Assembly (NCBI RefSeq): GCF_002223055.1
Contig: NZ_NKFL01000004.1
Span: forward strand, 1,984,001 to 2,048,000
Direction: 5' to 3'
DNA: 64,000 bases
Source of the DNA: Burkholderia sp. HI2500
Lineage (GTDB): Bacteria > Pseudomonadota > Gammaproteobacteria > Burkholderiales > Burkholderiaceae
Shown here: one piece after another, positions 1 through 64,000 of the stretch
Position numbering within the stretch: the stretch's first letter is position 1
Layout: each line of letters begins with the position of its first letter
Notes under the pieces: generated by a model
Told to the model about the DNA's origin: nothing
Seen by the model: only the letters and a program-made list of their open reading frames with translations
The model's database searches: none
Translations under genes and position numbers: made by a program

Positions 1-669
1 GCCGCCGAAGACGCGATCATCGAGACGCTGAAGACCGCCTACCCCGACCACGCGATCCTCGCGGAAGAATCGGGCGAGTCGGAGAACGAATCCGAATTCA
101 AGTGGATCATCGATCCGCTCGACGGCACGACCAACTTCATCCACGGCTTCCCGTACTACTGCGTATCGATCGCGCTCGAGCACAAGGGCGTCGTCACGCA
201 GGCTGTCGTCTACGACCCGAACAAGAACGACCTGTTCACGGCCACCCGCGGCCGCGGCGCGTACCTGAACGACCGCCGCATCCGCGTCGGCCGCCGCGAC
301 CGCCTGTCGGACGCACTGGTCGGCACGGGCTTCCCGTTCCGCGAAAAGGACGGCCTCGATGCCTACGCGCGCCTCTTCACCGAAATGACGCAGGCCTGCA
401 CGGGCCTGCGCCGTCCGGGCGCGGCCGCACTCGATCTCGCGAACGTCGCGGCCGGCCGCCTCGACGCGTTCTTCGAGCAGGGCATCAACGTGTGGGACAT
501 GGCAGCGGGCAGCCTGCTGATCACCGAGGCCGGCGGCCTCGTCGGCAACTACACGGGCGACGCCGACTTCCTGCATCGCCATGAAATCGTCGCCGCGAAC
601 CCGAAGATCTACGCGCAGATGATCCCGATCCTGAAGGGTTACACCCGCGTGCATCCGGCAGCGGAGTAA
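1..669 (+). CDS. suhB: Inositol-1-monophosphatase SuhB, 5' end outside window
   Basis: Reading from base 1 is open for 222 codons to the TAA ending at 669. The protein belongs to the Mg2+-dependent inositol monophosphatase family, which hydrolyses inositol phosphates; in bacteria SuhB also takes part in rRNA antitermination. Visible are the metal-binding motif [12 protein letters not shown] (about bases 115-150), the upstream acid pair in LAEES and the C-terminal motif [15 protein letters not shown] (about 493-537). Compared with the usual length of about 267 residues, roughly 45 N-terminal residues lie outside the window. No frameshift or unusual composition is seen. The family assignment is very safe; the antitermination role is known for the family and not shown here. 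Confidence 0.95.
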
Positions 670-741
670 GCCCCGGCCGCGCCTGCATGGCGCGGCTTGC
701 GCGCACGCCGCTCGCGGGCATCGTCATGACGGCGCACCGTT

Positions 742-764
742 CGCCTCCCGGTTGCCGGGAGGCG
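742..764 (+). terminator. Hairpin downstream of suhB, weak terminator candidate
   Basis: A perfect 10-bp inverted repeat (CGCCTCCCGG, 3-base loop, CCGGGAGGCG) lies 72 bases after the suhB stop. It is not followed by a clear T run, so intrinsic termination is uncertain. The rest of the 313-base gap 670-982 holds no supported gene. Confidence 0.3.
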
Positions 765-982
765 GGACAATCTTCCCGCACAAGGGTCGCTTCGTGCGCC
801 TATCCTGAAGTTGCCTGAGTTGTACGGGCCGGTCAGCGTACTGCCGCTTGCACGGCCCTTCCCGCAATGACAATGATGGGTTTGCGTCCGGCATGCCCGC
901 ACGGCGGACAACACCGCCGGCCTGCCGGCCCCCGACCGTATCAACACCGCCACGACGCCGTGGCAATCGCATCCGAGTCCCC

Positions 983-2605
983 ATGTTACGGCTAAGCGAA
1001 ATTAAACTCCCCCTCGACCACCCCGAAAGCGCGCTCGAGGCCGCGATTCGCGCGCGCCTCGCGGAGCTTGGCGTGGCCGCGGACGGGCTCCTCCGTTACA
1101 CCGTGTTCCGCCGTGCGCACGATGCGCGCAAGCGCGCCGACATCAAGCTCACGTATATCGTCGATGTCGAAGTCACGGATGAGGCAGCCGCGATCAAGCG
1201 CCTCGCCGGCAAGCCGCATTGCGGCGTGACGCCCGACATGGCGTACCACTTCGTCACGAAGGCGCCCGAGCACGGCAATTTCCTGCGCCCGGTCGTGATC
1301 GGCATGGGGCCGTGCGGCCTGTTCGCGGGGCTGATCCTCGCGCAGATGGGTTTCCGCCCCATCATCCTCGAACGCGGCAAGGCCGTGCGCGAGCGCACCA
1401 AGGACACCTTCGGCCTGTGGCGCAAAAGCGTGCTCAACCCCGAATCCAACGTGCAGTTCGGCGAAGGCGGTGCCGGGACGTTCTCCGACGGCAAGCTGTA
1501 CAGCCAGATCAAGGATCCGAACCACTATGGCCGCAAGGTGCTGGACGAATTCGTCAAGGCCGGTGCGCCGGACGACATCCTGTATCTGAGCCGGCCGCAC
1601 ATCGGCACGTTCCGCCTCGTCAGCATGGTGGAAAAGATGCGCGCGTCCATCCACGAACTGGGTGGTGAAGTGCGTTTCGAAACGCGGGTCGACGATATCG
1701 AGATCGATCAGGGCAAGGTGCGCTCGCTGAAGCTCTCGAACGGCGAAACGCTGCCGTGCGACCACGTGGTGCTGGCCGTGGGCCACAGCGCGCGCGACAC
1801 CTTCCAGATGCTGCACGATCGCGGCGTCTATATCGAAGCCAAGCCGTTCTCGCTCGGCTTCCGTATCGAACATCCGCAGGGGCTGATCGATCGCAGCCGC
1901 TTCGGCAAGTTCGCAGGCCACAAGCAGCTCGGTGCGGCCGACTACAAGGTCGTCCATCACTGCAGCAATGGCCGCGCCGTCTACAGCTTCTGCATGTGCC
2001 CGGGCGGCACGGTGGTCGCGGCGACCTCCGAGCCGGGCCGCGTGGTCACCAACGGCATGAGCCAGTATTCGCGGGCCGAGCGCAACGCGAATGCGGGCAT
2101 CGTCGTCGGCATCACGCCGGACGACTATCCCGGCGGCCCGCTGGCGGGCATCGCGTTCCAGCGCAAATGGGAAGAGCGCGCGTTCGAACTCGGCGGCGGC
2201 GATTACCGCGCGCCGGGCCAGCTGGTCGGTGATTTCATCGCCGGCCGGCCGTCGACGTCGCTCGGCTCCGTAGAGCCGTCGTACAAGCCGGGCGTGAACC
2301 CGACCGATCTGAGCACCGCGCTGCCGGATTACGTGATCGAAGCGATCCGCGAAGCGCTCCCCGAGATCGACAAGAAGATCGCCGGCTTCGCGATGCACGA
2401 TGCGGTGCTCACCGGTGTCGAGACGCGCACTTCGTCGCCGATCCGGATTCGACGCAAGGACGATTACCAGAGCATGAACGTCGAGGGGCTGTATCCGGCG
2501 GGTGAAGGTGCGGGGTATGCGGGTGGCATCTATTCGGCGGCCATCGACGGGATCGAAGTCGCGCAGGCGGTGGCGCTCAGCATGACGTCGGGGCAAACGG
2601 CCTGA
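983..2605 (+). CDS. NAD(P)/FAD-dependent oxidoreductase of the COG2509 type
   Basis: A 540-residue flavoprotein of the uncharacterised FAD-dependent dehydrogenase family. After an N-terminal domain of about 100 residues typical of this family comes a Rossmann FAD-binding motif GMGPCGLFAG at about residues 106-115 with the closing acidic ERG near 132. A C-terminal GEGAGYAGGI segment matches the second FAD-contacting region. The ATG at 983 was chosen because the family N-terminus begins MLRLSEIKLP; an in-frame upstream start at 848 would add 45 Arg/Pro-rich residues that do not look like protein. The substrate is unknown. It lies upstream of mutS in the same orientation, separated from it by the accessory insert. 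Family assignment is secure, function is not. Confidence 0.9.
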   Translation: MLRLSEIKLPLDHPESALEAAIRARLAELGVAADGLLRYTVFRRAHDARKRADIKLTYIVDVEVTDEAAAIKRLAGKPHCGVTPDMAYHFVTKAPEHGNFLRPVVIGMGPCGLFAGLILAQMGFRPIILERGKAVRERTKDTFGLWRKSVLNPESNVQFGEGGAGTFSDGKLYSQIKDPNHYGRKVLDEFVKAGAPDDILYLSRPHIGTFRLVSMVEKMRASIHELGGEVRFETRVDDIEIDQGKVRSLKLSNGETLPCDHVVLAVGHSARDTFQMLHDRGVYIEAKPFSLGFRIEHPQGLIDRSRFGKFAGHKQLGAADYKVVHHCSNGRAVYSFCMCPGGTVVAATSEPGRVVTNGMSQYSRAERNANAGIVVGITPDDYPGGPLAGIAFQRKWEERAFELGGGDYRAPGQLVGDFIAGRPSTSLGSVEPSYKPGVNPTDLSTALPDYVIEAIREALPEIDKKIAGFAMHDAVLTGVETRTSSPIRIRRKDDYQSMNVEGLYPAGEGAGYAGGIYSAAIDGIEVAQAVALSMTSGQTA

Positions 2606-2730
2606 GGTGCGAAACGAGTCGGCGCGCGAAGGTTCTCGATCTGAGCGGCGCCGACTTTCGCATGGCCGGCCAGGAGCGCGGCCGGACGACGGCGTGAGAA
2701 CGACCGCCGCCGGTCGCGCAATCTCCGGCA

Positions 2731-2881
2731 ACCTGGCCGAATGGCGAACTTCGCGCGTGCATGCCGAAGCCACTGGTCAACTCGGGCAACCCAAGCAACA
2801 ACTTCACGCCTGACTTATGACCACGCTGTCGCCCAACGCCTTCGCCGGTCATACTCCAATGATGCAGCAGTACCTGCGCAT
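2731..2881 (+). repeat. Copy A of the mutS upstream region plus first 22 codons
   Basis: This 151-base stretch is closely similar to 4581-4730, the real mutS upstream region and start. It reproduces the leader and an ATG at 2817 followed by codons for [20 protein letters not shown]. Relative to mutS, codon 7 is Asn instead of Asp and two codons differ silently; the upstream part has more changes and one extra base. Similarity stops inside codon 22, and the reading frame meets TGA at 2886-2888, so only a 23-residue peptide could be made. It is a truncated duplicate left at one edge of an insert, not a functional gene. Confidence 0.9.
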
Positions 2882-3000
2882 TATCTGACAAGGAAAAGAT
2901 CAAAAATCTACGCTGCAAGTTACGCCAGCTAAATTGGCAAACGGTCGCACGCGCTACACGCTTCAACATCGACAGCTGGATCATCGATAAACCCAAATAG
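2881..3000 (+). pseudogene. Orphan C-terminal tail of an unknown protein, fused to mutS copy A
   Basis: Directly after the mutS copy breaks off, a different frame is open and reads LSDKEKIKNLRCKLRQLNW and then a further 20 residues ending in SWIIDKPK before TAG at 2998-3000. The stretch is lysine-rich and uses AT-rich codons unlike its neighbours. It has no start codon of its own, so it looks like the last 38 or so codons of a gene whose front was lost when the junction formed. I do not recognise the parent protein. It is followed 150 bases later by a small membrane protein gene, an order reminiscent of displaced toxin C-termini followed by immunity genes; that link is inference only. Confidence 0.4.
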
Positions 3001-3149
3001 GGGCCGACTCGGGTTGCGTGCTATCACCAGTAGCACACGGAGCAAAACAGGGCGACGATATGAGATCGCCTTCGGGGAAGCATCTCAAGTGCGCAGCGAG
3101 AGTACGAGTTACAACCGCCCTTCAGTGTGCAATTGAGGAAAGGCATGAG

Positions 3150-3386
3150 ATGAACGAGAGACTTGCAGCAGGCATCTTTGGGGGAGCGTGCATAATAATT
3201 GGCATCATCAAAGCAGCTCGACCGTCGTTATTTATCGATTATCGTGAGCGCCACCCTTGGATAAACTTGTTTGGATTTTACCCTTTCATTTTCAAAACAA
3301 AATATGCAAGACCGGCCATCGTCGCGAATGGCATCATACTCATCTTAATGGGACTAGCGCTTTTCATATGGTCCCAGCGCAACTAG
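3150..3386 (+). CDS. Small two-helix membrane protein in the mutS insert
   Basis: A 78-residue protein with two hydrophobic segments, about residues 8-26 (containing GGACIIIGIIKAA) and 56-75 (containing ANGIILILMGLALFI), separated by a basic, aromatic loop. The ATG at 3150 follows a GAGGAAAGG Shine-Dalgarno-like stretch at proper spacing; a longer in-frame reading from 3018 lacks such support. Base composition is clearly lower in GC than the flanking core genes, which suggests acquisition. It sits between copy A and copy B of the mutS upstream region. No family was recognised. Its size and position after an orphan protein tail would suit an immunity protein, but a plain hypothetical inner-membrane protein is equally possible. 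Confidence 0.65.
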   Translation: MNERLAAGIFGGACIIIGIIKAARPSLFIDYRERHPWINLFGFYPFIFKTKYARPAIVANGIILILMGLALFIWSQRN

Positions 3387-3422
3387 ATATTTCCACATAG
3401 TTGGCGCTTACCATCAGTATCA

Positions 3423-3490
3423 ACTGGCCAGACGGCGAACTTCGCGCTGTCGCGCCCGGCTCACTAGTAAACTCGGGCAGCCAAAGCAAC
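3423..3490 (+). repeat. Copy B of the mutS upstream region, partial
   Basis: About 68 bases resemble 4582-4645 upstream of mutS: the blocks ACTGGCCAGACGG, GAACTTCGCG, TAGTAAACTCGGGCA and CCAAAGCAAC are in the same order and spacing. Similarity ends before the mutS start codon, so no coding part is included. It splits the insert in two halves. The bases 3491-3604 that follow show no supported gene; a frame ending at TGA 3597-3599 could be another protein tail but is too weak to call. Confidence 0.7.
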
Positions 3491-3604
3491 CTTCCCCCGG
3501 TCACGCAGTTCACCGCAGCACCCGCACCCCAAGACCTACGCTCAGGCTGTTCGGGACCGACACGCTATTGATCGTGCTTCACATGCATTTCGATGTTGAT
3601 TGAC

Positions 3605-4090
3605 TTACTTCTCGGCCGCTGCTTGAATCTCTCGGCAAAAGTCCTTCAGAGTTCCAGGGCATTGTTTGTCCGCATTCCGGGCGATCCGCCGCAACCGTTC
3701 TGCCGGGACTGTAGCGTCAACATGCCGAACAATGAACGTGTGGAAAGCTGGGTCCGACGCGATCATGGGTTCCAACTGCTGAATAGTGCCCCAGTGATCT
3801 GCGAGCAAAAGAGTGTTTGATTCGCTGAACCCTTCCGCGACTGCCCCATCGTCACAGTTTGCGAAATTTCGAAATTGTCGATGCAACTGCTTCCACGACG
3901 TGGCGGCATCAGAAACAGCCTCGGCCCTCCGAGTTTGGTCTGAAGTGCAAACGTTGGGCCCGGCGAGCGCCGTTGACGAGTAGAAAATGGCGACAAGCCA
4001 TAGTGCGAAGTAGCGACGTGTCGTTTGGAAGGTTGCTGCGTCGACCGACGGAAAGTGGGCGCTTTGCGTCTCATGACCAATCCGGTTCAC
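3605..4090 (-). CDS. Exported protein with four cysteines, unknown function
   Basis: A 161-residue protein. After a hydrophilic start of about 25 residues comes RRYFALWLVAIFYSSTALAG, a Sec-type signal sequence with an ALA-G cleavage site near residue 44. The mature part has four cysteines (in PNVC, FANCDD, KQCP and DFCRE), a pattern suited to two disulfides in the periplasm. The start is a GTG at 4088-4090 that overlaps the TGA of the upstream gene by GTGA, so the two genes are translationally coupled. The N-terminal extension in front of the signal is odd, and a shorter non-ATG start may be used. Function is unknown; the family looks like the small secreted proteins found beside toxin/effector genes, but I cannot show this. 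Confidence 0.7.
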   Translation of the reverse strand: MNRIGHETQSAHFPSVDAATFQTTRRYFALWLVAIFYSSTALAGPNVCTSDQTRRAEAVSDAATSWKQLHRQFRNFANCDDGAVAEGFSESNTLLLADHWGTIQQLEPMIASDPAFHTFIVRHVDATVPAERLRRIARNADKQCPGTLKDFCREIQAAAEK

Positions 4091-4320
4091 TCAGACGCCT
4101 CCTCGATAGCCTTTAAAATTATTTGTGGGTCGTCAATTACACTCTCGTCTCCGGCAAAACGCGACATTTCCATATGTCCATCGTCGAAGACGTCGATCTC
4201 GATACGCTCACCTGGCACAGTTATCGAGACCAGAATGGTGTCCGGGCGATGCCGGCCCAATGTATAAAAGAGGCGGCGTTCGTCGAGGCTGCTAAGCAAT
4301 TCGTACAGGGAATGCGCCAT
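4087..4320 (-). CDS. Small acidic cytosolic protein, first gene of a coupled pair
   Basis: A 77-residue acidic protein beginning MAHSLYELLSSLDERR and containing TILVSITVPGERIEIDVFDD, which reads like alternating beta strands after a short helix. A GGAGGA Shine-Dalgarno element lies five bases before the ATG, giving good start support. Its stop overlaps the start of the exported 161-residue protein, so both are probably one transcript on the minus strand. The pair lies inside the insert before mutS and opposes the surrounding genes. I have an impression of similar small proteins of the style VxxxGERxEIDVFxDGxME in many proteobacterial accessory loci, without an established function. Confidence 0.7.
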   Translation of the reverse strand: MAHSLYELLSSLDERRLFYTLGRHRPDTILVSITVPGERIEIDVFDDGHMEMSRFAGDESVIDDPQIILKAIEEASE

Positions 4321-4580
4321 ATGTCCTCCGTCACGGTCAGCAGATCATGACAAACCCGAAAATGACACGGTAGGTCGATTCGTTCACGTAGCGATCTCCG
4401 GTCGACATATCGAGGAAATGGACAGAGTGTCCGATATCCGATCAACGAACCCGTACAGTCACAATCTAGCCTGTCGACCGCAACTGGCGTGTCGGGGTTA
4501 GCACTACGTGGCGGGTCGTGCCTGCAGCGCTACCGCCTGCGAGCTAGGACAGGCCCCCGGGCACTGCCGATTCGTCCTGC

Positions 4581-4665
4581 ACCTGGCCAAACGGCCAACT
4601 TCGCGCCCGCACGTGAAGCCACTGGTAAACTCGGGCAACCAAAGCAACAACTTCACGCCTGACTT
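4581..4665 (+). promoter_or_regulatory. Upstream region of mutS (reference copy of the three repeats)
   Basis: The 85 bases before the mutS ATG carry the blocks AACTTCGCG, GTAAACTCGGGCA and CAAAGCAACAACTTC that also occur in copies A (2731-2881) and B (3423-3490). Conservation in three diverged copies suggests promoter or translation-control content, but no consensus -35/-10 pair is obvious. The remaining part of the gap 4321-4580 shows no supported gene. Confidence 0.5.
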
Positions 4666-7323
4666 ATGACCACGCTGTCGCCCGACGCCTTCGCCGGCCA
4701 TACCCCAATGATGCAGCAGTACCTGCGCATCAAGGCCGACCATCCCGACACGCTTGTCTTCTACCGGATGGGCGACTTCTACGAGCTGTTCTTCGAAGAC
4801 GCGGAGAAAGCCGCACGCCTGCTCGACCTGACCCTCACGCAACGCGGCGCCACCGCCGGCACGCCGATCAAGATGGCCGGCGTACCGCATCACGCGGTCG
4901 AGCAGTATCTTGCGAAGCTCGTGAAGATGGGCGAATCGGTCGCGATCTGCGAGCAGATCGGCGATCCCGCCACGTCGAAGGGCCCCGTCGAGCGCAAGGT
5001 CGTGCGCGTCGTCACGCCCGGCACGCTGACCGATGCCGCGCTGCTGTCCGACAAGAACGACGTCTACCTGCTCGCGATGTGCACGGGCCACAACAAGCGC
5101 GGCGTCGCAGTGAACATCGGCCTTGCATGGCTGAACCTCGCCAGCGGCGCACTGCGGCTCGCCGAAATCGAACCCGACCAGCTCGCGGCCGCGCTCGAAC
5201 GCATCCGGCCGGCCGAGATCCTGACGCCGGACGGCGCGACCGATGCTGTGCCGCCCAGCGCCGGCGCAAGCAAGCGCGTGCCGGCATGGCACTTCGACAT
5301 CGCGTCGGGCACGCAGCGCCTGTGCGACCAGCTCGATGTCGCGAGCCTCGACGGTTTCGGTGCGCATTCGCTCACGAGCGCGTGCGGCGCAGCCGGCGCG
5401 CTGCTGCTCTACGCGGCCGCCACGCAGGGCCAGCAACTGCGGCACGTGCGCAGCCTGAAGGTCGAGAACGAAACGGAGTACATCGGTCTCGATCCGGCCA
5501 CGCGCCGCAACCTCGAACTGACCGAGACGTTGCGCGGCACCGAGTCGCCGACGCTGTATTCGCTGCTCGACACCTGCTGCACGACGATGGGCAGCCGCCT
5601 GCTGCGTCACTGGCTGCATCACCCGCCGCGCGCATCGGTCGCCGCGCAGTCGCGCCAGCAGGCGATCGGCGCACTGCTCGATGCGCCGGCAAACGCAAGC
5701 CTCGATGCGCTGCGCAGCGCGCTGCGCCAGATCGCCGACGTCGAACGGATCACCGGGCGTCTCGCGCTGCTGTCCGCCCGCCCGCGCGACCTGTCGAGCC
5801 TGCGCGACACGTTCGCCGCGCTACCGGCTCTGCGCGAGCGCATCAGCGCGATCGTCGCGAACGCGGACGCACTCACCCGCGTCGACGCAGCACTCGCACC
5901 GCCCGCCGAATGCCTCGATCTGCTGACGAGCGCGATTGCGCCCGAGCCGGCCGCGATGGTGCGCGACGGCGGCGTCATCGCGCGCGGCTACGATGCGGAA
6001 CTCGACGAACTGCGCGACATCTCGGAGAACTGCGGGCAGTTCCTGATCGATCTCGAAGCGCGCGAGCGTACGCGCACCGGCATCGCGAACCTGCGCGTCG
6101 AATACAACAAGGTGCACGGCTTCTACATCGAGGTCACGCGCGGCCAGACCGACAAGGTGCCCGACGATTACCGCCGGCGCCAGACGCTGAAGAACGCCGA
6201 GCGCTACATCACGCCCGAACTGAAGACCTTCGAGGACAAGGCGTTGTCCGCGCAGGAACGCGCACTGGCGCGCGAGCGCGCGCTGTACGACGCGGTGCTG
6301 CAGGCGCTGCTGCCGTTCATCCCGGAGTGCCAGCGCGTCGCATCGGCGCTCGCCGAGCTCGACCTGCTCGCCGCATTCGCCGAACGCGCCCGCGCGCTCG
6401 ACTGGGTCGCACCGACCTTCACCGACGAGATCGGCATTGAAATCGAACAGGGCCGCCACCCGGTCGTCGAAGCGCAGGTCGAACAGTTCATCGCGAACGA
6501 TTGCCGCTTCGGCACCGAGCGCAAGCTGCTGCTGATCACCGGCCCGAACATGGGCGGTAAGTCGACGTTCATGCGGCAGACCGCGTTGATCGCGCTGATG
6601 GCCTACGTGGGCAGCTACGTGCCGGCCAAGTCGGCATGCTTCGGCCCCATCGACCGGATCTTCACACGGATCGGCGCGGCGGACGATCTGGCGGGCGGCC
6701 GCTCGACGTTCATGGTCGAGATGACCGAAGCCGCTGCGATTCTCAACGACGCGACGCCGCAAAGCCTCGTGCTGATGGACGAGATCGGCCGCGGCACGTC
6801 GACGTTCGATGGCCTCGCGCTCGCGTGGGCCATCGCGCGCCACCTGCTGGCGCACAACGCGTGCTACACGCTGTTCGCGACGCACTACTTCGAGCTGACG
6901 CAACTGCCGGCCGAATTCCCTCAAGCGGCCAACGTCCACCTGTCGGCCGTCGAGCACGGCCACGGCATCGTGTTCCTGCACGCGGTCAACGAAGGCCCGG
7001 CCAACCAGAGCTACGGCTTGCAGGTCGCGCAGCTCGCAGGCGTTCCGGCGCCCGTGATCCGCGCCGCGCGCAAGCACCTCGCGTATCTCGAACAGCAGTC
7101 GGCGTCGCAGCACACGCCGCAGCTCGACCTGTTCAGCGCGCCGCCGGCGGCCGCCGACGATCTCGAATGCGCGGACGCGCCGGCGCTGCCCGACACACCG
7201 CATCCGGCGCTCGAAAAACTGCGCGACATCGATCCCGACGATCTCAAGCCGCGCGAGGCGCTCGACCTGCTGTACGAACTGCGCACGCTGGTCCGGTCGC
7301 ACGATGTCGACGGACACGCGTAA
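4666..7323 (+). CDS. mutS: DNA mismatch repair protein MutS
   Basis: An 885-residue MutS, the ATPase that recognises mispaired and short unpaired bases and recruits MutL. The mismatch-reading motif F38-Y39-E40 lies in [10 protein letters not shown], followed by connector, lever/clamp and ATPase domains. The Walker A loop GPNMGGKST is at about residues 626-634 and the Walker B pair D705-E706 is in [16 protein letters not shown]. The C-terminus keeps the tetramer/clamp-interaction region. Length is normal for the family. The start at 4666 is the only one giving the usual N-terminus. Its 3' end overlaps the next gene by 20 bases. Its own promoter and first 22 codons are duplicated upstream, but the gene itself is intact. 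Confidence 0.98.
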
Positions 7324-8575
7324 GCGCATCCTGTGCGGCCTGCCGGCTCGCACGGCCGCCATGCTCGTTGCGGCGGCGCTCGCGCTCGCGCAGGCCACCG
7401 CGCTGGCCGCGCCGCCGAAGCGCAGCACCACGCCCTACTCGTTCGCGGTCGTGTCGGGCGTGATCAACGCCCCTGCGGACGAACCGGCCGCCCAGCGGCT
7501 GCTCGATGCGATCGCGCGCGAGCGCAACCTCGCGTTCGTCGTCTATGCGGGCGATCTCAAGGGTTCGAAGGAAGCGTGCCGCGATGCACTGTATTCGCAG
7601 CGGGGCGCGATCCTGGATGCGGCCCGCGTGCCGCTCGTGTTCATTCCCGGCCACGACGACTGGGTAACGTGCAACACCGCGGCCGGCGGCGGCTACGATC
7701 CGGTCGAGCGGCTCGACTTCCTGCGGCAGACGCTGCTTGCCGATTCGGCACTGCCCGACCCCGGCGCGCTGCAGATCACGCGGGAAAGCGAAGTCGCACG
7801 GTTCCGACCGTATCGGGAGAACGCCCGCTGGATGCGCGACGACATCGTCTACGTCGCACTCAACGCGCCGGCGCCGAACAACCACTACCTGACGGCCGGC
7901 GGCCGCAACGGCGAATTCGAGGACCGCATCATTGCAAACGGTTTCTGGATCGACCACGCGGCCGAATACGCGAAGCGGCGCGAGGCACGCGCGATGGTGG
8001 TGATGTTCGAAGGCGATCCGCAGTTCGAACGCTATGAACGCGCGGAACGCTTCGCTTGGCTGCGTTTCAACCGGCCGCGCGTGCGCGACGGCTTCCGTGA
8101 GCTGAAACGAACGCTGGTGAAGGCGGCGGCGACGTTCCGCGGCCCGATACTCGTGATGCACGCGAGCGGTGAGCCGCTTGCGAACGGTTTTCTGATCGAC
8201 CGCCCGCTGCGGGCAGACGACGGTGAACTGGTGGGCAATGTGACGCGCGTCGCGATCGGACCGCGCCATCCGACGAATCAGTGGGTCAAGGTGAGCGTGT
8301 CGCCGGCACGGCAGACGATCTTCAACGTGAGCTTGCAGGAGGTGCCGAAGAACCTGCCCGTGCCACCCGCGCTGCCGCTCGTGCCGCGTGACGACGTGCC
8401 GCTGCCGCAGATGCCGGAAATCCCTGCGTTGCCGGCGCTGCCCGACTCGTCGTCGGTCGCGCCGCCGTTGCAGGGTGACGGCGCCGCACCGGGCGGCGCG
8501 TCGTGGCCGGCGCCCGCCCCTGCGTCGGGGCCGGCACCCGGCTTGCCTGCGAGCTCAGTGCAGGGTACGCCCTGA
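7304..8575 (+). CDS. Exported metallophosphoesterase-like protein
   Basis: A 423-residue protein with an N-terminal signal ([19 protein letters not shown], cleavage near residue 39). The core resembles calcineurin-like phosphoesterases: VVYAGDLKG and VFIPGHDDW look like degenerate forms of the GDxxD and GNHD metal motifs, and [10 protein letters not shown] may supply a later histidine. The last 80 residues are Pro/Ala-rich and probably unstructured. It overlaps the mutS end by 20 bases and converges with slyD so that the two 3' ends overlap by 21 bases. Substrate unknown. Several canonical metal ligands are not obvious, so it may be a non-catalytic relative. Confidence 0.8.
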
Positions 8576-9097
8576 CGGCGCTTCGCCGTCTTCGTCGTCG
8601 TCCTCGTCGACGATCTCGAGCCCTTCCGCGCCATGTGCGTGCTCATGCTCGATTTCGTCTTCGGTGGCTTCGCGAACGTCCTTCACGGTGAGCGCGAAAC
8701 GCAGCGCCATGCCGGCGAGCGGGTGATTGCCGTCGAGCACGACCTTGTCTTCGGCGACGTCGGTGACCGTGTAGATCAGCGAATCGACTTCCTCGTCGCC
8801 GTCTTCCGGCGTGCCTTCGAACTGCATGCCCACTTCGAGCGGCTCGGGAAAACGGTCGCGCGGCTCGATCTTCACGAGTTCGGGATCGTAGTCGCCGAAC
8901 GCGTCCTGCGGCTCGAGCTGAACCTGCGCCTCGTAGCCCGGCTCATGGCCGTCGAGCTGTTCCTCGATCTTGGGGAACGTGCCATCATAGCCGCCGTGCA
9001 GATAGACCATCGGCTCGTCGCTTTCCTCGATCAGATTGCCCTGTGCATCGGACAGCTTGTAAGTGACCGACACGACGGTGTTTTTTGCGATTTTCAT
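8555..9097 (-). CDS. slyD: FKBP-type peptidyl-prolyl isomerase SlyD
   Basis: A 180-residue SlyD-like chaperone/prolyl isomerase: an FKBP domain interrupted by the insert-in-flap domain, with the family features VYLHGGYDGTFPKIEEQLDG near residues 28-48 and NHPLAGMALRF near 125-135. The C-terminus is Asp/Glu-rich with a few histidines (EHEHAHG), a shortened version of the metal-binding tail of enterobacterial SlyD. The ATG at 9095-9097 follows a GGGAGA Shine-Dalgarno; upstream in-frame starts would extend into the divergent gene. It converges on and overlaps the phosphoesterase-like gene and is transcribed divergently from roxA with only 32 bases between the two start codons. Confidence 0.92.
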   Translation of the reverse strand: MKIAKNTVVSVTYKLSDAQGNLIEESDEPMVYLHGGYDGTFPKIEEQLDGHEPGYEAQVQLEPQDAFGDYDPELVKIEPRDRFPEPLEVGMQFEGTPEDGDEEVDSLIYTVTDVAEDKVVLDGNHPLAGMALRFALTVKDVREATEDEIEHEHAHGAEGLEIVDEDDDEDGEAPSGRTLH

Positions 9098-9121
9098 CCA
9101 ATTCTCCCAAATACAAATCTC

Positions 9122-9149
9122 ATTATACGATGCGCAACCGGTCTCAAGC
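9122..9149 (-). promoter_or_regulatory. Candidate slyD promoter overlapping the roxA start
   Basis: On the minus strand a perfect TATAAT (complement of 9122-9127) lies 25 bases before the slyD ATG. A loose -35 (GCTTGA, complement of 9144-9149) is 16 bases further up. The element covers the roxA initiation codon at 9130, so expression of the two genes may interfere. Confidence 0.5.
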
Positions 9150-10350
9150 CGAACCGCGGGATGCCGCTGCCGCCCCGTTCGGCGCGCCGCCTTCCGATCT
9201 TCCCACACCGCTGCTCGGCGGTCTTACGCCGGCGCAATTCATGCGCGGCTACTGGCAGAAGAAGCCGCTCCTGATCCGCCAGGCAATCCCCGGCGTCGCG
9301 TCGCCGGTCTCGCGCGACGCACTGTTCGAGCTCGCCGCGGACTATGACGCGGAATCGCGACTGATCACCCATTTTCGTAACAAGTGGCAACTGGAGCAGG
9401 GCCCGTTCGAGTCCGGCTCGCTGCCGGCCGTCACGCGCAAGGCCTGGACCCTGCTCGTGCAGGGGCTCGACCTGCACGTCGATGCCGCGCGCGCACTGCT
9501 CGACCGCTTCCGCTTCATCCCCGATGCGCGTCTGGACGACCTGATGATCTCCTATGCGACGGACGGCGGCGGCGTCGGTCCGCACTTCGATTCGTATGAC
9601 GTATTCCTGCTGCAAGTCGAAGGCCGGCGCCGCTGGCGCGTCGGTGCGCAGAAAGACCTGTCGCTGCAACCGGACGTGCCTCTGAAGATCCTCGAAAATT
9701 TCGAGCCGAGCGACGAATGGGTGCTGGAACCCGGCGACATGCTCTACCTGCCGCCGCACATCGCGCACGATGGCGTCGCCGAAGGCGAATGCATGACCTG
9801 CTCGATCGGCTTCCGGGCCCCGTCCGCCGGCGAGCTGGGCGCCCAGTTCCTGTACTATCTCGCGGAGCGTGGCGGCCTGCGCGACGGTTGTGGCGATGAT
9901 CTTTACCGCGATCCGAAGCAGCCGGCCGTCGACACGCCCGCCCAGCTGCCTCCGGCGATGGTCGAGCGCGTGGCCGAGATCGTGGACGCGATCCGCTGGC
10001 GCAAACGGGACGTCGCCGAATTCCTCGGCTGCTACCTGAGCGAGCCCAAGCCGAACGTCGTTTTCGACCCGCCCGCGCGCCCGCTGTCCGAGGCCGCGTT
10101 CGTCACGCAAGCGTCACGCCGTGGCGTGTGTCTCGACAGAAGGGCCGCATTGATGTATAACGCGCGCTCGTACTTCATTAATGGTGAAGAAGGACCGCTC
10201 GAGCAGGCCAGCGAATGGCTGCCCGAACTGGCCAATCAACGCCAGATGGAGGCGAAACGGTTTGTAACACTATCCCGGGTTCCCTCGATGACAGCCTTGT
10301 TGCACGAGTGGTATCGTGCGGGCTGGATACGGGTCGGAAACCGGATTTAG
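9130..10350 (+). CDS. roxA: Cupin/JmjC ribosomal oxygenase RoxA (YcfD-like)
   Basis: A 406-residue 2-oxoglutarate/Fe(II)-dependent oxygenase. The family hydroxylates an arginine of ribosomal protein L16. The iron triad is visible as H152 and D154 in VGPHFDSYD and H213 in PPHIAHDGV, inside a double-stranded beta-helix core. After it come the dimerisation and C-terminal winged-helix regions. The length matches the YcfD class (about 370-410). The ATG at 9130 gives MRNRSQAEPRD; a further upstream start at 9085 would run into slyD. L16 as substrate is known for the E. coli relative and inferred here. Confidence 0.88.
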   Translation: MRNRSQAEPRDAAAAPFGAPPSDLPTPLLGGLTPAQFMRGYWQKKPLLIRQAIPGVASPVSRDALFELAADYDAESRLITHFRNKWQLEQGPFESGSLPAVTRKAWTLLVQGLDLHVDAARALLDRFRFIPDARLDDLMISYATDGGGVGPHFDSYDVFLLQVEGRRRWRVGAQKDLSLQPDVPLKILENFEPSDEWVLEPGDMLYLPPHIAHDGVAEGECMTCSIGFRAPSAGELGAQFLYYLAERGGLRDGCGDDLYRDPKQPAVDTPAQLPPAMVERVAEIVDAIRWRKRDVAEFLGCYLSEPKPNVVFDPPARPLSEAAFVTQASRRGVCLDRRAALMYNARSYFINGEEGPLEQASEWLPELANQRQMEAKRFVTLSRVPSMTALLHEWYRAGWIRVGNRI

Positions 10351-10418
10351 TGTGAGTCGCCCCGTATGCCCGTACGGATCAAATTCTGTATGGGAAAGAC
10401 AACGTATTGACCCCGCAT

Positions 10419-10450
10419 TTGTCGACGGTCGATAGGAAAGTGCATATAAT
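10419..10450 (+). promoter_or_regulatory. Candidate promoter of the alanine-rich lipoprotein gene
   Basis: A perfect TATAAT at 10445-10450 lies 133 bases before the lipoprotein ATG; TTGTCG at 10419-10424 is a poor, widely spaced -35. The leader then contains an imperfect inverted repeat (10489-10501 with 10515-10527). Confidence 0.4.
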
Positions 10451-10582
10451 TTCCGCCCAAGCCGTAGGGAAGATTCACGCTCTAAGAAGTGCATCTCCAC
10501 CAGCGGCCCAGGTCGGTGTTGGAGCACATTACCGGTATTGTTTCGCGCTGTTGCTTACCTTTAACCATAAAAGGACGTGATC

Positions 10583-10846
10583 ATGAAGAAATCCCTCCTC
10601 GTAGCTTCCCTGTTGGCTGCTGTTGCACTGGCTGCTTGCAACAAGAGCGCTGATCAAGCTGCTTCGTCGGCTGCTAGCGACGCTTCGGCTGCTGCTTCGT
10701 CGGCTGCTTCGGCAGTTGCTGGTGCTGCGAGCGACGCTTCGGCTGCTGCTTCGTCGGCAACGGCTGCTGCGAGCGACGCTGCTGCTGCAGTGGCGTCGGC
10801 TGCTTCGGCAGCGACGGCTGCTCCGGCTTCGGGCGCAAGCCAGTAA
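10583..10846 (+). CDS. Alanine/serine/aspartate-repeat lipoprotein
   Basis: An 87-residue protein with a lipoprotein signal ending LAAC (Cys19); AAGGA precedes the ATG by seven bases. After the cysteine it consists almost only of Ala, Ser, Asp and Thr in repeated blocks such as [13 protein letters not shown], predicted to be a long amphipathic or coiled helix anchored in the outer membrane. The coding DNA is itself repetitive and uses GCT for alanine heavily, whereas neighbours prefer GCC/GCG; the phasin gene shows the same bias, which fits a highly expressed gene. A strong terminator follows directly. No enzymatic function is suggested. It may be a small structural envelope lipoprotein. Confidence 0.85.
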   Translation: MKKSLLVASLLAAVALAACNKSADQAASSAASDASAAASSAASAVAGAASDASAAASSATAAASDAAAAVASAASAATAAPASGASQ

Positions 10847-10863
10847 GCCTCAGCGTCAGCTGA

Positions 10864-10893
10864 AAAAAAACCGGCCCGAGGGCCGGTTTTTTT
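10864..10893. terminator. Bidirectional intrinsic terminator
   Basis: The stem CCGGCC/GGCCGG (10871-10876 and 10881-10886) has eight A before it and seven T after it. It ends the lipoprotein transcript and, read on the other strand, the long minus-strand run that ends at 10960. Confidence 0.9.
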
Positions 10894-10959
10894 ACGTCTG
10901 TCGTTTCTGCGTCTATCGCACGGCAGTCGCACCGGGCCGCCGCAGCGGCCCTGCCCCGC

Positions 10960-11736
10960 TCATCCGAGCGCCAGCCAGTCGAAGCCCGCGTCCTGCGTGG
11001 CCACGACCACGTCGTCCCCGCTCGTCCCCAGTACACCGCCAAACGCCTGGCGGACCAGTTCCGGCAGGTTGTTCTGCTGGCTCAGGTGCGCCGCGACCAG
11101 GTGCTTGAGGCGGCTGCGCTCCAGCGACGCGAGGATGTCCGCTGCAGCGTCATTGCTCAGGTGGCCGTGGTTGCCGCCGATACGCGCCTTCAGCGACTGC
11201 GGATAGCGGCTCGAGGCCAGCATCGCGGTATCGTGATTGGATTCGAGTACCAGCGCGTCACAGCCGCTCAGGACGGCCGTGATGTGCGGCGTGGCCATCC
11301 CGACGTCCGTCAGCACGCCGAGCCGGCTGGCGCCGTCCATAAAGACGAACTGGAGCGGCTCACGCGCGTCGTGAGGGACGGTATAGGGCATCACGGCCAG
11401 ATCGCGGATCGCGACCGTCTCGTCGCCCCACAGCACGTGGAGATCGACATCGGCCTCGTCCGCGCCTACCGCGCGCGCGGTGCCCCAGCTCATGTAGAGC
11501 GGCAGCGATCCGCGGCGGGCGAGCGTCAGCGCACTGCCGACGTGGTCGCTGTGTTCGTGGGTAATGAGGATCGCATCGAGATCGCCGATGCAGAGATTCA
11601 GTCGGCCGAGCCGGCGCTCGACCTCCTTGGCGGAAAAGCCGCAGTCGAGCAGCACGCGAGTGGTCGTCGTGCCGCTCGAGGCCTCGACGACCAGCGCGTT
11701 GCCTTCGCTGCCGCTTCCGAGGCTGGAGAATCGCAC
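10960..11736 (-). CDS. MBL-fold metallo-hydrolase (YycJ/WalJ-like)
   Basis: A 258-residue metallo-beta-lactamase-fold hydrolase. The zinc motif HEHSDH is in ILITHEHSDHVGS near residue 60, and further ligands are in VLESNHD and GGNHGHLSND. The N-terminus MRFSSLGSGSEGNA is typical of the YycJ/WalJ branch, which is thought to act on nucleic acid ends or in cell-wall related control. It is the last gene of the minus-strand run, starting four bases after the bamC stop, so it is almost surely cotranscribed with bamC. Family is clear, substrate is not. Confidence 0.85.
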   Translation of the reverse strand: MRFSSLGSGSEGNALVVEASSGTTTTRVLLDCGFSAKEVERRLGRLNLCIGDLDAILITHEHSDHVGSALTLARRGSLPLYMSWGTARAVGADEADVDLHVLWGDETVAIRDLAVMPYTVPHDAREPLQFVFMDGASRLGVLTDVGMATPHITAVLSGCDALVLESNHDTAMLASSRYPQSLKARIGGNHGHLSNDAAADILASLERSRLKHLVAAHLSQQNNLPELVRQAFGGVLGTSGDDVVVATQDAGFDWLALG

Positions 11737-11740
11737 GCGC

Positions 11741-12886
11741 TTAGTTCAGCTGCGCGTGGAGCAGCGAAATGATCCGCTGAGCGTCCGACGAGTTGTCGAC
11801 CTGGCCGTTTGCGCCGACCACCGCAACCAGCGTGCTGCCGTTGCCCTGTGCGCGCACGTTGACGAGGTACTCCTTGCCCGGCTTCGCGGCCGACGGACCA
11901 CCATAGAACAGCTTGCCGAACAGGCCGTCGCGCTTGAGCTCTTCCATCGTGTTCGCATAGCGCACGGTGTACACGCCCTTCTCGCGATCACGATTGTCGA
12001 CCGCGAAGTTGGTGCGGTCGAGCGCCAGGCCCACGCGCAGCCATGCGCGATCGAACGACTCGGCCAGTTGCAGCGTCGCCCCGCCGCTGCTCGTGTCGCT
12101 GACCTGCGCCGGCGCCGTCGCGGGACGGGCATCGGTCAGCAGCTGCTTCGCCTGCGCATCGGTCAGGCCGAACTTCTGCATCAGCTTCGACAGGAATACG
12201 GCTTCGAGCACCGGGTTGCGCGGACGCTCTTCCCAGCGCGACGACGTGCCGCCCTGCGGGCCGACCATCATTTCTTCCATCGCGCTGTGCGTGATCGAGA
12301 TATCGGTGTTGCCGTCCGACGTGCGGTTCACGAGCGTGCGGAAGCGGTCGCGCGTGCCGGACGAGTACGCGAAATCGATGACCTTGCCGATCGTACGGCG
12401 GAACCAGTCGTCGGGGATGTTCGCGCGGTTTTCAGCCCAGTCGGTGGCCATGATGCCCGTCGACGGCGCATCGGTCTTCAGCGAGAAGCCGTTCTCCTGC
12501 CAGAACTCCTTCAGGATCGGCCACAGCTGCTCGGGCGTGCGGCCATCGACGACGAGCCAGCGGCGGTCGCCGTCGCGCTCGATGTGCATGCCGAGCGGAT
12601 CCTGCGCGCTCGGGATGCCGTCGGTCGCGTTGCCCGCCTGCGTCGTGACCCGCGGCGGCAGTGTGCCGAGGCCGGCGTTGCTCGGCGGCGCGACGAACTG
12701 CTGCGTCGTCGGCACCGGCTTCAGGTCGCTCGGCACCGCGAGCGGCGGCGCCGAACCGGTGTTCTTGTAGTTGACCCGGTCAGGGGCCAGGTAGTCGTTC
12801 AGCGTATCGCAGCCGGCGAGCGCGCCCAGCGCCAGCGCCATCACCGACATCTGGATGGCGCGAGAGGAAAAGGCGAAACGTTTCAT
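11741..12886 (-). CDS. bamC: Outer membrane protein assembly factor BamC
   Basis: A 381-residue lipoprotein with lipobox LAGC (Cys26) and the conserved N-terminal stretch DYLAPDRVNYK that in E. coli binds BamD. Two helix-grip domains follow, the first around VDGRTPEQLWPILKEFW and the second towards the C-terminus. BamC is an accessory subunit of the outer-membrane beta-barrel assembly machine. As in many beta- and gamma-proteobacteria it lies directly downstream of dapA. Length is slightly above the 344 residues of E. coli BamC. Confidence 0.93.
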   Translation of the reverse strand: MKRFAFSSRAIQMSVMALALGALAGCDTLNDYLAPDRVNYKNTGSAPPLAVPSDLKPVPTTQQFVAPPSNAGLGTLPPRVTTQAGNATDGIPSAQDPLGMHIERDGDRRWLVVDGRTPEQLWPILKEFWQENGFSLKTDAPSTGIMATDWAENRANIPDDWFRRTIGKVIDFAYSSGTRDRFRTLVNRTSDGNTDISITHSAMEEMMVGPQGGTSSRWEERPRNPVLEAVFLSKLMQKFGLTDAQAKQLLTDARPATAPAQVSDTSSGGATLQLAESFDRAWLRVGLALDRTNFAVDNRDREKGVYTVRYANTMEELKRDGLFGKLFYGGPSAAKPGKEYLVNVRAQGNGSTLVAVVGANGQVDNSSDAQRIISLLHAQLN

Positions 12887-12997
12887 GAAATCCTTCGTCT
12901 TGCTAGAACGCTCGTCAGGAGCGGCGCCGGACGGAGCCGGCCGGTGCGGGTTGATCAGGGTTCGAGCCGGCGGCCGCAGGACGCGACCGCCTCGGCA

Positions 12998-13903
<906 letters not shown>

Positions 13904-13951
13904 GAAACGCGAATGAGATTATGTACCGGTAAACATTGAGATTGTAGCGGA

Positions 13952-14554
13952 TTAGCCGGGCAGTTCGTAACGTGGAATTCCCGCCCCCGCCTTCGGGGTC
14001 GCGCCCTCGCGCACTGCGCAAAGACGCTGGACGAATGCCTCGCGCGGCGCGGCGACGAACCCGTCCTCGTACGCGACCACCCGCAGGCGGCCGTGCACGG
14101 CGTCCAGCAGCTCGCCCGGGGCGAGCAGGAACGCGGGGTTGGACGGTTTCCCGACCGTTTCGTTTCCTTGCGCGAAGGTTTCGTAGATCAGCACGCCGCC
14201 CGGCGCCACCGCATCGAGCAGATGGGGCCAGAGCCGACGATGCAGATAATTCGTGACCACCACCGCCGCAAACTGCTCGCCGGCCGGCAACGGCCACGGC
14301 GCGCCTTCGAGATCGGCGTCACGGGCATCGACGCCCGGAATCGAACGCAACGCGGCCAGCGCGGGCGGATCGCGGTCGAGTGCGACGACCGGATGGCCGT
14401 GCGACGCGAACCAGCGCGCATGGCGGCCGCCGCCCGCAGCGACATCCAGCACCGCGCCGCCCGGCGACACGAGCCGCGACCATTGCGCGACCCAGCGCGA
14501 CGGCTCGGCCTGGGCGACGTGGCCGCCCGCGGCGGCAATGACGGATGCGCTCAT
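13952..14554 (-). CDS. Class I SAM-dependent methyltransferase
   Basis: A 200-residue methyltransferase with the SAM-binding glycine loop DVAAGGGRHARWF at about residues 37-49 and the acidic end of strand 2 in VALDRDPPAL. The later motif VVVTNYLHRRLWP is typical of TehB/UbiE-like small methyltransferases. The substrate cannot be told from sequence. Its start is eight bases after the trpS stop, so it is cotranscribed with trpS and dapA. Confidence 0.82.
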   Translation of the reverse strand: MSASVIAAAGGHVAQAEPSRWVAQWSRLVSPGGAVLDVAAGGGRHARWFASHGHPVVALDRDPPALAALRSIPGVDARDADLEGAPWPLPAGEQFAAVVVTNYLHRRLWPHLLDAVAPGGVLIYETFAQGNETVGKPSNPAFLLAPGELLDAVHGRLRVVAYEDGFVAAPREAFVQRLCAVREGATPKAGAGIPRYELPG

Positions 14555-14562
14555 GCGGTCGA

Positions 14563-15765
<1,203 letters not shown>

Positions 15766-15773
15766 GATTGTCG

Positions 15774-16436
15774 TTAGAGAAGCGAGGCGAATGGGGACAG
15801 GATGGCGCTCAGGACGGCGTAGCCGACGTTGACGAGCGGGCGCAGCCAGAAGTTCGTCAGCACGCCCGTCGCGACCAGCACGAGGACGATGATGAAACCG
15901 TACGGCTCGATGCGCGACAGCGCGATCGATTGCTTCGTCGGCAGCAGCGCCGCCAGGATGCGGCCGCCGTCGAGCGGCGGCAACGGAAACAGGTTCAGCA
16001 CGCCGAGCACGAGGTTCGCGCTGACGCCGGCAAACGCCATCCGCGTGAAGAACGGCTCGTCGACGCCGACGGCGGGCAGTACGAGGGTCAGCACACCCCA
16101 GATCAGCGCCTGCACGAAGTTGCAGGCCGGTCCCGCAAGCGATACCCACAGGCTGCCCCAGCGCGGATCGCGCAGGTTGCCGAACGACACCGGCACCGGC
16201 TTCGCATAGCCGAACAGGAACGCGCCGCCCGTCAGGAAATACATCGCGAGCGGAATCGCGATCGTGCCGAGCGGATCGATGTGACGCATCGGGTTGAACG
16301 ACACGCGCCCCATCATGTAGGCAGTGTTGTCGCCGAGCAGGCGGGCGGCGTAGCCATGCGCGGCCTCGTGCAGCGTGATCGCGAAGATCACGGGCAGCGC
16401 GTAGACGGCGATGGTCTGTATCAGGGAAGCATCCAT
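15774..16436 (-). CDS. Site-2 protease family membrane metalloprotease (M50)
   Basis: A 220-residue polytopic membrane protein. The zinc motif H23-E24-A-A-H27 sits at the end of the first membrane helix and the third ligand is the Asp in PLPPLDGGRIL. No PDZ domain is present, which matches the short M50B-type rhomboid-like S2P group. Such proteins cut within membrane helices of anti-sigma factors or peptides, but the substrate here is unknown. Start is eight bases upstream of the trpS ATG, in the same transcript. Confidence 0.88.
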   Translation of the reverse strand: MDASLIQTIAVYALPVIFAITLHEAAHGYAARLLGDNTAYMMGRVSFNPMRHIDPLGTIAIPLAMYFLTGGAFLFGYAKPVPVSFGNLRDPRWGSLWVSLAGPACNFVQALIWGVLTLVLPAVGVDEPFFTRMAFAGVSANLVLGVLNLFPLPPLDGGRILAALLPTKQSIALSRIEPYGFIIVLVLVATGVLTNFWLRPLVNVGYAVLSAILSPFASLL

Positions 16437-16485
16437 ATCGCGTTATTGTAACAAGCGCACTCGCGCAAAAAATGGAACGGCGCGC

Positions 16486-17118
16486 TTACGCGGCCGAGAG
16501 TCCGAACGGTTCGAGCGCGCCGCGCCCCGCGCGCACGAGCTCGGGCTCGTCGCCGGTCAGGTCGATCACCGTCGACGGCTCGCGCGGGCACGCGCCACCG
16601 TCGATCACGAGGTCGACCTGCTTCTCGAGCCGCTCGCGGATTTCTTCGGGGTCGTTGAGCGGCTCGTCGTCCGGCGGCAGGATCAGCGTCGTGCCGAGCA
16701 GCGGCTGGCCGAGCGATTCGAGCAACGCGAGCGTGATCGCGTGATCGGGCACGCGCAGGCCGATCGTCTTGCGCGACGGGTGCGACAGCCGGCGCGGCAC
16801 TTCCTTCGTCGCCTGCAGGATGAAGACGTACGGGCCCGGCGTCACCGACTTGATCTGCCGGTACTGGCGGTTGTCGACCATCGCGAAGTTGGCGAGCTCC
16901 GACAGGTCGCGCACGAGCAGCGACAGGTGCTGCTTCTCGTCGAGGCCGCGAATCCGGCGCACGCGCTCGACCGCATCCTTGTCGTCGAGATGGCACGCGA
17001 GCGCATAGCTCGAATCGGTCGGCATCGCGATCACGCCGCCCTTGCTGACGATTTCCACGGCCTGCTTGATCAGGCGCGGCTGCGGATTATCCGGGTGAAT
17101 CCTGAAGAACTGGGACAT
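16486..17118 (-). CDS. yciO: YciO-type Sua5/YrdC family protein
   Basis: A 210-residue protein of the Sua5/YrdC family. The opening MSQFFRIHPDNPQPRLI and the motif GGVIAMPTDSSYAL match E. coli YciO closely. Relatives TsaC/Sua5 make threonylcarbamoyl-AMP for tRNA t6A; YciO itself has an unclear role and does not replace TsaC in E. coli. The nucleotide-binding core and the SHPSRKTIGLRVPDH stretch are intact. It lies next to the PHP phosphatase gene, an order also seen as yciV-yciO in enterobacteria. Confidence 0.85.
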   Translation of the reverse strand: MSQFFRIHPDNPQPRLIKQAVEIVSKGGVIAMPTDSSYALACHLDDKDAVERVRRIRGLDEKQHLSLLVRDLSELANFAMVDNRQYRQIKSVTPGPYVFILQATKEVPRRLSHPSRKTIGLRVPDHAITLALLESLGQPLLGTTLILPPDDEPLNDPEEIRERLEKQVDLVIDGGACPREPSTVIDLTGDEPELVRAGRGALEPFGLSAA

Positions 17119-17190
17119 GGGGGGCGTAAAGGGGGAGAAATCGGATGCGCGCGGCCGGCAGCAACGCAGGTGGCAGGCCGCCGCCCGGTG

Positions 17191-18030
17191 TCAGAGCCAG
17201 CGTTCCCAGACCGGAGTCAGGTCGGGCGGCAACGGCGGCAGGCTGCCGAGCTCGACACGGCCCTCGCCTGGCGCATGGAAATCCGAGCCGCGCGACGCTT
17301 CGAAGCCGAAGCGGCGTGCGACGTCCGCATATTCGCGGTACTGGTCGGGTGTGTGGCTGCCCGTGACGACCTCGATCGCGCGGCCGCCCAGATCGATGAA
17401 TTCGCCGAAGAACGCGTCGAATTCGACGGGCGTATAGCGATAGCGGCCCGGATGCGCGACCACCGCTTCGCCGCCGGCCGCGCGAATCCACGCAACGGCG
17501 TCGGGCAGCGTCGCCCAGCGGTGCGGGACGAAACCGGGCTTGCCGTCGCCGAGCAGCCGATCGAACACATCGGATGTCGACGTGGCGTGACCGTTTTCAA
17601 CGAGGAAGCGCGCGAAGTGCGTGCGCGAGATCAGGTCGGGATTCGACACGTACTTCAACGCACCGTCGTACGCGCCGGGAATGCCGAGCGTGGCGAGCTG
17701 CTCGCCGATCGCCACCGCGCGCGCCGCGCGGCCGTGGCGCGTGCGGTACAGGCCGTCGACCAGCACCGGATTCGCGGGATCGACATTCAGGCCGACGATG
17801 TGCACGGTGCGCGATGCCCACGTGACCGAAATCTCGACGCCGCTCAGGTAGCGCATGCCGAGCGCTTCCGCTTCGCTGCGCGCCGCTGCCTGGCCGCCGA
17901 TCTCGTCGTGGTCGGTCAGCGCCCACAGGGTCACGCCGCCGGCATGAGCGCGGCGCGCGACGTCGGCAGGCGGCAGCAACCCGTCGGAAACATTCGAATG
18001 GCAGTGGAGATCGGCGTTCATTGTCGGCAT
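17191..18030 (-). CDS. rnm: PHP-domain 3',5'-nucleoside bisphosphate phosphatase / RNase AM
   Basis: A 279-residue PHP phosphoesterase. Metal-binding motifs visible are DLHCHSNVSDG near the N-terminus, LTDHDEIGG near residue 40, GVEIS, HPGRYR and the C-terminal GSDFHAPGE. E. coli YciV (Rnm) removes 5' nucleotides from short RNAs and hydrolyses 3',5'-bisphosphonucleotides; the same role is likely. Two starts are possible, 18030 (MPTMNADLH) or 18021 (MNADLH); neither has a strong Shine-Dalgarno. It is followed by yciO 72 bases on. Confidence 0.85.
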   Translation of the reverse strand: MPTMNADLHCHSNVSDGLLPPADVARRAHAGGVTLWALTDHDEIGGQAAARSEAEALGMRYLSGVEISVTWASRTVHIVGLNVDPANPVLVDGLYRTRHGRAARAVAIGEQLATLGIPGAYDGALKYVSNPDLISRTHFARFLVENGHATSTSDVFDRLLGDGKPGFVPHRWATLPDAVAWIRAAGGEAVVAHPGRYRYTPVEFDAFFGEFIDLGGRAIEVVTGSHTPDQYREYADVARRFGFEASRGSDFHAPGEGRVELGSLPPLPPDLTPVWERWL

Positions 18031-18102
18031 GGCAGGTAAGGCTTCATTCTACTGCAACGCGGCAATGCGCCGCCCGCGTGCCACGCCGCTGCCGCCGCGC
18101 GC

Positions 18103-18993
18103 CTACGCGCAGAACGCCTCGATCAGCGCCGCGATCTGCTCGGGCTGGTCGTGATGCACCATGTGTCCGGCGTCCTCGACGAGCTTCTCGCGCCAGTCGG
18201 GGAACGCGTTGAAGCGCGCCTTGAATTCCGGCAACGGGATGTCGCCCGCGATGTGGGCCAGCGTCGGCGAATTGACGGCTTCGACGTGCAGCACCTTCGC
18301 GCGCACCTGCGCCCAGGTGGCCATCACTTCGTCGAGTCGGTACAGCTGCGGCCCCGGCATCTTGTGCGCGGGGTCGGCCAGCAGGTGGTACTGACCGTCG
18401 TCGCCGCGCTTCGACCAGTGCGCGGCGAGGAACGCCGCACGGCGCGGGTCGAGCCGCGGATTGGTCTTGATCAGGCGCGCCGCCACGTCGTCGAGGGACG
18501 CATATGGGCGCAGCACGGGCGGTTCGCGCAACTCGTCCAGCCAGCCGCGCAACCGGCGCGGCGCCTGCTCGGCCCGCGCGGGCGCCAGCCCGAAACCCTC
18601 GAGATCGACCACGCGCCGCACGCGCTCCGGCCGCGCGCCGGCATACAGGCACACGACGTTCGCGCCCATGCTGTGCCCGACCAGGTTGACTTCGCCGGCC
18701 GGCGCATAGTGGTCGACGAGCGCATCGAGGTCGCCCAGGTACTCGTGGAACCAGTAATGACCGCCGCCCTGCCGCGCGACCGGCCAGTCGGACAGCCCGA
18801 AACCGCGCGCATCGGGCGCGATCACCTGCCAGTCGCCCGCGAGCGCATCGACAACGAACTGGAACGATGCCGAGACGTCCATCCAGCCATGCAGCATGAA
18901 CAGCGTCGGCGCATCGGGCCGGCCCCAGCGCCGGACATGCAGCTGGACGCCGCGCACCGTGACGAAATCGGAAACAGAACTCGATGCACTCAT
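18103..18993 (-). CDS. Alpha/beta hydrolase
   Basis: A 296-residue alpha/beta-hydrolase-fold protein. The oxyanion stretch is LFMLHGWMD, the nucleophile elbow GHSMGAN contains the catalytic serine, and the C-terminal histidine is in AGHMVHHDQPEQIA. It is of the haloperoxidase/epoxide-hydrolase-like general class, with a cap domain between about residues 130 and 220. The substrate is unknown. A TATAAT at 19025-19030 (minus strand) suggests its own promoter. Confidence 0.85.
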   Translation of the reverse strand: MSASSSVSDFVTVRGVQLHVRRWGRPDAPTLFMLHGWMDVSASFQFVVDALAGDWQVIAPDARGFGLSDWPVARQGGGHYWFHEYLGDLDALVDHYAPAGEVNLVGHSMGANVVCLYAGARPERVRRVVDLEGFGLAPARAEQAPRRLRGWLDELREPPVLRPYASLDDVAARLIKTNPRLDPRRAAFLAAHWSKRGDDGQYHLLADPAHKMPGPQLYRLDEVMATWAQVRAKVLHVEAVNSPTLAHIAGDIPLPEFKARFNAFPDWREKLVEDAGHMVHHDQPEQIAALIEAFCA

Positions 18994-19024
18994 TGCCGCC
19001 GCCAGAAAAAAGAATGATCGTTCG

Positions 19025-19030
19025 ATTATA
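19025..19030 (-). promoter_or_regulatory. Candidate -10 element of the alpha/beta hydrolase gene
   Basis: A perfect TATAAT on the minus strand lies 31 bases before the hydrolase ATG at 18993. No -35 at ideal spacing is seen. It could start the downstream run including rnm and yciO. Confidence 0.35.
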
Positions 19031-19172
19031 GCGGCGCTGCTCTCTTTCCGGCGTCCGGCAATCGAGGTGCCGCTCTAGCGGCGCGCGTAAGCCCGGGGCC
19101 GCGGAGAAGCACCATGTCCCGGGCCCCCGAGACGGCGGGCGGCACGTCGAAGTGCGGCCGAACGCGCGCCGG

Positions 19173-20030
19173 CTAGCGTGGCGCGTTGCCGTCCGCCACG
19201 TCCTGCGCGGCCAGTTCGTCGAGTTCGGCCTGCTCGAATCCGGCATCGCGGCGCGCATCGAAATTGAACGGGCCGCGCAGCCGCGGCGCATGGTATTGCT
19301 CGGCGAGCTGCCGGTAGGTGGGCACCGGATCGCGGCCGGCTTCGTCGCACAGATGCCGGAACCAGCGGTTGCCGATCGCGACATGGCCGATTTCGTCGCG
19401 CAGGATCACGTCGAGGATCGCGGCCGACGCATCGTCGCCCGCCTGCACGAGCCGCGCGCGGATCGGCGGCGATGCGTCGAGCCCGCGGGCCTCGAGCGTG
19501 CGCGGCACGAGCGCCATGCGCGCCAGCACGTCGCCCTTGGTCCGCTCGCACATCTCCCACAGGCCGTTGTGCGCGGGAAAATCGCCGTACGCATGCCCGA
19601 ACGCCGCCAGGCGCTCGGACAGCAGCGTGAAGTGATAGGCCTCCTCGGCCGCCACCTTCAGCCAGTCCGCATAGAACGGGGCCGGCAGGCCCGCGAAGCG
19701 CCAGACCGCGTCGAGGGCCAGGTTGATCGCATTGAACTCGATATGGGCAAGCGCGTGCAGCAGCACCGCGCGCCCTTCGGGCGAACGCATGCTGCGTCGC
19801 CCGAGCTGGCGCGGCTCGACGAGCGGCGGGCGCGCCGGCCGGCCGGGCAAATCGGCCGGCTCGGGCAATTCGAGCGACGGCGCGATCGCCGCCTGCCTGG
19901 CCCGCAGCGCATCGTAGAGCGCGCGCACCTGGGCGGCCTTCGCCACGGGTTCGGCGTCACGCAGCGCGGCAAGCGCGGTGCGGCGCACACAGGCAGACGC
20001 ATTGCCGAAAGAAGAAGACTCCATGCTCAT
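19173..20030 (-). CDS. DUF455 ferritin-like family protein
   Basis: A 285-residue protein of the DUF455 family, which has a ferritin-like helical fold. Candidate di-iron ligands lie in HIEFNAIN, AEEAYHF and RDEIGHVAIGN, the spaced E/ExxH pattern of that fold. Function is not established; the fold is shared with tRNA-modifying MiaE-type oxygenases. Two close ATGs at 20030 and 20024 (MSMESS) are both plausible; upstream extension was rejected as Arg/Cys-rich noise. It is divergent from the gamma carbonic anhydrase gene with 149 bases between. Confidence 0.85.
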   Translation of the reverse strand: MSMESSSFGNASACVRRTALAALRDAEPVAKAAQVRALYDALRARQAAIAPSLELPEPADLPGRPARPPLVEPRQLGRRSMRSPEGRAVLLHALAHIEFNAINLALDAVWRFAGLPAPFYADWLKVAAEEAYHFTLLSERLAAFGHAYGDFPAHNGLWEMCERTKGDVLARMALVPRTLEARGLDASPPIRARLVQAGDDASAAILDVILRDEIGHVAIGNRWFRHLCDEAGRDPVPTYRQLAEQYHAPRLRGPFNFDARRDAGFEQAELDELAAQDVADGNAPR

Positions 20031-20179
20031 AAACGGGGACACCCTGCGTGCGCATCGCGGGAGCGCACGCACGCGACGGTTTACAATAGGCGATTGTTCC
20101 GCGGCGCAATGCGCATGCGCCGGGCAAACCAGACGCGCCATTCTACCGGCGCACATCATCGAAGAGACAAGGAGACTCC

Positions 20180-20704
20180 GTGACGATCTACAAGCTGGGC
20201 GATACGGCCCCGACGATCCACGAAAGCGTATTCGTCGCCGATACGGCGGCCATCATCGGCAAGGTCGTGCTCGAGGAGAACGCGAGCGTCTGGTTCGGCG
20301 CGACGATTCGCGGCGACAACGAGACGATCACCGTCGGCGCTGGCAGCAACGTCCAGGAAGGCGCGGTCCTGCACACGGATCCCGGCTTTCCGCTGACGAT
20401 TGCCGAAAACGTGACGATCGGGCACCAGGCCATGCTGCACGGCTGCACGATCGGCGAGGGTTCGCTGGTCGGTATCCAGGCGGTGGTCTTGAATGGAGCG
20501 GTAATCGGCCGCAACTGTCTGGTTGGTGCCGGCGCGGTCGTGACGGAAGGCAAGACGTTCCCGGACAACTCGCTGATTCTCGGCGCACCGGCGAAAGTCG
20601 TGCGCGAGCTGTCGGCGGAAGACATTGCGCGGCTGCGCACGAACGCGAAGACGTACGTCGAGCGGCGTGCGCATTTCAAGGAGCAACTCGTGCGGATCGG
20701 GTGA
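20180..20704 (+). CDS. Gamma-class carbonic anhydrase family protein
   Basis: A 174-residue left-handed beta-helix hexapeptide-repeat protein of the YrdA/CaiE/PaaY group. The three zinc histidines of the gamma carbonic anhydrase fold are H65, H82 and H87 (in HTDPG and GHQAMLHG). Starts with GTG, preceded by AAGGAG. Many members of this group bind metal without clear carbonic anhydrase activity, so the catalytic role is uncertain. hslO follows 25 bases later and is likely cotranscribed. Confidence 0.9.
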   Translation: MTIYKLGDTAPTIHESVFVADTAAIIGKVVLEENASVWFGATIRGDNETITVGAGSNVQEGAVLHTDPGFPLTIAENVTIGHQAMLHGCTIGEGSLVGIQAVVLNGAVIGRNCLVGAGAVVTEGKTFPDNSLILGAPAKVVRELSAEDIARLRTNAKTYVERRAHFKEQLVRIG

Positions 20705-20729
20705 TTCGCACGGATTTCAAGGAAGAAGA

Positions 20730-21680
20730 GTGAGCGACCAGTTACAGAAATTCATGTTCAATGCGGCGCCCGTGCGCGGCGAGATCGTTTCGCTGCGCAA
20801 TACGTGGCAGGAAGTGCTCGCCCGCCGCGACTACCCTGCCCCGGTGCGCACGGTGCTCGGCGAGATGATGGCCGCGTGCGCGCTGCTGTCCGCGAACCTG
20901 AAATTCAACGGCACCCTGATCATGCAGATCTTCGGCGACGGGCCGGTCCAGATGCTGGTCGTCCAGTGCGGTTCGGATCTGTCGATGCGGGCCACCGCGA
21001 AGTTCGCCGGCGACTCCGCCCAGACGATCGGCGACGACACGCGCTTCGCGTCGCTCGTCAATGCGAGCGGCCACGGCCGCTGCGTGATTACGCTCGACCC
21101 GGCCGACAAGCTGCCGGGCCAGCAGCCGTACCAGGGCATCGTGCCGCTGAACGGCGTCGAAGGCCCGCTTGAATCCGTCTCGCAGGTGCTCGAGCATTAC
21201 ATGCATCACTCGGAGCAGCTCGACACGCGGATGTGGCTCGCGGCCGATCGCGACCGCGCGGTCGGCATGCTGCTGCAGAAGCTGCCGGGCGACGGCGGCA
21301 TCGTGCCGCGTAACGCCGAAACCGATACCGATACGTGGGAGCGCGTCTGCACGCTCGGCGGCACGCTGTCCGCGCAGGAACTGCTCGAGGTCGAACCGGA
21401 AGTCGTGTTCCGCCGGCTGTTCTGGCAGGAAAACGTGCAGCACTTCGAACCGGCCGGCACGCGTTTCCAGTGCTCGTGCTCGCGCGAGAAGGTCGGCGCG
21501 ATGCTGCGCATGCTCGGCCGTGAAGAAGTCGACAGCGTGATCGTCGAGCGCGGCCATGTCGAGATTCATTGCGAGTTCTGCAACCAGCGCTATGAATTCG
21601 ATCCGGTCGATGTCGCGCAGCTGTTCGCGGCACCCGGCGTCGAGACGGGCATCGCGCCCGCGACCGAGCAGCGTCACTGA
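20730..21680 (+). CDS. hslO: Redox-regulated chaperone Hsp33
   Basis: A 316-residue Hsp33, a holdase activated by oxidation. The C-terminal zinc centre is visible as CSCSREK and CEFCNQRY, four cysteines that release zinc and form disulfides on oxidative stress. The GTG at 20730 opens the family N-terminus SDQLQKFMF and follows GGAAGAAG. Length is near the 292 residues of E. coli. Neighbouring gamma carbonic anhydrase gene is upstream in the same direction. Confidence 0.95.
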   Translation: MSDQLQKFMFNAAPVRGEIVSLRNTWQEVLARRDYPAPVRTVLGEMMAACALLSANLKFNGTLIMQIFGDGPVQMLVVQCGSDLSMRATAKFAGDSAQTIGDDTRFASLVNASGHGRCVITLDPADKLPGQQPYQGIVPLNGVEGPLESVSQVLEHYMHHSEQLDTRMWLAADRDRAVGMLLQKLPGDGGIVPRNAETDTDTWERVCTLGGTLSAQELLEVEPEVVFRRLFWQENVQHFEPAGTRFQCSCSREKVGAMLRMLGREEVDSVIVERGHVEIHCEFCNQRYEFDPVDVAQLFAAPGVETGIAPATEQRH

Positions 21681-21814
21681 TCAGTGGCCCGATGCCCGCC
21701 ATCCGGGCACGGGCGCATAATGACGCACGAGCGTCGCACGCAAGGCTCCGGCGCCGAAGTCACGCACTTCGGCGCAAGCCGCTTCCCGTCGTCGGCGCGC
21801 TGCAGGAGAAACAC

Positions 21815-22174
21815 ATGAGCCCGCTTCATCGTCCGTTCCACACCATCGTCCTGACGAGCGTTGCCGCCGGCACGCTCGCGCTGGCCGGCTGCGCGATGCC
21901 GCCGCCGACCTCCACGATCCTGAGCCGCCTGCCCGAACCCGGTGCATCGGGCGGCCAGCCGCCCGCGCTGTCGAGCGCCGAACGCAAGCGCTATGACGAG
22001 ATCGACCAGCAGGTGCTGCGCGAACAGAACAGCGCGATGGCAGCCGAAGCTGCCGCGCGCGCGTGGGCCTATTACTCGCCGCCGCCGGTGACGGTCTACG
22101 GCGGGTATTACGGCGGATGGGGCAATCGCTGGGGCTCGGGCATCAGCTACGGCTACCCGGGATGGTGGTGGTGA
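21815..22174 (+). CDS. Small lipoprotein with Gly/Trp/Tyr-rich tail
   Basis: A 119-residue protein with lipobox LAGC (about residue 26) and an AGGAG Shine-Dalgarno before the ATG. The middle is a charged helix-like part (SSAERKRYDEIDQQVLREQN); the end is strongly aromatic (YGGYYGGWGNRWG, PGWWW). Such tails are found in cell-surface-exposed small lipoproteins of Burkholderia. Function unknown. It is closed by a bidirectional terminator shared with ftsB. Confidence 0.8.
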   Translation: MSPLHRPFHTIVLTSVAAGTLALAGCAMPPPTSTILSRLPEPGASGGQPPALSSAERKRYDEIDQQVLREQNSAMAAEAAARAWAYYSPPPVTVYGGYYGGWGNRWGSGISYGYPGWWW

Positions 22175-22212
22175 GCGTGCATCGCTCAGCCAATTGACTA
22201 CCGGCAGGAAAT

Positions 22213-22243
22213 AAAAAAGCGCGGCATTTCCCGCGCTTTTTCA
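22213..22243. terminator. Bidirectional intrinsic terminator
   Basis: AAAAGCGCGG (22215-22224) pairs with CCGCGCTTTT (22231-22240) around a 6-base loop, with A and T tracts on both sides. It lies between the convergent lipoprotein and ftsB genes. Confidence 0.88.
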
Positions 22244-22264
22244 ATGGGTTCGAGCAATCATGCA

Positions 22265-22690
22265 TCAGTGATGCGCGGCCTTGCCCTTGTCGCCGCCATG
22301 ATGCCGCGACGGCTTCGCGATCGACTGCGGATTCGGCACGACACGCACCGGTGCCGCGGACACGGCGCCGCGCGTCGACGTATTCGACGGCGTGTTGTTC
22401 AGCGGGACGGCAGGCGCATTCGGCGACACGAACTGCACGAATACCTCGCCGTCCTTCACCATGCCCATCTCGTAGCGCGCGCGCTCCTCGATGGCCGCGG
22501 TGCCGCCCTGCAGATCCTGTACTTCGCCCGCGGTGCGCTCGTTGCGCAGCTTCTCGTCCGCGTTCTTCTGGAGCTGGTCGTCGAGCTGCTGACGCAATTC
22601 ATGCACCCGCAGCCAGCCGCCGTGTCCCCACCACAGGGGGTACTGAATGAGCGCCAGCAAGGCAATCAGGACGACAGTGACAAGCCGCAT
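22265..22690 (-). CDS. ftsB: Cell division protein FtsB
   Basis: A 141-residue bitopic inner-membrane protein of the FtsQLB division complex. One membrane helix at about residues 3-20 ([18 protein letters not shown]) is followed by a coiled coil ([19 protein letters not shown]). The WWG motif after the helix and position downstream of eno are characteristic. The C-terminal third (from about residue 95) is a Pro/Ser/Lys/His-rich tail that E. coli FtsB (103 residues) lacks; similar tails occur in beta-proteobacteria. Confidence 0.92.
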
Positions 22691-22771
22691 GTAAGAACCG
22701 CAGATATAAGAAGCGCCGCTCCGCGCACATGCACAGAGCGGCGTCGATATGACGAACCCGATAGTAGCGCG

Positions 22772-24085
<1,314 letters not shown>

Positions 24086-24159
24086 TCAAACTGCGACGGC
24101 GCGCGCCTGAACCGCTTTCGCTACTGACGCGCGAAGCCGTCGCAAGGTTCATTCGATCT

Positions 24160-25014
24160 TCAATTGAAATCGTTTTCCAGGAACGGATTGCGCTTCACCG
24201 CCTGGTCGAGCGTGACGAGGGTCTCCAGCAGCGCACTCATCCGGTTCAGCGGCACCGCGTTCGGGCCATCCGACTTTGCTTCGGCCGGATTCGGGTGCGT
24301 CTCCATGAACAGGCCCGCGACGCCCGTCGCGACCGCCGCACGCGCGAGCACCGGCACGAATTCGCGCTGGCCGCCCGAGCTCGTGCCCTGCCCGCCCGGC
24401 AGCTGCACCGAGTGGGTCGCATCGAACACGACCGGGGCGCTCGTCTCGCGCATGATCGCGAGCGAACGCATGTCCGACACCAGATTGTTGTAGCCGAACG
24501 AGACACCGCGCTCGCACGCCATGAAGCGGTCTTCCGACAGCCCCGCTTCACGGGCCGCTTCGCGCGCCTTGTCGATCACGTTCTTCATGTCGTGCGGCGC
24601 GAGGAACTGGCCCTTCTTGATGTTGACGGGCTTGCCCGAGCGCGCGCATGCATGGATGAAATCGGTCTGGCGGCACAGGAACGCCGGCGTCTGCAGCACG
24701 TCGACGACCGACGCGACCTGCTCGATCTCTTCGATCGAATGCACGTCGGTCAGCACCGGCAGGCCGAGCTGGCGCTTCACCTCGGACAGGATCCGCAGGC
24801 CCTCGTCCATTCCGAGGCCACGGAACGACTTGCCCGAGCTGCGGTTCGCCTTGTCGTAGGACGACTTGTAGATGAACGGAATGTTCAGCTTCGCGCAGAT
24901 CTCCTTCAGGCGGCCGGCCGTGTCGATCGTCATTTGCTCCGATTCGACGACGCAGGTGCCCGCGATCAGGAAGAAAGGCTTGTCGAGACCGACCTCGAAA
25001 TCGCACAGCTTCAT
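24160..25014 (-). CDS. kdsA: 3-deoxy-8-phosphooctulonate synthase
   Basis: A 284-residue KdsA that condenses PEP with arabinose 5-phosphate to KDO-8-phosphate for lipopolysaccharide. Motifs include [12 protein letters not shown] near residue 55, DVHSIEE, and the C-terminal [17 protein letters not shown]. Its start is two bases after the pyrG stop, so translation of the two is coupled. eno follows after a 104-base gap that holds no gene. Confidence 0.97.
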
Positions 25015-25016
25015 GC

Positions 25017-26720
<1,704 letters not shown>

Positions 26721-26850
26721 TCAGCAATTGACTCGATGATCGCGCCCTTTCGCGCCGCCCCGCACCAGCCGTGCGCGCCGGGACGCAACCGCCCGCCGGC
26801 CGGTGCAACCGCGCGTGCCGGAGGCGGCGCCCCGGCCGCCAAACCCTGCG

Positions 26851-27696
26851 TCAGGCGCGCTTCGCGAGGGGGATGACGCCCTGCGACACATCGCCCTCCG
26901 CCGCCTTCAGCGAATTCAGCATCCGCTGCAATGCGCGGGCGGTCTCGAGCGGCCGCTCCATCGGAAACAGGTGGCTGCCTTCCAGCCATTCGACGCGGCC
27001 GCGCGCCGCGCGACGTGTCGCATCGAGCCCGACCTGGCGCACCTCGCGCGAACGCGTGCCGGCGAGAAAGCCGAGCGGCACCGGCGCGCCATGCGCGAGC
27101 CGCGGGCCGAGCGTATGCGGCAGCGTCCGGTAGATCAGGTATTCGACCTGCCGGTCGAACGCGAGCGAGCGCTCGCCGTCGGCGCCGACCTGCGGGATCC
27201 CGTAGTCGATGTAGTCGGCCAGCATCCGTTCGTCCCAGCGGGCGAACGCCGGCTTTTCGCGGAAGTGCCGCCAGACTTCGTCACGGCTTACCCAGTGCGT
27301 ACGCCGGTTGCGCGTCGCGGCGGCCGGCGACAGCCGCTCGTCGAGCCCCGCCCACTGGCTCGCGCGCAATGCGCCGGCGCGCCAGCCCGCGATGATCGGT
27401 GAATCGATCATCACGACGCCGCGCACCCACTGCGGCTTCTTCAGCGCGGCCATCAGCGACAGGTAGCCGCCGAGCGAATGGCCGACAAGCCAGACGGGAC
27501 GCTCGTAGCGGCTGCCGATGTCGTCGAGCAGTTGCTCGACGAGATGCGGCCAGTCGCGCGTCACCGGGTAGCGGCGGTCGTGGCCGATCCGTTCGATGTA
27601 GCGCAGCTCGTAGTCGTCGGCCAGTTCGGCGAAGATCGTGCGGTACGTCGATGCCGGAAAGCCGTTCGCATGCGAGAAGTGGAGGATGTCCTTCAA
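26851..27696 (-). CDS. Alpha/beta hydrolase
   Basis: A 281-residue alpha/beta hydrolase beginning MKDILHFSHANGFPAS, where HANG replaces the usual HG oxyanion motif. The nucleophile elbow is GHSLGGYLS and the C-terminal histidine is probably the one in LEGSHLFPME. The family occurs widely in proteobacteria without an assigned substrate. It is separated from comEC by a tandem hairpin repeat and from pyrG by 181 bases without a gene. Confidence 0.85.
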   Translation of the reverse strand: MKDILHFSHANGFPASTYRTIFAELADDYELRYIERIGHDRRYPVTRDWPHLVEQLLDDIGSRYERPVWLVGHSLGGYLSLMAALKKPQWVRGVVMIDSPIIAGWRAGALRASQWAGLDERLSPAAATRNRRTHWVSRDEVWRHFREKPAFARWDERMLADYIDYGIPQVGADGERSLAFDRQVEYLIYRTLPHTLGPRLAHGAPVPLGFLAGTRSREVRQVGLDATRRAARGRVEWLEGSHLFPMERPLETARALQRMLNSLKAAEGDVSQGVIPLAKRA

Positions 27697-27713
27697 ACGC
27701 CGATGTCTCCTTT

Positions 27714-27885
27714 GTCGACCGGAGTTAGTGCTTTAGCACTTACTCCGGTCCCATGCTTCGCGGTCGACCCGAGTTGGCGCTTCAGCACTTACTCCGGTCC
27801 CATGCTTCGCGGTCAACGAGAGTGAGTGCTTTAGCGCTTGCTCTCGCCCCATGCTTCGCGTTCTGCCGGGCCCACGCTTCGGCAT
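27714..27885. repeat. Tandem 49-bp repeat with hairpins (three full units and one degenerate)
   Basis: Units start at 27714, 27763 and 27812, each 49 bases apart, with a degenerate fourth from about 27861. Each unit has a palindrome like GAGTTAGTGCTTTAGCACTT followed by the constant block CCCATGCTTCGCG. In unit 1 the arms form a 12-bp stem with one mismatch around a TT loop. The region lies between the 3' end of comEC and the start of the hydrolase gene, both on the minus strand. Minus-strand reading frames through it are a by-product of the repeat and are not called as genes. Confidence 0.9.
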
Positions 27886-27935
27886 TGAGCGCGGATCCCG
27901 GGCCATCTTTATTGATACGCCGGCTTTCGCCGCGC

Positions 27936-30449
27936 TCACCGATCCATCCAGTACCGCCGCCAAACGTCGCGATGACGCTCGAAGGCAAACCCGCCGTCGG
28001 CCGGCGCGACGTCGAACCGCACGGCGCCGTCGCGATCGGTGCGCGGCAGCGGGATCCCGCGCGCCTCGTAACGGGCGAGCACCGTCCGGTGCGGATGTCC
28101 GAAACGATTGCGATAGCCTACAGGAAATACCGCGACGCGCGGCCCGACCGAATCGAGGAAAGGCTCGACCGACGACGTGCGGCTGCCATGGTGCGGAACG
28201 ACCAGGATCTGTGCGGCCAGCGCGTCGGGCGCAGCGTCCACGAGCCGGCGTTCGCCGCGCGCATCGACATCACCCGTCAGCAGCGCGGACGTCTCGCCCG
28301 CGTCGATGCGCAGCACGCACGACCGCCCGTTCGACGAGCCCGCGCCCGGGCCGCCTGGCGGCCACAGCATCGTGAACGCGACGCCGTCCCAGGTCCAGCG
28401 CTGCCCGGCCGCGCACGGCAGCCGGTCGGCGACGCCGGCGGCGGCCGCATCGCGCCACAACCGGCTGTTCGGCACGATGCCGGCCAGCAGCTGGCGCACG
28501 TCGGCTGCCGCATAGACGGCCGGTGCACCGCCCGCGTGATCGGCATCCGCGTGACTGAGCACGAGCGAATCGATCACCGCGATGCCGCGTGCACGCAACG
28601 CCGGCGCGACGATCCGCGCGCCGGCGTGGGTCGACTCCGCGCCCGGCCCCGCATCGAACAGCAAGGTGCGCCGCGCGGTCTCCACCAGCACCGACGCGCC
28701 CTGCCCGACGTCAAAAACGGTCAGCCGGAAGCCGCCCGGCGGCGGCGCATCAGATGCCGGCGCGACGAGCGGCAGCCACGTGAGCGGGGCCGCCCAGCGC
28801 AACGGCCAGCCGTGCGGCATCAGCGCCCATGCGACGCCCACGCAGGCCAGCACCAGCACCGGCCAGTCGGGCATGCGCAGCCAGAACACGCCGGCCGGCC
28901 AGTCGGCGAGGTATCCGAGCAGCGTCATCATCGGTTCGAGCGCCGCATGCGCAAGCCGGAACGCGTACGCATCGAGCGGCGCGGGTAGCGCGATTCCCGC
29001 CAGCACGACGGGCGTCACGACCGAGCTGACCCACGGAATCGCGAACGCATTGCCAAGCGGGCCCGACAGGGATATCTGCGCGAACCAGGCGGCCGTGAGC
29101 GGTGCGAGACCGATCGTCACCGCGTACTGCACGCGCGTGGCCTCGGCGATCCGGCGCCCGGCGCGGGCACCCCACGCGCGCAACCGGCTCGACAAGCCGG
29201 CCGTGCCGTCACCCTCCTCGTTTTCCGTATCAACCTCACGCACGCCACGCCAGCCGGCGACGGCCATCAGGATCACGGCGACCGCCCCGAACGACAGCCA
29301 GAACCCGGCCGACAGCACGGCCCACGGGTCGGCAAGCAGCACGCCGCCGAGCGCCGCGCACAGCACCGCGGAAGTCGGCACGCGGCGCCCGGCCAGGTAC
29401 GCAATGCCGCCGGCCGCGATCATCCACCATGCGCGCTGCGCCGGCACGTTGAAGCCGGCAAGCGCCGCATAGCCGCCGGCAGCTGCCAAGGCGGCCAGCG
29501 CGGCCACGTACGGTGCCGGAAACACGAGCGTGGCAGCCCGTGCGCGCCAGCGCAGGCGACGCCAGACCATCGACACGAGCCCACCCGCGATCGCGCCGAC
29601 GAGCCCGACATGCAGGCCGGAAATCGCGACGAGGTGGCTCGTGCCCGTGCTGCGCAGCACGTGCCAGTCGTCGTCGCCGATGTCAGACTGGTCGCCGATC
29701 GCGAGCGCGGCGACGATGCCGCGATGACCGGCGTCGCTGCCGAGCGACGCGTCGATACGCGCGCGCAGCGCATCGCGCAGCCGATCGATCGACGCACGCC
29801 ATCCCGCCGCGCGCGCATCGAGCAATTCCGCCCGCCGGGGCGCACTCACATACCCGATCGCGCGAATGCCTGCGGCCAGCCACGCCGCCTCGCTGTCGCG
29901 CACACCGGGATTGGCCTCGGCATGCGGGCGCTTCAGGCGCACGACGAAACGCCAGCGCTGTGCGGCGCGCAGATCGGGAAGTGGATCGCGTGTCGCCGAT
30001 GCGCCATACGCGCGCCACGACAGCCGGATCAACGGCGGAAAACGGGCCAGCCCCGCATCGTTCGACTCGACCGCGAACAGCAGCCGCGCGCCTGTCTCGT
30101 CGATCACGGGCAGCCCGCGGATCACGCCGGTGACGACGATGTCGCGCCCCTCCCACTCGACGGGCAGGCTGTCGCGCAGCCGCCATTCGGCCCGCGCGGC
30201 CGCATAGCCTAACCCTGCATCGCAGGCCACGAGCGCACACAGCAACCATCCGAACATGGCGGTGTTGCGCGTACGCTGGCGACGCCTGCACCACACGCTC
30301 AGCACCGCGCAGCCCGCGAGCACGGCCACACCGCTCGTCCATGCGAGCGCACCCGGCAGCGCCGCCTGCCGCTGCAGTACGACCACGCCGAGCGCGAACG
30401 CGATCCACCACACGCGCATCGCCCCTCCTCGTCGACCCGGCGCCGCCAT
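27936..30449 (-). CDS. comEC: DNA uptake channel protein ComEC/Rec2
   Basis: An 837-residue polytopic membrane protein with the three parts of ComEC: an N-terminal soluble OB-like domain after two membrane helices, a central competence region with many hydrophobic helices (for example LVAISGLHVGLVGAIAGGL), and a C-terminal MBL-fold domain from about residue 580 with SHADADHAGG. In competent bacteria it carries single-stranded DNA across the inner membrane. The start at 30449 or the ATG ten codons later (MRVWWIAF) are both possible. It appears intact. tatD lies 27 bases upstream. Confidence 0.93.
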   Translation of the reverse strand: MAAPGRRGGAMRVWWIAFALGVVVLQRQAALPGALAWTSGVAVLAGCAVLSVWCRRRQRTRNTAMFGWLLCALVACDAGLGYAAARAEWRLRDSLPVEWEGRDIVVTGVIRGLPVIDETGARLLFAVESNDAGLARFPPLIRLSWRAYGASATRDPLPDLRAAQRWRFVVRLKRPHAEANPGVRDSEAAWLAAGIRAIGYVSAPRRAELLDARAAGWRASIDRLRDALRARIDASLGSDAGHRGIVAALAIGDQSDIGDDDWHVLRSTGTSHLVAISGLHVGLVGAIAGGLVSMVWRRLRWRARAATLVFPAPYVAALAALAAAGGYAALAGFNVPAQRAWWMIAAGGIAYLAGRRVPTSAVLCAALGGVLLADPWAVLSAGFWLSFGAVAVILMAVAGWRGVREVDTENEEGDGTAGLSSRLRAWGARAGRRIAEATRVQYAVTIGLAPLTAAWFAQISLSGPLGNAFAIPWVSSVVTPVVLAGIALPAPLDAYAFRLAHAALEPMMTLLGYLADWPAGVFWLRMPDWPVLVLACVGVAWALMPHGWPLRWAAPLTWLPLVAPASDAPPPGGFRLTVFDVGQGASVLVETARRTLLFDAGPGAESTHAGARIVAPALRARGIAVIDSLVLSHADADHAGGAPAVYAAADVRQLLAGIVPNSRLWRDAAAAGVADRLPCAAGQRWTWDGVAFTMLWPPGGPGAGSSNGRSCVLRIDAGETSALLTGDVDARGERRLVDAAPDALAAQILVVPHHGSRTSSVEPFLDSVGPRVAVFPVGYRNRFGHPHRTVLARYEARGIPLPRTDRDGAVRFDVAPADGGFAFERHRDVWRRYWMDR

Positions 30450-30476
30450 CGAGCATGCAGCGCCTCAGGGCTACGA

Positions 30477-31265
30477 TTATGCGGATGAAAGTGCGAGTCG
30501 CGGCAGCGCGGCGAGCGCGTTAGCCGAAGTGCATAGGGACACCGCGCCGGCGTCGATTCCGCGCAGTTCGGCGAGCACGCCGCCGATGCGCGGCACCTGG
30601 TCGGGCGTGTTGCGGGATTTGTACGCCCATTCGGGCGCGATGTCGGGTGCGTCCGTCTCGACGACGATCGCCTCGAGCGGCAACTGCGCCGCGAGCCGGC
30701 GGATCTGCAGCGCGCGGGTGAAGGTCACGTTGCCGCCGAAGCCGAGATGCAGCCCATGCGCGAGATATGCTTCGGCCTGCTGGAAGCTGCCGTTGAACGC
30801 ATGCGCGATACCGCGCTGCACGCCGAAACGGCGCAGCCCGGCGAGCACGCGATCCTGCGACTTGCGCACGTGGCACAGCACGGGCAGGTCGAATTCGCGC
30901 GCGAGCTTCAGTTGCCCCTGGTAGAAGAACTGCTGCCGGTCTTCGTCGAGCCCCGGCACGAAATAGTCGAGACCGATCTCGCCGATCGCGACGAAGCGCG
31001 GATCGTCGAGGCTCGCCTCGATCTCCATGCGCAGCCGGTCGAGATCCTCGTCACGTGCGCGTGGCGTAAACATCGGATGGATGCCGAGCGCGTAGACCGC
31101 GCCCGGCGTGCGTTGCGCGAGTTCGCGCACCGTCGTGAAGTTGTCGCGCCCGACGCTCGGGATCACGATGCGCGACACGCCGGCCGCGCGCGCCGCGTGC
31201 GCGACCGCGTCGCGGTCGGCGTCGAACTCGGCGGCATCGAGATGGCAGTGCGTGTCGATCCACAT
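30477..31265 (-). CDS. TatD family metal-dependent hydrolase
   Basis: A 262-residue TIM-barrel hydrolase of the TatD DNase family. Metal ligands are visible in MWIDTHCHLDAAEF at the N-terminus, the Glu in AIGEIGLDYF, histidines in LCHVRKS and AHAFNGS, and the Asp in VVETDAPDIAP. TatD proteins act as 3'-5' exonucleases or endonucleases in repair. The ATG at 31265 begins the family N-terminus; an upstream in-frame extension is Arg-rich and rejected. It lies between lolD and comEC on the same strand. Confidence 0.92.
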   Translation of the reverse strand: MWIDTHCHLDAAEFDADRDAVAHAARAAGVSRIVIPSVGRDNFTTVRELAQRTPGAVYALGIHPMFTPRARDEDLDRLRMEIEASLDDPRFVAIGEIGLDYFVPGLDEDRQQFFYQGQLKLAREFDLPVLCHVRKSQDRVLAGLRRFGVQRGIAHAFNGSFQQAEAYLAHGLHLGFGGNVTFTRALQIRRLAAQLPLEAIVVETDAPDIAPEWAYKSRNTPDQVPRIGGVLAELRGIDAGAVSLCTSANALAALPRLALSSA

Positions 31266-31333
31266 GGCGGCAGTCCTGCGCGCTGGCGCCGCACCGGGAC
31301 CACCCCCGGCAGCAGGCCAAGCGCGTTCGCTTC

Positions 31334-32084
<751 letters not shown>

Positions 32085-32092
<8 letters not shown>

Positions 32093-33338
32093 AGCGGAGC
32101 GCCTCCGCCGGCTTCACCTTCGCGCCGCGCCAGCTCGGATAGAGCGTCGCGACCGCCGACAGCGCGAACGCGATCAGGCCGATCCGGATCACGTCGCTCG
32201 CGACGAGTTCGGACGGCAGCTCGCTGATGAAGTACACGGACGGCGGCAGGAACTGCACGCCGAACAGGTGCTCGATCATCGGGATCAGCCACGGGATGCT
32301 CCACGCGATCAGGCAGCCGAGCGCGACGCCCGACGCCGTGCCGACGAAGCCGATCGTCACGCCCTGCACGACGAAGATCTTCATGATCGACCCCGGCTGC
32401 GCGCCGAGCGTGCGCAGGATCGCGATGTCGGCCTGCTTGTTGGTCACCGTCATCACGAGCGACGACACGAGGTTGAACGCGGCCACCGCGATGATCAGCG
32501 TGAGGATGATGAACATCATCCGCTTCTCGATCTGCACGGCCGAGAACCACGTCTTGTTCTGCTGGGTCCAGTCTCGGATGTACAGGCTGCCCGACAGCGT
32601 ATGCGACAGCTCGACCGCCACGTCCGGCGCCTTCTGCATGTCCTTCAGCCGCAGCCGCACGCCGGTCGGCGCGGCCATCCGGAACAGCGCCTCGGCGTCG
32701 CGGATGTTGATCATCGCGAGCGTGCTGTCGTATTCGTAGTGCCCGGACTCGAACACGCCGACGACCGTGAACTGCTTCAGCCGCGGCATCATGCCGGCCG
32801 GCGTGATCGATCCTTCCGGCGCGACCAGCGTGACCTTGTCGCCGACCGTCACGCCGAGATTGCCCGCGAGCGCATTGCCGAGCACGATGCCGAACTGGCC
32901 CGGCACCAGCGCGCCGAGCTGGCCCGCCTTCATGTCCTTGCCAATGTCCGACACTTGCGGCTCGAGCGCCGGCTCGACGCCGCGCAGCATCACGCCGCTC
33001 ACCGCGTCCTGGCGGGTGAGCAGCGCCTGCGCGTCGACGTACGGCGCCGCGCCGATCACCGACGGATTGCGGCGCGCTTCCTGCGCGGTCAGTTGCCAGT
33101 CGGGCATCGAGCCCGTCGGCGAGAACACCTCGACGTGCGCGAGCACCGACAGCATGCGGTCGCGCACTTCCTTCTGGAAGCCGTTCATCACCGACAGCAC
33201 GACGATCAGCGCCGCGACGCCGAGCGCGATCCCGAGCATCGACACGAGCGCGATGAAGGAAATGAAGCCGTTACCGGTCGTGCGTTTGCCGGCGCGCGTG
33301 TAGCGCCAGCCGATCTGCCATTCGTACGGAAGTTTCAA
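32085..33338 (-). CDS. lolC: Lipoprotein-releasing ABC transporter permease LolC/LolE
   Basis: A 417-residue inner-membrane permease of the LolCDE exporter. The N-terminus [13 protein letters not shown] and the following hydrophobic segment [20 protein letters not shown] are diagnostic, then a large periplasmic domain (about residues 50-265) and three further membrane helices (for example [20 protein letters not shown]). Only one permease gene is present, so in this organism one protein may serve as both LolC and LolE (LolF-like), or a paralogue lies elsewhere. lolD is coupled at its 3' end. Confidence 0.94.
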
Positions 33339-33488
33339 GCGAATCCTTTCTGCTGGTTACGGCGGGGAGGCGCCCCGCGGCCGGACCGCCGCCCGGTGGC
33401 GGCCACCGGCCCGGGCACGGTCGAAAAACGGCCGCCGGACGCGAACGGGCCGTCAGCCGGCCCGATCACGCGCGCAGTTTGCCATACA

Positions 33489-34565
33489 ATGCGCACCATC
33501 ATGCACGACCGACGCCTCCATTTTCTCGTTCCGTTCGCGCTGCCGTCGGCGGCCGATGCGGCCTCGTCCCTGCACACGCTGGACAGCCCCGCGCTCGAAA
33601 AGTTGCTCGCCCGCGCCAGTCTCGTCGAGCGCGTGGCCGGCGAGGACTTCCAGCGCACGCTGCCGCACGAACGCTGGCTGGCCCGCCAGTTCGGCGCCAC
33701 CCAGGGCAACGCCGCGGACGAGGCGCCGCTCGCGCCCTACATGCTGCTGGCGGACGGCGGCGACCCCGGCGCGCAAGCGTGGGCCTGCGTCGAGCCCGTC
33801 CACGTCGAAATCGCGCACGATCACCTGGTGCTCGTCGATCCGGCGGCCCTCGCGCTCGACGAAGGCGACGCCGCCGCGCTGCTCGCAGTCGCGCGGCCGC
33901 TGATCGAGGAGCTCGGCGTCCGGCTCGAGGCGCCGAACCCGTCACGCTGGTACCTGTCGAGCGAGCAGCTCGCCCGTCTCGCCGGCGCCGCGCCGCTACG
34001 CGCGAGCGGCCGCAACATCGAGATCTGGCTGCCGCACGAGGCCCATACGGGCGAGCGCTCGCGGATGTGGATGAAGCTGCAGAACGAAGTGCAGATGGCG
34101 TGGTTCCAGCACCCGGTCAACGAGGCCCGCGAGGCGCGTGGCCTGCCGGCCGTCAATTCGATCTGGTTCCATGCGCAGGGCACGCTGAAGCCGGTCGGCA
34201 AGCCGTTCGCGCGCGTGCTGTCCGCGTCGCCCGCGGCGCTCGGCCTCGCGCGCGCCGCGCAAGCCGACGCCGGCGCGCCGCCGGCCGCGTTCGGCTCGCT
34301 GCCCGCCGCCGATGGCGCGACGCTCGTCGAACTGCCCGCGCTGACCACCCCGTTCATCGAGCAGGACTGGGCGCGCTGGCACGACGGACTCGCCGCGCTC
34401 GAGCGCGACTGGTTCGCGCCGGCCCTTGCCGCGCTGCAGAACGGCGAGCTCGCGAGCGTCGATTTCACGCTGTGCGGCGACACGAGTTCCGTGACGCTGC
34501 ACGCGACGCGCGGCGACCTGCGCAAGTTCTGGCGCCGCCGCGCGCTAGCCTCCCTGTTCGAATAA
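33489..34565 (+). CDS. RpfE-like regulatory/phosphoglycerate mutase-like protein
   Basis: A 358-residue protein (354 if the ATG at 33501 is used) recognised as the protein regularly found upstream of recJ-prfB-lysS, called RpfE in Xanthomonas and sometimes annotated as a cofactor-independent phosphoglycerate-mutase-like protein. Recognisable stretches are HERWLARQFG and WMKLQNEVQMAWFQHPVNEAR cut here to its first half WMKLQNEVQMAW. No clear catalytic motif or membrane segment is seen. It lies 15 bases before recJ and should be cotranscribed. Its biochemical role is unknown. Confidence 0.75.
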   Translation: MRTIMHDRRLHFLVPFALPSAADAASSLHTLDSPALEKLLARASLVERVAGEDFQRTLPHERWLARQFGATQGNAADEAPLAPYMLLADGGDPGAQAWACVEPVHVEIAHDHLVLVDPAALALDEGDAAALLAVARPLIEELGVRLEAPNPSRWYLSSEQLARLAGAAPLRASGRNIEIWLPHEAHTGERSRMWMKLQNEVQMAWFQHPVNEAREARGLPAVNSIWFHAQGTLKPVGKPFARVLSASPAALGLARAAQADAGAPPAAFGSLPAADGATLVELPALTTPFIEQDWARWHDGLAALERDWFAPALAALQNGELASVDFTLCGDTSSVTLHATRGDLRKFWRRRALASLFE

Positions 34566-34580
34566 CAAAGCAGACCCCGT

Positions 34581-36278
34581 ATGACCCGGATCGTTACCCG
34601 CCCCGTCGCGCCCGCCGACGCCGAAGTGCTCGCGCGCCACGGCCTGCATCCCGTCCTTGCGCGCCTGTACGCGTCGCGCGGCGTGCAGTCCCCCGCCGAC
34701 ATCGAGACCGCGCTGGCACGACTCGTTCCGCCCACCGAGCTGAAAGGCTGCGCCGACGCTGCATCGCTGCTCGCCGACGCGATCGCCGACAAGCGGCGCC
34801 TGCTCGTCGTCGCCGACTACGACTGCGACGGTGCAACCGCGTGCGCGGTCGCGGTGCGCGGCCTGCGGATGTTCGGCGCGCAGATCGACTACCTGGTGCC
34901 GAACCGATTCGAATACGGCTACGGCCTCACGCCCGAGATCGTCGAACTCGCCGCCGCGCGCAAGCCCGACCTGCTGATCACCGTCGACAACGGGATCGCG
35001 AGCGTCACGGGCGTCGAAGCCGCGAACGCGCGCGGCATCGACGTGCTCGTGACCGACCACCACCTGCCCGGCGACGCGCTGCCCGCCGCGCGCGCGATCG
35101 TCAACCCGAACCAGCCCGGCTGCGCGTTCCCGAGCAAGCACCTCGCCGGCGTCGGCGTGATGTTCTACGTGCTGCTCGCGCTGCGCGCCGAGCTGCGCCG
35201 CCGCGGCGCGTTCGCGAGCAAGGAAGCCGAGCCGCGCCTCGACGGCCTGCTCGACCTCGTCGCGCTCGGCACCGTCGCCGACGTCGTGCGGCTCGACGGC
35301 AACAATCGCGTGCTGGTCGCGCAGGGGCTGCAGCGCATCCGCAACGGCCGCATGCAGCCGGGCGTCGCCGCGCTGTTCCGCGCGGCCGCGCGCGAAGCGC
35401 GTACGGCATCGGGCTTCGACCTCGGCTTCGGCCTCGGTCCGCGCCTGAACGCCGCCGGACGGCTGTCCGACATGTCGCTCGGCATCGAGTGCCTGATCAC
35501 CGACGACATCGGCCGCGCGTGGGATCTCGCGCAGCAGCTCGACGTGATGAACCGCGAACGCCGCGAGATCGAGGCCGGCATGCAGCAGCAGGCGCTCGCC
35601 GATCTCGCCGACGTCGATCCGGCGGACGCGTGCACGATCACCCTCTTCAACCCCGAGTGGCACCAGGGCGTGATCGGCATCGTCGCCGGCCGGCTCAAGG
35701 AAAAATTCCACCGCCCGTCGTTCACGTTTGCGCACGCGGACGACGAAGGCAAGCGGGTCAAGGGCTCGGGCCGCTCGATTCCCGGCTTCCACCTGCGCGA
35801 CGCGCTCGACCTCGTGTCGAAACGCGAACCGGACCTGATCGTCGCGTTCGGCGGCCACGCGATGGCGGCCGGGCTCACGCTCGACACCGAGAACGTGCCG
35901 CGCTTCGCGGCCGCGTTCGAGGCCGTCGCGCGCGAATGGCTGTCCGACGACGCGCTCGCCCGCGTGATCGAGACCGACGGCGAACTCGAGGATGCGTACT
36001 TCACGCCGCAGTTCGTCGGGCTGCTCGACGAGGCCGTCTGGGGGCAAGGCTTTCCGGCCCCGCTTTTCTCCGGCGAATTCGACGTCGTGTCGCAGTCGCT
36101 CGTGAAGGAAAAGCACCTGAAGCTGCAACTGGCGCGCGGCCGCCAGCGCTTCAACGCGATCTGGTTCAATCACACGGAGCCGTTGCCGGAGCGCGCGCTG
36201 GTCGCCTACCGCCTCGTCGCCGACACGTGGAACGGCGTCACGCGCGTCCAGCTGATCGTCGAACACGCGGCCGGCTGA
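34581..36278 (+). CDS. recJ: Single-stranded-DNA-specific exonuclease RecJ
   Basis: A 565-residue 5'-3' exonuclease of the DHH family working in recombination and mismatch repair. Motif I is VVADYDCDGATA with D79, D81 and D83; motif III is VTDHHLPGD near residue 155; the DHHA1 part has AGGRLKEK-like SGRSIPGFHLRDAL and FGGHAMAAG. The C-terminal OB-fold is present, so the length is normal. It sits between the rpfE-like gene and prfB. Confidence 0.97.
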   Translation: MTRIVTRPVAPADAEVLARHGLHPVLARLYASRGVQSPADIETALARLVPPTELKGCADAASLLADAIADKRRLLVVADYDCDGATACAVAVRGLRMFGAQIDYLVPNRFEYGYGLTPEIVELAAARKPDLLITVDNGIASVTGVEAANARGIDVLVTDHHLPGDALPAARAIVNPNQPGCAFPSKHLAGVGVMFYVLLALRAELRRRGAFASKEAEPRLDGLLDLVALGTVADVVRLDGNNRVLVAQGLQRIRNGRMQPGVAALFRAAAREARTASGFDLGFGLGPRLNAAGRLSDMSLGIECLITDDIGRAWDLAQQLDVMNRERREIEAGMQQQALADLADVDPADACTITLFNPEWHQGVIGIVAGRLKEKFHRPSFTFAHADDEGKRVKGSGRSIPGFHLRDALDLVSKREPDLIVAFGGHAMAAGLTLDTENVPRFAAAFEAVAREWLSDDALARVIETDGELEDAYFTPQFVGLLDEAVWGQGFPAPLFSGEFDVVSQSLVKEKHLKLQLARGRQRFNAIWFNHTEPLPERALVAYRLVADTWNGVTRVQLIVEHAAG

Positions 36279-36430
36279 GCGCGGGCCGCCCGGCCCGCAC
36301 TGCCCGCCGACGCATGCGCGCCGCGCCGGACGGGGCCGCGGCGCGCGTGCGAGCACCGTTTGCGTCACCGGGCAACCCCGCCGATCGGCTATAATTCCGC
36401 TTTTTTACGAAGCAAGAATAGCGAACGATC

Positions 36431-37535
36431 ATGGAAGCGGAACGTCTCAACGCGATCGAAAGCTCCCTGCTCGACCTGCGCAATCGCGCGGGCGAGCTTC
36501 GGGGGTATCTTTGACTACGACGCCAAAGCTGCGCGTCTGACCGAAGTCAACAAGGAACTCGAAGACCCGAACGTCTGGAACGATTCGAAGAACGCCCAGG
36601 CGCTCGGTCGCGAGAAGAAGCTGCTCGAGGGCGTCGTCACGACGCTCACCGCGCTCGATGGCGACCTGCGCGACGCGCTCGACCTGTTCGAGCTGGCCCG
36701 CGAGGAAGGTGACGAGGACACGCTCGTCGCGTCGGAAGAAGACGCGGCAAAGCTCGAGGCACGCGTGGGCGACATCGAGTTCCGCCGGATGTTCTCGAAC
36801 CCGGCCGACCCGAACAACTGCTTCATCGACATCCAGGCCGGCGCCGGCGGCACCGAAGCGTGCGACTGGGCATCGATGCTGCTGCGCCAGTACCTGCGCT
36901 ACTGCGAACGCAAGGGCTTCAAGGCCGAAGTGCTCGAAGAGTCCGACGGCGACGTCGCCGGCATCAAGAACGCGACGGTCAAGGTCTCGGGCGAATACGC
37001 GTACGGCTTCCTGCGCACCGAAACGGGCATCCACCGCCTCGTGCGCAAGTCGCCGTTCGACTCGTCGGGCGGCCGCCACACGTCGTTCTCGTCGGTGTTC
37101 GTCTACCCGGAAATCGACGATTCGATCGAAGTCGAGATCAACCCGGCCGACCTGCGCATCGACACGTACCGCGCATCGGGCGCGGGCGGTCAGCACATCA
37201 ACAAGACCGACTCCGCGGTGCGGATCACGCACATGCCGACCGGTATCGTCGTGCAGTGCCAGAACGACCGCTCGCAGCACCGCAACCGCGCCGAAGCGAT
37301 GGCGATGCTGAAATCGCGCCTGTACGAAGTTGAAATGCGCAAGCGCCAGGCCGAACAGGACAAGCTCGAATCGAGCAAGACCGATGTGGGCTGGGGCCAC
37401 CAGATCCGTTCGTACGTGCTCGACCAGAGCCGCGTGAAGGACCTGCGCACGAACGTCGAAATGAGCAACACGCGCGCCGTCCTCGACGGCGACCTCGACG
37501 ACTTCATCAGCGCGAGCCTCAAACAGGGCGTGTAA
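36431..37535 (+). CDS. prfB: Peptide chain release factor 2, made by programmed +1 frameshift
   Basis: RF2 recognises UGA and UAA stop codons. The start ATG at 36431 opens a 27-codon frame ending at an in-frame TGA (36512-36514); skipping T36512 joins it to the frame 36513-37535, giving 367 residues. The shift site and its preceding GGGGGTAT element match the classical RF2 autoregulation signal. The catalytic GGQ motif is in [14 protein letters not shown] and the stop-codon-reading SPF motif is in [11 protein letters not shown]. The gene is not broken. lysS follows after 82 bases. Confidence 0.97.
36500..36515 (+). promoter_or_regulatory. RF2 programmed frameshift site
   Basis: CGGGGGTATCTTTGAC contains the slippery CTT followed by the in-frame stop TGA and a Shine-Dalgarno-like GGGGG three to four bases before CTT. 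Low RF2 levels let the ribosome slip forward by one base here, so RF2 controls its own synthesis. Confidence 0.95.
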
Positions 37536-37617
37536 GCGCCGCGGCGCGACCCCGCCGGGTCGCGCCCCCTTGCCCTTCCCGTTTGCGTTGCCGCACCCAC
37601 TCCGAATTCCGACCATC

Positions 37618-39144
37618 ATGACCGAACCGACCCAAACGCAGCCCCCCGTCACCGCGGACGAAAACCAGATCATCGCCGAGCGCCGCGAGAAGCTGCGCGC
37701 CCTGCGCGAGCAAGGCGTCGCCTACCCGAACGATTTCCGCCCGGAACATCACGCAGCCGATCTGCAGACGAAATTCGCCGACTCGGACAAGGCCGCGCTC
37801 GAAGCGAACCCGGTCGAGGTGTCGGTCGCCGGCCGCATGATGCTCAAGCGCGTGATGGGCAAGGCAAGCTTCGCGACGGTGCAGGACGGTTCGGGCCAGA
37901 TCCAGTTCTTCGTGACGCCGAACGACGTCGGCGCGGAAACCTACGACGCATTCAAGAAGTGGGACCTCGGCGACATCGTCGCCGCGCGCGGCGTGCTGTT
38001 CCGCACCAACAAGGGCGAGCTGTCGGTCCAGTGCAAGGAACTGCGCCTGCTGTCGAAGGCGCTGCGCCCGCTGCCGGACAAGTTCCACGGCCTGTCGGAC
38101 CAGGAAATGCGCTACCGCCAGCGCTACGTCGACCTGATCGTCACGCCGGAAACGCGCGACACGTTCCGCGCCCGCACCAAGACGATCGCGTCGATCCGCA
38201 AGTTCATGGACAACGCCGAGTTCATGGAAGTCGAGACGCCGATGCTGCACCCGATCCCGGGCGGCGCGGCCGCGAAGCCGTTCGTCACGCATCACAACGC
38301 GCTCGACATGCAGATGTTCCTGCGCATCGCGCCGGAGCTGTACCTGAAGCGCCTGATCGTCGGCGGCTTCGAACGCGTGTTCGAAATCAACCGTAACTTC
38401 CGGAACGAAGGCGTGTCGCCGCGTCACAACCCGGAATTCACGATGATGGAGTTCTACGCCGCGTACACCGACTACCGCTGGCTGATGGACTTCACCGAGC
38501 AACTGATCCGCCAGGCGGCGATCGATGCGCTCGGCACCGCGACGATCCAGTACCAGGGCCGCGAGCTCGACCTTGCGAAGCCGTTCCACCGCCTGACGAT
38601 CACACAGGCGATCCAGAAGTACGCACCGGACTACACCGACGGCCAGCTGTCGGACGACGCGTTCCTGCGCACCGAACTGAAGCGCTTCGGCGTCGACGTG
38701 TCGCAGCCGGCGTTCCTGAACGCGGGCATCGGCGCGCTGCAGCTCGCGCTGTTCGAGGAAACGGCCGAAGCGCAGCTGTGGGAGCCGACCTTCATCATCG
38801 ACTACCCGGTCGAGGTGTCGCCGCTCGCACGCGCATCGGATACGGTGCCGGGCATCACCGAGCGTTTCGAGCTGTTCATGACCGGCCGCGAGATCGCGAA
38901 CGGCTTCTCGGAGCTGAACGATCCGGAAGACCAGGCTGCGCGCTTCAAGAAGCAGGTCGAGCAGAAGGATGCGGGCGACGAGGAAGCGATGTTCTTCGAC
39001 GCCGACTACATCCGCGCGCTCGAGTACGGGATGCCTCCGACCGGCGGCTGCGGGATCGGCATCGACCGTCTCGTGATGCTGCTGACCGACAGCCCGACGA
39101 TCCGCGACGTGCTGCTGTTCCCGCACCTGCGCCGCGAAGACTGA
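37618..39144 (+). CDS. lysS: Lysyl-tRNA synthetase, class II
   Basis: A 508-residue class II LysRS. The N-terminal OB-fold anticodon-binding domain covers about residues 60-170; class II motif 1 is around [17 protein letters not shown], motif 2 is [18 protein letters not shown], and motif 3 is [16 protein letters not shown] near the end. Normal length. The ATG at 37618 gives [10 protein letters not shown], a short hydrophilic start; an upstream in-frame extension is unlikely. Last gene of the rpfE-recJ-prfB-lysS cluster. Confidence 0.98.
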
Positions 39145-39217
39145 TCGCCGCGCCCGCGTGTGCGCCGCGCCCTGCGGCGCGCACGCGTCAGCTTTGTAAC
39201 GACGCGTAAATCCCGCC

Positions 39218-39235
39218 AGCCGGCGTCCGCCGGCT
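39218..39235 (+). terminator. Hairpin after lysS, weak terminator candidate
   Basis: AGCCGGCG pairs with CGCCGGCT around a 2-base loop, followed only by TTCGATCC. It may end the lysS transcript. The remainder of the gap 39145-39491 holds no supported gene. Confidence 0.35.
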
Positions 39236-39491
39236 TTCGATCCTCCCCCGTTTTATCCCCTCGTCGCGACGGCCTTTTCCGGGTTTTCCCTGTCATGGCT
39301 GCCGATGCTCCGCTGCAATTCGTTACACCTTGATACGGCGCGCCGCTGGGCCGTGGACGACACTCCTGTTGCGTCACCACGCATGACCACGGGACCAGAA
39401 CGAGGCGCCGGAACGCCGAGTCTGCTCGCTCCCGAGCGTGGGATCCTGCTCCGGCGCAGCGCGCCGATCCGGATCGACATTGGAGAACAAA

Positions 39492-40235
39492 ATGGACAAC
39501 CAGAATCAGACCACGCCGCAAAAGCAACGCCTCCACCCGCTGATCGCCACCGCGGCCGGCGCCGTCATCGTCGCCAGCCTCGCGGCGACGGCAGCGATCA
39601 CGGGCGTCTTCCCGAAAGCCACCAGCAGCAACGAACAGAACGGCCAGACCCAGGCCGCGCTGATCGCGTCGCAGCCGGCCGTCGATACAGCCGCTGCCGC
39701 CAGCGCCGCGCTGGCCGCGCAGGCCCAGCAGCAGGCGGCCGAACAGGCCGCCGCGCAGCAAAAGGCTGCCGAGCAGAAGGCCGCCGTCGCGCAGGCTGAA
39801 CCGAAGCCCGCGCCGCGTCCGGCTGCGCCGCATCGCCGTCACACCACGGCACCGCAGCCGCCGCAATACGCACAGCAGCCGTCAGCACCCGCGCAGTCGT
39901 ACTGCCAGAGCTGCGGCACGGTCGTCGCGATCACGCAGACGCGCACGCCGGGCCAGAGCTCGGGGATCGGCGCCGTGGGTGGCGCAGCAGCCGGCGGCCT
40001 GCTCGGCAACCAGTTCGGCAACGGCAACGGCCGCACGGCGATGACGATCATCGGCGCACTCGGCGGCGGTCTCGCCGGCAACCAGGTCGAGAAGCAGGTG
40101 CGCGCGGAAACCGACTACCAGGTGCAAGTGCAGATGGAAAGCGGCGCGACGCGCACGTTCACGTACCGCAACCCGCCGCCGTTCGGCCAGGGCCAGCGCG
40201 TGCGGATCCAGAACGGCACGCTGGTCGGCGCGTGA
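39492..40235 (+). CDS. Glycine-zipper 2TM-domain envelope protein
   Basis: A 247-residue protein. An N-terminal hydrophobic segment (about residues 17-38, IATAAGAVIVASLAATAAIT) anchors or exports it. Residues about 60-110 are Ala/Gln-rich with many AAEQKAA-like steps, then a Pro/His/Gln stretch. The C-terminal part has GIGAVGGAAAGGLLGNQFG and GALGGGLAGNQVEKQ, the glycine-zipper 2TM (Rick_17kDa) domain of outer-membrane SlyB-like proteins, ending in a short beta domain. A CxxC (SYCQSCG) precedes the zipper. GGAGAA precedes the ATG. Probably a cell envelope protein; exact role unknown. Confidence 0.85.
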   Translation: MDNQNQTTPQKQRLHPLIATAAGAVIVASLAATAAITGVFPKATSSNEQNGQTQAALIASQPAVDTAAAASAALAAQAQQQAAEQAAAQQKAAEQKAAVAQAEPKPAPRPAAPHRRHTTAPQPPQYAQQPSAPAQSYCQSCGTVVAITQTRTPGQSSGIGAVGGAAAGGLLGNQFGNGNGRTAMTIIGALGGGLAGNQVEKQVRAETDYQVQVQMESGATRTFTYRNPPPFGQGQRVRIQNGTLVGA

Positions 40236-40287
40236 TCGCATGACTCCCCTGCCCGCGCAACGTGCGCGGGCAAGCGGCCTGAAAACG

Positions 40288-40326
40288 AAAACGGCTCGTG
40301 AGCAATCGCTCACGAGCCGTTTTTTC
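40288..40326. terminator. Strong bidirectional terminator
   Basis: ACGGCTCGTGAGC (40291-40303) and GCTCACGAGCCGT (40308-40320) form a perfect 13-bp stem with a 4-base loop, followed by six T and preceded by A-rich sequence. It separates the glycine-zipper gene from the convergent isc operon. Confidence 0.93.
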
Positions 40327-40364
40327 ATTGACCGCCGTCTGCGCCGTTGCGGCGCACGCGGGGC

Positions 40365-40574
40365 TCAGTCTTCGTCGTCGAAGTCCGATTCGTCGATCCA
40401 GTGGGCCTGGATCGCTTCGAGGATCTTCTCGCCGGAGTGCGCCGGATCGTCGTTGAAGCCGTCGAGCTCGAGCACCCATTGGCGCAGGTCGACGAAGTTG
40501 ATCCGCTGCGGGTCGATGTCCGGGTGCTTGTCCGCCAGCGCAATGGCAATTTCACGCGAATCGGTCCATTTCAT
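40365..40574 (-). CDS. iscX: Fe-S assembly protein IscX
   Basis: A 69-residue acidic protein, last gene of the isc operon. It opens MKWTDSREIAIALADKHPD and has the conserved FVDLRQWVLELDGFNDDP segment. IscX binds IscS and iron and tunes cluster assembly in the cytosol. The C-terminus is slightly longer than in E. coli (66 residues) and ends in DESDFDDED. It starts 19 bases after the fdx stop. Confidence 0.93.
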   Translation of the reverse strand: MKWTDSREIAIALADKHPDIDPQRINFVDLRQWVLELDGFNDDPAHSGEKILEAIQAHWIDESDFDDED

Positions 40575-40593
40575 CGCCTGCCTCCGGTTCCTG

Positions 40594-40935
40594 TCAGTGG
40601 TTTTCCTTCGCGTGGTTGATCGAGTACTTCGGAATCTCGACCACCAGGTCCGAATCTTCCTTCACGATCGCCTGACACGACAGGCGCGACGTCGGCTCGA
40701 GGCCCCACGCCTTGTCCAGCAGATCGTCCTCGTCCTCCTCGGACGGCGTCAGATCGTTGAAGCCTTCGCGGATCACCACGTGGCACGTCGTGCACGCGCA
40801 CGACTTCTCGCATGCATGCTCGATCTCGATCCCGTGTTCGAGCAGGTTGTCGCAGATACTCTTGCCGGGCGTCGCGTCGATCACCGCGCCATCCGGGCAC
40901 AGTTCGACGTGAGGCAGCACCACCAGTTGAGGCAT
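40594..40935 (-). CDS. fdx: ISC-type 2Fe-2S ferredoxin
   Basis: A 113-residue adrenodoxin-type ferredoxin that delivers electrons for cluster assembly on IscU. Cluster ligands are C42, C48, C51 (in ACEKSCACTTC) and C87 (RLSCQA); the extra C46 is also conserved in isc ferredoxins. The ATG at 40935 gives MPQLVVLPHVELC; upstream in-frame sequence runs back into hscA and is rejected. Located between hscA and iscX. Confidence 0.96.
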   Translation of the reverse strand: MPQLVVLPHVELCPDGAVIDATPGKSICDNLLEHGIEIEHACEKSCACTTCHVVIREGFNDLTPSEEDEDDLLDKAWGLEPTSRLSCQAIVKEDSDLVVEIPKYSINHAKENH

Positions 40936-41023
40936 GTCCGTTCCGTCAGTCAGGGTGCGGCGCCAGGCGCCGCACGGTTCATTGTCGCGCGGGCCGTTGC
41001 CGGCCGATGCGCAGTTCGTGAGT

Positions 41024-42892
41024 TCAGATCTCGTCGAGCCGGCGGCCCGACAGCGCGCGCTTGATGCTCTTGTCCATCCGGCGCGCCGCGAATTCGTCGG
41101 TGCCGTCGGCCAGCGCCTTGGTCGCCGCTTCGATCGCGTTCGTATCGTCGCCTTGCGCGACCGCGCGCAGCGCCGCGGCCAGCGTGTCGACTTGCGCGCG
41201 CTCGTCCGCGTCGAGCAGTTCGCCGTCGGCCGCCAGCGCGGCCTGCGTCGCCTCGAGCATCCGCTCGGCCTCGACTTGCGCTTCGCGCAGCGCGCGGGCG
41301 CGCATGTCGATCTCGGCGGTCTTGAAGCTGTCCTCGAGCATCTTCGCGATGTCGTCGTCGGCAAGACCGTACGACGGCTTCACGACGACCGACGCCTCGA
41401 CGCCCGACAACTGCTCGCGGGCGAACACCGACAGCAGGCCGTCCGCGTCGACCTGGTAGGTCACGCGAATGCGCGCGGCGCCGGCCGTCATCGGCGGAAT
41501 GCCGCGCAGCTCGAAGCGCGCGAGCGACCGGCAGTCGGCGACGAGCTCGCGCTCGCCCTGCACGACGTGGATCGCCATCGCGGTCTGGCCGTCCTTGAAG
41601 GTCGTGAATTCCTGCGCCCGCGCGATCGGAATCGTCGAGTTGCGCGGAATGATCTTCTCGACGAGGCCGCCCATCGTCTCGACACCGAGCGACAGCGGAA
41701 TCACGTCGAGCAGCAGCCAGTCGTCGCCGGTGCCGCGATTGCCTGCGAGCAGGTCGGCCTGGATCGCCGCGCCGAGCGCGACGACCTGATCCGGATCGAG
41801 GTTCACGAGCGGCGGCTGGCCGAAGTACTTCGCGACCGCGTCGCGAATCACCGGCATGCGCGTCGCGCCGCCGACGAGCACGACACCCTTGATGTCGGCC
41901 GGCGTCACCTGCGCGTCGCGCAGCGCCTTGCGGGTCGGCGTGAGCGTGCGCTGCACGAGCGGCTCGACGAGCGACGCGAACGTGTCGTGGGAGATCGTCT
42001 GCACGAGGTGCGCGCCACCCGACAGCGTGACATCGAGCGACGCCTCCGGTGCGGACGACAGCGCTTCCTTCAGCACGCGCACACGGTCGAGCAGCAGGCG
42101 CACGTCCTCGGGCGCGAGCGTCTTCGCGTCGATGCCGGCTTGCGCGAGCACGTGATCGAACAGCGCATGGTCGAAATCGTCGCCGCCGAGTGCGGAATCA
42201 CCGCCCGCGGCCAGCACTTCGAACACGCCCTTCGTCAGCTTCAGGATCGACAGGTCGAACGTGCCGCCGCCGAGGTCATACACCGCGTAGAGGCCTTCCG
42301 CCCCGTTGTCGAGACCATAGGCGATCGCCGCGGCGGTCGGTTCGTTCAGCAGGCGCAGCACGTTGAGGCCCGCGAGGCGCGCGGCATCCTTGGTCGCCTG
42401 GCGTTGCGCTTCGTCGAAATACGCGGGCACCGTGATCACCGCGCCAACCAGGTCATCGCCAAGCGAATCTTCCGCGCGATAACGCAGCGTCGCGAGAATC
42501 TCGGCCGACACTTCGACCGGGCTCTTCACGCCGTCGATGGTACGGATCTGCACCATGCCCGGCGCATCGACGAATTCGTACGGCGCGTTCGCCGCGCCTT
42601 CGACCTCGGCCTTGCCGCGGCCCATGAAGCGCTTGACCGACACGATCGTGTTGCGCGGATCGGTGGCGGCCTGCTCTTTCGCCTCGTGGCCGATGCGTCG
42701 GCCGCCCTTCTCGAGATAGCGGACCACCGACGGCAGCAGCACCCGGCCCGTTTCGTCCGGCAGGACTTCAGGCACGCTGTTGCGCACGGCCGCGACGAGC
42801 GAATTCGTCGTGCCGAGATCGATCCCGACGGCGAGTCGCCGCTGATGCGGCGCCGGCGCCATGCCCGGTTCGGAAATTTGCAGTAAAGCCAT
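41024..42892 (-). CDS. hscA: Fe-S assembly chaperone HscA (Hsp70 family)
   Basis: A 622-residue specialised Hsp70 that, with HscB, uses ATP to help transfer clusters from IscU. ATPase motifs are [15 protein letters not shown] near residue 20, [14 protein letters not shown] and [13 protein letters not shown]; the substrate-binding and lid domains follow. The start at 42892 ([10 protein letters not shown]) was chosen as the family N-terminus. It follows hscB by 54 bases on the minus strand. Confidence 0.97.
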
Positions 42893-42946
42893 CTTGGTTC
42901 GTTCGGGCGCTCGGCCCGTTTGCTGCGCGTGCCGCAAGGCACGCGG

Positions 42947-43474
42947 TTAAGTTTCGAGGCGCTCGATCTGCGCGCCCACTTCCGACGCGACCCGTTCGAT
43001 GAACATCAGCTGGCGCACCGCCTCGGCGGCCGCCTGATCGGCGCCGCTGTCGAGCAACGTGCCAAGGCGCTCCACCCGCACGCGCCGCTCTTCGCGCAAC
43101 TCGGCGAGCAGCGCGTCGAGCGCGTCGACGTTGCGGGCGGCCGCGGCATCCTCGATGCCCTCGCGCCACTCCATCTGCTGCATCAGGAACGCGGGCTCCA
43201 TCGCGGTATTGTTTTCCGCGCCGATGTCGACACCGCGCAGCGACAGCAGATACGACGCGCGCTTCAGCGGATCGCGCAGCGTGCGATACGCCTCGTTCGC
43301 GCGGGTGGCCCATTGCATCGCGATGCGCTTCTGCGCGTCGCCGGCCGCCGCGAAGCGGTCCGGGTGCACCTGCGTCTGCACCGTTCGATAGGCGGCGTCG
43401 AGCGCCGTCTCGTCGAGCGCGAATTGCGCCGGCAGGTGAAACAGGTCGAAGTGGCTGTCTTTCAGCGAGACCAT
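42947..43474 (-). CDS. hscB: J-domain co-chaperone HscB
   Basis: A 175-residue co-chaperone that carries IscU to HscA. The J-domain motif H37-P38-D39 lies in TQVHPDRFA; the C-terminal helical bundle that binds IscU contains [14 protein letters not shown]. The ATG at 43474 gives [12 protein letters not shown], the normal start; more upstream residues are not needed. A terminator-like hairpin lies between iscA and this gene. Confidence 0.95.
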
Positions 43475-43518
43475 CGTCGCGTTCAATTCCGGTTCGTCGC
43501 GCGGCAAACGCCGCACAT

Positions 43519-43541
43519 TAAAAAGGCGGCCCGTGCCGCCT
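43519..43541 (-). terminator. Intrinsic terminator between iscA and hscB
   Basis: On the minus strand AGGCGGC pairs with GCCGCCT around a 4-base loop and is followed by a T run (complement of 43519-43523). It would reduce transcription from iscRSUA into hscBA-fdx-iscX. Confidence 0.75.
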
Positions 43542-43571
43542 CTTGCCCGCATCGCGCGGAGACCCGCGTGG

Positions 43572-43895
43572 TCACACGCGGAACGATTCGCCGCAGCCGC
43601 ACTCGTCCTTCACGTTCGGGTTGTTGAACTTGAACCCTTCGTTCAGGCCTTCGCGTGCGAAGTCGAGCTCGGTGCCGTCGATGTAGGCCAGGCTCTTCGG
43701 ATCGACGATCACCTTCACGCCATGGCTCTCGAACACCTGATCCTCGGGAGCGAGCTCGTCGACATACTCGAGCTTGTACGCGAGCCCCGAGCACCCGGTC
43801 GTGCGAACGCCGAGCCGCAGGCCCATGCCCTTGCCGCGACGGACGAGGTATTTCTGGACGTGCTGTGCTGCTTTTTCGGTCAGTGTAATTGCCAT
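43572..43895 (-). CDS. iscA: Fe-S carrier protein IscA
   Basis: A 107-residue A-type carrier. Ligand cysteines are C35 (TTGCSGLAY), C99 and C101 (DECGCGESF). It transfers assembled clusters to target proteins. Length and cysteine spacing are exactly those of the IscA family. The ATG at 43895 gives [10 protein letters not shown]. It is located 64 bases after iscU and is followed by a terminator hairpin. Confidence 0.96.
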
Positions 43896-43959
43896 GATGT
43901 CCTTGCCGCGGCGCGCCACCAGGGCCCGCCGCGTTCCTTCTGAAGCCGCTCGATGCCGC

Positions 43960-44367
43960 TCAGGCTGCTGCCTGATCGCCTGCCGTGGTGTCGTGACGCT
44001 TCTTGTAGTCGGCCACGGCTGCCTTGATCGCGTCTTCCGCGAGGATCGAGCAGTGAATCTTCACCGGCGGCAGCGCGAGTTCTTCCGCGATCTGCGTGTT
44101 CTTGATCGACAGTGCTTCGTCGAGCGTCTTGCCCTTCACCCATTCGGTGACGAGCGAGCTCGATGCGATCGCCGAACCGCAACCGTAGGTCTTGAACTTC
44201 GCGTCTTCGATCACGCCGTCCGCGCCGACGCGGATCTGCAGCTTCATCACGTCGCCGCAGGCCGGCGCGCCGACCATGCCCGTGCCGACCGTGTCGTCGT
44301 CCTTCGCGAACGAACCGACGTTGCGCGGGTTTTCGTAGTGATCCAGAACCTTGTTGCTGTAAGACAT
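43960..44367 (-). CDS. iscU: Fe-S cluster scaffold protein IscU
   Basis: A 135-residue scaffold on which 2Fe-2S clusters are built from IscS sulfur. Ligand cysteines are C37 (GAPACGD), C63 (TYGCGSA) and C106 (IHCSIL), and the HscA recognition motif LPPVK precedes the last. A short extra tail (TTAGDQAAA) extends it beyond the E. coli length of 128. iscS lies upstream, iscA downstream. Confidence 0.97.
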
Positions 44368-44435
44368 GACTCAGACTCCTTGACTCGTTACGTCTGCGTG
44401 CGCGAATCCGCCCGCGGGTATGTTCAATCCGGCGC

Positions 44436-45659
44436 TCAGTGTGCGGCCCATTCGATCGTCGACAGATCGATGCCTTCCTGGTGCATTTCCCAGAGCGGCG
44501 AGAGTTCGCGCAGCTTCGCGATCTTGCTGTTCAGCAGGTTGACCACGAAGTCGACTTCCTGCTCCGTCGTGAAGCGGCCGACCGTGAAGCGGATCGAGCT
44601 GTGGGCCAGCTCGTCGTTGCGGCCGAGCGCACGCAGCACGTACGACGGCTCCAGCGACGCCGACGTGCATGCGGAGCCCGACGACACCGCGACGTCCTTG
44701 ATCGCCATGATCAGCGACTCGCCTTCGACGAAGTTGAAACTGATGTTGAGGTTGTGCGGGACACGGCGCTCCATGTCGCCGTTCACGTACGTTTCCTCGA
44801 TTTGCGACAGGCCGCGCAGCAGCTTGTCGCGCAGCATGCGGATGCGCTCGTTTTCCGTCGCCATTTCTTCACGTGCGATACGGAACGCTTCGCCCATGCC
44901 GACGATCTGGTGCGTCGCCAGCGTGCCCGAACGCATGCCGCGCTCGTGGCCGCCACCGTGCATCTGCGCTTCGATGCGCACACGCGGCTTGCGACGCACG
45001 TACAGCGCACCGATGCCCTTCGGGCCGTAGGTCTTGTGTGCCGAGAACGACATCAGGTCGACCTTCAGCTTCGCGAGGTCGATCGCGACCTTGCCGGTCG
45101 ACTGTGCGGCGTCGACGTGGAACACGATGCCCTTCTCGCGGCAGATCTCACCGATCGTCTCGATGTCCTGGATCACGCCGATCTCGTTGTTCACGTGCAT
45201 CACCGACACGAGGATCGTGTCCGGGCGCAGTGCGGCCTTGAACACGTCGAGGTCGATCAGGCCGTCATCCTTCACGTCGAGGTAGGTGACTTCGAAACCG
45301 TCGCGCTCGAGCTCGCGGCAGGTGTCGAGCACGGCCTTGTGCTCGGTCTTCACCGTGATGATGTGCTTGCCCTTGCCCTTGTAGAAGTTCGCGGCACCCT
45401 TGATCGCGAGGTTGTCCGATTCCGTTGCGCCGGACGTCCAGATGATCTCGCGCGGATCCGCGTTCACGAGCGCGGCCACGTTCTCGCGCGCTTCCTCGAC
45501 CGCACGCTCCGCGTCCCAGCCATACGCGTGGCTGCGCGACGCCGGGTTGCCGAACTGCTCGCGCAGGTACGGCACCATCTTGTCGACCACGCGCGGGTCG
45601 ACCGGCGTCGTCGCGCTGTAATCCATATAGATGGGCAGGTGGAGAGTGTCTTGGGTCAT
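44436..45659 (-). CDS. iscS: Cysteine desulfurase IscS
   Basis: A 407-residue PLP enzyme that takes sulfur from cysteine for Fe-S clusters and tRNA thiolation. The PLP lysine is K209 in [12 protein letters not shown] and the persulfide cysteine is C331 in [14 protein letters not shown], on the mobile loop. The substrate-binding NNEIG motif is at about 157-161. The ATG at 45659 gives [17 protein letters not shown], the family start. iscR lies 64 bases upstream. Confidence 0.97.
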
Positions 45660-45723
45660 CTGTCGCTCCGGGAATTCTGTGCAGGGACTATGTGCGTTAT
45701 GGGGTATGGCGGCGCCTTCGCGC

Positions 45724-46263
45724 TCACGAACTCGCGATGTTGAACACCGAATTGGGGCCGAGCGGCATCGTGCGAACCGGCTCGGCCGGCGCCGCAACGG
45801 GCTCCGGCGTGCGCCGGTCGCGCAGCACCGCAGGTGCGCCCTCGCGAGCGCGCTGCTGATCGACGAGATCCTGCAGCGACACCGAATCGAGGTATTCGAC
45901 CATCTTCTGGTTCAGCGTCGACCACAGCTCGTGCGTCATGCAATGGCCGTCGGGCTGCTTCGAGCCGTCGCACGTGCCTTTGCCGCCGCACTGCGTGGCG
46001 TCGAGCGGTTCATCGACCGCGATGATGATGTCGGCAACGGTGACGTCCTGCGCGCGACGCGCGAGGTTGTAGCCGCCGCCCGGGCCGCGCACGGATTCGA
46101 CGATTTCATGCCTGCGCAGCTTGCCGAACAGCTGTTCGAGATACGAGAGCGAAATCCGCTGGCGCTGGCTGATGCCTGCAAGCGTCACCGGGCCCTGCTC
46201 CTGGCGCAGTGCCAAGTCAATCATCGCCGTGACGGCGAAACGGCCTTTGGTGGTGAGTCTCAT
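45724..46263 (-). CDS. iscR: Fe-S-dependent transcriptional regulator IscR
   Basis: A 179-residue Rrf2-family regulator with an N-terminal winged helix ([19 protein letters not shown]) and cluster ligands C92, C98 and C108 with H111 (E. coli C92, C98, C104, H107; the spacing of the third cysteine is four residues longer). With its 2Fe-2S cluster it represses the isc operon. Two copies of an IscR-box-like sequence overlap its own promoter at 46282-46332. The C-terminus carries a longer Pro/Ala-rich tail. Confidence 0.96.
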
Positions 46264-46281
46264 GGTGTCTAGGGGACTGCA

Positions 46282-46332
46282 ATCTTGACGATTTTGGTCA
46301 AGTATAAATATTTGACGTTTTTAGTCAAGTAT
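46282..46332 (-). promoter_or_regulatory. isc promoter with two IscR-type operator boxes
   Basis: On the minus strand -35 TTGACT (complement of 46323-46328) and -10 TATACT (complement of 46301-46306) are 16 bases apart. Two related sequences of the form ATACTTGAC-N4-5-CGTCAA (46282-46305 and 46308-46332) cover them, matching the layout of type 1 IscR sites that allow autorepression. The AT-rich stretch stands out from its surroundings. Confidence 0.85.
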
Positions 46333-46377
46333 CCATGTCTTTGAAAGGGTATTCGCAGATCGCTGAAAACCGCGCGA

Positions 46378-46860
46378 TCAGCGCTCCGTACGGGCCCTGA
46401 GCGTCTCCAGCAGGCCCGCGCACGCGCGCTCGACCTGATCGAGCACCTGCTCGAAGCCCTGCGTACCGCCGAAATAGGGGTCGGCTACCTCGGTCTCGGC
46501 CGAATCCGGCGCGAATTCCATCAGCAGGCGCACCTTGTCGCGATGCTGCGGCGGGCAGCGGCGGCGCAGCTTCGCGAGATTCGCCTCGTCCATCGCGAGC
46601 AACAGGTCGAAGCGCTCGAAATCCGCCGCGCTCACCTGTCGTGCGCGCAGCGCCGACAGGTCGTAGCCGCGGCCGCGAGCGGCAGCCTGCGCACGCGTAT
46701 CCGGCGGCTCGCCGACATGCCAGTCGCCGGTACCGGCCGAATCGATCGCGATCCGGTCCGCCAGCGCGGCCGCGTCGACCTGGTGACGCATCACGCCTTC
46801 CGCGGTGGGCGAACGGCAGATGTTGCCGAGACAGACGAAACAGATCGAAACGCGGGTCAT
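46378..46860 (-). CDS. Low-molecular-weight protein-tyrosine phosphatase
   Basis: A 160-residue LMW-PTP. The phosphate loop is C10-LGNIC-R16 in FVCLGNICRSPTA and the general acid is D127 in VADPYFGG. Such enzymes dephosphorylate tyrosine on proteins, often together with exopolysaccharide or stress control. It lies upstream of iscR in the same direction, as in related genomes, with the IscR-controlled promoter between them. Substrate unknown. Confidence 0.92.
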   Translation of the reverse strand: MTRVSICFVCLGNICRSPTAEGVMRHQVDAAALADRIAIDSAGTGDWHVGEPPDTRAQAAARGRGYDLSALRARQVSAADFERFDLLLAMDEANLAKLRRRCPPQHRDKVRLLMEFAPDSAETEVADPYFGGTQGFEQVLDQVERACAGLLETLRARTER

Positions 46861-46961
46861 CGCACTATGGGAAAGCCGCGGCGAGCCGCGTGGGAGAACA
46901 GCCCGCCATTATACAAAGGCGGCCGAAATCGCGCCGCCGCGCAAAGCGACGGCGCCATGCC

Positions 46962-47189
46962 TTACAGCGCCTTCGGCACGGCGAGCACGACGTCGCCGGA
47001 CGCCGCCGGCAGCGGCTTCGCCGCATCGTCGACCAGCCCGAACGACACCGCACGCGCCAGCTCGGCGGATGCCTGGTGAACGGCGAGCGGGCCACGCGAC
47101 GGCGCCTCGGCCATCGCATGCAGATAGGCAGCCGCGGCCAGCGGAACGACGATTGCCAGCGGCCAGTACATCGATATTGTCTTTTTCAT
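46962..47189 (-). CDS. Small exported or membrane-anchored hypothetical protein
   Basis: A 75-residue protein opening MKKTISMYWPLAIVVPLAAAAYLHAMAEA, of which residues 8-24 are hydrophobic and could be a signal peptide or anchor; only the first part of this is quoted as evidence (MKKTISMYWPLAIV). An AGGAGG-like Shine-Dalgarno precedes the ATG. The rest is Ala/Val-rich without motifs. It lies between the phosphatase and lutB. No family recognised. Confidence 0.6.
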   Translation of the reverse strand: MKKTISMYWPLAIVVPLAAAAYLHAMAEAPSRGPLAVHQASAELARAVSFGLVDDAAKPLPAASGDVVLAVPKAL

Positions 47190-47318
47190 GATGCGGACCT
47201 CCTTGACCTCGTACCCCGAAACCCAATTCCGGGGACTACAGACAGGATTCTATAGACCGCATCTATCGAGATAAATATACAAATAGCGAACGCACTGTTG
47301 TCGCCCGATGAACAGTCG

Positions 47319-48731
47319 TCAGCCGAGGTGGCTTTGCGACGCCGCGTACAGCTCGCGGAACGTGCGCCCGGTCGGCGTCGGCATGTCGCGTGTGTCCATC
47401 CAGCCGCCCATCATCGGCAGGCGCCGCAGCGTGCCGCCGTTGCCGCCCAGCCGCTCGAGGATGCGCACAGCGACCTTGGTCGTCAGCGCGTACAGCATCG
47501 GCCGGCGCGCGAAGAAACCCCATGCGGCGAGCGCCGCCCGCTCGCGCCACGGCCGCAGGTGTCGCTCGACCTGCTTCTCGCGCAGCGTGCGCAACAGGTG
47601 CGACAACGGAATCCCGGCCGGGCACACGCTGTCGCATTCCCCGCAAAGTGTCGCGGCCTGCGGCAGGTCGAGTGAGCGATCGAGCCCGACGTAGCTCGGC
47701 GTCAGTACGGACCCCATCGGCCCCGGGTAGACCCAGCCGTACGCGTGGCCGCCGACCTTCTGGTACACCGGGCAATGGTTCATGCATGCACCGCAACGGA
47801 TGCAGCGCAGCATCTCCTGGAATTCGCCGCCGATCAGCCCCGTGCGGCCGCCGTCGACGAGCACCACGTAGTTGTGCTCGGGGCCGTCCTCGTCGCCCGG
47901 CCCGCGCGGCCCGGTCAGCAGCGAGAAATAGTTCGACGTCTTCTGCCCGGTCGCGGAGCGCGGCAGCAGGCGCATCGCGGTCGCGAGATCCTCGAGCGTC
48001 GGCAGCACCTTCTCGATGCCCGTCACCGCCACATGCACGCGCGGCATTACCGTGCACATGCCTTCGTTCCCTTCGTTCGTCACGATCGCGACCGAACCGG
48101 TCTCGGCGATCACGAAGTTGCCGCCCGTCACGCCCATGTCGGCCGACATGAAATGCGGACGCAGCACCTCGCGCGCCTCGCGCGTCATGTCCGGAATCTC
48201 GGTGAGCCGCTCGCGATGGTGCGTGCGCGCGAACAGGTCGGCGATCTCGTCCTTGTCCTTGTGCACGACGGGCGCGATGATGTGGCTCGGCGGCTCGTTG
48301 TCGTTGATCTGCAGGATGTATTCGCCGAGATCCGTCTCGATCGACTGCACGCCCATTTCCGCGAGCACCGCGTTCAGGCGCATTTCCTCCGACACCATCG
48401 ACTTGGTCTTGATGACCTTCTTCACGTCGTGACGGCGCGCGATGTCGGCCACGAGCCGCGCGGCATCCTCGGTCGTTTCGGCGAACAGCACCGTCGTGCC
48501 GCGCCGCGTCGCCTCGCGCTCGAACGCCGCGAGCCACACGTCGAGGTTCTCCAGCGCGCGGTTGCGGCGATCCTTCAGCGCGGCGCGTGTGGCCGGGAAG
48601 TCGATCGCGGTCATCGCGTCGGCGCGCGCGGACACGAACTTCGTCGACAGCTTCTTCAGGTTCTGCTGCAGGCGCTGGTCGGCCAGCTTCTGGCCGGCGC
48701 GCGCCTTGAAATGCATCGATTGGACTTGCAT
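47319..48731 (-). CDS. lutB: Lactate utilization iron-sulfur protein LutB
   Basis: A 470-residue LUD-domain protein with ferredoxin-type motifs CIRCGACMNHCPVYQ and CGECDSVCPAGIPL for 4Fe-4S clusters. LutB works with LutA and LutC in oxidation of L-lactate to pyruvate. The LUD part covers about residues 60-290. The start MQVQSMHFKARAG at 48731 is the family start. lutA lies 34 bases upstream. No lutC gene is found on either side in this window. Confidence 0.93.
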   Translation of the reverse strand: MQVQSMHFKARAGQKLADQRLQQNLKKLSTKFVSARADAMTAIDFPATRAALKDRRNRALENLDVWLAAFEREATRRGTTVLFAETTEDAARLVADIARRHDVKKVIKTKSMVSEEMRLNAVLAEMGVQSIETDLGEYILQINDNEPPSHIIAPVVHKDKDEIADLFARTHHRERLTEIPDMTREAREVLRPHFMSADMGVTGGNFVIAETGSVAIVTNEGNEGMCTVMPRVHVAVTGIEKVLPTLEDLATAMRLLPRSATGQKTSNYFSLLTGPRGPGDEDGPEHNYVVLVDGGRTGLIGGEFQEMLRCIRCGACMNHCPVYQKVGGHAYGWVYPGPMGSVLTPSYVGLDRSLDLPQAATLCGECDSVCPAGIPLSHLLRTLREKQVERHLRPWRERAALAAWGFFARRPMLYALTTKVAVRILERLGGNGGTLRRLPMMGGWMDTRDMPTPTGRTFRELYAASQSHLG

Positions 48732-48765
48732 CGCGGTATCGGGGAAAAGTGAGCGGAACCGGGCG

Positions 48766-49488
48766 TCAGACGTCGCCCGCCAGCACCTGCGCGACGTGCA
48801 GCACGCGCGTGTCGCGGTCGCCGGTGCGGCGCAACCGCCCTTCGATGTTCAGCATGCAGCCGAGATCGCCGAGCACGACGGCGCCCGTGCCGGACGCCCG
48901 CACGTTCGCGCACTTCTCGTCCGCAATGGCCGCCGAAATGTCGCCGTACTTGACCGCGAACGTGCCGCCGAAGCCGCAGCAGTGCTCGCAGTCCTTCATT
49001 TCGGTGACCGCGATGCCGCGCTGCGCGAGCAGCGCGCGCGGCTGCGCCTTCACGCCGAGTTCGCGCAGGCCCGAACACGAATCGTGATAGGTGACGGGCC
49101 CCGTGAATTCGCCCGGCGCGAGCGACACCTTCGCGACGTTCGCCAGGAAGTCGGTCAGTTCATACACTTTCTGCTGGAACCGCGTGTAGCGCCCCATCAG
49201 TTCGGGGTCGTCGCGGAACAGGTCGCCATAGTGCGCGCGGATCATCCCGCCGCATGAACCCGACGGCGCGACGACGTAATCGAACTGCTCGAACTCGCAC
49301 AGCGTCTTTTCCGCGAGATCACGCGCGAGCGCACGGTCGCCCGAGTTGTAGGCCGGCTGGCCGCAGCAAGTCTGCGCGGGCGGCACGATCACCTCGTAGC
49401 CGGCGTCGCGAATCAGCTTGAGCGCCGAAAAACCGATTTCGGGGCGCATCAGATCGACCAGGCAGGTCACGAACAAACCGACTCGCAT
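48766..49488 (-). CDS. lutA: Lactate utilization protein LutA
   Basis: A 240-residue protein with two cysteine-rich CCG domains (QTCCGQPAYN and EHCCGFGGTF, also CxxD style VAPSGSCGGMI) that bind unusual Fe-S clusters as in heterodisulfide-reductase-type subunits. First gene of the lut unit. The ATG at 49488 (MRVGLFVTCLVDLM) is the family start; an upstream extension lacks support. Divergent from the IclR-type regulator gene with 183 bases between. Confidence 0.93.
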   Translation of the reverse strand: MRVGLFVTCLVDLMRPEIGFSALKLIRDAGYEVIVPPAQTCCGQPAYNSGDRALARDLAEKTLCEFEQFDYVVAPSGSCGGMIRAHYGDLFRDDPELMGRYTRFQQKVYELTDFLANVAKVSLAPGEFTGPVTYHDSCSGLRELGVKAQPRALLAQRGIAVTEMKDCEHCCGFGGTFAVKYGDISAAIADEKCANVRASGTGAVVLGDLGCMLNIEGRLRRTGDRDTRVLHVAQVLAGDV

Positions 49489-49671
49489 ACGTGCTCCTTC
49501 GAGAAAACGGCTCTCATTATCCGCCGTTTGGCCAGCAAGACCAACGCCGGCGCTCACGCAAGCCCGCACGGCGCGAAACGAGGATTTCCTCGAACGGCGT
49601 TCGCTTTTTTCACAATACGAGATACAATCGTTCCAACACCGCTTGACGCGTCAACCGATTTCTCCCCCGAC

Positions 49672-50481
49672 ATGAGCCAACCCACCCCGGATTCAAAAAC
49701 GTCGATCCAGGTGATCGAACGCATGATGCGGCTGCTGGACGCGCTCGCCGCGCACAGCGACCCCGTCAGCCTGAAGGAGCTTGCGCAGCGGACGGAGCTG
49801 CACCCGTCGACTGCGCACCGTATCCTCAACGACATGGTGACCTGCCGTCTCGTCGACCGCTCCGATCCCGGCACGTACCGCCTCGGCATGCGGCTGCTGG
49901 AGCTCGGCAACCTCGTGAAGGCGCGCCTGTCGGTACGCGACGCGGCGCTGATGCCGATGCGCGAACTGCACCGCCTCACCGGGCAGACCGTGAACCTGTC
50001 GGTGCGCCAGGGCGACGAGATCGTCTACATCGAGCGTGCGTATTCGGAGCGCTCAGGGATGCAGGTCGTCCGCGCAATCGGTGGCCGCGCGCCGCTGCAC
50101 CTCACGTCGGTCGGCAAGCTGTTCCTCGCGGCCGACGAAACGTCACGCGTGCGCGCGTATGCGACGCGCACGGGGCTGTCCGGCCATACGCAGAACAGCA
50201 TCACCGACATCGCGAAGCTCGAGCGCGAGCTGACGATCGTGCGCCAGCAATCGTGCGCGCGCGACAACGAGGAGCTGGAGCTCGGCGTGCGCTGCATCGC
50301 GGCCGGCATCTACGACGATTCGGGCAAGCTCGTCGCGGGCCTGTCGCTGTCGGCGCCGGCCGATCGCCTCCAGGATGCGTGGCTCGGCCAGTTGAGCCGC
50401 ACGGCCCTAACCATTTCGGAATCGCTCGGCTACCGGCCGGCGCCCGCGAAGGATGCGGACGGGCTGCAGCGGCAGGCGTAA
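49672..50481 (+). CDS. IclR family transcriptional regulator
   Basis: A 269-residue IclR-type regulator: winged helix at about residues 10-75 (RMMRLLDALAAHSDPVSLKE) and a C-terminal effector-binding domain of GAF-like fold with GRAPLHLTSVGKLFL. It is divergent from lutAB and may control that unit in response to lactate or another organic acid; this is inference from position. ATG at 49672 opens MSQPTPDSKTSI. A strong terminator follows. Confidence 0.9.
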   Translation: MSQPTPDSKTSIQVIERMMRLLDALAAHSDPVSLKELAQRTELHPSTAHRILNDMVTCRLVDRSDPGTYRLGMRLLELGNLVKARLSVRDAALMPMRELHRLTGQTVNLSVRQGDEIVYIERAYSERSGMQVVRAIGGRAPLHLTSVGKLFLAADETSRVRAYATRTGLSGHTQNSITDIAKLERELTIVRQQSCARDNEELELGVRCIAAGIYDDSGKLVAGLSLSAPADRLQDAWLGQLSRTALTISESLGYRPAPAKDADGLQRQA

Positions 50482-50501
50482 GCCGCTCCCGCGCCCAATG
50501 A

Positions 50502-50530
50502 AAAAGCCCCGCGATTGCGGGGCTTTTTTT
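50502..50530 (+). terminator. Intrinsic terminator after the IclR gene
   Basis: AAGCCCCGC (50504-50512) and GCGGGGCTT (50517-50525) form a 9-bp stem with loop GATT, followed by a T run. The preceding A tract makes it usable for the convergent pbpG gene as well. Confidence 0.9.
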
Positions 50531-50571
50531 CAGCCATCGGCGCGGCGGCGAACCGCCACGCCATCGTGCGA

Positions 50572-51738
50572 TCAGGTCCCGCCGTTCGGCGTGTTGGCCG
50601 CCGTCAGGCGCTCGCCGCCGCCGGCATCGAGCCAGTTGCGCAGGCGCGCCGCATCGGCGAAGCGCGAATACTTGCCGAACGAATCGAGCAGCACCATCAC
50701 CATCGGCTTGCCGTGGATCGTCGCCTGCATCACGAGGCACTCGCCCGCTTCGTTGATGAAACCCGTCTTCTGCAGACCGATGTCCCACGAGCCATTGCCG
50801 CGAATCAGCGCGTTCGTGCTGTTGTAGACCAGGTTGCGCTTGCCCGTGTACACCTCGTAGGTGCGATCGGTCGAGAACTGACGAATCATCGGGTACTGGT
50901 ACGCCGCGTTGACCATCTTCACGAGATCGCGCGCGCTCGACACGTTCGAGCTCGACAGACCCGTCGAATTCTCGAAGTGCGTGTCGGTCATGCCGAGCGA
51001 CTTCGCCTTCGCGTTCATCGCGGCGATAAACGCCGGACGGCCGCCCGGGTAGTAACGCGACAGCGCGGCGGCCGCGCGGTTTTCCGACGCCATCAGCGCG
51101 ATGTGCAGCATGTCTTCACGCGACAGCACCGAGCCGACCGACAGGCGCGAGCCCGTGCCCTTCTCGTAGTCGCGGTCTTCGTCCGTGACTTCGAGCTGGT
51201 CGGTCATCGGCGTCTTCGAGTCGAGCACGACCATCGCCGTCATCAGCTTCGAGATCGACGCGATCGGCACGACGGCGTGCGAATTCTTGTCGAACAACGG
51301 CTCGCCCGAGTTCTGGTCGACGACGTACGCGACGCTCGAACGCAGCGCGAGCGCGTCCGGCGTGTCGTGCAGGCCGAACGCCTGGCCGACGGTCGGCCGG
51401 CGCGGCTGGAACGCGACCTTGCGGACCGCGCCGTGATGGCCGCCATGCACGTTCGACGCGAGCGTCACGCGCTTGCGCGACGCCTTCGCGCGCGGCGCGT
51501 CGGCGGCCGCGACCTTCGCGGATTTGTCGGAGCTGGCCTTGGCCGACTTCTTCTTCGCGGACGAAGCAGGAGCGACAGCCTTTTTCTTGGCGGCTTGTTG
51601 GGTCTTCGCAGTGGCGGCAAAGGCGTCAGCAGGCGCGACGGACGCAGTGGTCGCCAGCAAGGCGACTGCGACCGACACAGCCGTGCCGAGCGTCATGCTC
51701 TGCAACAATCTGCGCGGTGAAAACGATTCGGCTTTCAT
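50572..51738 (-). CDS. pbpG: D-alanyl-D-alanine endopeptidase PbpG (PBP7-like)
   Basis: A 388-residue periplasmic penicillin-binding protein of the S11 family that cuts peptide crosslinks in peptidoglycan. Active-site motifs are S161-I-S-K164, S218-E-N220 and K324-T-G326. The signal sequence covers about residues 16-40 (GTAVSVAVALLATTASVA), followed by a Lys/Ala-rich linker of about 50 residues that E. coli PBP7 lacks. The ATG at 51738 gives MKAESFSPRR; a TTG further upstream is unlikely. Confidence 0.93.
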   Translation of the reverse strand: MKAESFSPRRLLQSMTLGTAVSVAVALLATTASVAPADAFAATAKTQQAAKKKAVAPASSAKKKSAKASSDKSAKVAAADAPRAKASRKRVTLASNVHGGHHGAVRKVAFQPRRPTVGQAFGLHDTPDALALRSSVAYVVDQNSGEPLFDKNSHAVVPIASISKLMTAMVVLDSKTPMTDQLEVTDEDRDYEKGTGSRLSVGSVLSREDMLHIALMASENRAAAALSRYYPGGRPAFIAAMNAKAKSLGMTDTHFENSTGLSSSNVSSARDLVKMVNAAYQYPMIRQFSTDRTYEVYTGKRNLVYNSTNALIRGNGSWDIGLQKTGFINEAGECLVMQATIHGKPMVMVLLDSFGKYSRFADAARLRNWLDAGGGERLTAANTPNGGT

Positions 51739-52242
51739 TGGGGTCTGGACAAAGCGGGCGGGAGGTTTCCGCAAGTGTAGTTAAAGCTGAAAAAAAGAGC
51801 AATATTAGGCACTTACCGATCGTCGTTAAACCGGAATGTAAGGGTCGGCCAACCTCTGACCAATGAACCCTCCCGCTCCCATCGAAAAAATCCATGGGAT
51901 GCGCTGCCCGACAGTACCCGTCTCCCGATTGCACACGGTTAATTGAGATAACGTCACTTCGGAGGCGATTTAAAGCGGGGAAACTACGTATCCGGCGCTC
52001 GGGGTGCCAGGGGCGCCGGTCTCGGCCGTGGCGGCGGCACGTCGCCACGGGACGCGCATCGAAACGGCGCATTTTTCGACAGGAACAGAAGGATAACGTT
52101 CCACGGGCCTGTCAGGTTTACCTGTGCATGATCATGGTGCGCCGCGCCTGCCCCTCAGCCGTGCGCACCATCTGGGATCGCGGCATGAAACCGATTCCGA
52201 ACAGGCACGATAACTCGTTGTTTTATCGATAATTTGTCACGA

Positions 52243-52316
52243 TTGTGCAACGCACAAAAAATACTTGACATTGGTTTTCTCTGCCCTAAAATAAGCCTCA
52301 TTGCTGCGTTGCACAA
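52243..52316 (+). promoter_or_regulatory. phaP promoter flanked by two copies of a palindrome
   Basis: TTGACA (52265-52270) and TAAAAT (52287-52292) are 16 bases apart. Upstream at 52243-52257 is the perfect palindrome TTGTGC-AAC-GCACAA; downstream at 52301-52316 TTGCTGCGTTGCACAA is the same sequence in reverse with one inserted base. Such placement suggests a repressor, most likely PhaR, the usual phasin repressor. The rest of the 654-base gap 51739-52392 shows no gene. Confidence 0.7.
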
Positions 52317-52392
52317 AGCACGCGCATCCGAGGTTCCCCAGCGTAGTGCCCTTTACCCTGCGATCGACGCGATCGCTTTTCAGGAGCTTGAC

Positions 52393-52959
52393 ATGTCCTT
52401 GCTGACCCCCGAGCAAATCGCCGCCGCCCAGAAAGCCAACCTCGAAAGCCTGTTCGGTCTGACGACCAAGGCGTTCGAAGGCGTCGAAAAGCTGATCGAA
52501 CTCAACCTGCAGGTCGTGAAGTCGACGCTGGCCGAAGGCCAGGAAAACGCACAGCGCCTGCTGTCGGTGAAGGACGCACAGGAACTGATCGCGCTGCAAG
52601 CCAGCCTGTCGCAGCCGGTCGCGGAAAAGGTGCTGTCGTACGGCCGTCACCTGTATGAAATCGCATCGTCGACGCAAGCCGAGTTCGCGAAGGTTGCTGA
52701 AGCGCAATTCGAAGAGCAGAACAAGAAGGTCCAGGCACTCGTCGACAACGTCGCGAAGAACGCCCCGGCTGGTTCGGAAACGGCTGTCGCTGCACTGAAG
52801 TCGGCACTGAACGCTGCGAACACCACGTACGAAACGGTTCAGAAGGCCACGAAGCAAGCCGTCGAAATCGCTGAAACGAACTTCAACGCTGCTGCTGCCG
52901 TCGCAACGAAGGCTGCTACCGCCGCTGCTGCACGTCGTACGAGCAAGCCGGCCGCGTAA
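52393..52959 (+). CDS. phaP: Phasin family protein
   Basis: A 188-residue phasin, the amphipathic coat protein of polyhydroxyalkanoate granules. The family opening [18 protein letters not shown] and [20 protein letters not shown] are clear; the rest is helical with heptad-like pattern and an Ala/Lys/Arg-rich end ([11 protein letters not shown]). AGGAG lies before the ATG. Codon use favours GCT more than neighbours, which fits strong expression. Regulated by a strong promoter with two palindromic sites. No pha biosynthesis genes are adjacent. Confidence 0.95.
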
Positions 52960-52979
52960 GCGTCCCCTGCTCCTGAAAG

Positions 52980-53002
52980 AGCCGCGCCCAGCGCGGCTTT
53001 TT
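52980..53002 (+). terminator. Intrinsic terminator of phaP
   Basis: AGCCGCGC and GCGCGGCT pair around the loop CCA (52980-52998), followed by TTTT. Confidence 0.88.
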
Positions 53003-53082
53003 CGTTTCTGGCGCCGGAACATGCTGGAACCGGCACGTTGCCGACCATTCTCGAACGTTCGTTTGAGCATCGGCCGCGCATA

Positions 53083-53126
53083 AAAGAAAACGCCGCCGCC
53101 CGGATCACCCGGGAGGCGGCGTTTTT
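53083..53126. terminator. Bidirectional terminator between phaP and lpdA
   Basis: AACGCCGCC and GGCGGCGTT form the outer stem with an inner CCGG pairing; A tract before and six T after. It ends the lpdA transcript on the minus strand and can back up the phaP terminator. Confidence 0.85.
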
Positions 53127-53161
53127 TCACGGCCGGCACACTGCCGGCCGAGCCGGCCGCG

Positions 53162-54928
53162 TTACTTCTTGCGTTGCGGCGGCAGGTCGGTACAAACGCC
53201 TTCGTACAGCTCGGCGGCCATGCCGACCGATTCGCCGAGCGTCGGGTGCGGATGGATCGTCTTGCCGATGTCTTCCGCGTCCGCGCCCATCTCGACGGCG
53301 AGGCACACTTCGCTGATCAGGTCGCCCGCGTTCAGGCCGACGATGGCACCACCGATCACGCGATGGGTTTCCTCGTCGAAGATCAGCTTCGTGAAGCCTT
53401 CGTCGCGGCCGTTCGCGATCGCGCGGCCCGATGCGGCCCACGGGAACACGGCCTTGCCGTACTTGATGCCTTCGGCCTTGCACTGGTCTTCCGTCTTGCC
53501 GGCCCACGCCACTTCCGGATCGGTGTACGCCACCGACGGGATCTGCAGTGCGTCGAAGTACGCCTTCTCGCCGTGTGCGGCTTCCGCTGCGACGTGGCCT
53601 TCATGCACGGCCTTGTGCGCGAGCATCGGCTGGCCGACGATATCGCCGATCGCGAAGATGTGCGGGACGTTCGTGCGCATTTGCTTGTCGACGTCGATGA
53701 AGCCGCGATCCGTGACCGCGACACCTGCCTTGTCGGCGCCGATCTTCTTGCCGTTCGGGCTGCGGCCCACCGCGACGAGCACGAGGTCGTAGCGCTGCGC
53801 TTCCGCCGGGGCCTTCTCGCCCTCGAACTTCACGTAGATGCCGTCTTCCTTCGCTTCCGCGCCGACCGTCTTGGTCTTCAGCATCACGTTGCCGAAGCGC
53901 TTCGCGTTGTACTTTTCCCAGACCTTCACCAGATCGCGGTCCGCGCCCATCATCAGGCCGTCCATCATTTCGACGACGTCGATCTCGGCGCCGAGCGTCG
54001 AGTAGACCGTGGCCATTTCGAGGCCGATGATGCCGCCGCCGATCACGAGCATGCGCTTCGGCAGCTGGCGCAGTTCGAGTGCGCCGGTCGAATCGACGAC
54101 GCGCGGGTCTTCCGGCATGAACGGCAGCTTCACGGCCTGCGAGCCCGCGGCGATGATGGCCTGCTTGAACTTCACGACCTTCTTGCCGTTTTCGCCCTGC
54201 ACTTCCATGTGGAACGGATCGACGAATGCGCCGACGCCCGTGACCACTTCGACCTTGCGTGCCTTTGCCATGCCGGCGAGGCCCGTCGTCAGCTTCTTGA
54301 CGACGCCGCCCTTGAAGTCGCGCAGCTTGTCGAGATCGACTTCCGGCTTGCCGAACGTGATGCCGTGCGACGCGAGCGCCGCGGCTTCCTCGACGACGAG
54401 CGACGTATGCAGCAGCGCCTTCGACGGGATGCAGCCCACGTTCAGGCACACGCCGCCGAGCGTCGAGTAGCGTTCGACGAGCACCGTCTTCATGCCGAGG
54501 TCGGCGGCGCGGAACGCGGCCGAGTAGCCGCCGGGGCCGGCGCCGAGCACGAGCATGTCGCATTCGATGTCGGCTGCACCGGCGTAGCTGCCGGCTTGCG
54601 GCGCGGGTGCCGGAGCGGCGGCGGCCGGTGCCGGCGCAGCAGCTGCGGGCTTGGCCGCTTCGGGTGCTTTTGCGGGTGCGGCGGCGCCAGCCGATGCTTC
54701 GACGATGGCGATCACGGTGCCTTGCGAGACTTTCTCGCCGGCCTTGACCTTGATTTCCTTGACGGTGCCGGCGACGTCGCTGGGCACCTCCATGGAGGCT
54801 TTATCGGATTCGAGCGTGATGAGCGTCTGCTCTTTTTCGATCACGTCGCCGGGTTTGACGTTGACTTCGATGACATCGACGCCGCTGAAATCGCCGATAT
54901 CCGGAACCTTGACTTCGATGAGACTCAT
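53162..54928 (-). CDS. lpdA: Dihydrolipoamide dehydrogenase (E3) with N-terminal lipoyl domain
   Basis: A 588-residue E3 of the pyruvate dehydrogenase complex. Residues 1-80 are a lipoyl domain with lipoyl lysine K43 in [10 protein letters not shown], followed by an Ala/Pro-rich linker (about 80-115). The flavoprotein part has [13 protein letters not shown] for FAD and the redox pair in [15 protein letters not shown]; the His/Glu dyad is in the HPHPTLGE end. The ATG at 54928 follows GGGGACAG. Lies downstream of aceF across a repeat-rich 281-base gap. Confidence 0.97.
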
Positions 54929-55068
54929 TACTGTCCCCTTCTTGATTAGCTGCAGACAGAGGGGGGAGAAACCCGCAAAAGAACCCAAGACTACGGCCTG
55001 ACAAGAGAACGCGAACCTGGGCAGGACCACCTTTGCCGTCCGCCCAAGGACGCGCCTTTCTTTTGGTT

Positions 55069-55137
55069 ACTTTTCTTTGGAAGACAAAGAAAAGTGACCG
55101 CCGCCCCGCGCAGGGGCGACGCTAATAGACCGTTAGC
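55069..55137. repeat. Cluster of three inverted repeats between aceF and lpdA
   Basis: ACTTTTCTTTG (55069-55079) and CAAAGAAAAGT (55085-55095) form a perfect 11-bp hairpin with loop GAAGA. It is followed by CGCCCC/GGGGCG (55102-55118) and GCTAA/TTAGC (55121-55137). The block is more AT-rich in its first half and resembles a dispersed intergenic repeat; I believe similar sequences occur elsewhere in Burkholderia genomes. The rest of the intergenic region 54929-55209 has no gene. Confidence 0.75.
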
Positions 55138-55209
55138 AAAACAGGTTCAACGACAGGGCGTGGATAACCAACAAGAACCCCACGCCCCCGCGAGCCCCCC
55201 CCCCGCTCA

Positions 55210-56850
55210 TCAAAGAATGATGCGACGGAAATCGGCGAGCAACGCACCGAGATACGCATTGAACCGCGCGGCTTCGGCGCCATCGATCACACGATGGTCA
55301 TACGACAGCGACAGCGGCAGCGTAAGCCGCGGCACGAACTGCTTGCCGTCCCACACCGGCTTCATCTGGCCGCGCGACAACCCGAGGATCGCCACTTCCG
55401 GCGCGTTGATGATCGGCGTGAAGTTGGTGCCGCCGATCCCGCCGAGCGACGAGATCGAGAAGCAACCGCCTTGCATCTGGTCCGGCTTCAGCTTGCCGTC
55501 GCGTGCGGCCTTCGACAGCTCGGCCATTTCCTTCGCGATGTCGACGAGCCCCTTCTTGTCCGCATCGCGGATCACCGGCACGACGAGACCGTTCGGCGTA
55601 TCGGCGGCGAAACCGATGTGGTAGTACTGCTTGAACACCAGGTTGTCGCCGTCGAGGCTCGCGTTGAACGTCGGGAATTTCTTCAGCGCGGCGACGACCG
55701 CCTTGATCACGAACGCGAGCATCGTGAACTTCACGCCCGCCTTCTCGTGCTCCTTGTTCAGCTGCACGCGCAGTGCTTCGAGCTCGGTGATGTCCGCTTC
55801 GTCGTTGTTCGTGACGTGCGGGATCATCACCCAGTTGCGATGCAGGTTCGCGCCCGAGATCTTCTTGATGCGCGACAGCGGCTTCGCTTCGAACGGGCCG
55901 AACTTCGAGAAGTCGACCTTCGGCCACGGCAGCAGGTTCAGCTCGCCGCCGCCTGCCGGCGCGGCTGCCGCGGCCGGTGCTGCGCGCTGGCCGGTCATCA
56001 CGCCCTTCACGAAGCCCGTGACGTCTTCCTTCGTAATGCGGCCCTTCGGACCCGAGCCCTGCACGCGTGCAACTTCGACGCCGAGCTCACGTGCGAACTT
56101 GCGCACCGACGGCGACGCGTGGCTCGCGCGGTATTCGCCCGACGCGGCGGCCGGCGCCGGCGCAGCAGCAGCCGGTGCCGGGGCGGCCTTCGCCGGTGCG
56201 GCGGCAGGTGCCGGCGCCGGAGCGGCAGCGGCCGGAGCCGGTGCGCTCGCCTGCGGTGCGGCAGCCGCTGCGCCTGCGGCTTCGAGCAGCACGATCAGCG
56301 TGCCTTCCGACACCGAATCGCCCACCTTCACCTTGATCTCTTTCACGACGCCTGCGGCCGGGCTCGGCACGTCCATCGTCGCCTTGTCCGACTCGAGCGT
56401 GACGAGCGACTGCTCCTTCTCGACCGTGTCGCCGACCTTCACGCCGATCTCGATCACCGGCACGTCCTTGTAGTCGCCGATGTCGGGGACCTTCACTTCG
56501 AGCGTGCCGCCGGCAGCTGCCGGTGCGGCCGCCGGTGCTGCAGCAGCCGGCGCTGCCGCCGGAGCCGGAGCAGCAGCGGGCGCTGCCGCGCCGTTCGCCT
56601 GCGCCGCGGCGCCGCCTTCGAGCAGGATGATCAGCGAGCCTTCCGACACGGAATCGCCCACCTTGACCTTGATTTCCTTCACGACGCCGCCGACCGGGCT
56701 CGGCACGTCCATCGTCGCCTTGTCCGACTCGAGCGTGACGAGCGACTGCTCCGGTTCGACGGTATCGCCGACCTTCACGCCGATCTCGATCACCGGCACG
56801 TCCTTGTAATCGCCGATATCCGGCACCTTCACTTCGATCGCTTGACTCAT
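55210..56850 (-). CDS. aceF: Pyruvate dehydrogenase E2, dihydrolipoamide acetyltransferase
   Basis: A 546-residue E2 with two lipoyl domains (lysines K44 and K156, both in [10 protein letters not shown]), each followed by an Ala/Pro linker, then a peripheral subunit-binding domain ([15 protein letters not shown]) and the catalytic domain with H519 and D523 in [12 protein letters not shown]. The two lipoyl domains are nearly identical at the DNA level, indicating recent duplication or gene conversion. The ATG at 56850 gives [16 protein letters not shown]. Cotranscribed with aceE 68 bases upstream. Confidence 0.97.
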
Positions 56851-56918
56851 CTGTTTCTGTCTCCATGGCCGCGCGCGCCCCTCGAGGAAGCGGCGCGCGG
56901 CATCACACGGCGTGTGCG

Positions 56919-59615
56919 TTAAACGGTCATCGGGTTGGGCTTCGACGGATCGAGGTTGTACTTGGCGATCGCGTCCGCGACCACCTTGCGCTCGATCGTG
57001 CCCTCGTCGGCCAGCGCGTTGAGCGCGGCGACGGTGACCCAGTGACGGTCGACTTCGAAGAAGTGACGCAGCTTCTCGCGGGTATCCGAGCGGCCGAAGC
57101 CGTCCGTGCCCAGCACGACGAAGCGGCGATCGATCTGGCCGCGGATCTGGTCGACCAGCGCACGGACGTAGTCGGTCGATGCGATGACCGGGCCCTGCGT
57201 GTCCTTCAGGCACTTCTGCACGTGCGACAGACGACGCTCTTCGGTCGGATGGAGCAGGTTCCAGCGTTCGACCTGGTGGCCTTCACGCGCGAGCTCCGTG
57301 AAGCTCGGCACGCTCCACAGGTCGGCGGCGACGCCCCAGTCGTTCTTCAGCAGGTCGGCGGCAGCGATCACTTCGTTGAAGATCGTGCCCGCGCCGAGCA
57401 GCTGGACGCGCGGCGCCTTCTTGTCGGCGTCGGCCTTCTTGAACGCGTACATGCCCTTGATGATGTCGGCCGCCACGTGCTCGCCCTGCGGAATCGCCGG
57501 GTGCTCGTAGTTCTCGTTCATCACCGTGATGTAGTAGTACACGTCTTCCTGGTCCGCCACCATGCGGCGCAGGCCGTCCTGGACGATCACGGCAAGTTCA
57601 TAGCCGAAGGTTGGGTCGTAGCTCACGCAGTTCGGCACCGATGCCGCCCACAGGAGCGAGTGGCCGTCTTCGTGCTGCAGGCCTTCGCCGTTCAGCGTCG
57701 TGCGGCCCGCGGTACCGCCGAGCAGGAAGCCGCGCGAACGCATGTCGCCCGCGGCCCATGCCAGGTCGCCGATCCGCTGGAAGCCGAACATCGAGTAGAA
57801 GATGTAGAACGGCACCATGATCTCGCCGTGCGTCGAGTACGACGTCGCCGCCGCGATCCAGTCGCACATGCCGCCCGCTTCGTTGATGCCTTCCTGCAGG
57901 ATCTGGCCGGTTTCCGATTCCTTGTAGAACATCAGCTGGTCGGAATCTTCCGGCACGTACTTCTGGCCCTGCTGGTTCCAGATGCCGATCTGGCGGAACA
58001 GGCCTTCCATGCCGAACGTACGCGATTCGTCCGGGACGATCGGCACGACGCGCTTGCCGAGCGCCTTGTCCTTCAGCAGGATGTTCAGGATCCGCACGAA
58101 CGCCATCGTCGTCGAGATCTCGCGGCCTTCGCCCGTGCCCTTCAGCAGCGGCTCGAACGCGTCGAGCGCCGGCACCGGCAGCGACGTCGCCTTCTCGCGG
58201 CGGTGCGGCAGGTAGCCGCCGAGGTCCATGCGCTGCTTGCGCATGTATTCGAGTTCCTTCGAGCCTTCCTCGAACTTCAGGTACGGCACGTCGGCGATCT
58301 GCTCGTCGGTGATCGGCAGGCGGAACTGGTCACGGAACTTCTTCAGTTGCTCGACCGGCAGCTTCTTCTGCTGGTGCGTGATGTTCATCGCCTGGCCCGA
58401 CTCGCCCATCCCGTAGCCCTTGATGGTCTTCGCGAGGATGACGGTCGGCGCGCCCTTCGTGTTCGTGGCTTCGTGGAAAGCCGCGTAGATCTTGTGCGGA
58501 TCGTGGCCGCCGCGGTTCAGCGCCCAGATGTCGTCGTCCGACCAGTCGGCGACGAGCGCCTTCAGCTCAGGCGTGTTGAAGAAGTGCTCGCGCACGAACG
58601 CGCCGGATTCCGACTTGTACGTCTGGTACTCGCCGTCGACGACTTCCATCATGCGGCGCATCAGCGCGCCCGACTTGTCGCGTGCGAACAGCGCATCCCA
58701 GCGGCTGCCCCAGATGACCTTGATCACGTTCCAGCCGGCACCACGGAATTCCGATTCGAGCTCCTGGATGATCTTGCCGTTGCCGCGCACCGGGCCGTCG
58801 AGACGCTGCAGGTTGCAGTTGATCACGAACACGAGGTTGTCGAGCTTCTCGCGGCTCGCCATCCCGATCGCGCCGAGCGATTCCGGTTCGTCCGTCTCGC
58901 CGTCGCCGAGGAATGCCCACACCTTGCGGCCTTCCGTCTTCGTGATGCCGCGCGCTTCCAGGTACTTCATGAAGCGGGCCTGGTAGATCGCCATGATCGG
59001 GCCGAGGCCCATCGACACGGTCGGGAACTGCCAGAAGTCCGGCATCAGCCACGGGTGCGGGTACGACGAAATGCCGTTGCCGTCGACTTCCTGGCGGAAG
59101 TTGTCGAGCTGCTCTTCCTTCAGGCGGCCGAGCAGGAACGCGCGCGAGTAGACGCCCGGCGACGAGTGGCCCTGCACGAACACGAGATCGCCGCCATGCT
59201 GCTCGGACGCTGCGTGCCAGAAGTGGTTGTAGCCGACGTCATAGAGCGTCGCGGCCGATGCGAACGATGCGATGTGGCCGCCGACGTTCGTGTCCTTGCC
59301 TGCACGCAGCACCATCGCCAGCGCGTTCCAGCGCGTGTACGAACGGATGCGGTGCTCGATGTCCTGGTCACCCGGGATCTTCGCCTGTGCGGCGACCGGG
59401 ATCGTGTTGATGTACGGGGTATTCGCGGAAAACGGCAGGTGTTCGCCATGCATGCGGGCGAATTCGATCTGCTTTTCGATCAGGTAGTGCGCGCGGCCAG
59501 TGCCCACGGAGGAGATTACGCCGTCGAGCGACTCGAGCCATTCGACGGTTTCCTGCGGGTCGTCGTCATGTTCGGCGGCGACATATTTCATCACTTCGTT
59601 CGGTACAGCGGACAT
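56919..59615 (-). CDS. aceE: Pyruvate dehydrogenase E1 component, homodimeric
   Basis: An 898-residue E1 that decarboxylates pyruvate with thiamine diphosphate and acetylates E2. The ThDP/Mg motif is [15 protein letters not shown] with downstream VFVINCNLQ; the start is [19 protein letters not shown]. Length is as usual for the proteobacterial AceE. First gene of the pdh operon; a divergent sensor kinase gene begins 274 bases upstream. A -10-like TACAAT (complement of 59698-59703) lies in the intergenic region. Confidence 0.98.
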
Positions 59616-59697
59616 TCTCGTCTCCTGGGTCCTGGAATGTGAGGATCGCTCTCGTGCAGACGACGCGACGCGACCGGCTGCGGGCAAGCTCCGACGG

Positions 59698-59794
59698 ATT
59701 GTAATGAGCGTGCGCGGGCATGCGCAACAAAATTTTCGAATTGTGAGATCTTTTCTCGCAATGCGGAATATTGCTGCGCTGCACCCATATTCCG
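59698..59794. promoter_or_regulatory. aceE / sensor kinase intergenic region with two inverted repeats
   Basis: A minus-strand -10 TACAAT (59698-59703) with a TTGCGC -35 at 18 bases is a candidate aceE promoter. Upstream of it are ATTGTGAGA-N5-TCTCGCAAT (59740-59762, 8 of 9 pairs) and CGGAATAT-N15-ATATTCCG (59764-59794, perfect). They look like operators for a dimeric regulator acting on aceE, the kinase gene or both. Confidence 0.6.
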
Positions 59795-59888
59795 GGGCTC
59801 TCCGGCGCATCGCGGCTGAACAAATCCGTTTCCGTTCAACATATCCGGTATAGGTTTTCCATGTATTGCGCTGCGCTACAATCCTGCC

Positions 59889-62405
59889 ATGTTGACCGAT
59901 CGGCTTTTCGCACGCTCGGCGCGACCGTCGGGCCCGCCGGCGGAGTCGCAGCCGTCCCGTTGGCACCACGGACCGTGGTGGTCCAATTCCTATTTGCTGA
60001 CGCCCCTGCTGTCGATCCTGGTGTTCCTGGTGGTGATGAGCCTCATCCTGTGGAGCCTCAATCGCCGCGAACAGCAGCAGCAGGAAGACACCCTCTTCCG
60101 TAACGTCGCATGGGCGCAGCAGCAGATCCGCCTGTCGATGACGGGCGCGCAGGAACAGCTCCAGGCGCTGTCGCGCGATCTCGCTTCCGGCCGCCTCGAC
60201 CAGAACGCGTTCCAGATGGCGGTCGCGGACGTGATGCAAACGCATCCGGAAATCCTCTACCTGAACTGGTACACGTCGCCCGGCGTGCAGCGCTGGCCGA
60301 CCGTGCATCCGCCGCTGCTCGGCCAGCGGCTCGCGAAGCCCGGTGAAGCGCAGATGCAGGACGCCGTGCGCGGCGCGTACGACGAGGCGCGCAGCACGCG
60401 CCGCCAGGCGTATTCGCCGCTGATCTACGACGACTTCGGCAACGGCTTCATCACGCTGCAGACACCGGTGATGCGCGGCGACCGCGAGTACCTCGGCTCG
60501 ATCGCCGCGGTGTTCTCGGTCGAAGGCATCCTGAAGCACGACATCCCGCAGGAGTTGTCGTCGAAGTACAAGATCTCGATCACCGACGCGAACAACCGCG
60601 AGCTGTCGTCCACGTCGACGCGCCCGCGCCTGCCGCGCGACTCGCACTACGACCTGCCGCTCGATCCGCCCGGCCAGGGGCTGACCGTGCGCGTGTACGC
60701 ATTCCCGCAGCTCACGAACCTGACCAACAACACGCTCGTATGGCTCGTCGCAGGCCTGTCGTGCTTCGTGCTGTGGAGCCTCTGGAGCCTGTGGAAGCAC
60801 ACGCGCCAGCGCTTCGAGGCGCAGCAGGCGCTGTACGCGGAAGCGTTCTTCCGCCGCGCGATGGAGAACTCGGTGCTGATCGGCATGCGCGTGCTCGACA
60901 TGCACGGCCGCATCACGCACGTGAACCCCGCGTTCTGCCGGATGACGGGCTGGGACGAAACCGACCTCGTCGGCAAGGTCGCACCGTTCCCGTACTGGCC
61001 GCGCGACGCGTACCCGGAAATGCAGCGCCAGCTCGACATGACGCTGCGCGGCAAGGCGCCGAGCTCGGGCTTCGAGCTGCGCGTGCGGCGCAAGAACGGC
61101 ACGCTGTTCCATGCGCGCCTGTACGTGTCGCCGCTGATCGACAGCTCGGGCCGCCAGACCGGCTGGATGTCGTCGATGACCGACATCACCGAGCCGAAGC
61201 GCGCGCGCGAGGAACTCGCGGCCGCGCACGAGCGCTTCACGACGGTGCTCGAAAGCCTCGACGCCGCGGTGTCGGTGCTGGCCGCCGACGAAGCCGAGCT
61301 GCTGTTCGCGAACCGCTACTACCGCCACCTGTTCGGCATTCGCCCGGACGGCCATCTCGAGCTGTCGGGCGGCGGCTTCGACCGCGCGCAGGCCTCGTCC
61401 GACTCGATCGACATGGTCGACGCGTTCGCGGGCCTGCCGGCCGCCGCGCTGACGAGCAGCACGGCGGACGCGCAGGAGGTGTACGTCGAGAGCATCCAGA
61501 AGTGGTTCGAGGTGCGCCGCCAGTACATCCAGTGGGTGGACGGCCACCTCGCGCAGATGCAGATCGCGACCGACATCACGACCCGCAAGAAGGCACAGGA
61601 ACTCGCGCACCAGCAGGAAGAGAAGCTGCAGTTCACGAGCCGATTGATGACGATGGGTGAAATGGCGTCGTCGATTGCTCACGAATTGAACCAGCCGCTC
61701 GCCGCGATCAACAACTACTGCTCGGGCACGCTCGCGCTCGTGAAGAGCGGCCGCGGCACGCCGGAAACGCTGCAGCCCGCGCTGGAAAAGACCGCGCAGC
61801 AGGCGCTGCGCGCGGGGATGATCGTCAAGCGGATCCGCGAATTCGTGAAGCGCAGCGAGCCGAAGCGCCAGCCGGCGCGGGTCGCGGACATCGTCGCCGA
61901 CGCGGTCGGGCTCGCCGAAATCGAGGCCAGGAAGCGCAGGATCCGGATCGTCACGGAAATCCTCGCAAGAATGCCTATTATTTATGTCGACCCCGTGCTG
62001 ATCGAGCAGGTGCTCGTGAACCTGATGAAGAACGCGGCCGAAGCGATGGCCGACGTGAAGCCGGCGTCGGTGGACGGCGTGATCCGCGTCGTCGCCGACA
62101 TCGAGGCGGGCTTCGTCGACATCCGCGTGATCGACCAGGGCCCGGGCGTCGACGAAGCGACCGCCGAGCGCCTGTTTGAACCGTTTTACAGCACCAAGTC
62201 CGATGGCATGGGCATGGGGCTGAACATCTGCCGTTCGATCATCGAATCGCATCGGGGGCGTCTGTGGGTGGTCAACAACGTCGAGCCGGATGGCCGCATA
62301 TCCGGCGCAACGTTCCACTGCAGCCTGCCCATTGGGGAACCCGCTGATCTCGGCCAAGGGGGGCGCGAGGCATCGGCATCACATACCGTTACGGGAGAAC
62401 TATGA
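59889..62405 (+). CDS. Membrane PAS sensor histidine kinase, FixL-like
   Basis: An 838-residue kinase. Membrane helices at about 36-57 (LLTPLLSILVFLVVMSLILW) and 281-299 enclose an external sensor domain; two PAS domains start near 325 and 448; the phosphoacceptor is H598 in SSIAHELNQPLAAINNY, followed by the ATPase domain (N-box NLMKNAAEAM, G boxes DQGPGVD and GMGMGLNIC). The HPK family is that of FixL/DctB. It overlaps the response regulator gene by ATGA. In the Burkholderia cepacia complex a FixLJ-type oxygen-responsive pair is described; this is its likely counterpart, but a haem-binding histidine in PAS cannot be confirmed here. No Shine-Dalgarno precedes the ATG. Confidence 0.9.
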   Translation: MLTDRLFARSARPSGPPAESQPSRWHHGPWWSNSYLLTPLLSILVFLVVMSLILWSLNRREQQQQEDTLFRNVAWAQQQIRLSMTGAQEQLQALSRDLASGRLDQNAFQMAVADVMQTHPEILYLNWYTSPGVQRWPTVHPPLLGQRLAKPGEAQMQDAVRGAYDEARSTRRQAYSPLIYDDFGNGFITLQTPVMRGDREYLGSIAAVFSVEGILKHDIPQELSSKYKISITDANNRELSSTSTRPRLPRDSHYDLPLDPPGQGLTVRVYAFPQLTNLTNNTLVWLVAGLSCFVLWSLWSLWKHTRQRFEAQQALYAEAFFRRAMENSVLIGMRVLDMHGRITHVNPAFCRMTGWDETDLVGKVAPFPYWPRDAYPEMQRQLDMTLRGKAPSSGFELRVRRKNGTLFHARLYVSPLIDSSGRQTGWMSSMTDITEPKRAREELAAAHERFTTVLESLDAAVSVLAADEAELLFANRYYRHLFGIRPDGHLELSGGGFDRAQASSDSIDMVDAFAGLPAAALTSSTADAQEVYVESIQKWFEVRRQYIQWVDGHLAQMQIATDITTRKKAQELAHQQEEKLQFTSRLMTMGEMASSIAHELNQPLAAINNYCSGTLALVKSGRGTPETLQPALEKTAQQALRAGMIVKRIREFVKRSEPKRQPARVADIVADAVGLAEIEARKRRIRIVTEILARMPIIYVDPVLIEQVLVNLMKNAAEAMADVKPASVDGVIRVVADIEAGFVDIRVIDQGPGVDEATAERLFEPFYSTKSDGMGMGLNICRSIIESHRGRLWVVNNVEPDGRISGATFHCSLPIGEPADLGQGGREASASHTVTGEL

Positions 62406-63040
62406 ATAGCCCTGTCACCACCACTCAGGAAACCGTCTTTGTCGTTGACGACGACGAGGCCGTACGGGACTCGCTGCGCTGGCTGCTGGAGGCGAACGGC
62501 TATCGCGTGCAATGCTTCTCGAGCGCCGAGCAGTTCCTCGATGCCTACCAGCCTGCCCAGCAGGCCGGCCAGATCGCGTGCCTGATCCTCGACGTCCGGA
62601 TGTCGGGCATGAGCGGCCTCGAACTGCAGGAGCGCCTGATTGCCGACAATGCCGCGCTGCCGATCATCTTCGTCACGGGTCACGGCGACGTGCCGATGGC
62701 CGTCTCGACGATGAAAAAGGGTGCGATGGACTTTATCGAGAAACCGTTCGACGAAGCCGAGCTGCGCAAGCTCGTCGAGCGGATGCTCGACAAGGCCCGA
62801 AGCGAAAGCAAGAGCGTCCAGGAACAGCGTGCCGCGAGCGAACGCCTGTCGAAGCTGACCGCGCGCGAGCAGCAGGTGCTCGAACGGATCATCGCGGGCC
62901 GCCTGAACAAGCAGATCGCCGACGATCTCGGCATCAGCATCAAGACGGTCGAAGCGCACCGCGCGAACATCATGGAAAAGCTCAACGTCAACACGGTGGC
63001 TGACCTGCTGCGCCTCGCGCTGTCGAAGAAGCAGGCCTGA
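62402..63040 (+). CDS. FixJ-type response regulator (receiver plus LuxR HTH)
   Basis: A 212-residue regulator: receiver domain with D64 in CLILDVRMSGMSGLE, acidic pocket VVDDDEA and K in FIEKPFDEAEL, then a GerE/LuxR-type helix-turn-helix from about residue 145 (LTAREQQVLERIIAGRLNKQ). It is coupled to the sensor kinase by a 4-base overlap and should be its partner. Likely targets include genes with LuxR-type palindromes; the inverted repeats before aceE are candidates by position only. Confidence 0.93.
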   Translation: MNSPVTTTQETVFVVDDDEAVRDSLRWLLEANGYRVQCFSSAEQFLDAYQPAQQAGQIACLILDVRMSGMSGLELQERLIADNAALPIIFVTGHGDVPMAVSTMKKGAMDFIEKPFDEAELRKLVERMLDKARSESKSVQEQRAASERLSKLTAREQQVLERIIAGRLNKQIADDLGISIKTVEAHRANIMEKLNVNTVADLLRLALSKKQA

Positions 63041-63204
63041 GCGAGCGCCGGCCGCGGCGGCGCTGCCCGCCCGGCCCGCAGCCAGCCCTGGCCGCCCCGC
63101 GCGATGCGGCCCACTCGCGCGGCGGCGGCCTTTCTCCCGGCGCACGAGCGCCGCGGCCATGACGCTTCCTGCTTATTCGCTGTCGGACGGCGGCAGGCGA
63201 ACGG

Positions 63205-63210
63205 TATAAT
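63205..63210 (+). promoter_or_regulatory. Candidate -10 element of folD
   Basis: A perfect TATAAT 69 bases before the folD ATG; no standard -35 is evident. The intergenic region 63041-63278 is otherwise empty. Confidence 0.45.
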
Positions 63211-63278
63211 CGCGTGCTTTGCTGCGACGCTTCGGGCGCCGCACGACCGCATTCCAACTTCCCGGCAGGACCACCACC

Positions 63279-64000
63279 ATGACAGCCCTCCTCATCGACG
63301 GCAACGCCCTTTCGAAGACCCTGCGCGCACAGGCCGCCGAACGCGCCGCCGCCCTGACCGCACGCGGCCACCAGCCCGGTCTCGCGGTGATCCTCGTCGG
63401 CGCCAACCCGGCAAGCGAAGTCTACGTGCGCAACAAGATCAAGGCGTGCGAGGACAACGGTTTCTTCTCGCTGAAGGACGCGTACCCGGACACGCTGTCG
63501 GAAGCCGACCTGCTCGCGCACATCGACGCGCTGAACCGCGATCCGAAGATCCACGGCATCCTCGTCCAGTTGCCGCTGCCCAAGCACATCGACAGCCACA
63601 AGGTGATCGAGGCGATCGCACCGGAAAAGGACGTCGACGGCTTCCACGTCGCGAACGCCGGCGCGCTGATGACCGGCAAGCCGCTGTTCCGCCCGTGCAC
63701 GCCGTACGGCGTGATGAAGATGTTCGAGGCGCACGACATCCCGCTGCAGGGCGCGAACGCGGTCGTGATCGGCCGCTCGAACATCGTCGGCAAGCCGATG
63801 GCGATGATGCTGCTCGACGCCGGCGCGACCGTGACGATCTGCCACAGCAAGACGCGCGACCTCGCCGCGCACACGCGGCAGGCCGACATCGTGGTCGCCG
63901 CAGTCGGCAAGCGCAACATCCTGACCGCCGACATGGTGAAGCCCGGCGCGACGGTGATCGACGTCGGCATGAACCGCGACGACGCGGGCAAGCTGTGCGG
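63279..64000 (+). CDS. folD: Bifunctional methylene-THF dehydrogenase/cyclohydrolase FolD, 3' end outside window
   Basis: The first 240 residues of FolD, which interconverts 5,10-methylene-THF and 10-formyl-THF. Visible are the substrate lysine motif [13 protein letters not shown] near residue 50, [12 protein letters not shown] near 90, and the NADP-binding [17 protein letters not shown] near 165. About 45 residues remain outside the window. ATG at 63279 gives [11 protein letters not shown]. No defect seen. Confidence 0.97.

Follow-up and report, generated by a model that had tools for sequence, protein, structure and literature searches.

Short accessory-gene packets at the start of Burkholderia mutS probably entered through a phage recombination enzyme

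Integron gene cassettes are small gene units that each carry one recombination site and gather in tandem arrays, while cis-mobilizable elements by definition keep both attL and attR. The latter are described as lacking an integrase and relying for their movement on a relative inserted at the same site. Mobile elements inserted in mutS at HTPMMQQ, where they replace its start, have been published (Chu et al. 2017, PMC5296598); these measure 4 kb to over 150 kb, were located by searching for integrases no more than 300 bp from mutS, and include a mutS prophage of B. multivorans shown to excise precisely. The SpyCI islands of Streptococcus pyogenes (PMC3430984; see also PMC4129442, PMC4689407) are phage-like, occupy the 5' end of the mismatch-repair gene mutL and alter its expression; they are described as complete islands that separate mutS from mutL, with no cassette arrays.

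The window analysed here is a 64,000-nucleotide stretch of Burkholderia sp. HI2500 (contig NZ_NKFL01000004.1, positions 1,984,001 to 2,048,000). Its left chromosomal flank is a plus-strand gene for a 540-aa FAD-dependent protein (983..2605; FAD-depend_C PF21688, E 1.7e-82), which keeps its place to the left of mutS across 37 loci. The mutS open reading frame (4666..7323, plus strand, 885 aa) gives full-length tblastn matches in relatives. A first-pass annotation of the window had reported three copies of the mutS front, meaning its upstream region and first codons, and all three exist: a whole-genome search returned the two repeats with E-values of 3.8e-55 and 1.2e-9, and found no fourth copy in this genome. 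The genes between them are AT-richer, as had been noted, with GC contents of 48.5% and 55.1% in the two inserts against 65.7% in the FAD gene and 68.4% in mutS.

All three copies lie on the plus strand. The front in use today (4583..4727, profile match 1-142) contains an attB-like core within mutS (4708..4727, by alignment). Copy A (2733..2878, profile match 1-142) is 91% identical to it across 150 bp (2731-2881 against 4581-4730) and 96% identical across 116 bp. It does repeat the upstream region of mutS, but its coding part covers 21 complete mutS codons plus a fraction of one more and then ends, rather than the 22 codons first counted; it translates as an orphan mini-ORF of 23 aa (2817..2888, plus strand). 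At its end is the core ATGATGCAGCAGTACCTGCG (2859..2878, plus strand), the last bases in common before the alignment breaks, followed by the P'-arm-like end of cassette 1 (2879..2930, plus strand; core-profile match), with arm-type sites at 2908 and 2920. Because its spacing is that of an insert-free site, copy A is read as the resident mutS front, since orphaned. Copy B, annotated at first as a partial front repeat at 3423-3490, is indeed one, but is longer, reaching 3529 by profile (3424..3529, match 1-113), and is 81% identical to the working front across 67 bp. It resembles a divergent type of front found away from mutS, has lost the core and the first arm site, and keeps one arm site at 3536. 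On its sequence, copy B is a degenerate front and the broken border between two cassettes. The earlier proposal of two entries, each bringing a mutS front, thus stands as to entry with a front, but copy B is not a second resident front.

A sample of 65 genomes of the genus, one per species, was used to place this locus in context. The mutS locus was empty in 12 of 37 cases and carried inserts of 0.6-10 kb in the other 25, which differ from one another, so that relatives share no uniform insert. These empty and filled sites agree with the suggestion that DNA enters at the mutS start with its own front; the further suggestion of an insertion hot spot at this position is also correct, and had already been published (PMC5296598). 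The elements described there resemble the cassettes in using the same codons, orphaning the host start and supplying a new start with an upstream region. The cassettes differ from them in being small, lacking an integrase, standing in tandem and having copies on other replicons. Their size is about 0.5-5 kb, and their tandem arrays are found both at mutS and on replicons elsewhere in the genome, each unit with one candidate recombination site; the terminal front is in frame with mutS. The repeats are therefore dispersed, as a dispersed-repeat reading would have it, but they derive from the mutS front and are not unrelated to it. One 704-bp cassette recurs in four contexts with different flanks at 93.6-96.9% identity. 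No clean empty site was obtained for the chromosome-3 array, where matches fell mostly in the more distant part of the flank. A literature search did not find integrase-less arrays or off-site copies of mutS cassettes described. Small enzyme-less packets, in rows and elsewhere in the genome, look new, whereas whole elements at mutS were already known.

The origin of the fronts was informative. In the window, the closest front to copy A is that of the insert-free species G011 (95.3%) and the working front has its nearest counterparts (94%) in other species, while the two are 90.7% identical to each other, in line with the related-species donor that had been supposed. Orphan and working fronts were each nearer to another genome in five of the seven testable genomes, the window included. 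The front on mutS today arrived together with the insert and appears foreign. A local tandem duplication of the mutS front, followed by unrelated insertions with nothing mobile involved, would account for the two remaining loci, in which the two fronts are nearest each other (L089 and L110) and, in L089, identical. It does not fit the other five, and the same borders are present away from mutS; we consider it highly improbable.

The junctions themselves are sharply defined. Across 19 mutS and 44 cassette copies the alignment has one common break point, after the core, which corresponds to the codons HTPMMQQYL plus two bases. Most cassettes continue past the core with two TACGC sites 12 bp apart: among 78 cassette junctions (one place being counted twice), TACGC lies at +30 in 49 and at +42 in 39. 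Twenty of the 78 have no arm site, which counts against an integrase reading. On the other side of the core CTACGC and GCGTAG are rare; with the arm motif on one side only, the cassettes lack an attL and attR pair and are not complete attachment sites. Variation across codon positions of the core is 0.049/0.083/0.025 in cassettes, least at third positions, and 0.006/0.000/0.188 in mutS, where it is essentially confined to third positions. This opposition argues that the cassette core is constrained as DNA and not as protein. Together, the phage-type core and arm sites suggest a mechanism.

A possible source for a recombining enzyme is found at mutS itself. Prophages inserted at the same mutS codon as the cassettes carry the TACGC arm motif around their integrases, and the integrase gene of a prophage adjoining mutS has this motif upstream. 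We rejected the idea that the large mutS islands are conjugative elements: proteins of the island in G008 match phage baseplate, tape-measure, tail-sheath, portal and head-protease families, which identifies such islands as prophages. To the left of the prophages, the front that directly precedes the island is degenerate in four of five island loci inspected. Phage KS9 (FJ982340) encodes an integrase 57.8% identical to the mutS-prophage integrase and, at its other end, has two arm sites separated by 12 bp, the spacing also seen in the cassettes and the window; it starts with a different core, which we interpret as the 3' end of ribA. No DNA match to the cassette end turned up among phage records, and Rfam returned one match, far under threshold.

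Prophages and partial integrases occupy mutS in some genomes (seven intact, four partial), and an off-site array contains an integrase fragment in pieces of 77% and 79% identity. Each cassette could accordingly have arisen by decay of its own mutS prophage, which lost its genes and integrase and left one end with cargo. Prophages, however, bring a front beginning MDKDV.., whereas cassette fronts are mutS-like or MSTQ, and because the same cassette with the same ends occurs in four contexts, decayed units would still need to move. We judge this origin unlikely.

The distribution of integrases is less favourable to an enzymatic explanation. Most genomes with arrays have no related integrase, which counts against it. 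The window's genome has no relative of the mutS-prophage integrase at E<=1e-30, and its insert contains no integrase, the nearest integrase-domain match on the contig being about 65 kb away. Array-to-integrase distances were taken in six genomes, using general integrase domains: in G008, G032 and G035 about 170 kb or more separates the chromosome-3 arrays from the nearest match, whereas one lies 4 kb from the array in G003 and another adjoins it in G005. A 402-aa island integrase that stands beside some arrays was considered as a dedicated cassette enzyme and rejected, since full-length copies occur with no cassette at their end (L185, L187, L189); its core-like 3' end and the copies free of cassettes point to a secondary target. 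The scarcity of integrases would suit spread solely by homologous recombination, in which RecA acts on the repeated fronts once DNA has been taken up and the border marks the end of mutS homology, and the fronts do offer about 142 bp of homology at up to 95% between species. Yet borders at the 3' end of the gene for the island integrase, where 7 of 13 copies show a clear junction, match the unit over only about 20-43 bp, identity between front classes is just about 72-75%, and neither the conserved arm sites nor the DNA-level constraint on the core would be explained. Homologous recombination therefore seems to us an unlikely account.

We favour instead, as the probable reading, non-autonomous cassettes that bear half a phage attachment site and are moved in trans by mutS-specific phage integrases; this single judgement also covers the window insert as an array of two such integrative cassettes. 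Each cassette would consist of cargo, a mutS-derived front ending in the 20-bp core, and one phage-type arm beyond it holding two putative integrase arm sites. The recombinase would be a tyrosine integrase from the family that prophages at the same mutS codon encode, and it would join the core of a circular cassette either to the mutS core or to that of a cassette border already in place. The former front would be displaced as an orphan, as in copy A, and the cassette's own front would restore mutS. What we infer is that mutS-prophage integrases work in trans on cassettes and that a circle forms as the intermediate.

Such units differ from integron cassettes in that their site combines a mutS front with a phage-type arm and no integrase gene is fixed beside the arrays. 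Like cis-mobilizable elements, they would depend on an integrase supplied by a neighbour and stack up at a single site; the cassettes, though, keep one arm only. More tentatively, and with rather less conviction than the basic reading, cassettes with a core and one arm may circulate in an integron-like exchange network, built on half phage attachment sites, that links mutS to genomic islands and to the arrays of other chromosomes and of plasmids. In it, integrases would act in trans, phage particles might carry cassettes, defence and other genes would be delivered, and the MutS promoter and first residues would be swapped.

The explanation offered is one of very small enzyme-less accessory units gathering in rows at one conserved gene, with a simple search signature, the mutS core followed by two arm sites. 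Where a cassette inserts beside mutS, it would exchange the control region and first residues of that gene, and could affect the mutation rate. Among MutS N-termini (read with L160 and L162 set aside), a cassette-type front was seen in none of 55 at first survey; one genome, G063, was later found whose MutS begins with such a front. As the sole case, it suggests that such cassettes seldom land next to mutS. Cargo genes, named from 66 chosen of 118 mechanical ORFs and the best 25 family rows as examples and not a census, include among the matches listed a Septu pair and other phage-defence-like genes, and so bear on how defence genes move. In the window, cassette 1 carries an 82-aa small protein (3138..3386, plus strand, part of the ORF 3018-3386), probably a membrane protein, with no Pfam family over the cut-off. 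Cassette 2 carries two minus-strand ORFs, one for a 161-aa protein (3605..4090) with no match in Pfam, PADLOC or NCBIfam and one for a 77-aa protein (4087..4320) with none in Pfam. By tblastn, the latter has an 89.6% relative at the mutS of B. arboris (G005).

As the first-pass annotation described, three copies of the mutS front (the upstream region plus first codons) lie near mutS (4666..7323) in the window. They are read here as an orphaned resident front (copy A, 2733..2878), a degenerate border (copy B, 3424..3529) and the working front (4583..4727). A search of the whole genome found no fourth place with a mutS front. The composition of the window bears out that the insert is richer in AT than its surroundings, and none of its three cargo proteins scored above any Pfam family cut-off. 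A 150-bp front query matched at least 64 of 65 Burkholderia genomes (one per species), many of them several times, and among the matches listed many end at query base 147-148. The set compared comprised stretches around mutS, which was present in all 65 genomes, and around front copies away from it. The interval between mutS and its conserved left neighbour, the FAD gene (983..2605), whose comparison across relatives had been proposed, was measured only where both lie in one stretch (37 loci): it spans 206-283 bp at 12 and 626-9,959 bp at 25, and an upstream second front or core was detected at 15 of the latter. Measured in this way, copy A lies 214 bp from the FAD gene. At a further 17 of the 65 loci mutS was split or the FAD gene fell outside the stretch. 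The mutS-front phenomenon is real and sharply defined.

Aligning 19 mutS and 44 cassette copies showed that all share ..CCAATGATGCAGCAGTACCTGCG, after which mutS continues with CATCAAGGC and cassettes typically with CCTTATCTGACAAGG..AAAGCTACGCCAAGACCTACGC. Among 78 scored cassette junctions (one place, L083 = L128, entered twice), TACGC is found at position +30 for 49 and at position +42 for 39, and 20 lack it within 60 bp; on the opposite side of the core, within 400 bp, CTACGC was found eight times and GCGTAG four times over all 78. The window has arm sites at 2908 and 2920. Several copies of the arm motif lie upstream of the integrase gene adjoining mutS. In phage KS9 the integrase shares 57.8% identity with that of the mutS prophages, and close to the other end of the phage lies GCGTAGCTTTCAGCGTAG, a pair of arm sites with a spacing of 12 bp. 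The cassette border, [front]-core-arm, thus reads as half of an attachment site.

Integrase relatives (E<=1e-30) were found in 22 of the 65 genomes and, at this threshold, not in the window's own. Outside the 37 measured loci, an intact relative adjoins mutS in seven genomes (G008, G014, G024, G029, G036, G056 and G057), and a partial or broken one lies beside it in four (G015, G016, G021 and G062). The G008 integrase has 424 aa with Arm-DNA-bind_3 and Phage_integrase domains, and its island is, judged by its proteins, a contractile-tailed prophage. Much of the island's DNA is common to G014, G024, G029 and G056, and less to G021 and G036; the G057 element has no 300-bp match to it, and so counts only as a possible prophage. 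Nine integrases on other replicons or contigs (L113-L120, L122) have 54.5-57% identity to that at mutS and share its arm motif; six appear to run into the ribA 3' end and two into its last codons, while L119 does not. In G058 mutS is split (L109, L175; G058:C1:138881-147290): a gap of ~5.7 kb separates a small piece (residues ~10-80) from the rest (residues 49-885). A 587-aa protein adjoining the small piece carries an arm-type integrase domain; this strain could be a natural mutator.

Within 53 cassette intervals, tblastn with two integrase queries detected no integrase relative other than a fragment in L061. A 704-705-bp cassette is present, 93.6-96.9% identical, in G027 (B. paludis, at mutS), G032 (C3), G008 (C3) and G001 (C38), the alignment running from junction to junction (699/704 bp in one pair). 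Compared over up to 3 kb (in G001 the right flank ends with the contig after ~1.1 kb), the four sets of flanks have no segment of at least 100 bp in common, apart from a 1-kb stretch that G008 and G032 carry in different order. Off-site arrays in several species have the same flanks and different content. The inserts are best read as non-autonomous, phage-integrase-dependent cassettes, and we infer integrase action on them and a circular form; lambda integrase recombining two attL-type sites is a precedent. A conserved 402-aa island integrase gene occurs in 13 copies (L184-L194, L150, L153; 11 genomes and two viral contigs), two of them truncated, with a cassette junction at its 3' end that is clear in seven and weak in one, only ~20-43 bp of the cassette unit matching there. 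Its stop codon overlaps a mutS-core-like sequence.

Orphan fronts left of mutS arrays resemble native mutS; internal and off-site borders mostly carry the MSTQ (cassette-type) front or one near it. Over the last core codons, native mutS varies by codon position at 0.006/0.000/0.188, in the third only (39 genes), and MSTQ copies at 0.049/0.083/0.025, the third varying least (34 copies). Since MSTQ codons 2-13 vary at 0.139/0.152/0.236, these fronts keep some coding-like pattern upstream of the core codons. None of the 55 mutS genes first examined had an MSTQ front; later, a full-length mutS beginning with one was found in G063, the product that integration of an MSTQ-front cassette at mutS would give. 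Prophage-supplied MutS starts read MDKDVREITDTKQQLTEAAFSNHTP and similar. Seven genomes have native-type orphan and working fronts in one stretch; in five, including the window, each front has a closer match in some other genome than in its partner; the pair is identical in L089 and mutually nearest in L110. The L110 pair (L110:10915-13863; G059, B. stagnalis), both of type MSTMPTDALAGHTP, hints at exchange within the lineage or gene conversion.

The suggestion that the mutS start is an insertion hot spot stands but is not new, since Chu et al. already describe elements at HTPMMQQ of mutS across Beta- and Gammaproteobacteria, supplying a new start, and scarless excision of a B. multivorans CF2 prophage in mutS (PMC5296598). 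The search described there started from integrases, and would therefore miss integrase-less cassettes. A comparable situation is SpyCI in mutL (PMC3430984). The open-access literature searched yielded no account of mutS arrays that lack an integrase, and a word search found mutS absent from the main text of two Burkholderia phage papers.

Examples of cassette cargo include Septu PtuA and PtuB (PADLOC E 5.7e-163 and 2.5e-106), an AriA/AriB-like pair (2.7e-23 and 1e-12), AbiTii (3.3e-34), a chloramphenicol-phosphotransferase-like kinase, MFS and dicarboxylate transporters, and a GGDEF protein. Defence-like genes (AriA/AriB-like, Septu, an AAA ATPase) lie in cassettes between orphan front and mutS prophage in L073, L075 and L079 (G014, G024, G056). 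One cassette (L066:4308-5524; G044) encodes a 122-aa protein followed by a TP_methylase-family protein, a pair that may resemble split borosin peptide systems.

Among 398 genomes of the family, a scan for the strict core-plus-arm pattern found it in 20, all among the 61 of the window's genus, and in none of 337 from 24 other genera. In a named species collection it was found in 17 stretches, Burkholderia only. A looser DNA search returned five plasmid-filed records (B. pyrrocinia, B. arboris, B. vietnamiensis), four of which were viewed. Five viral contigs carry the pattern, and three of the four compared also match the mutS prophage.
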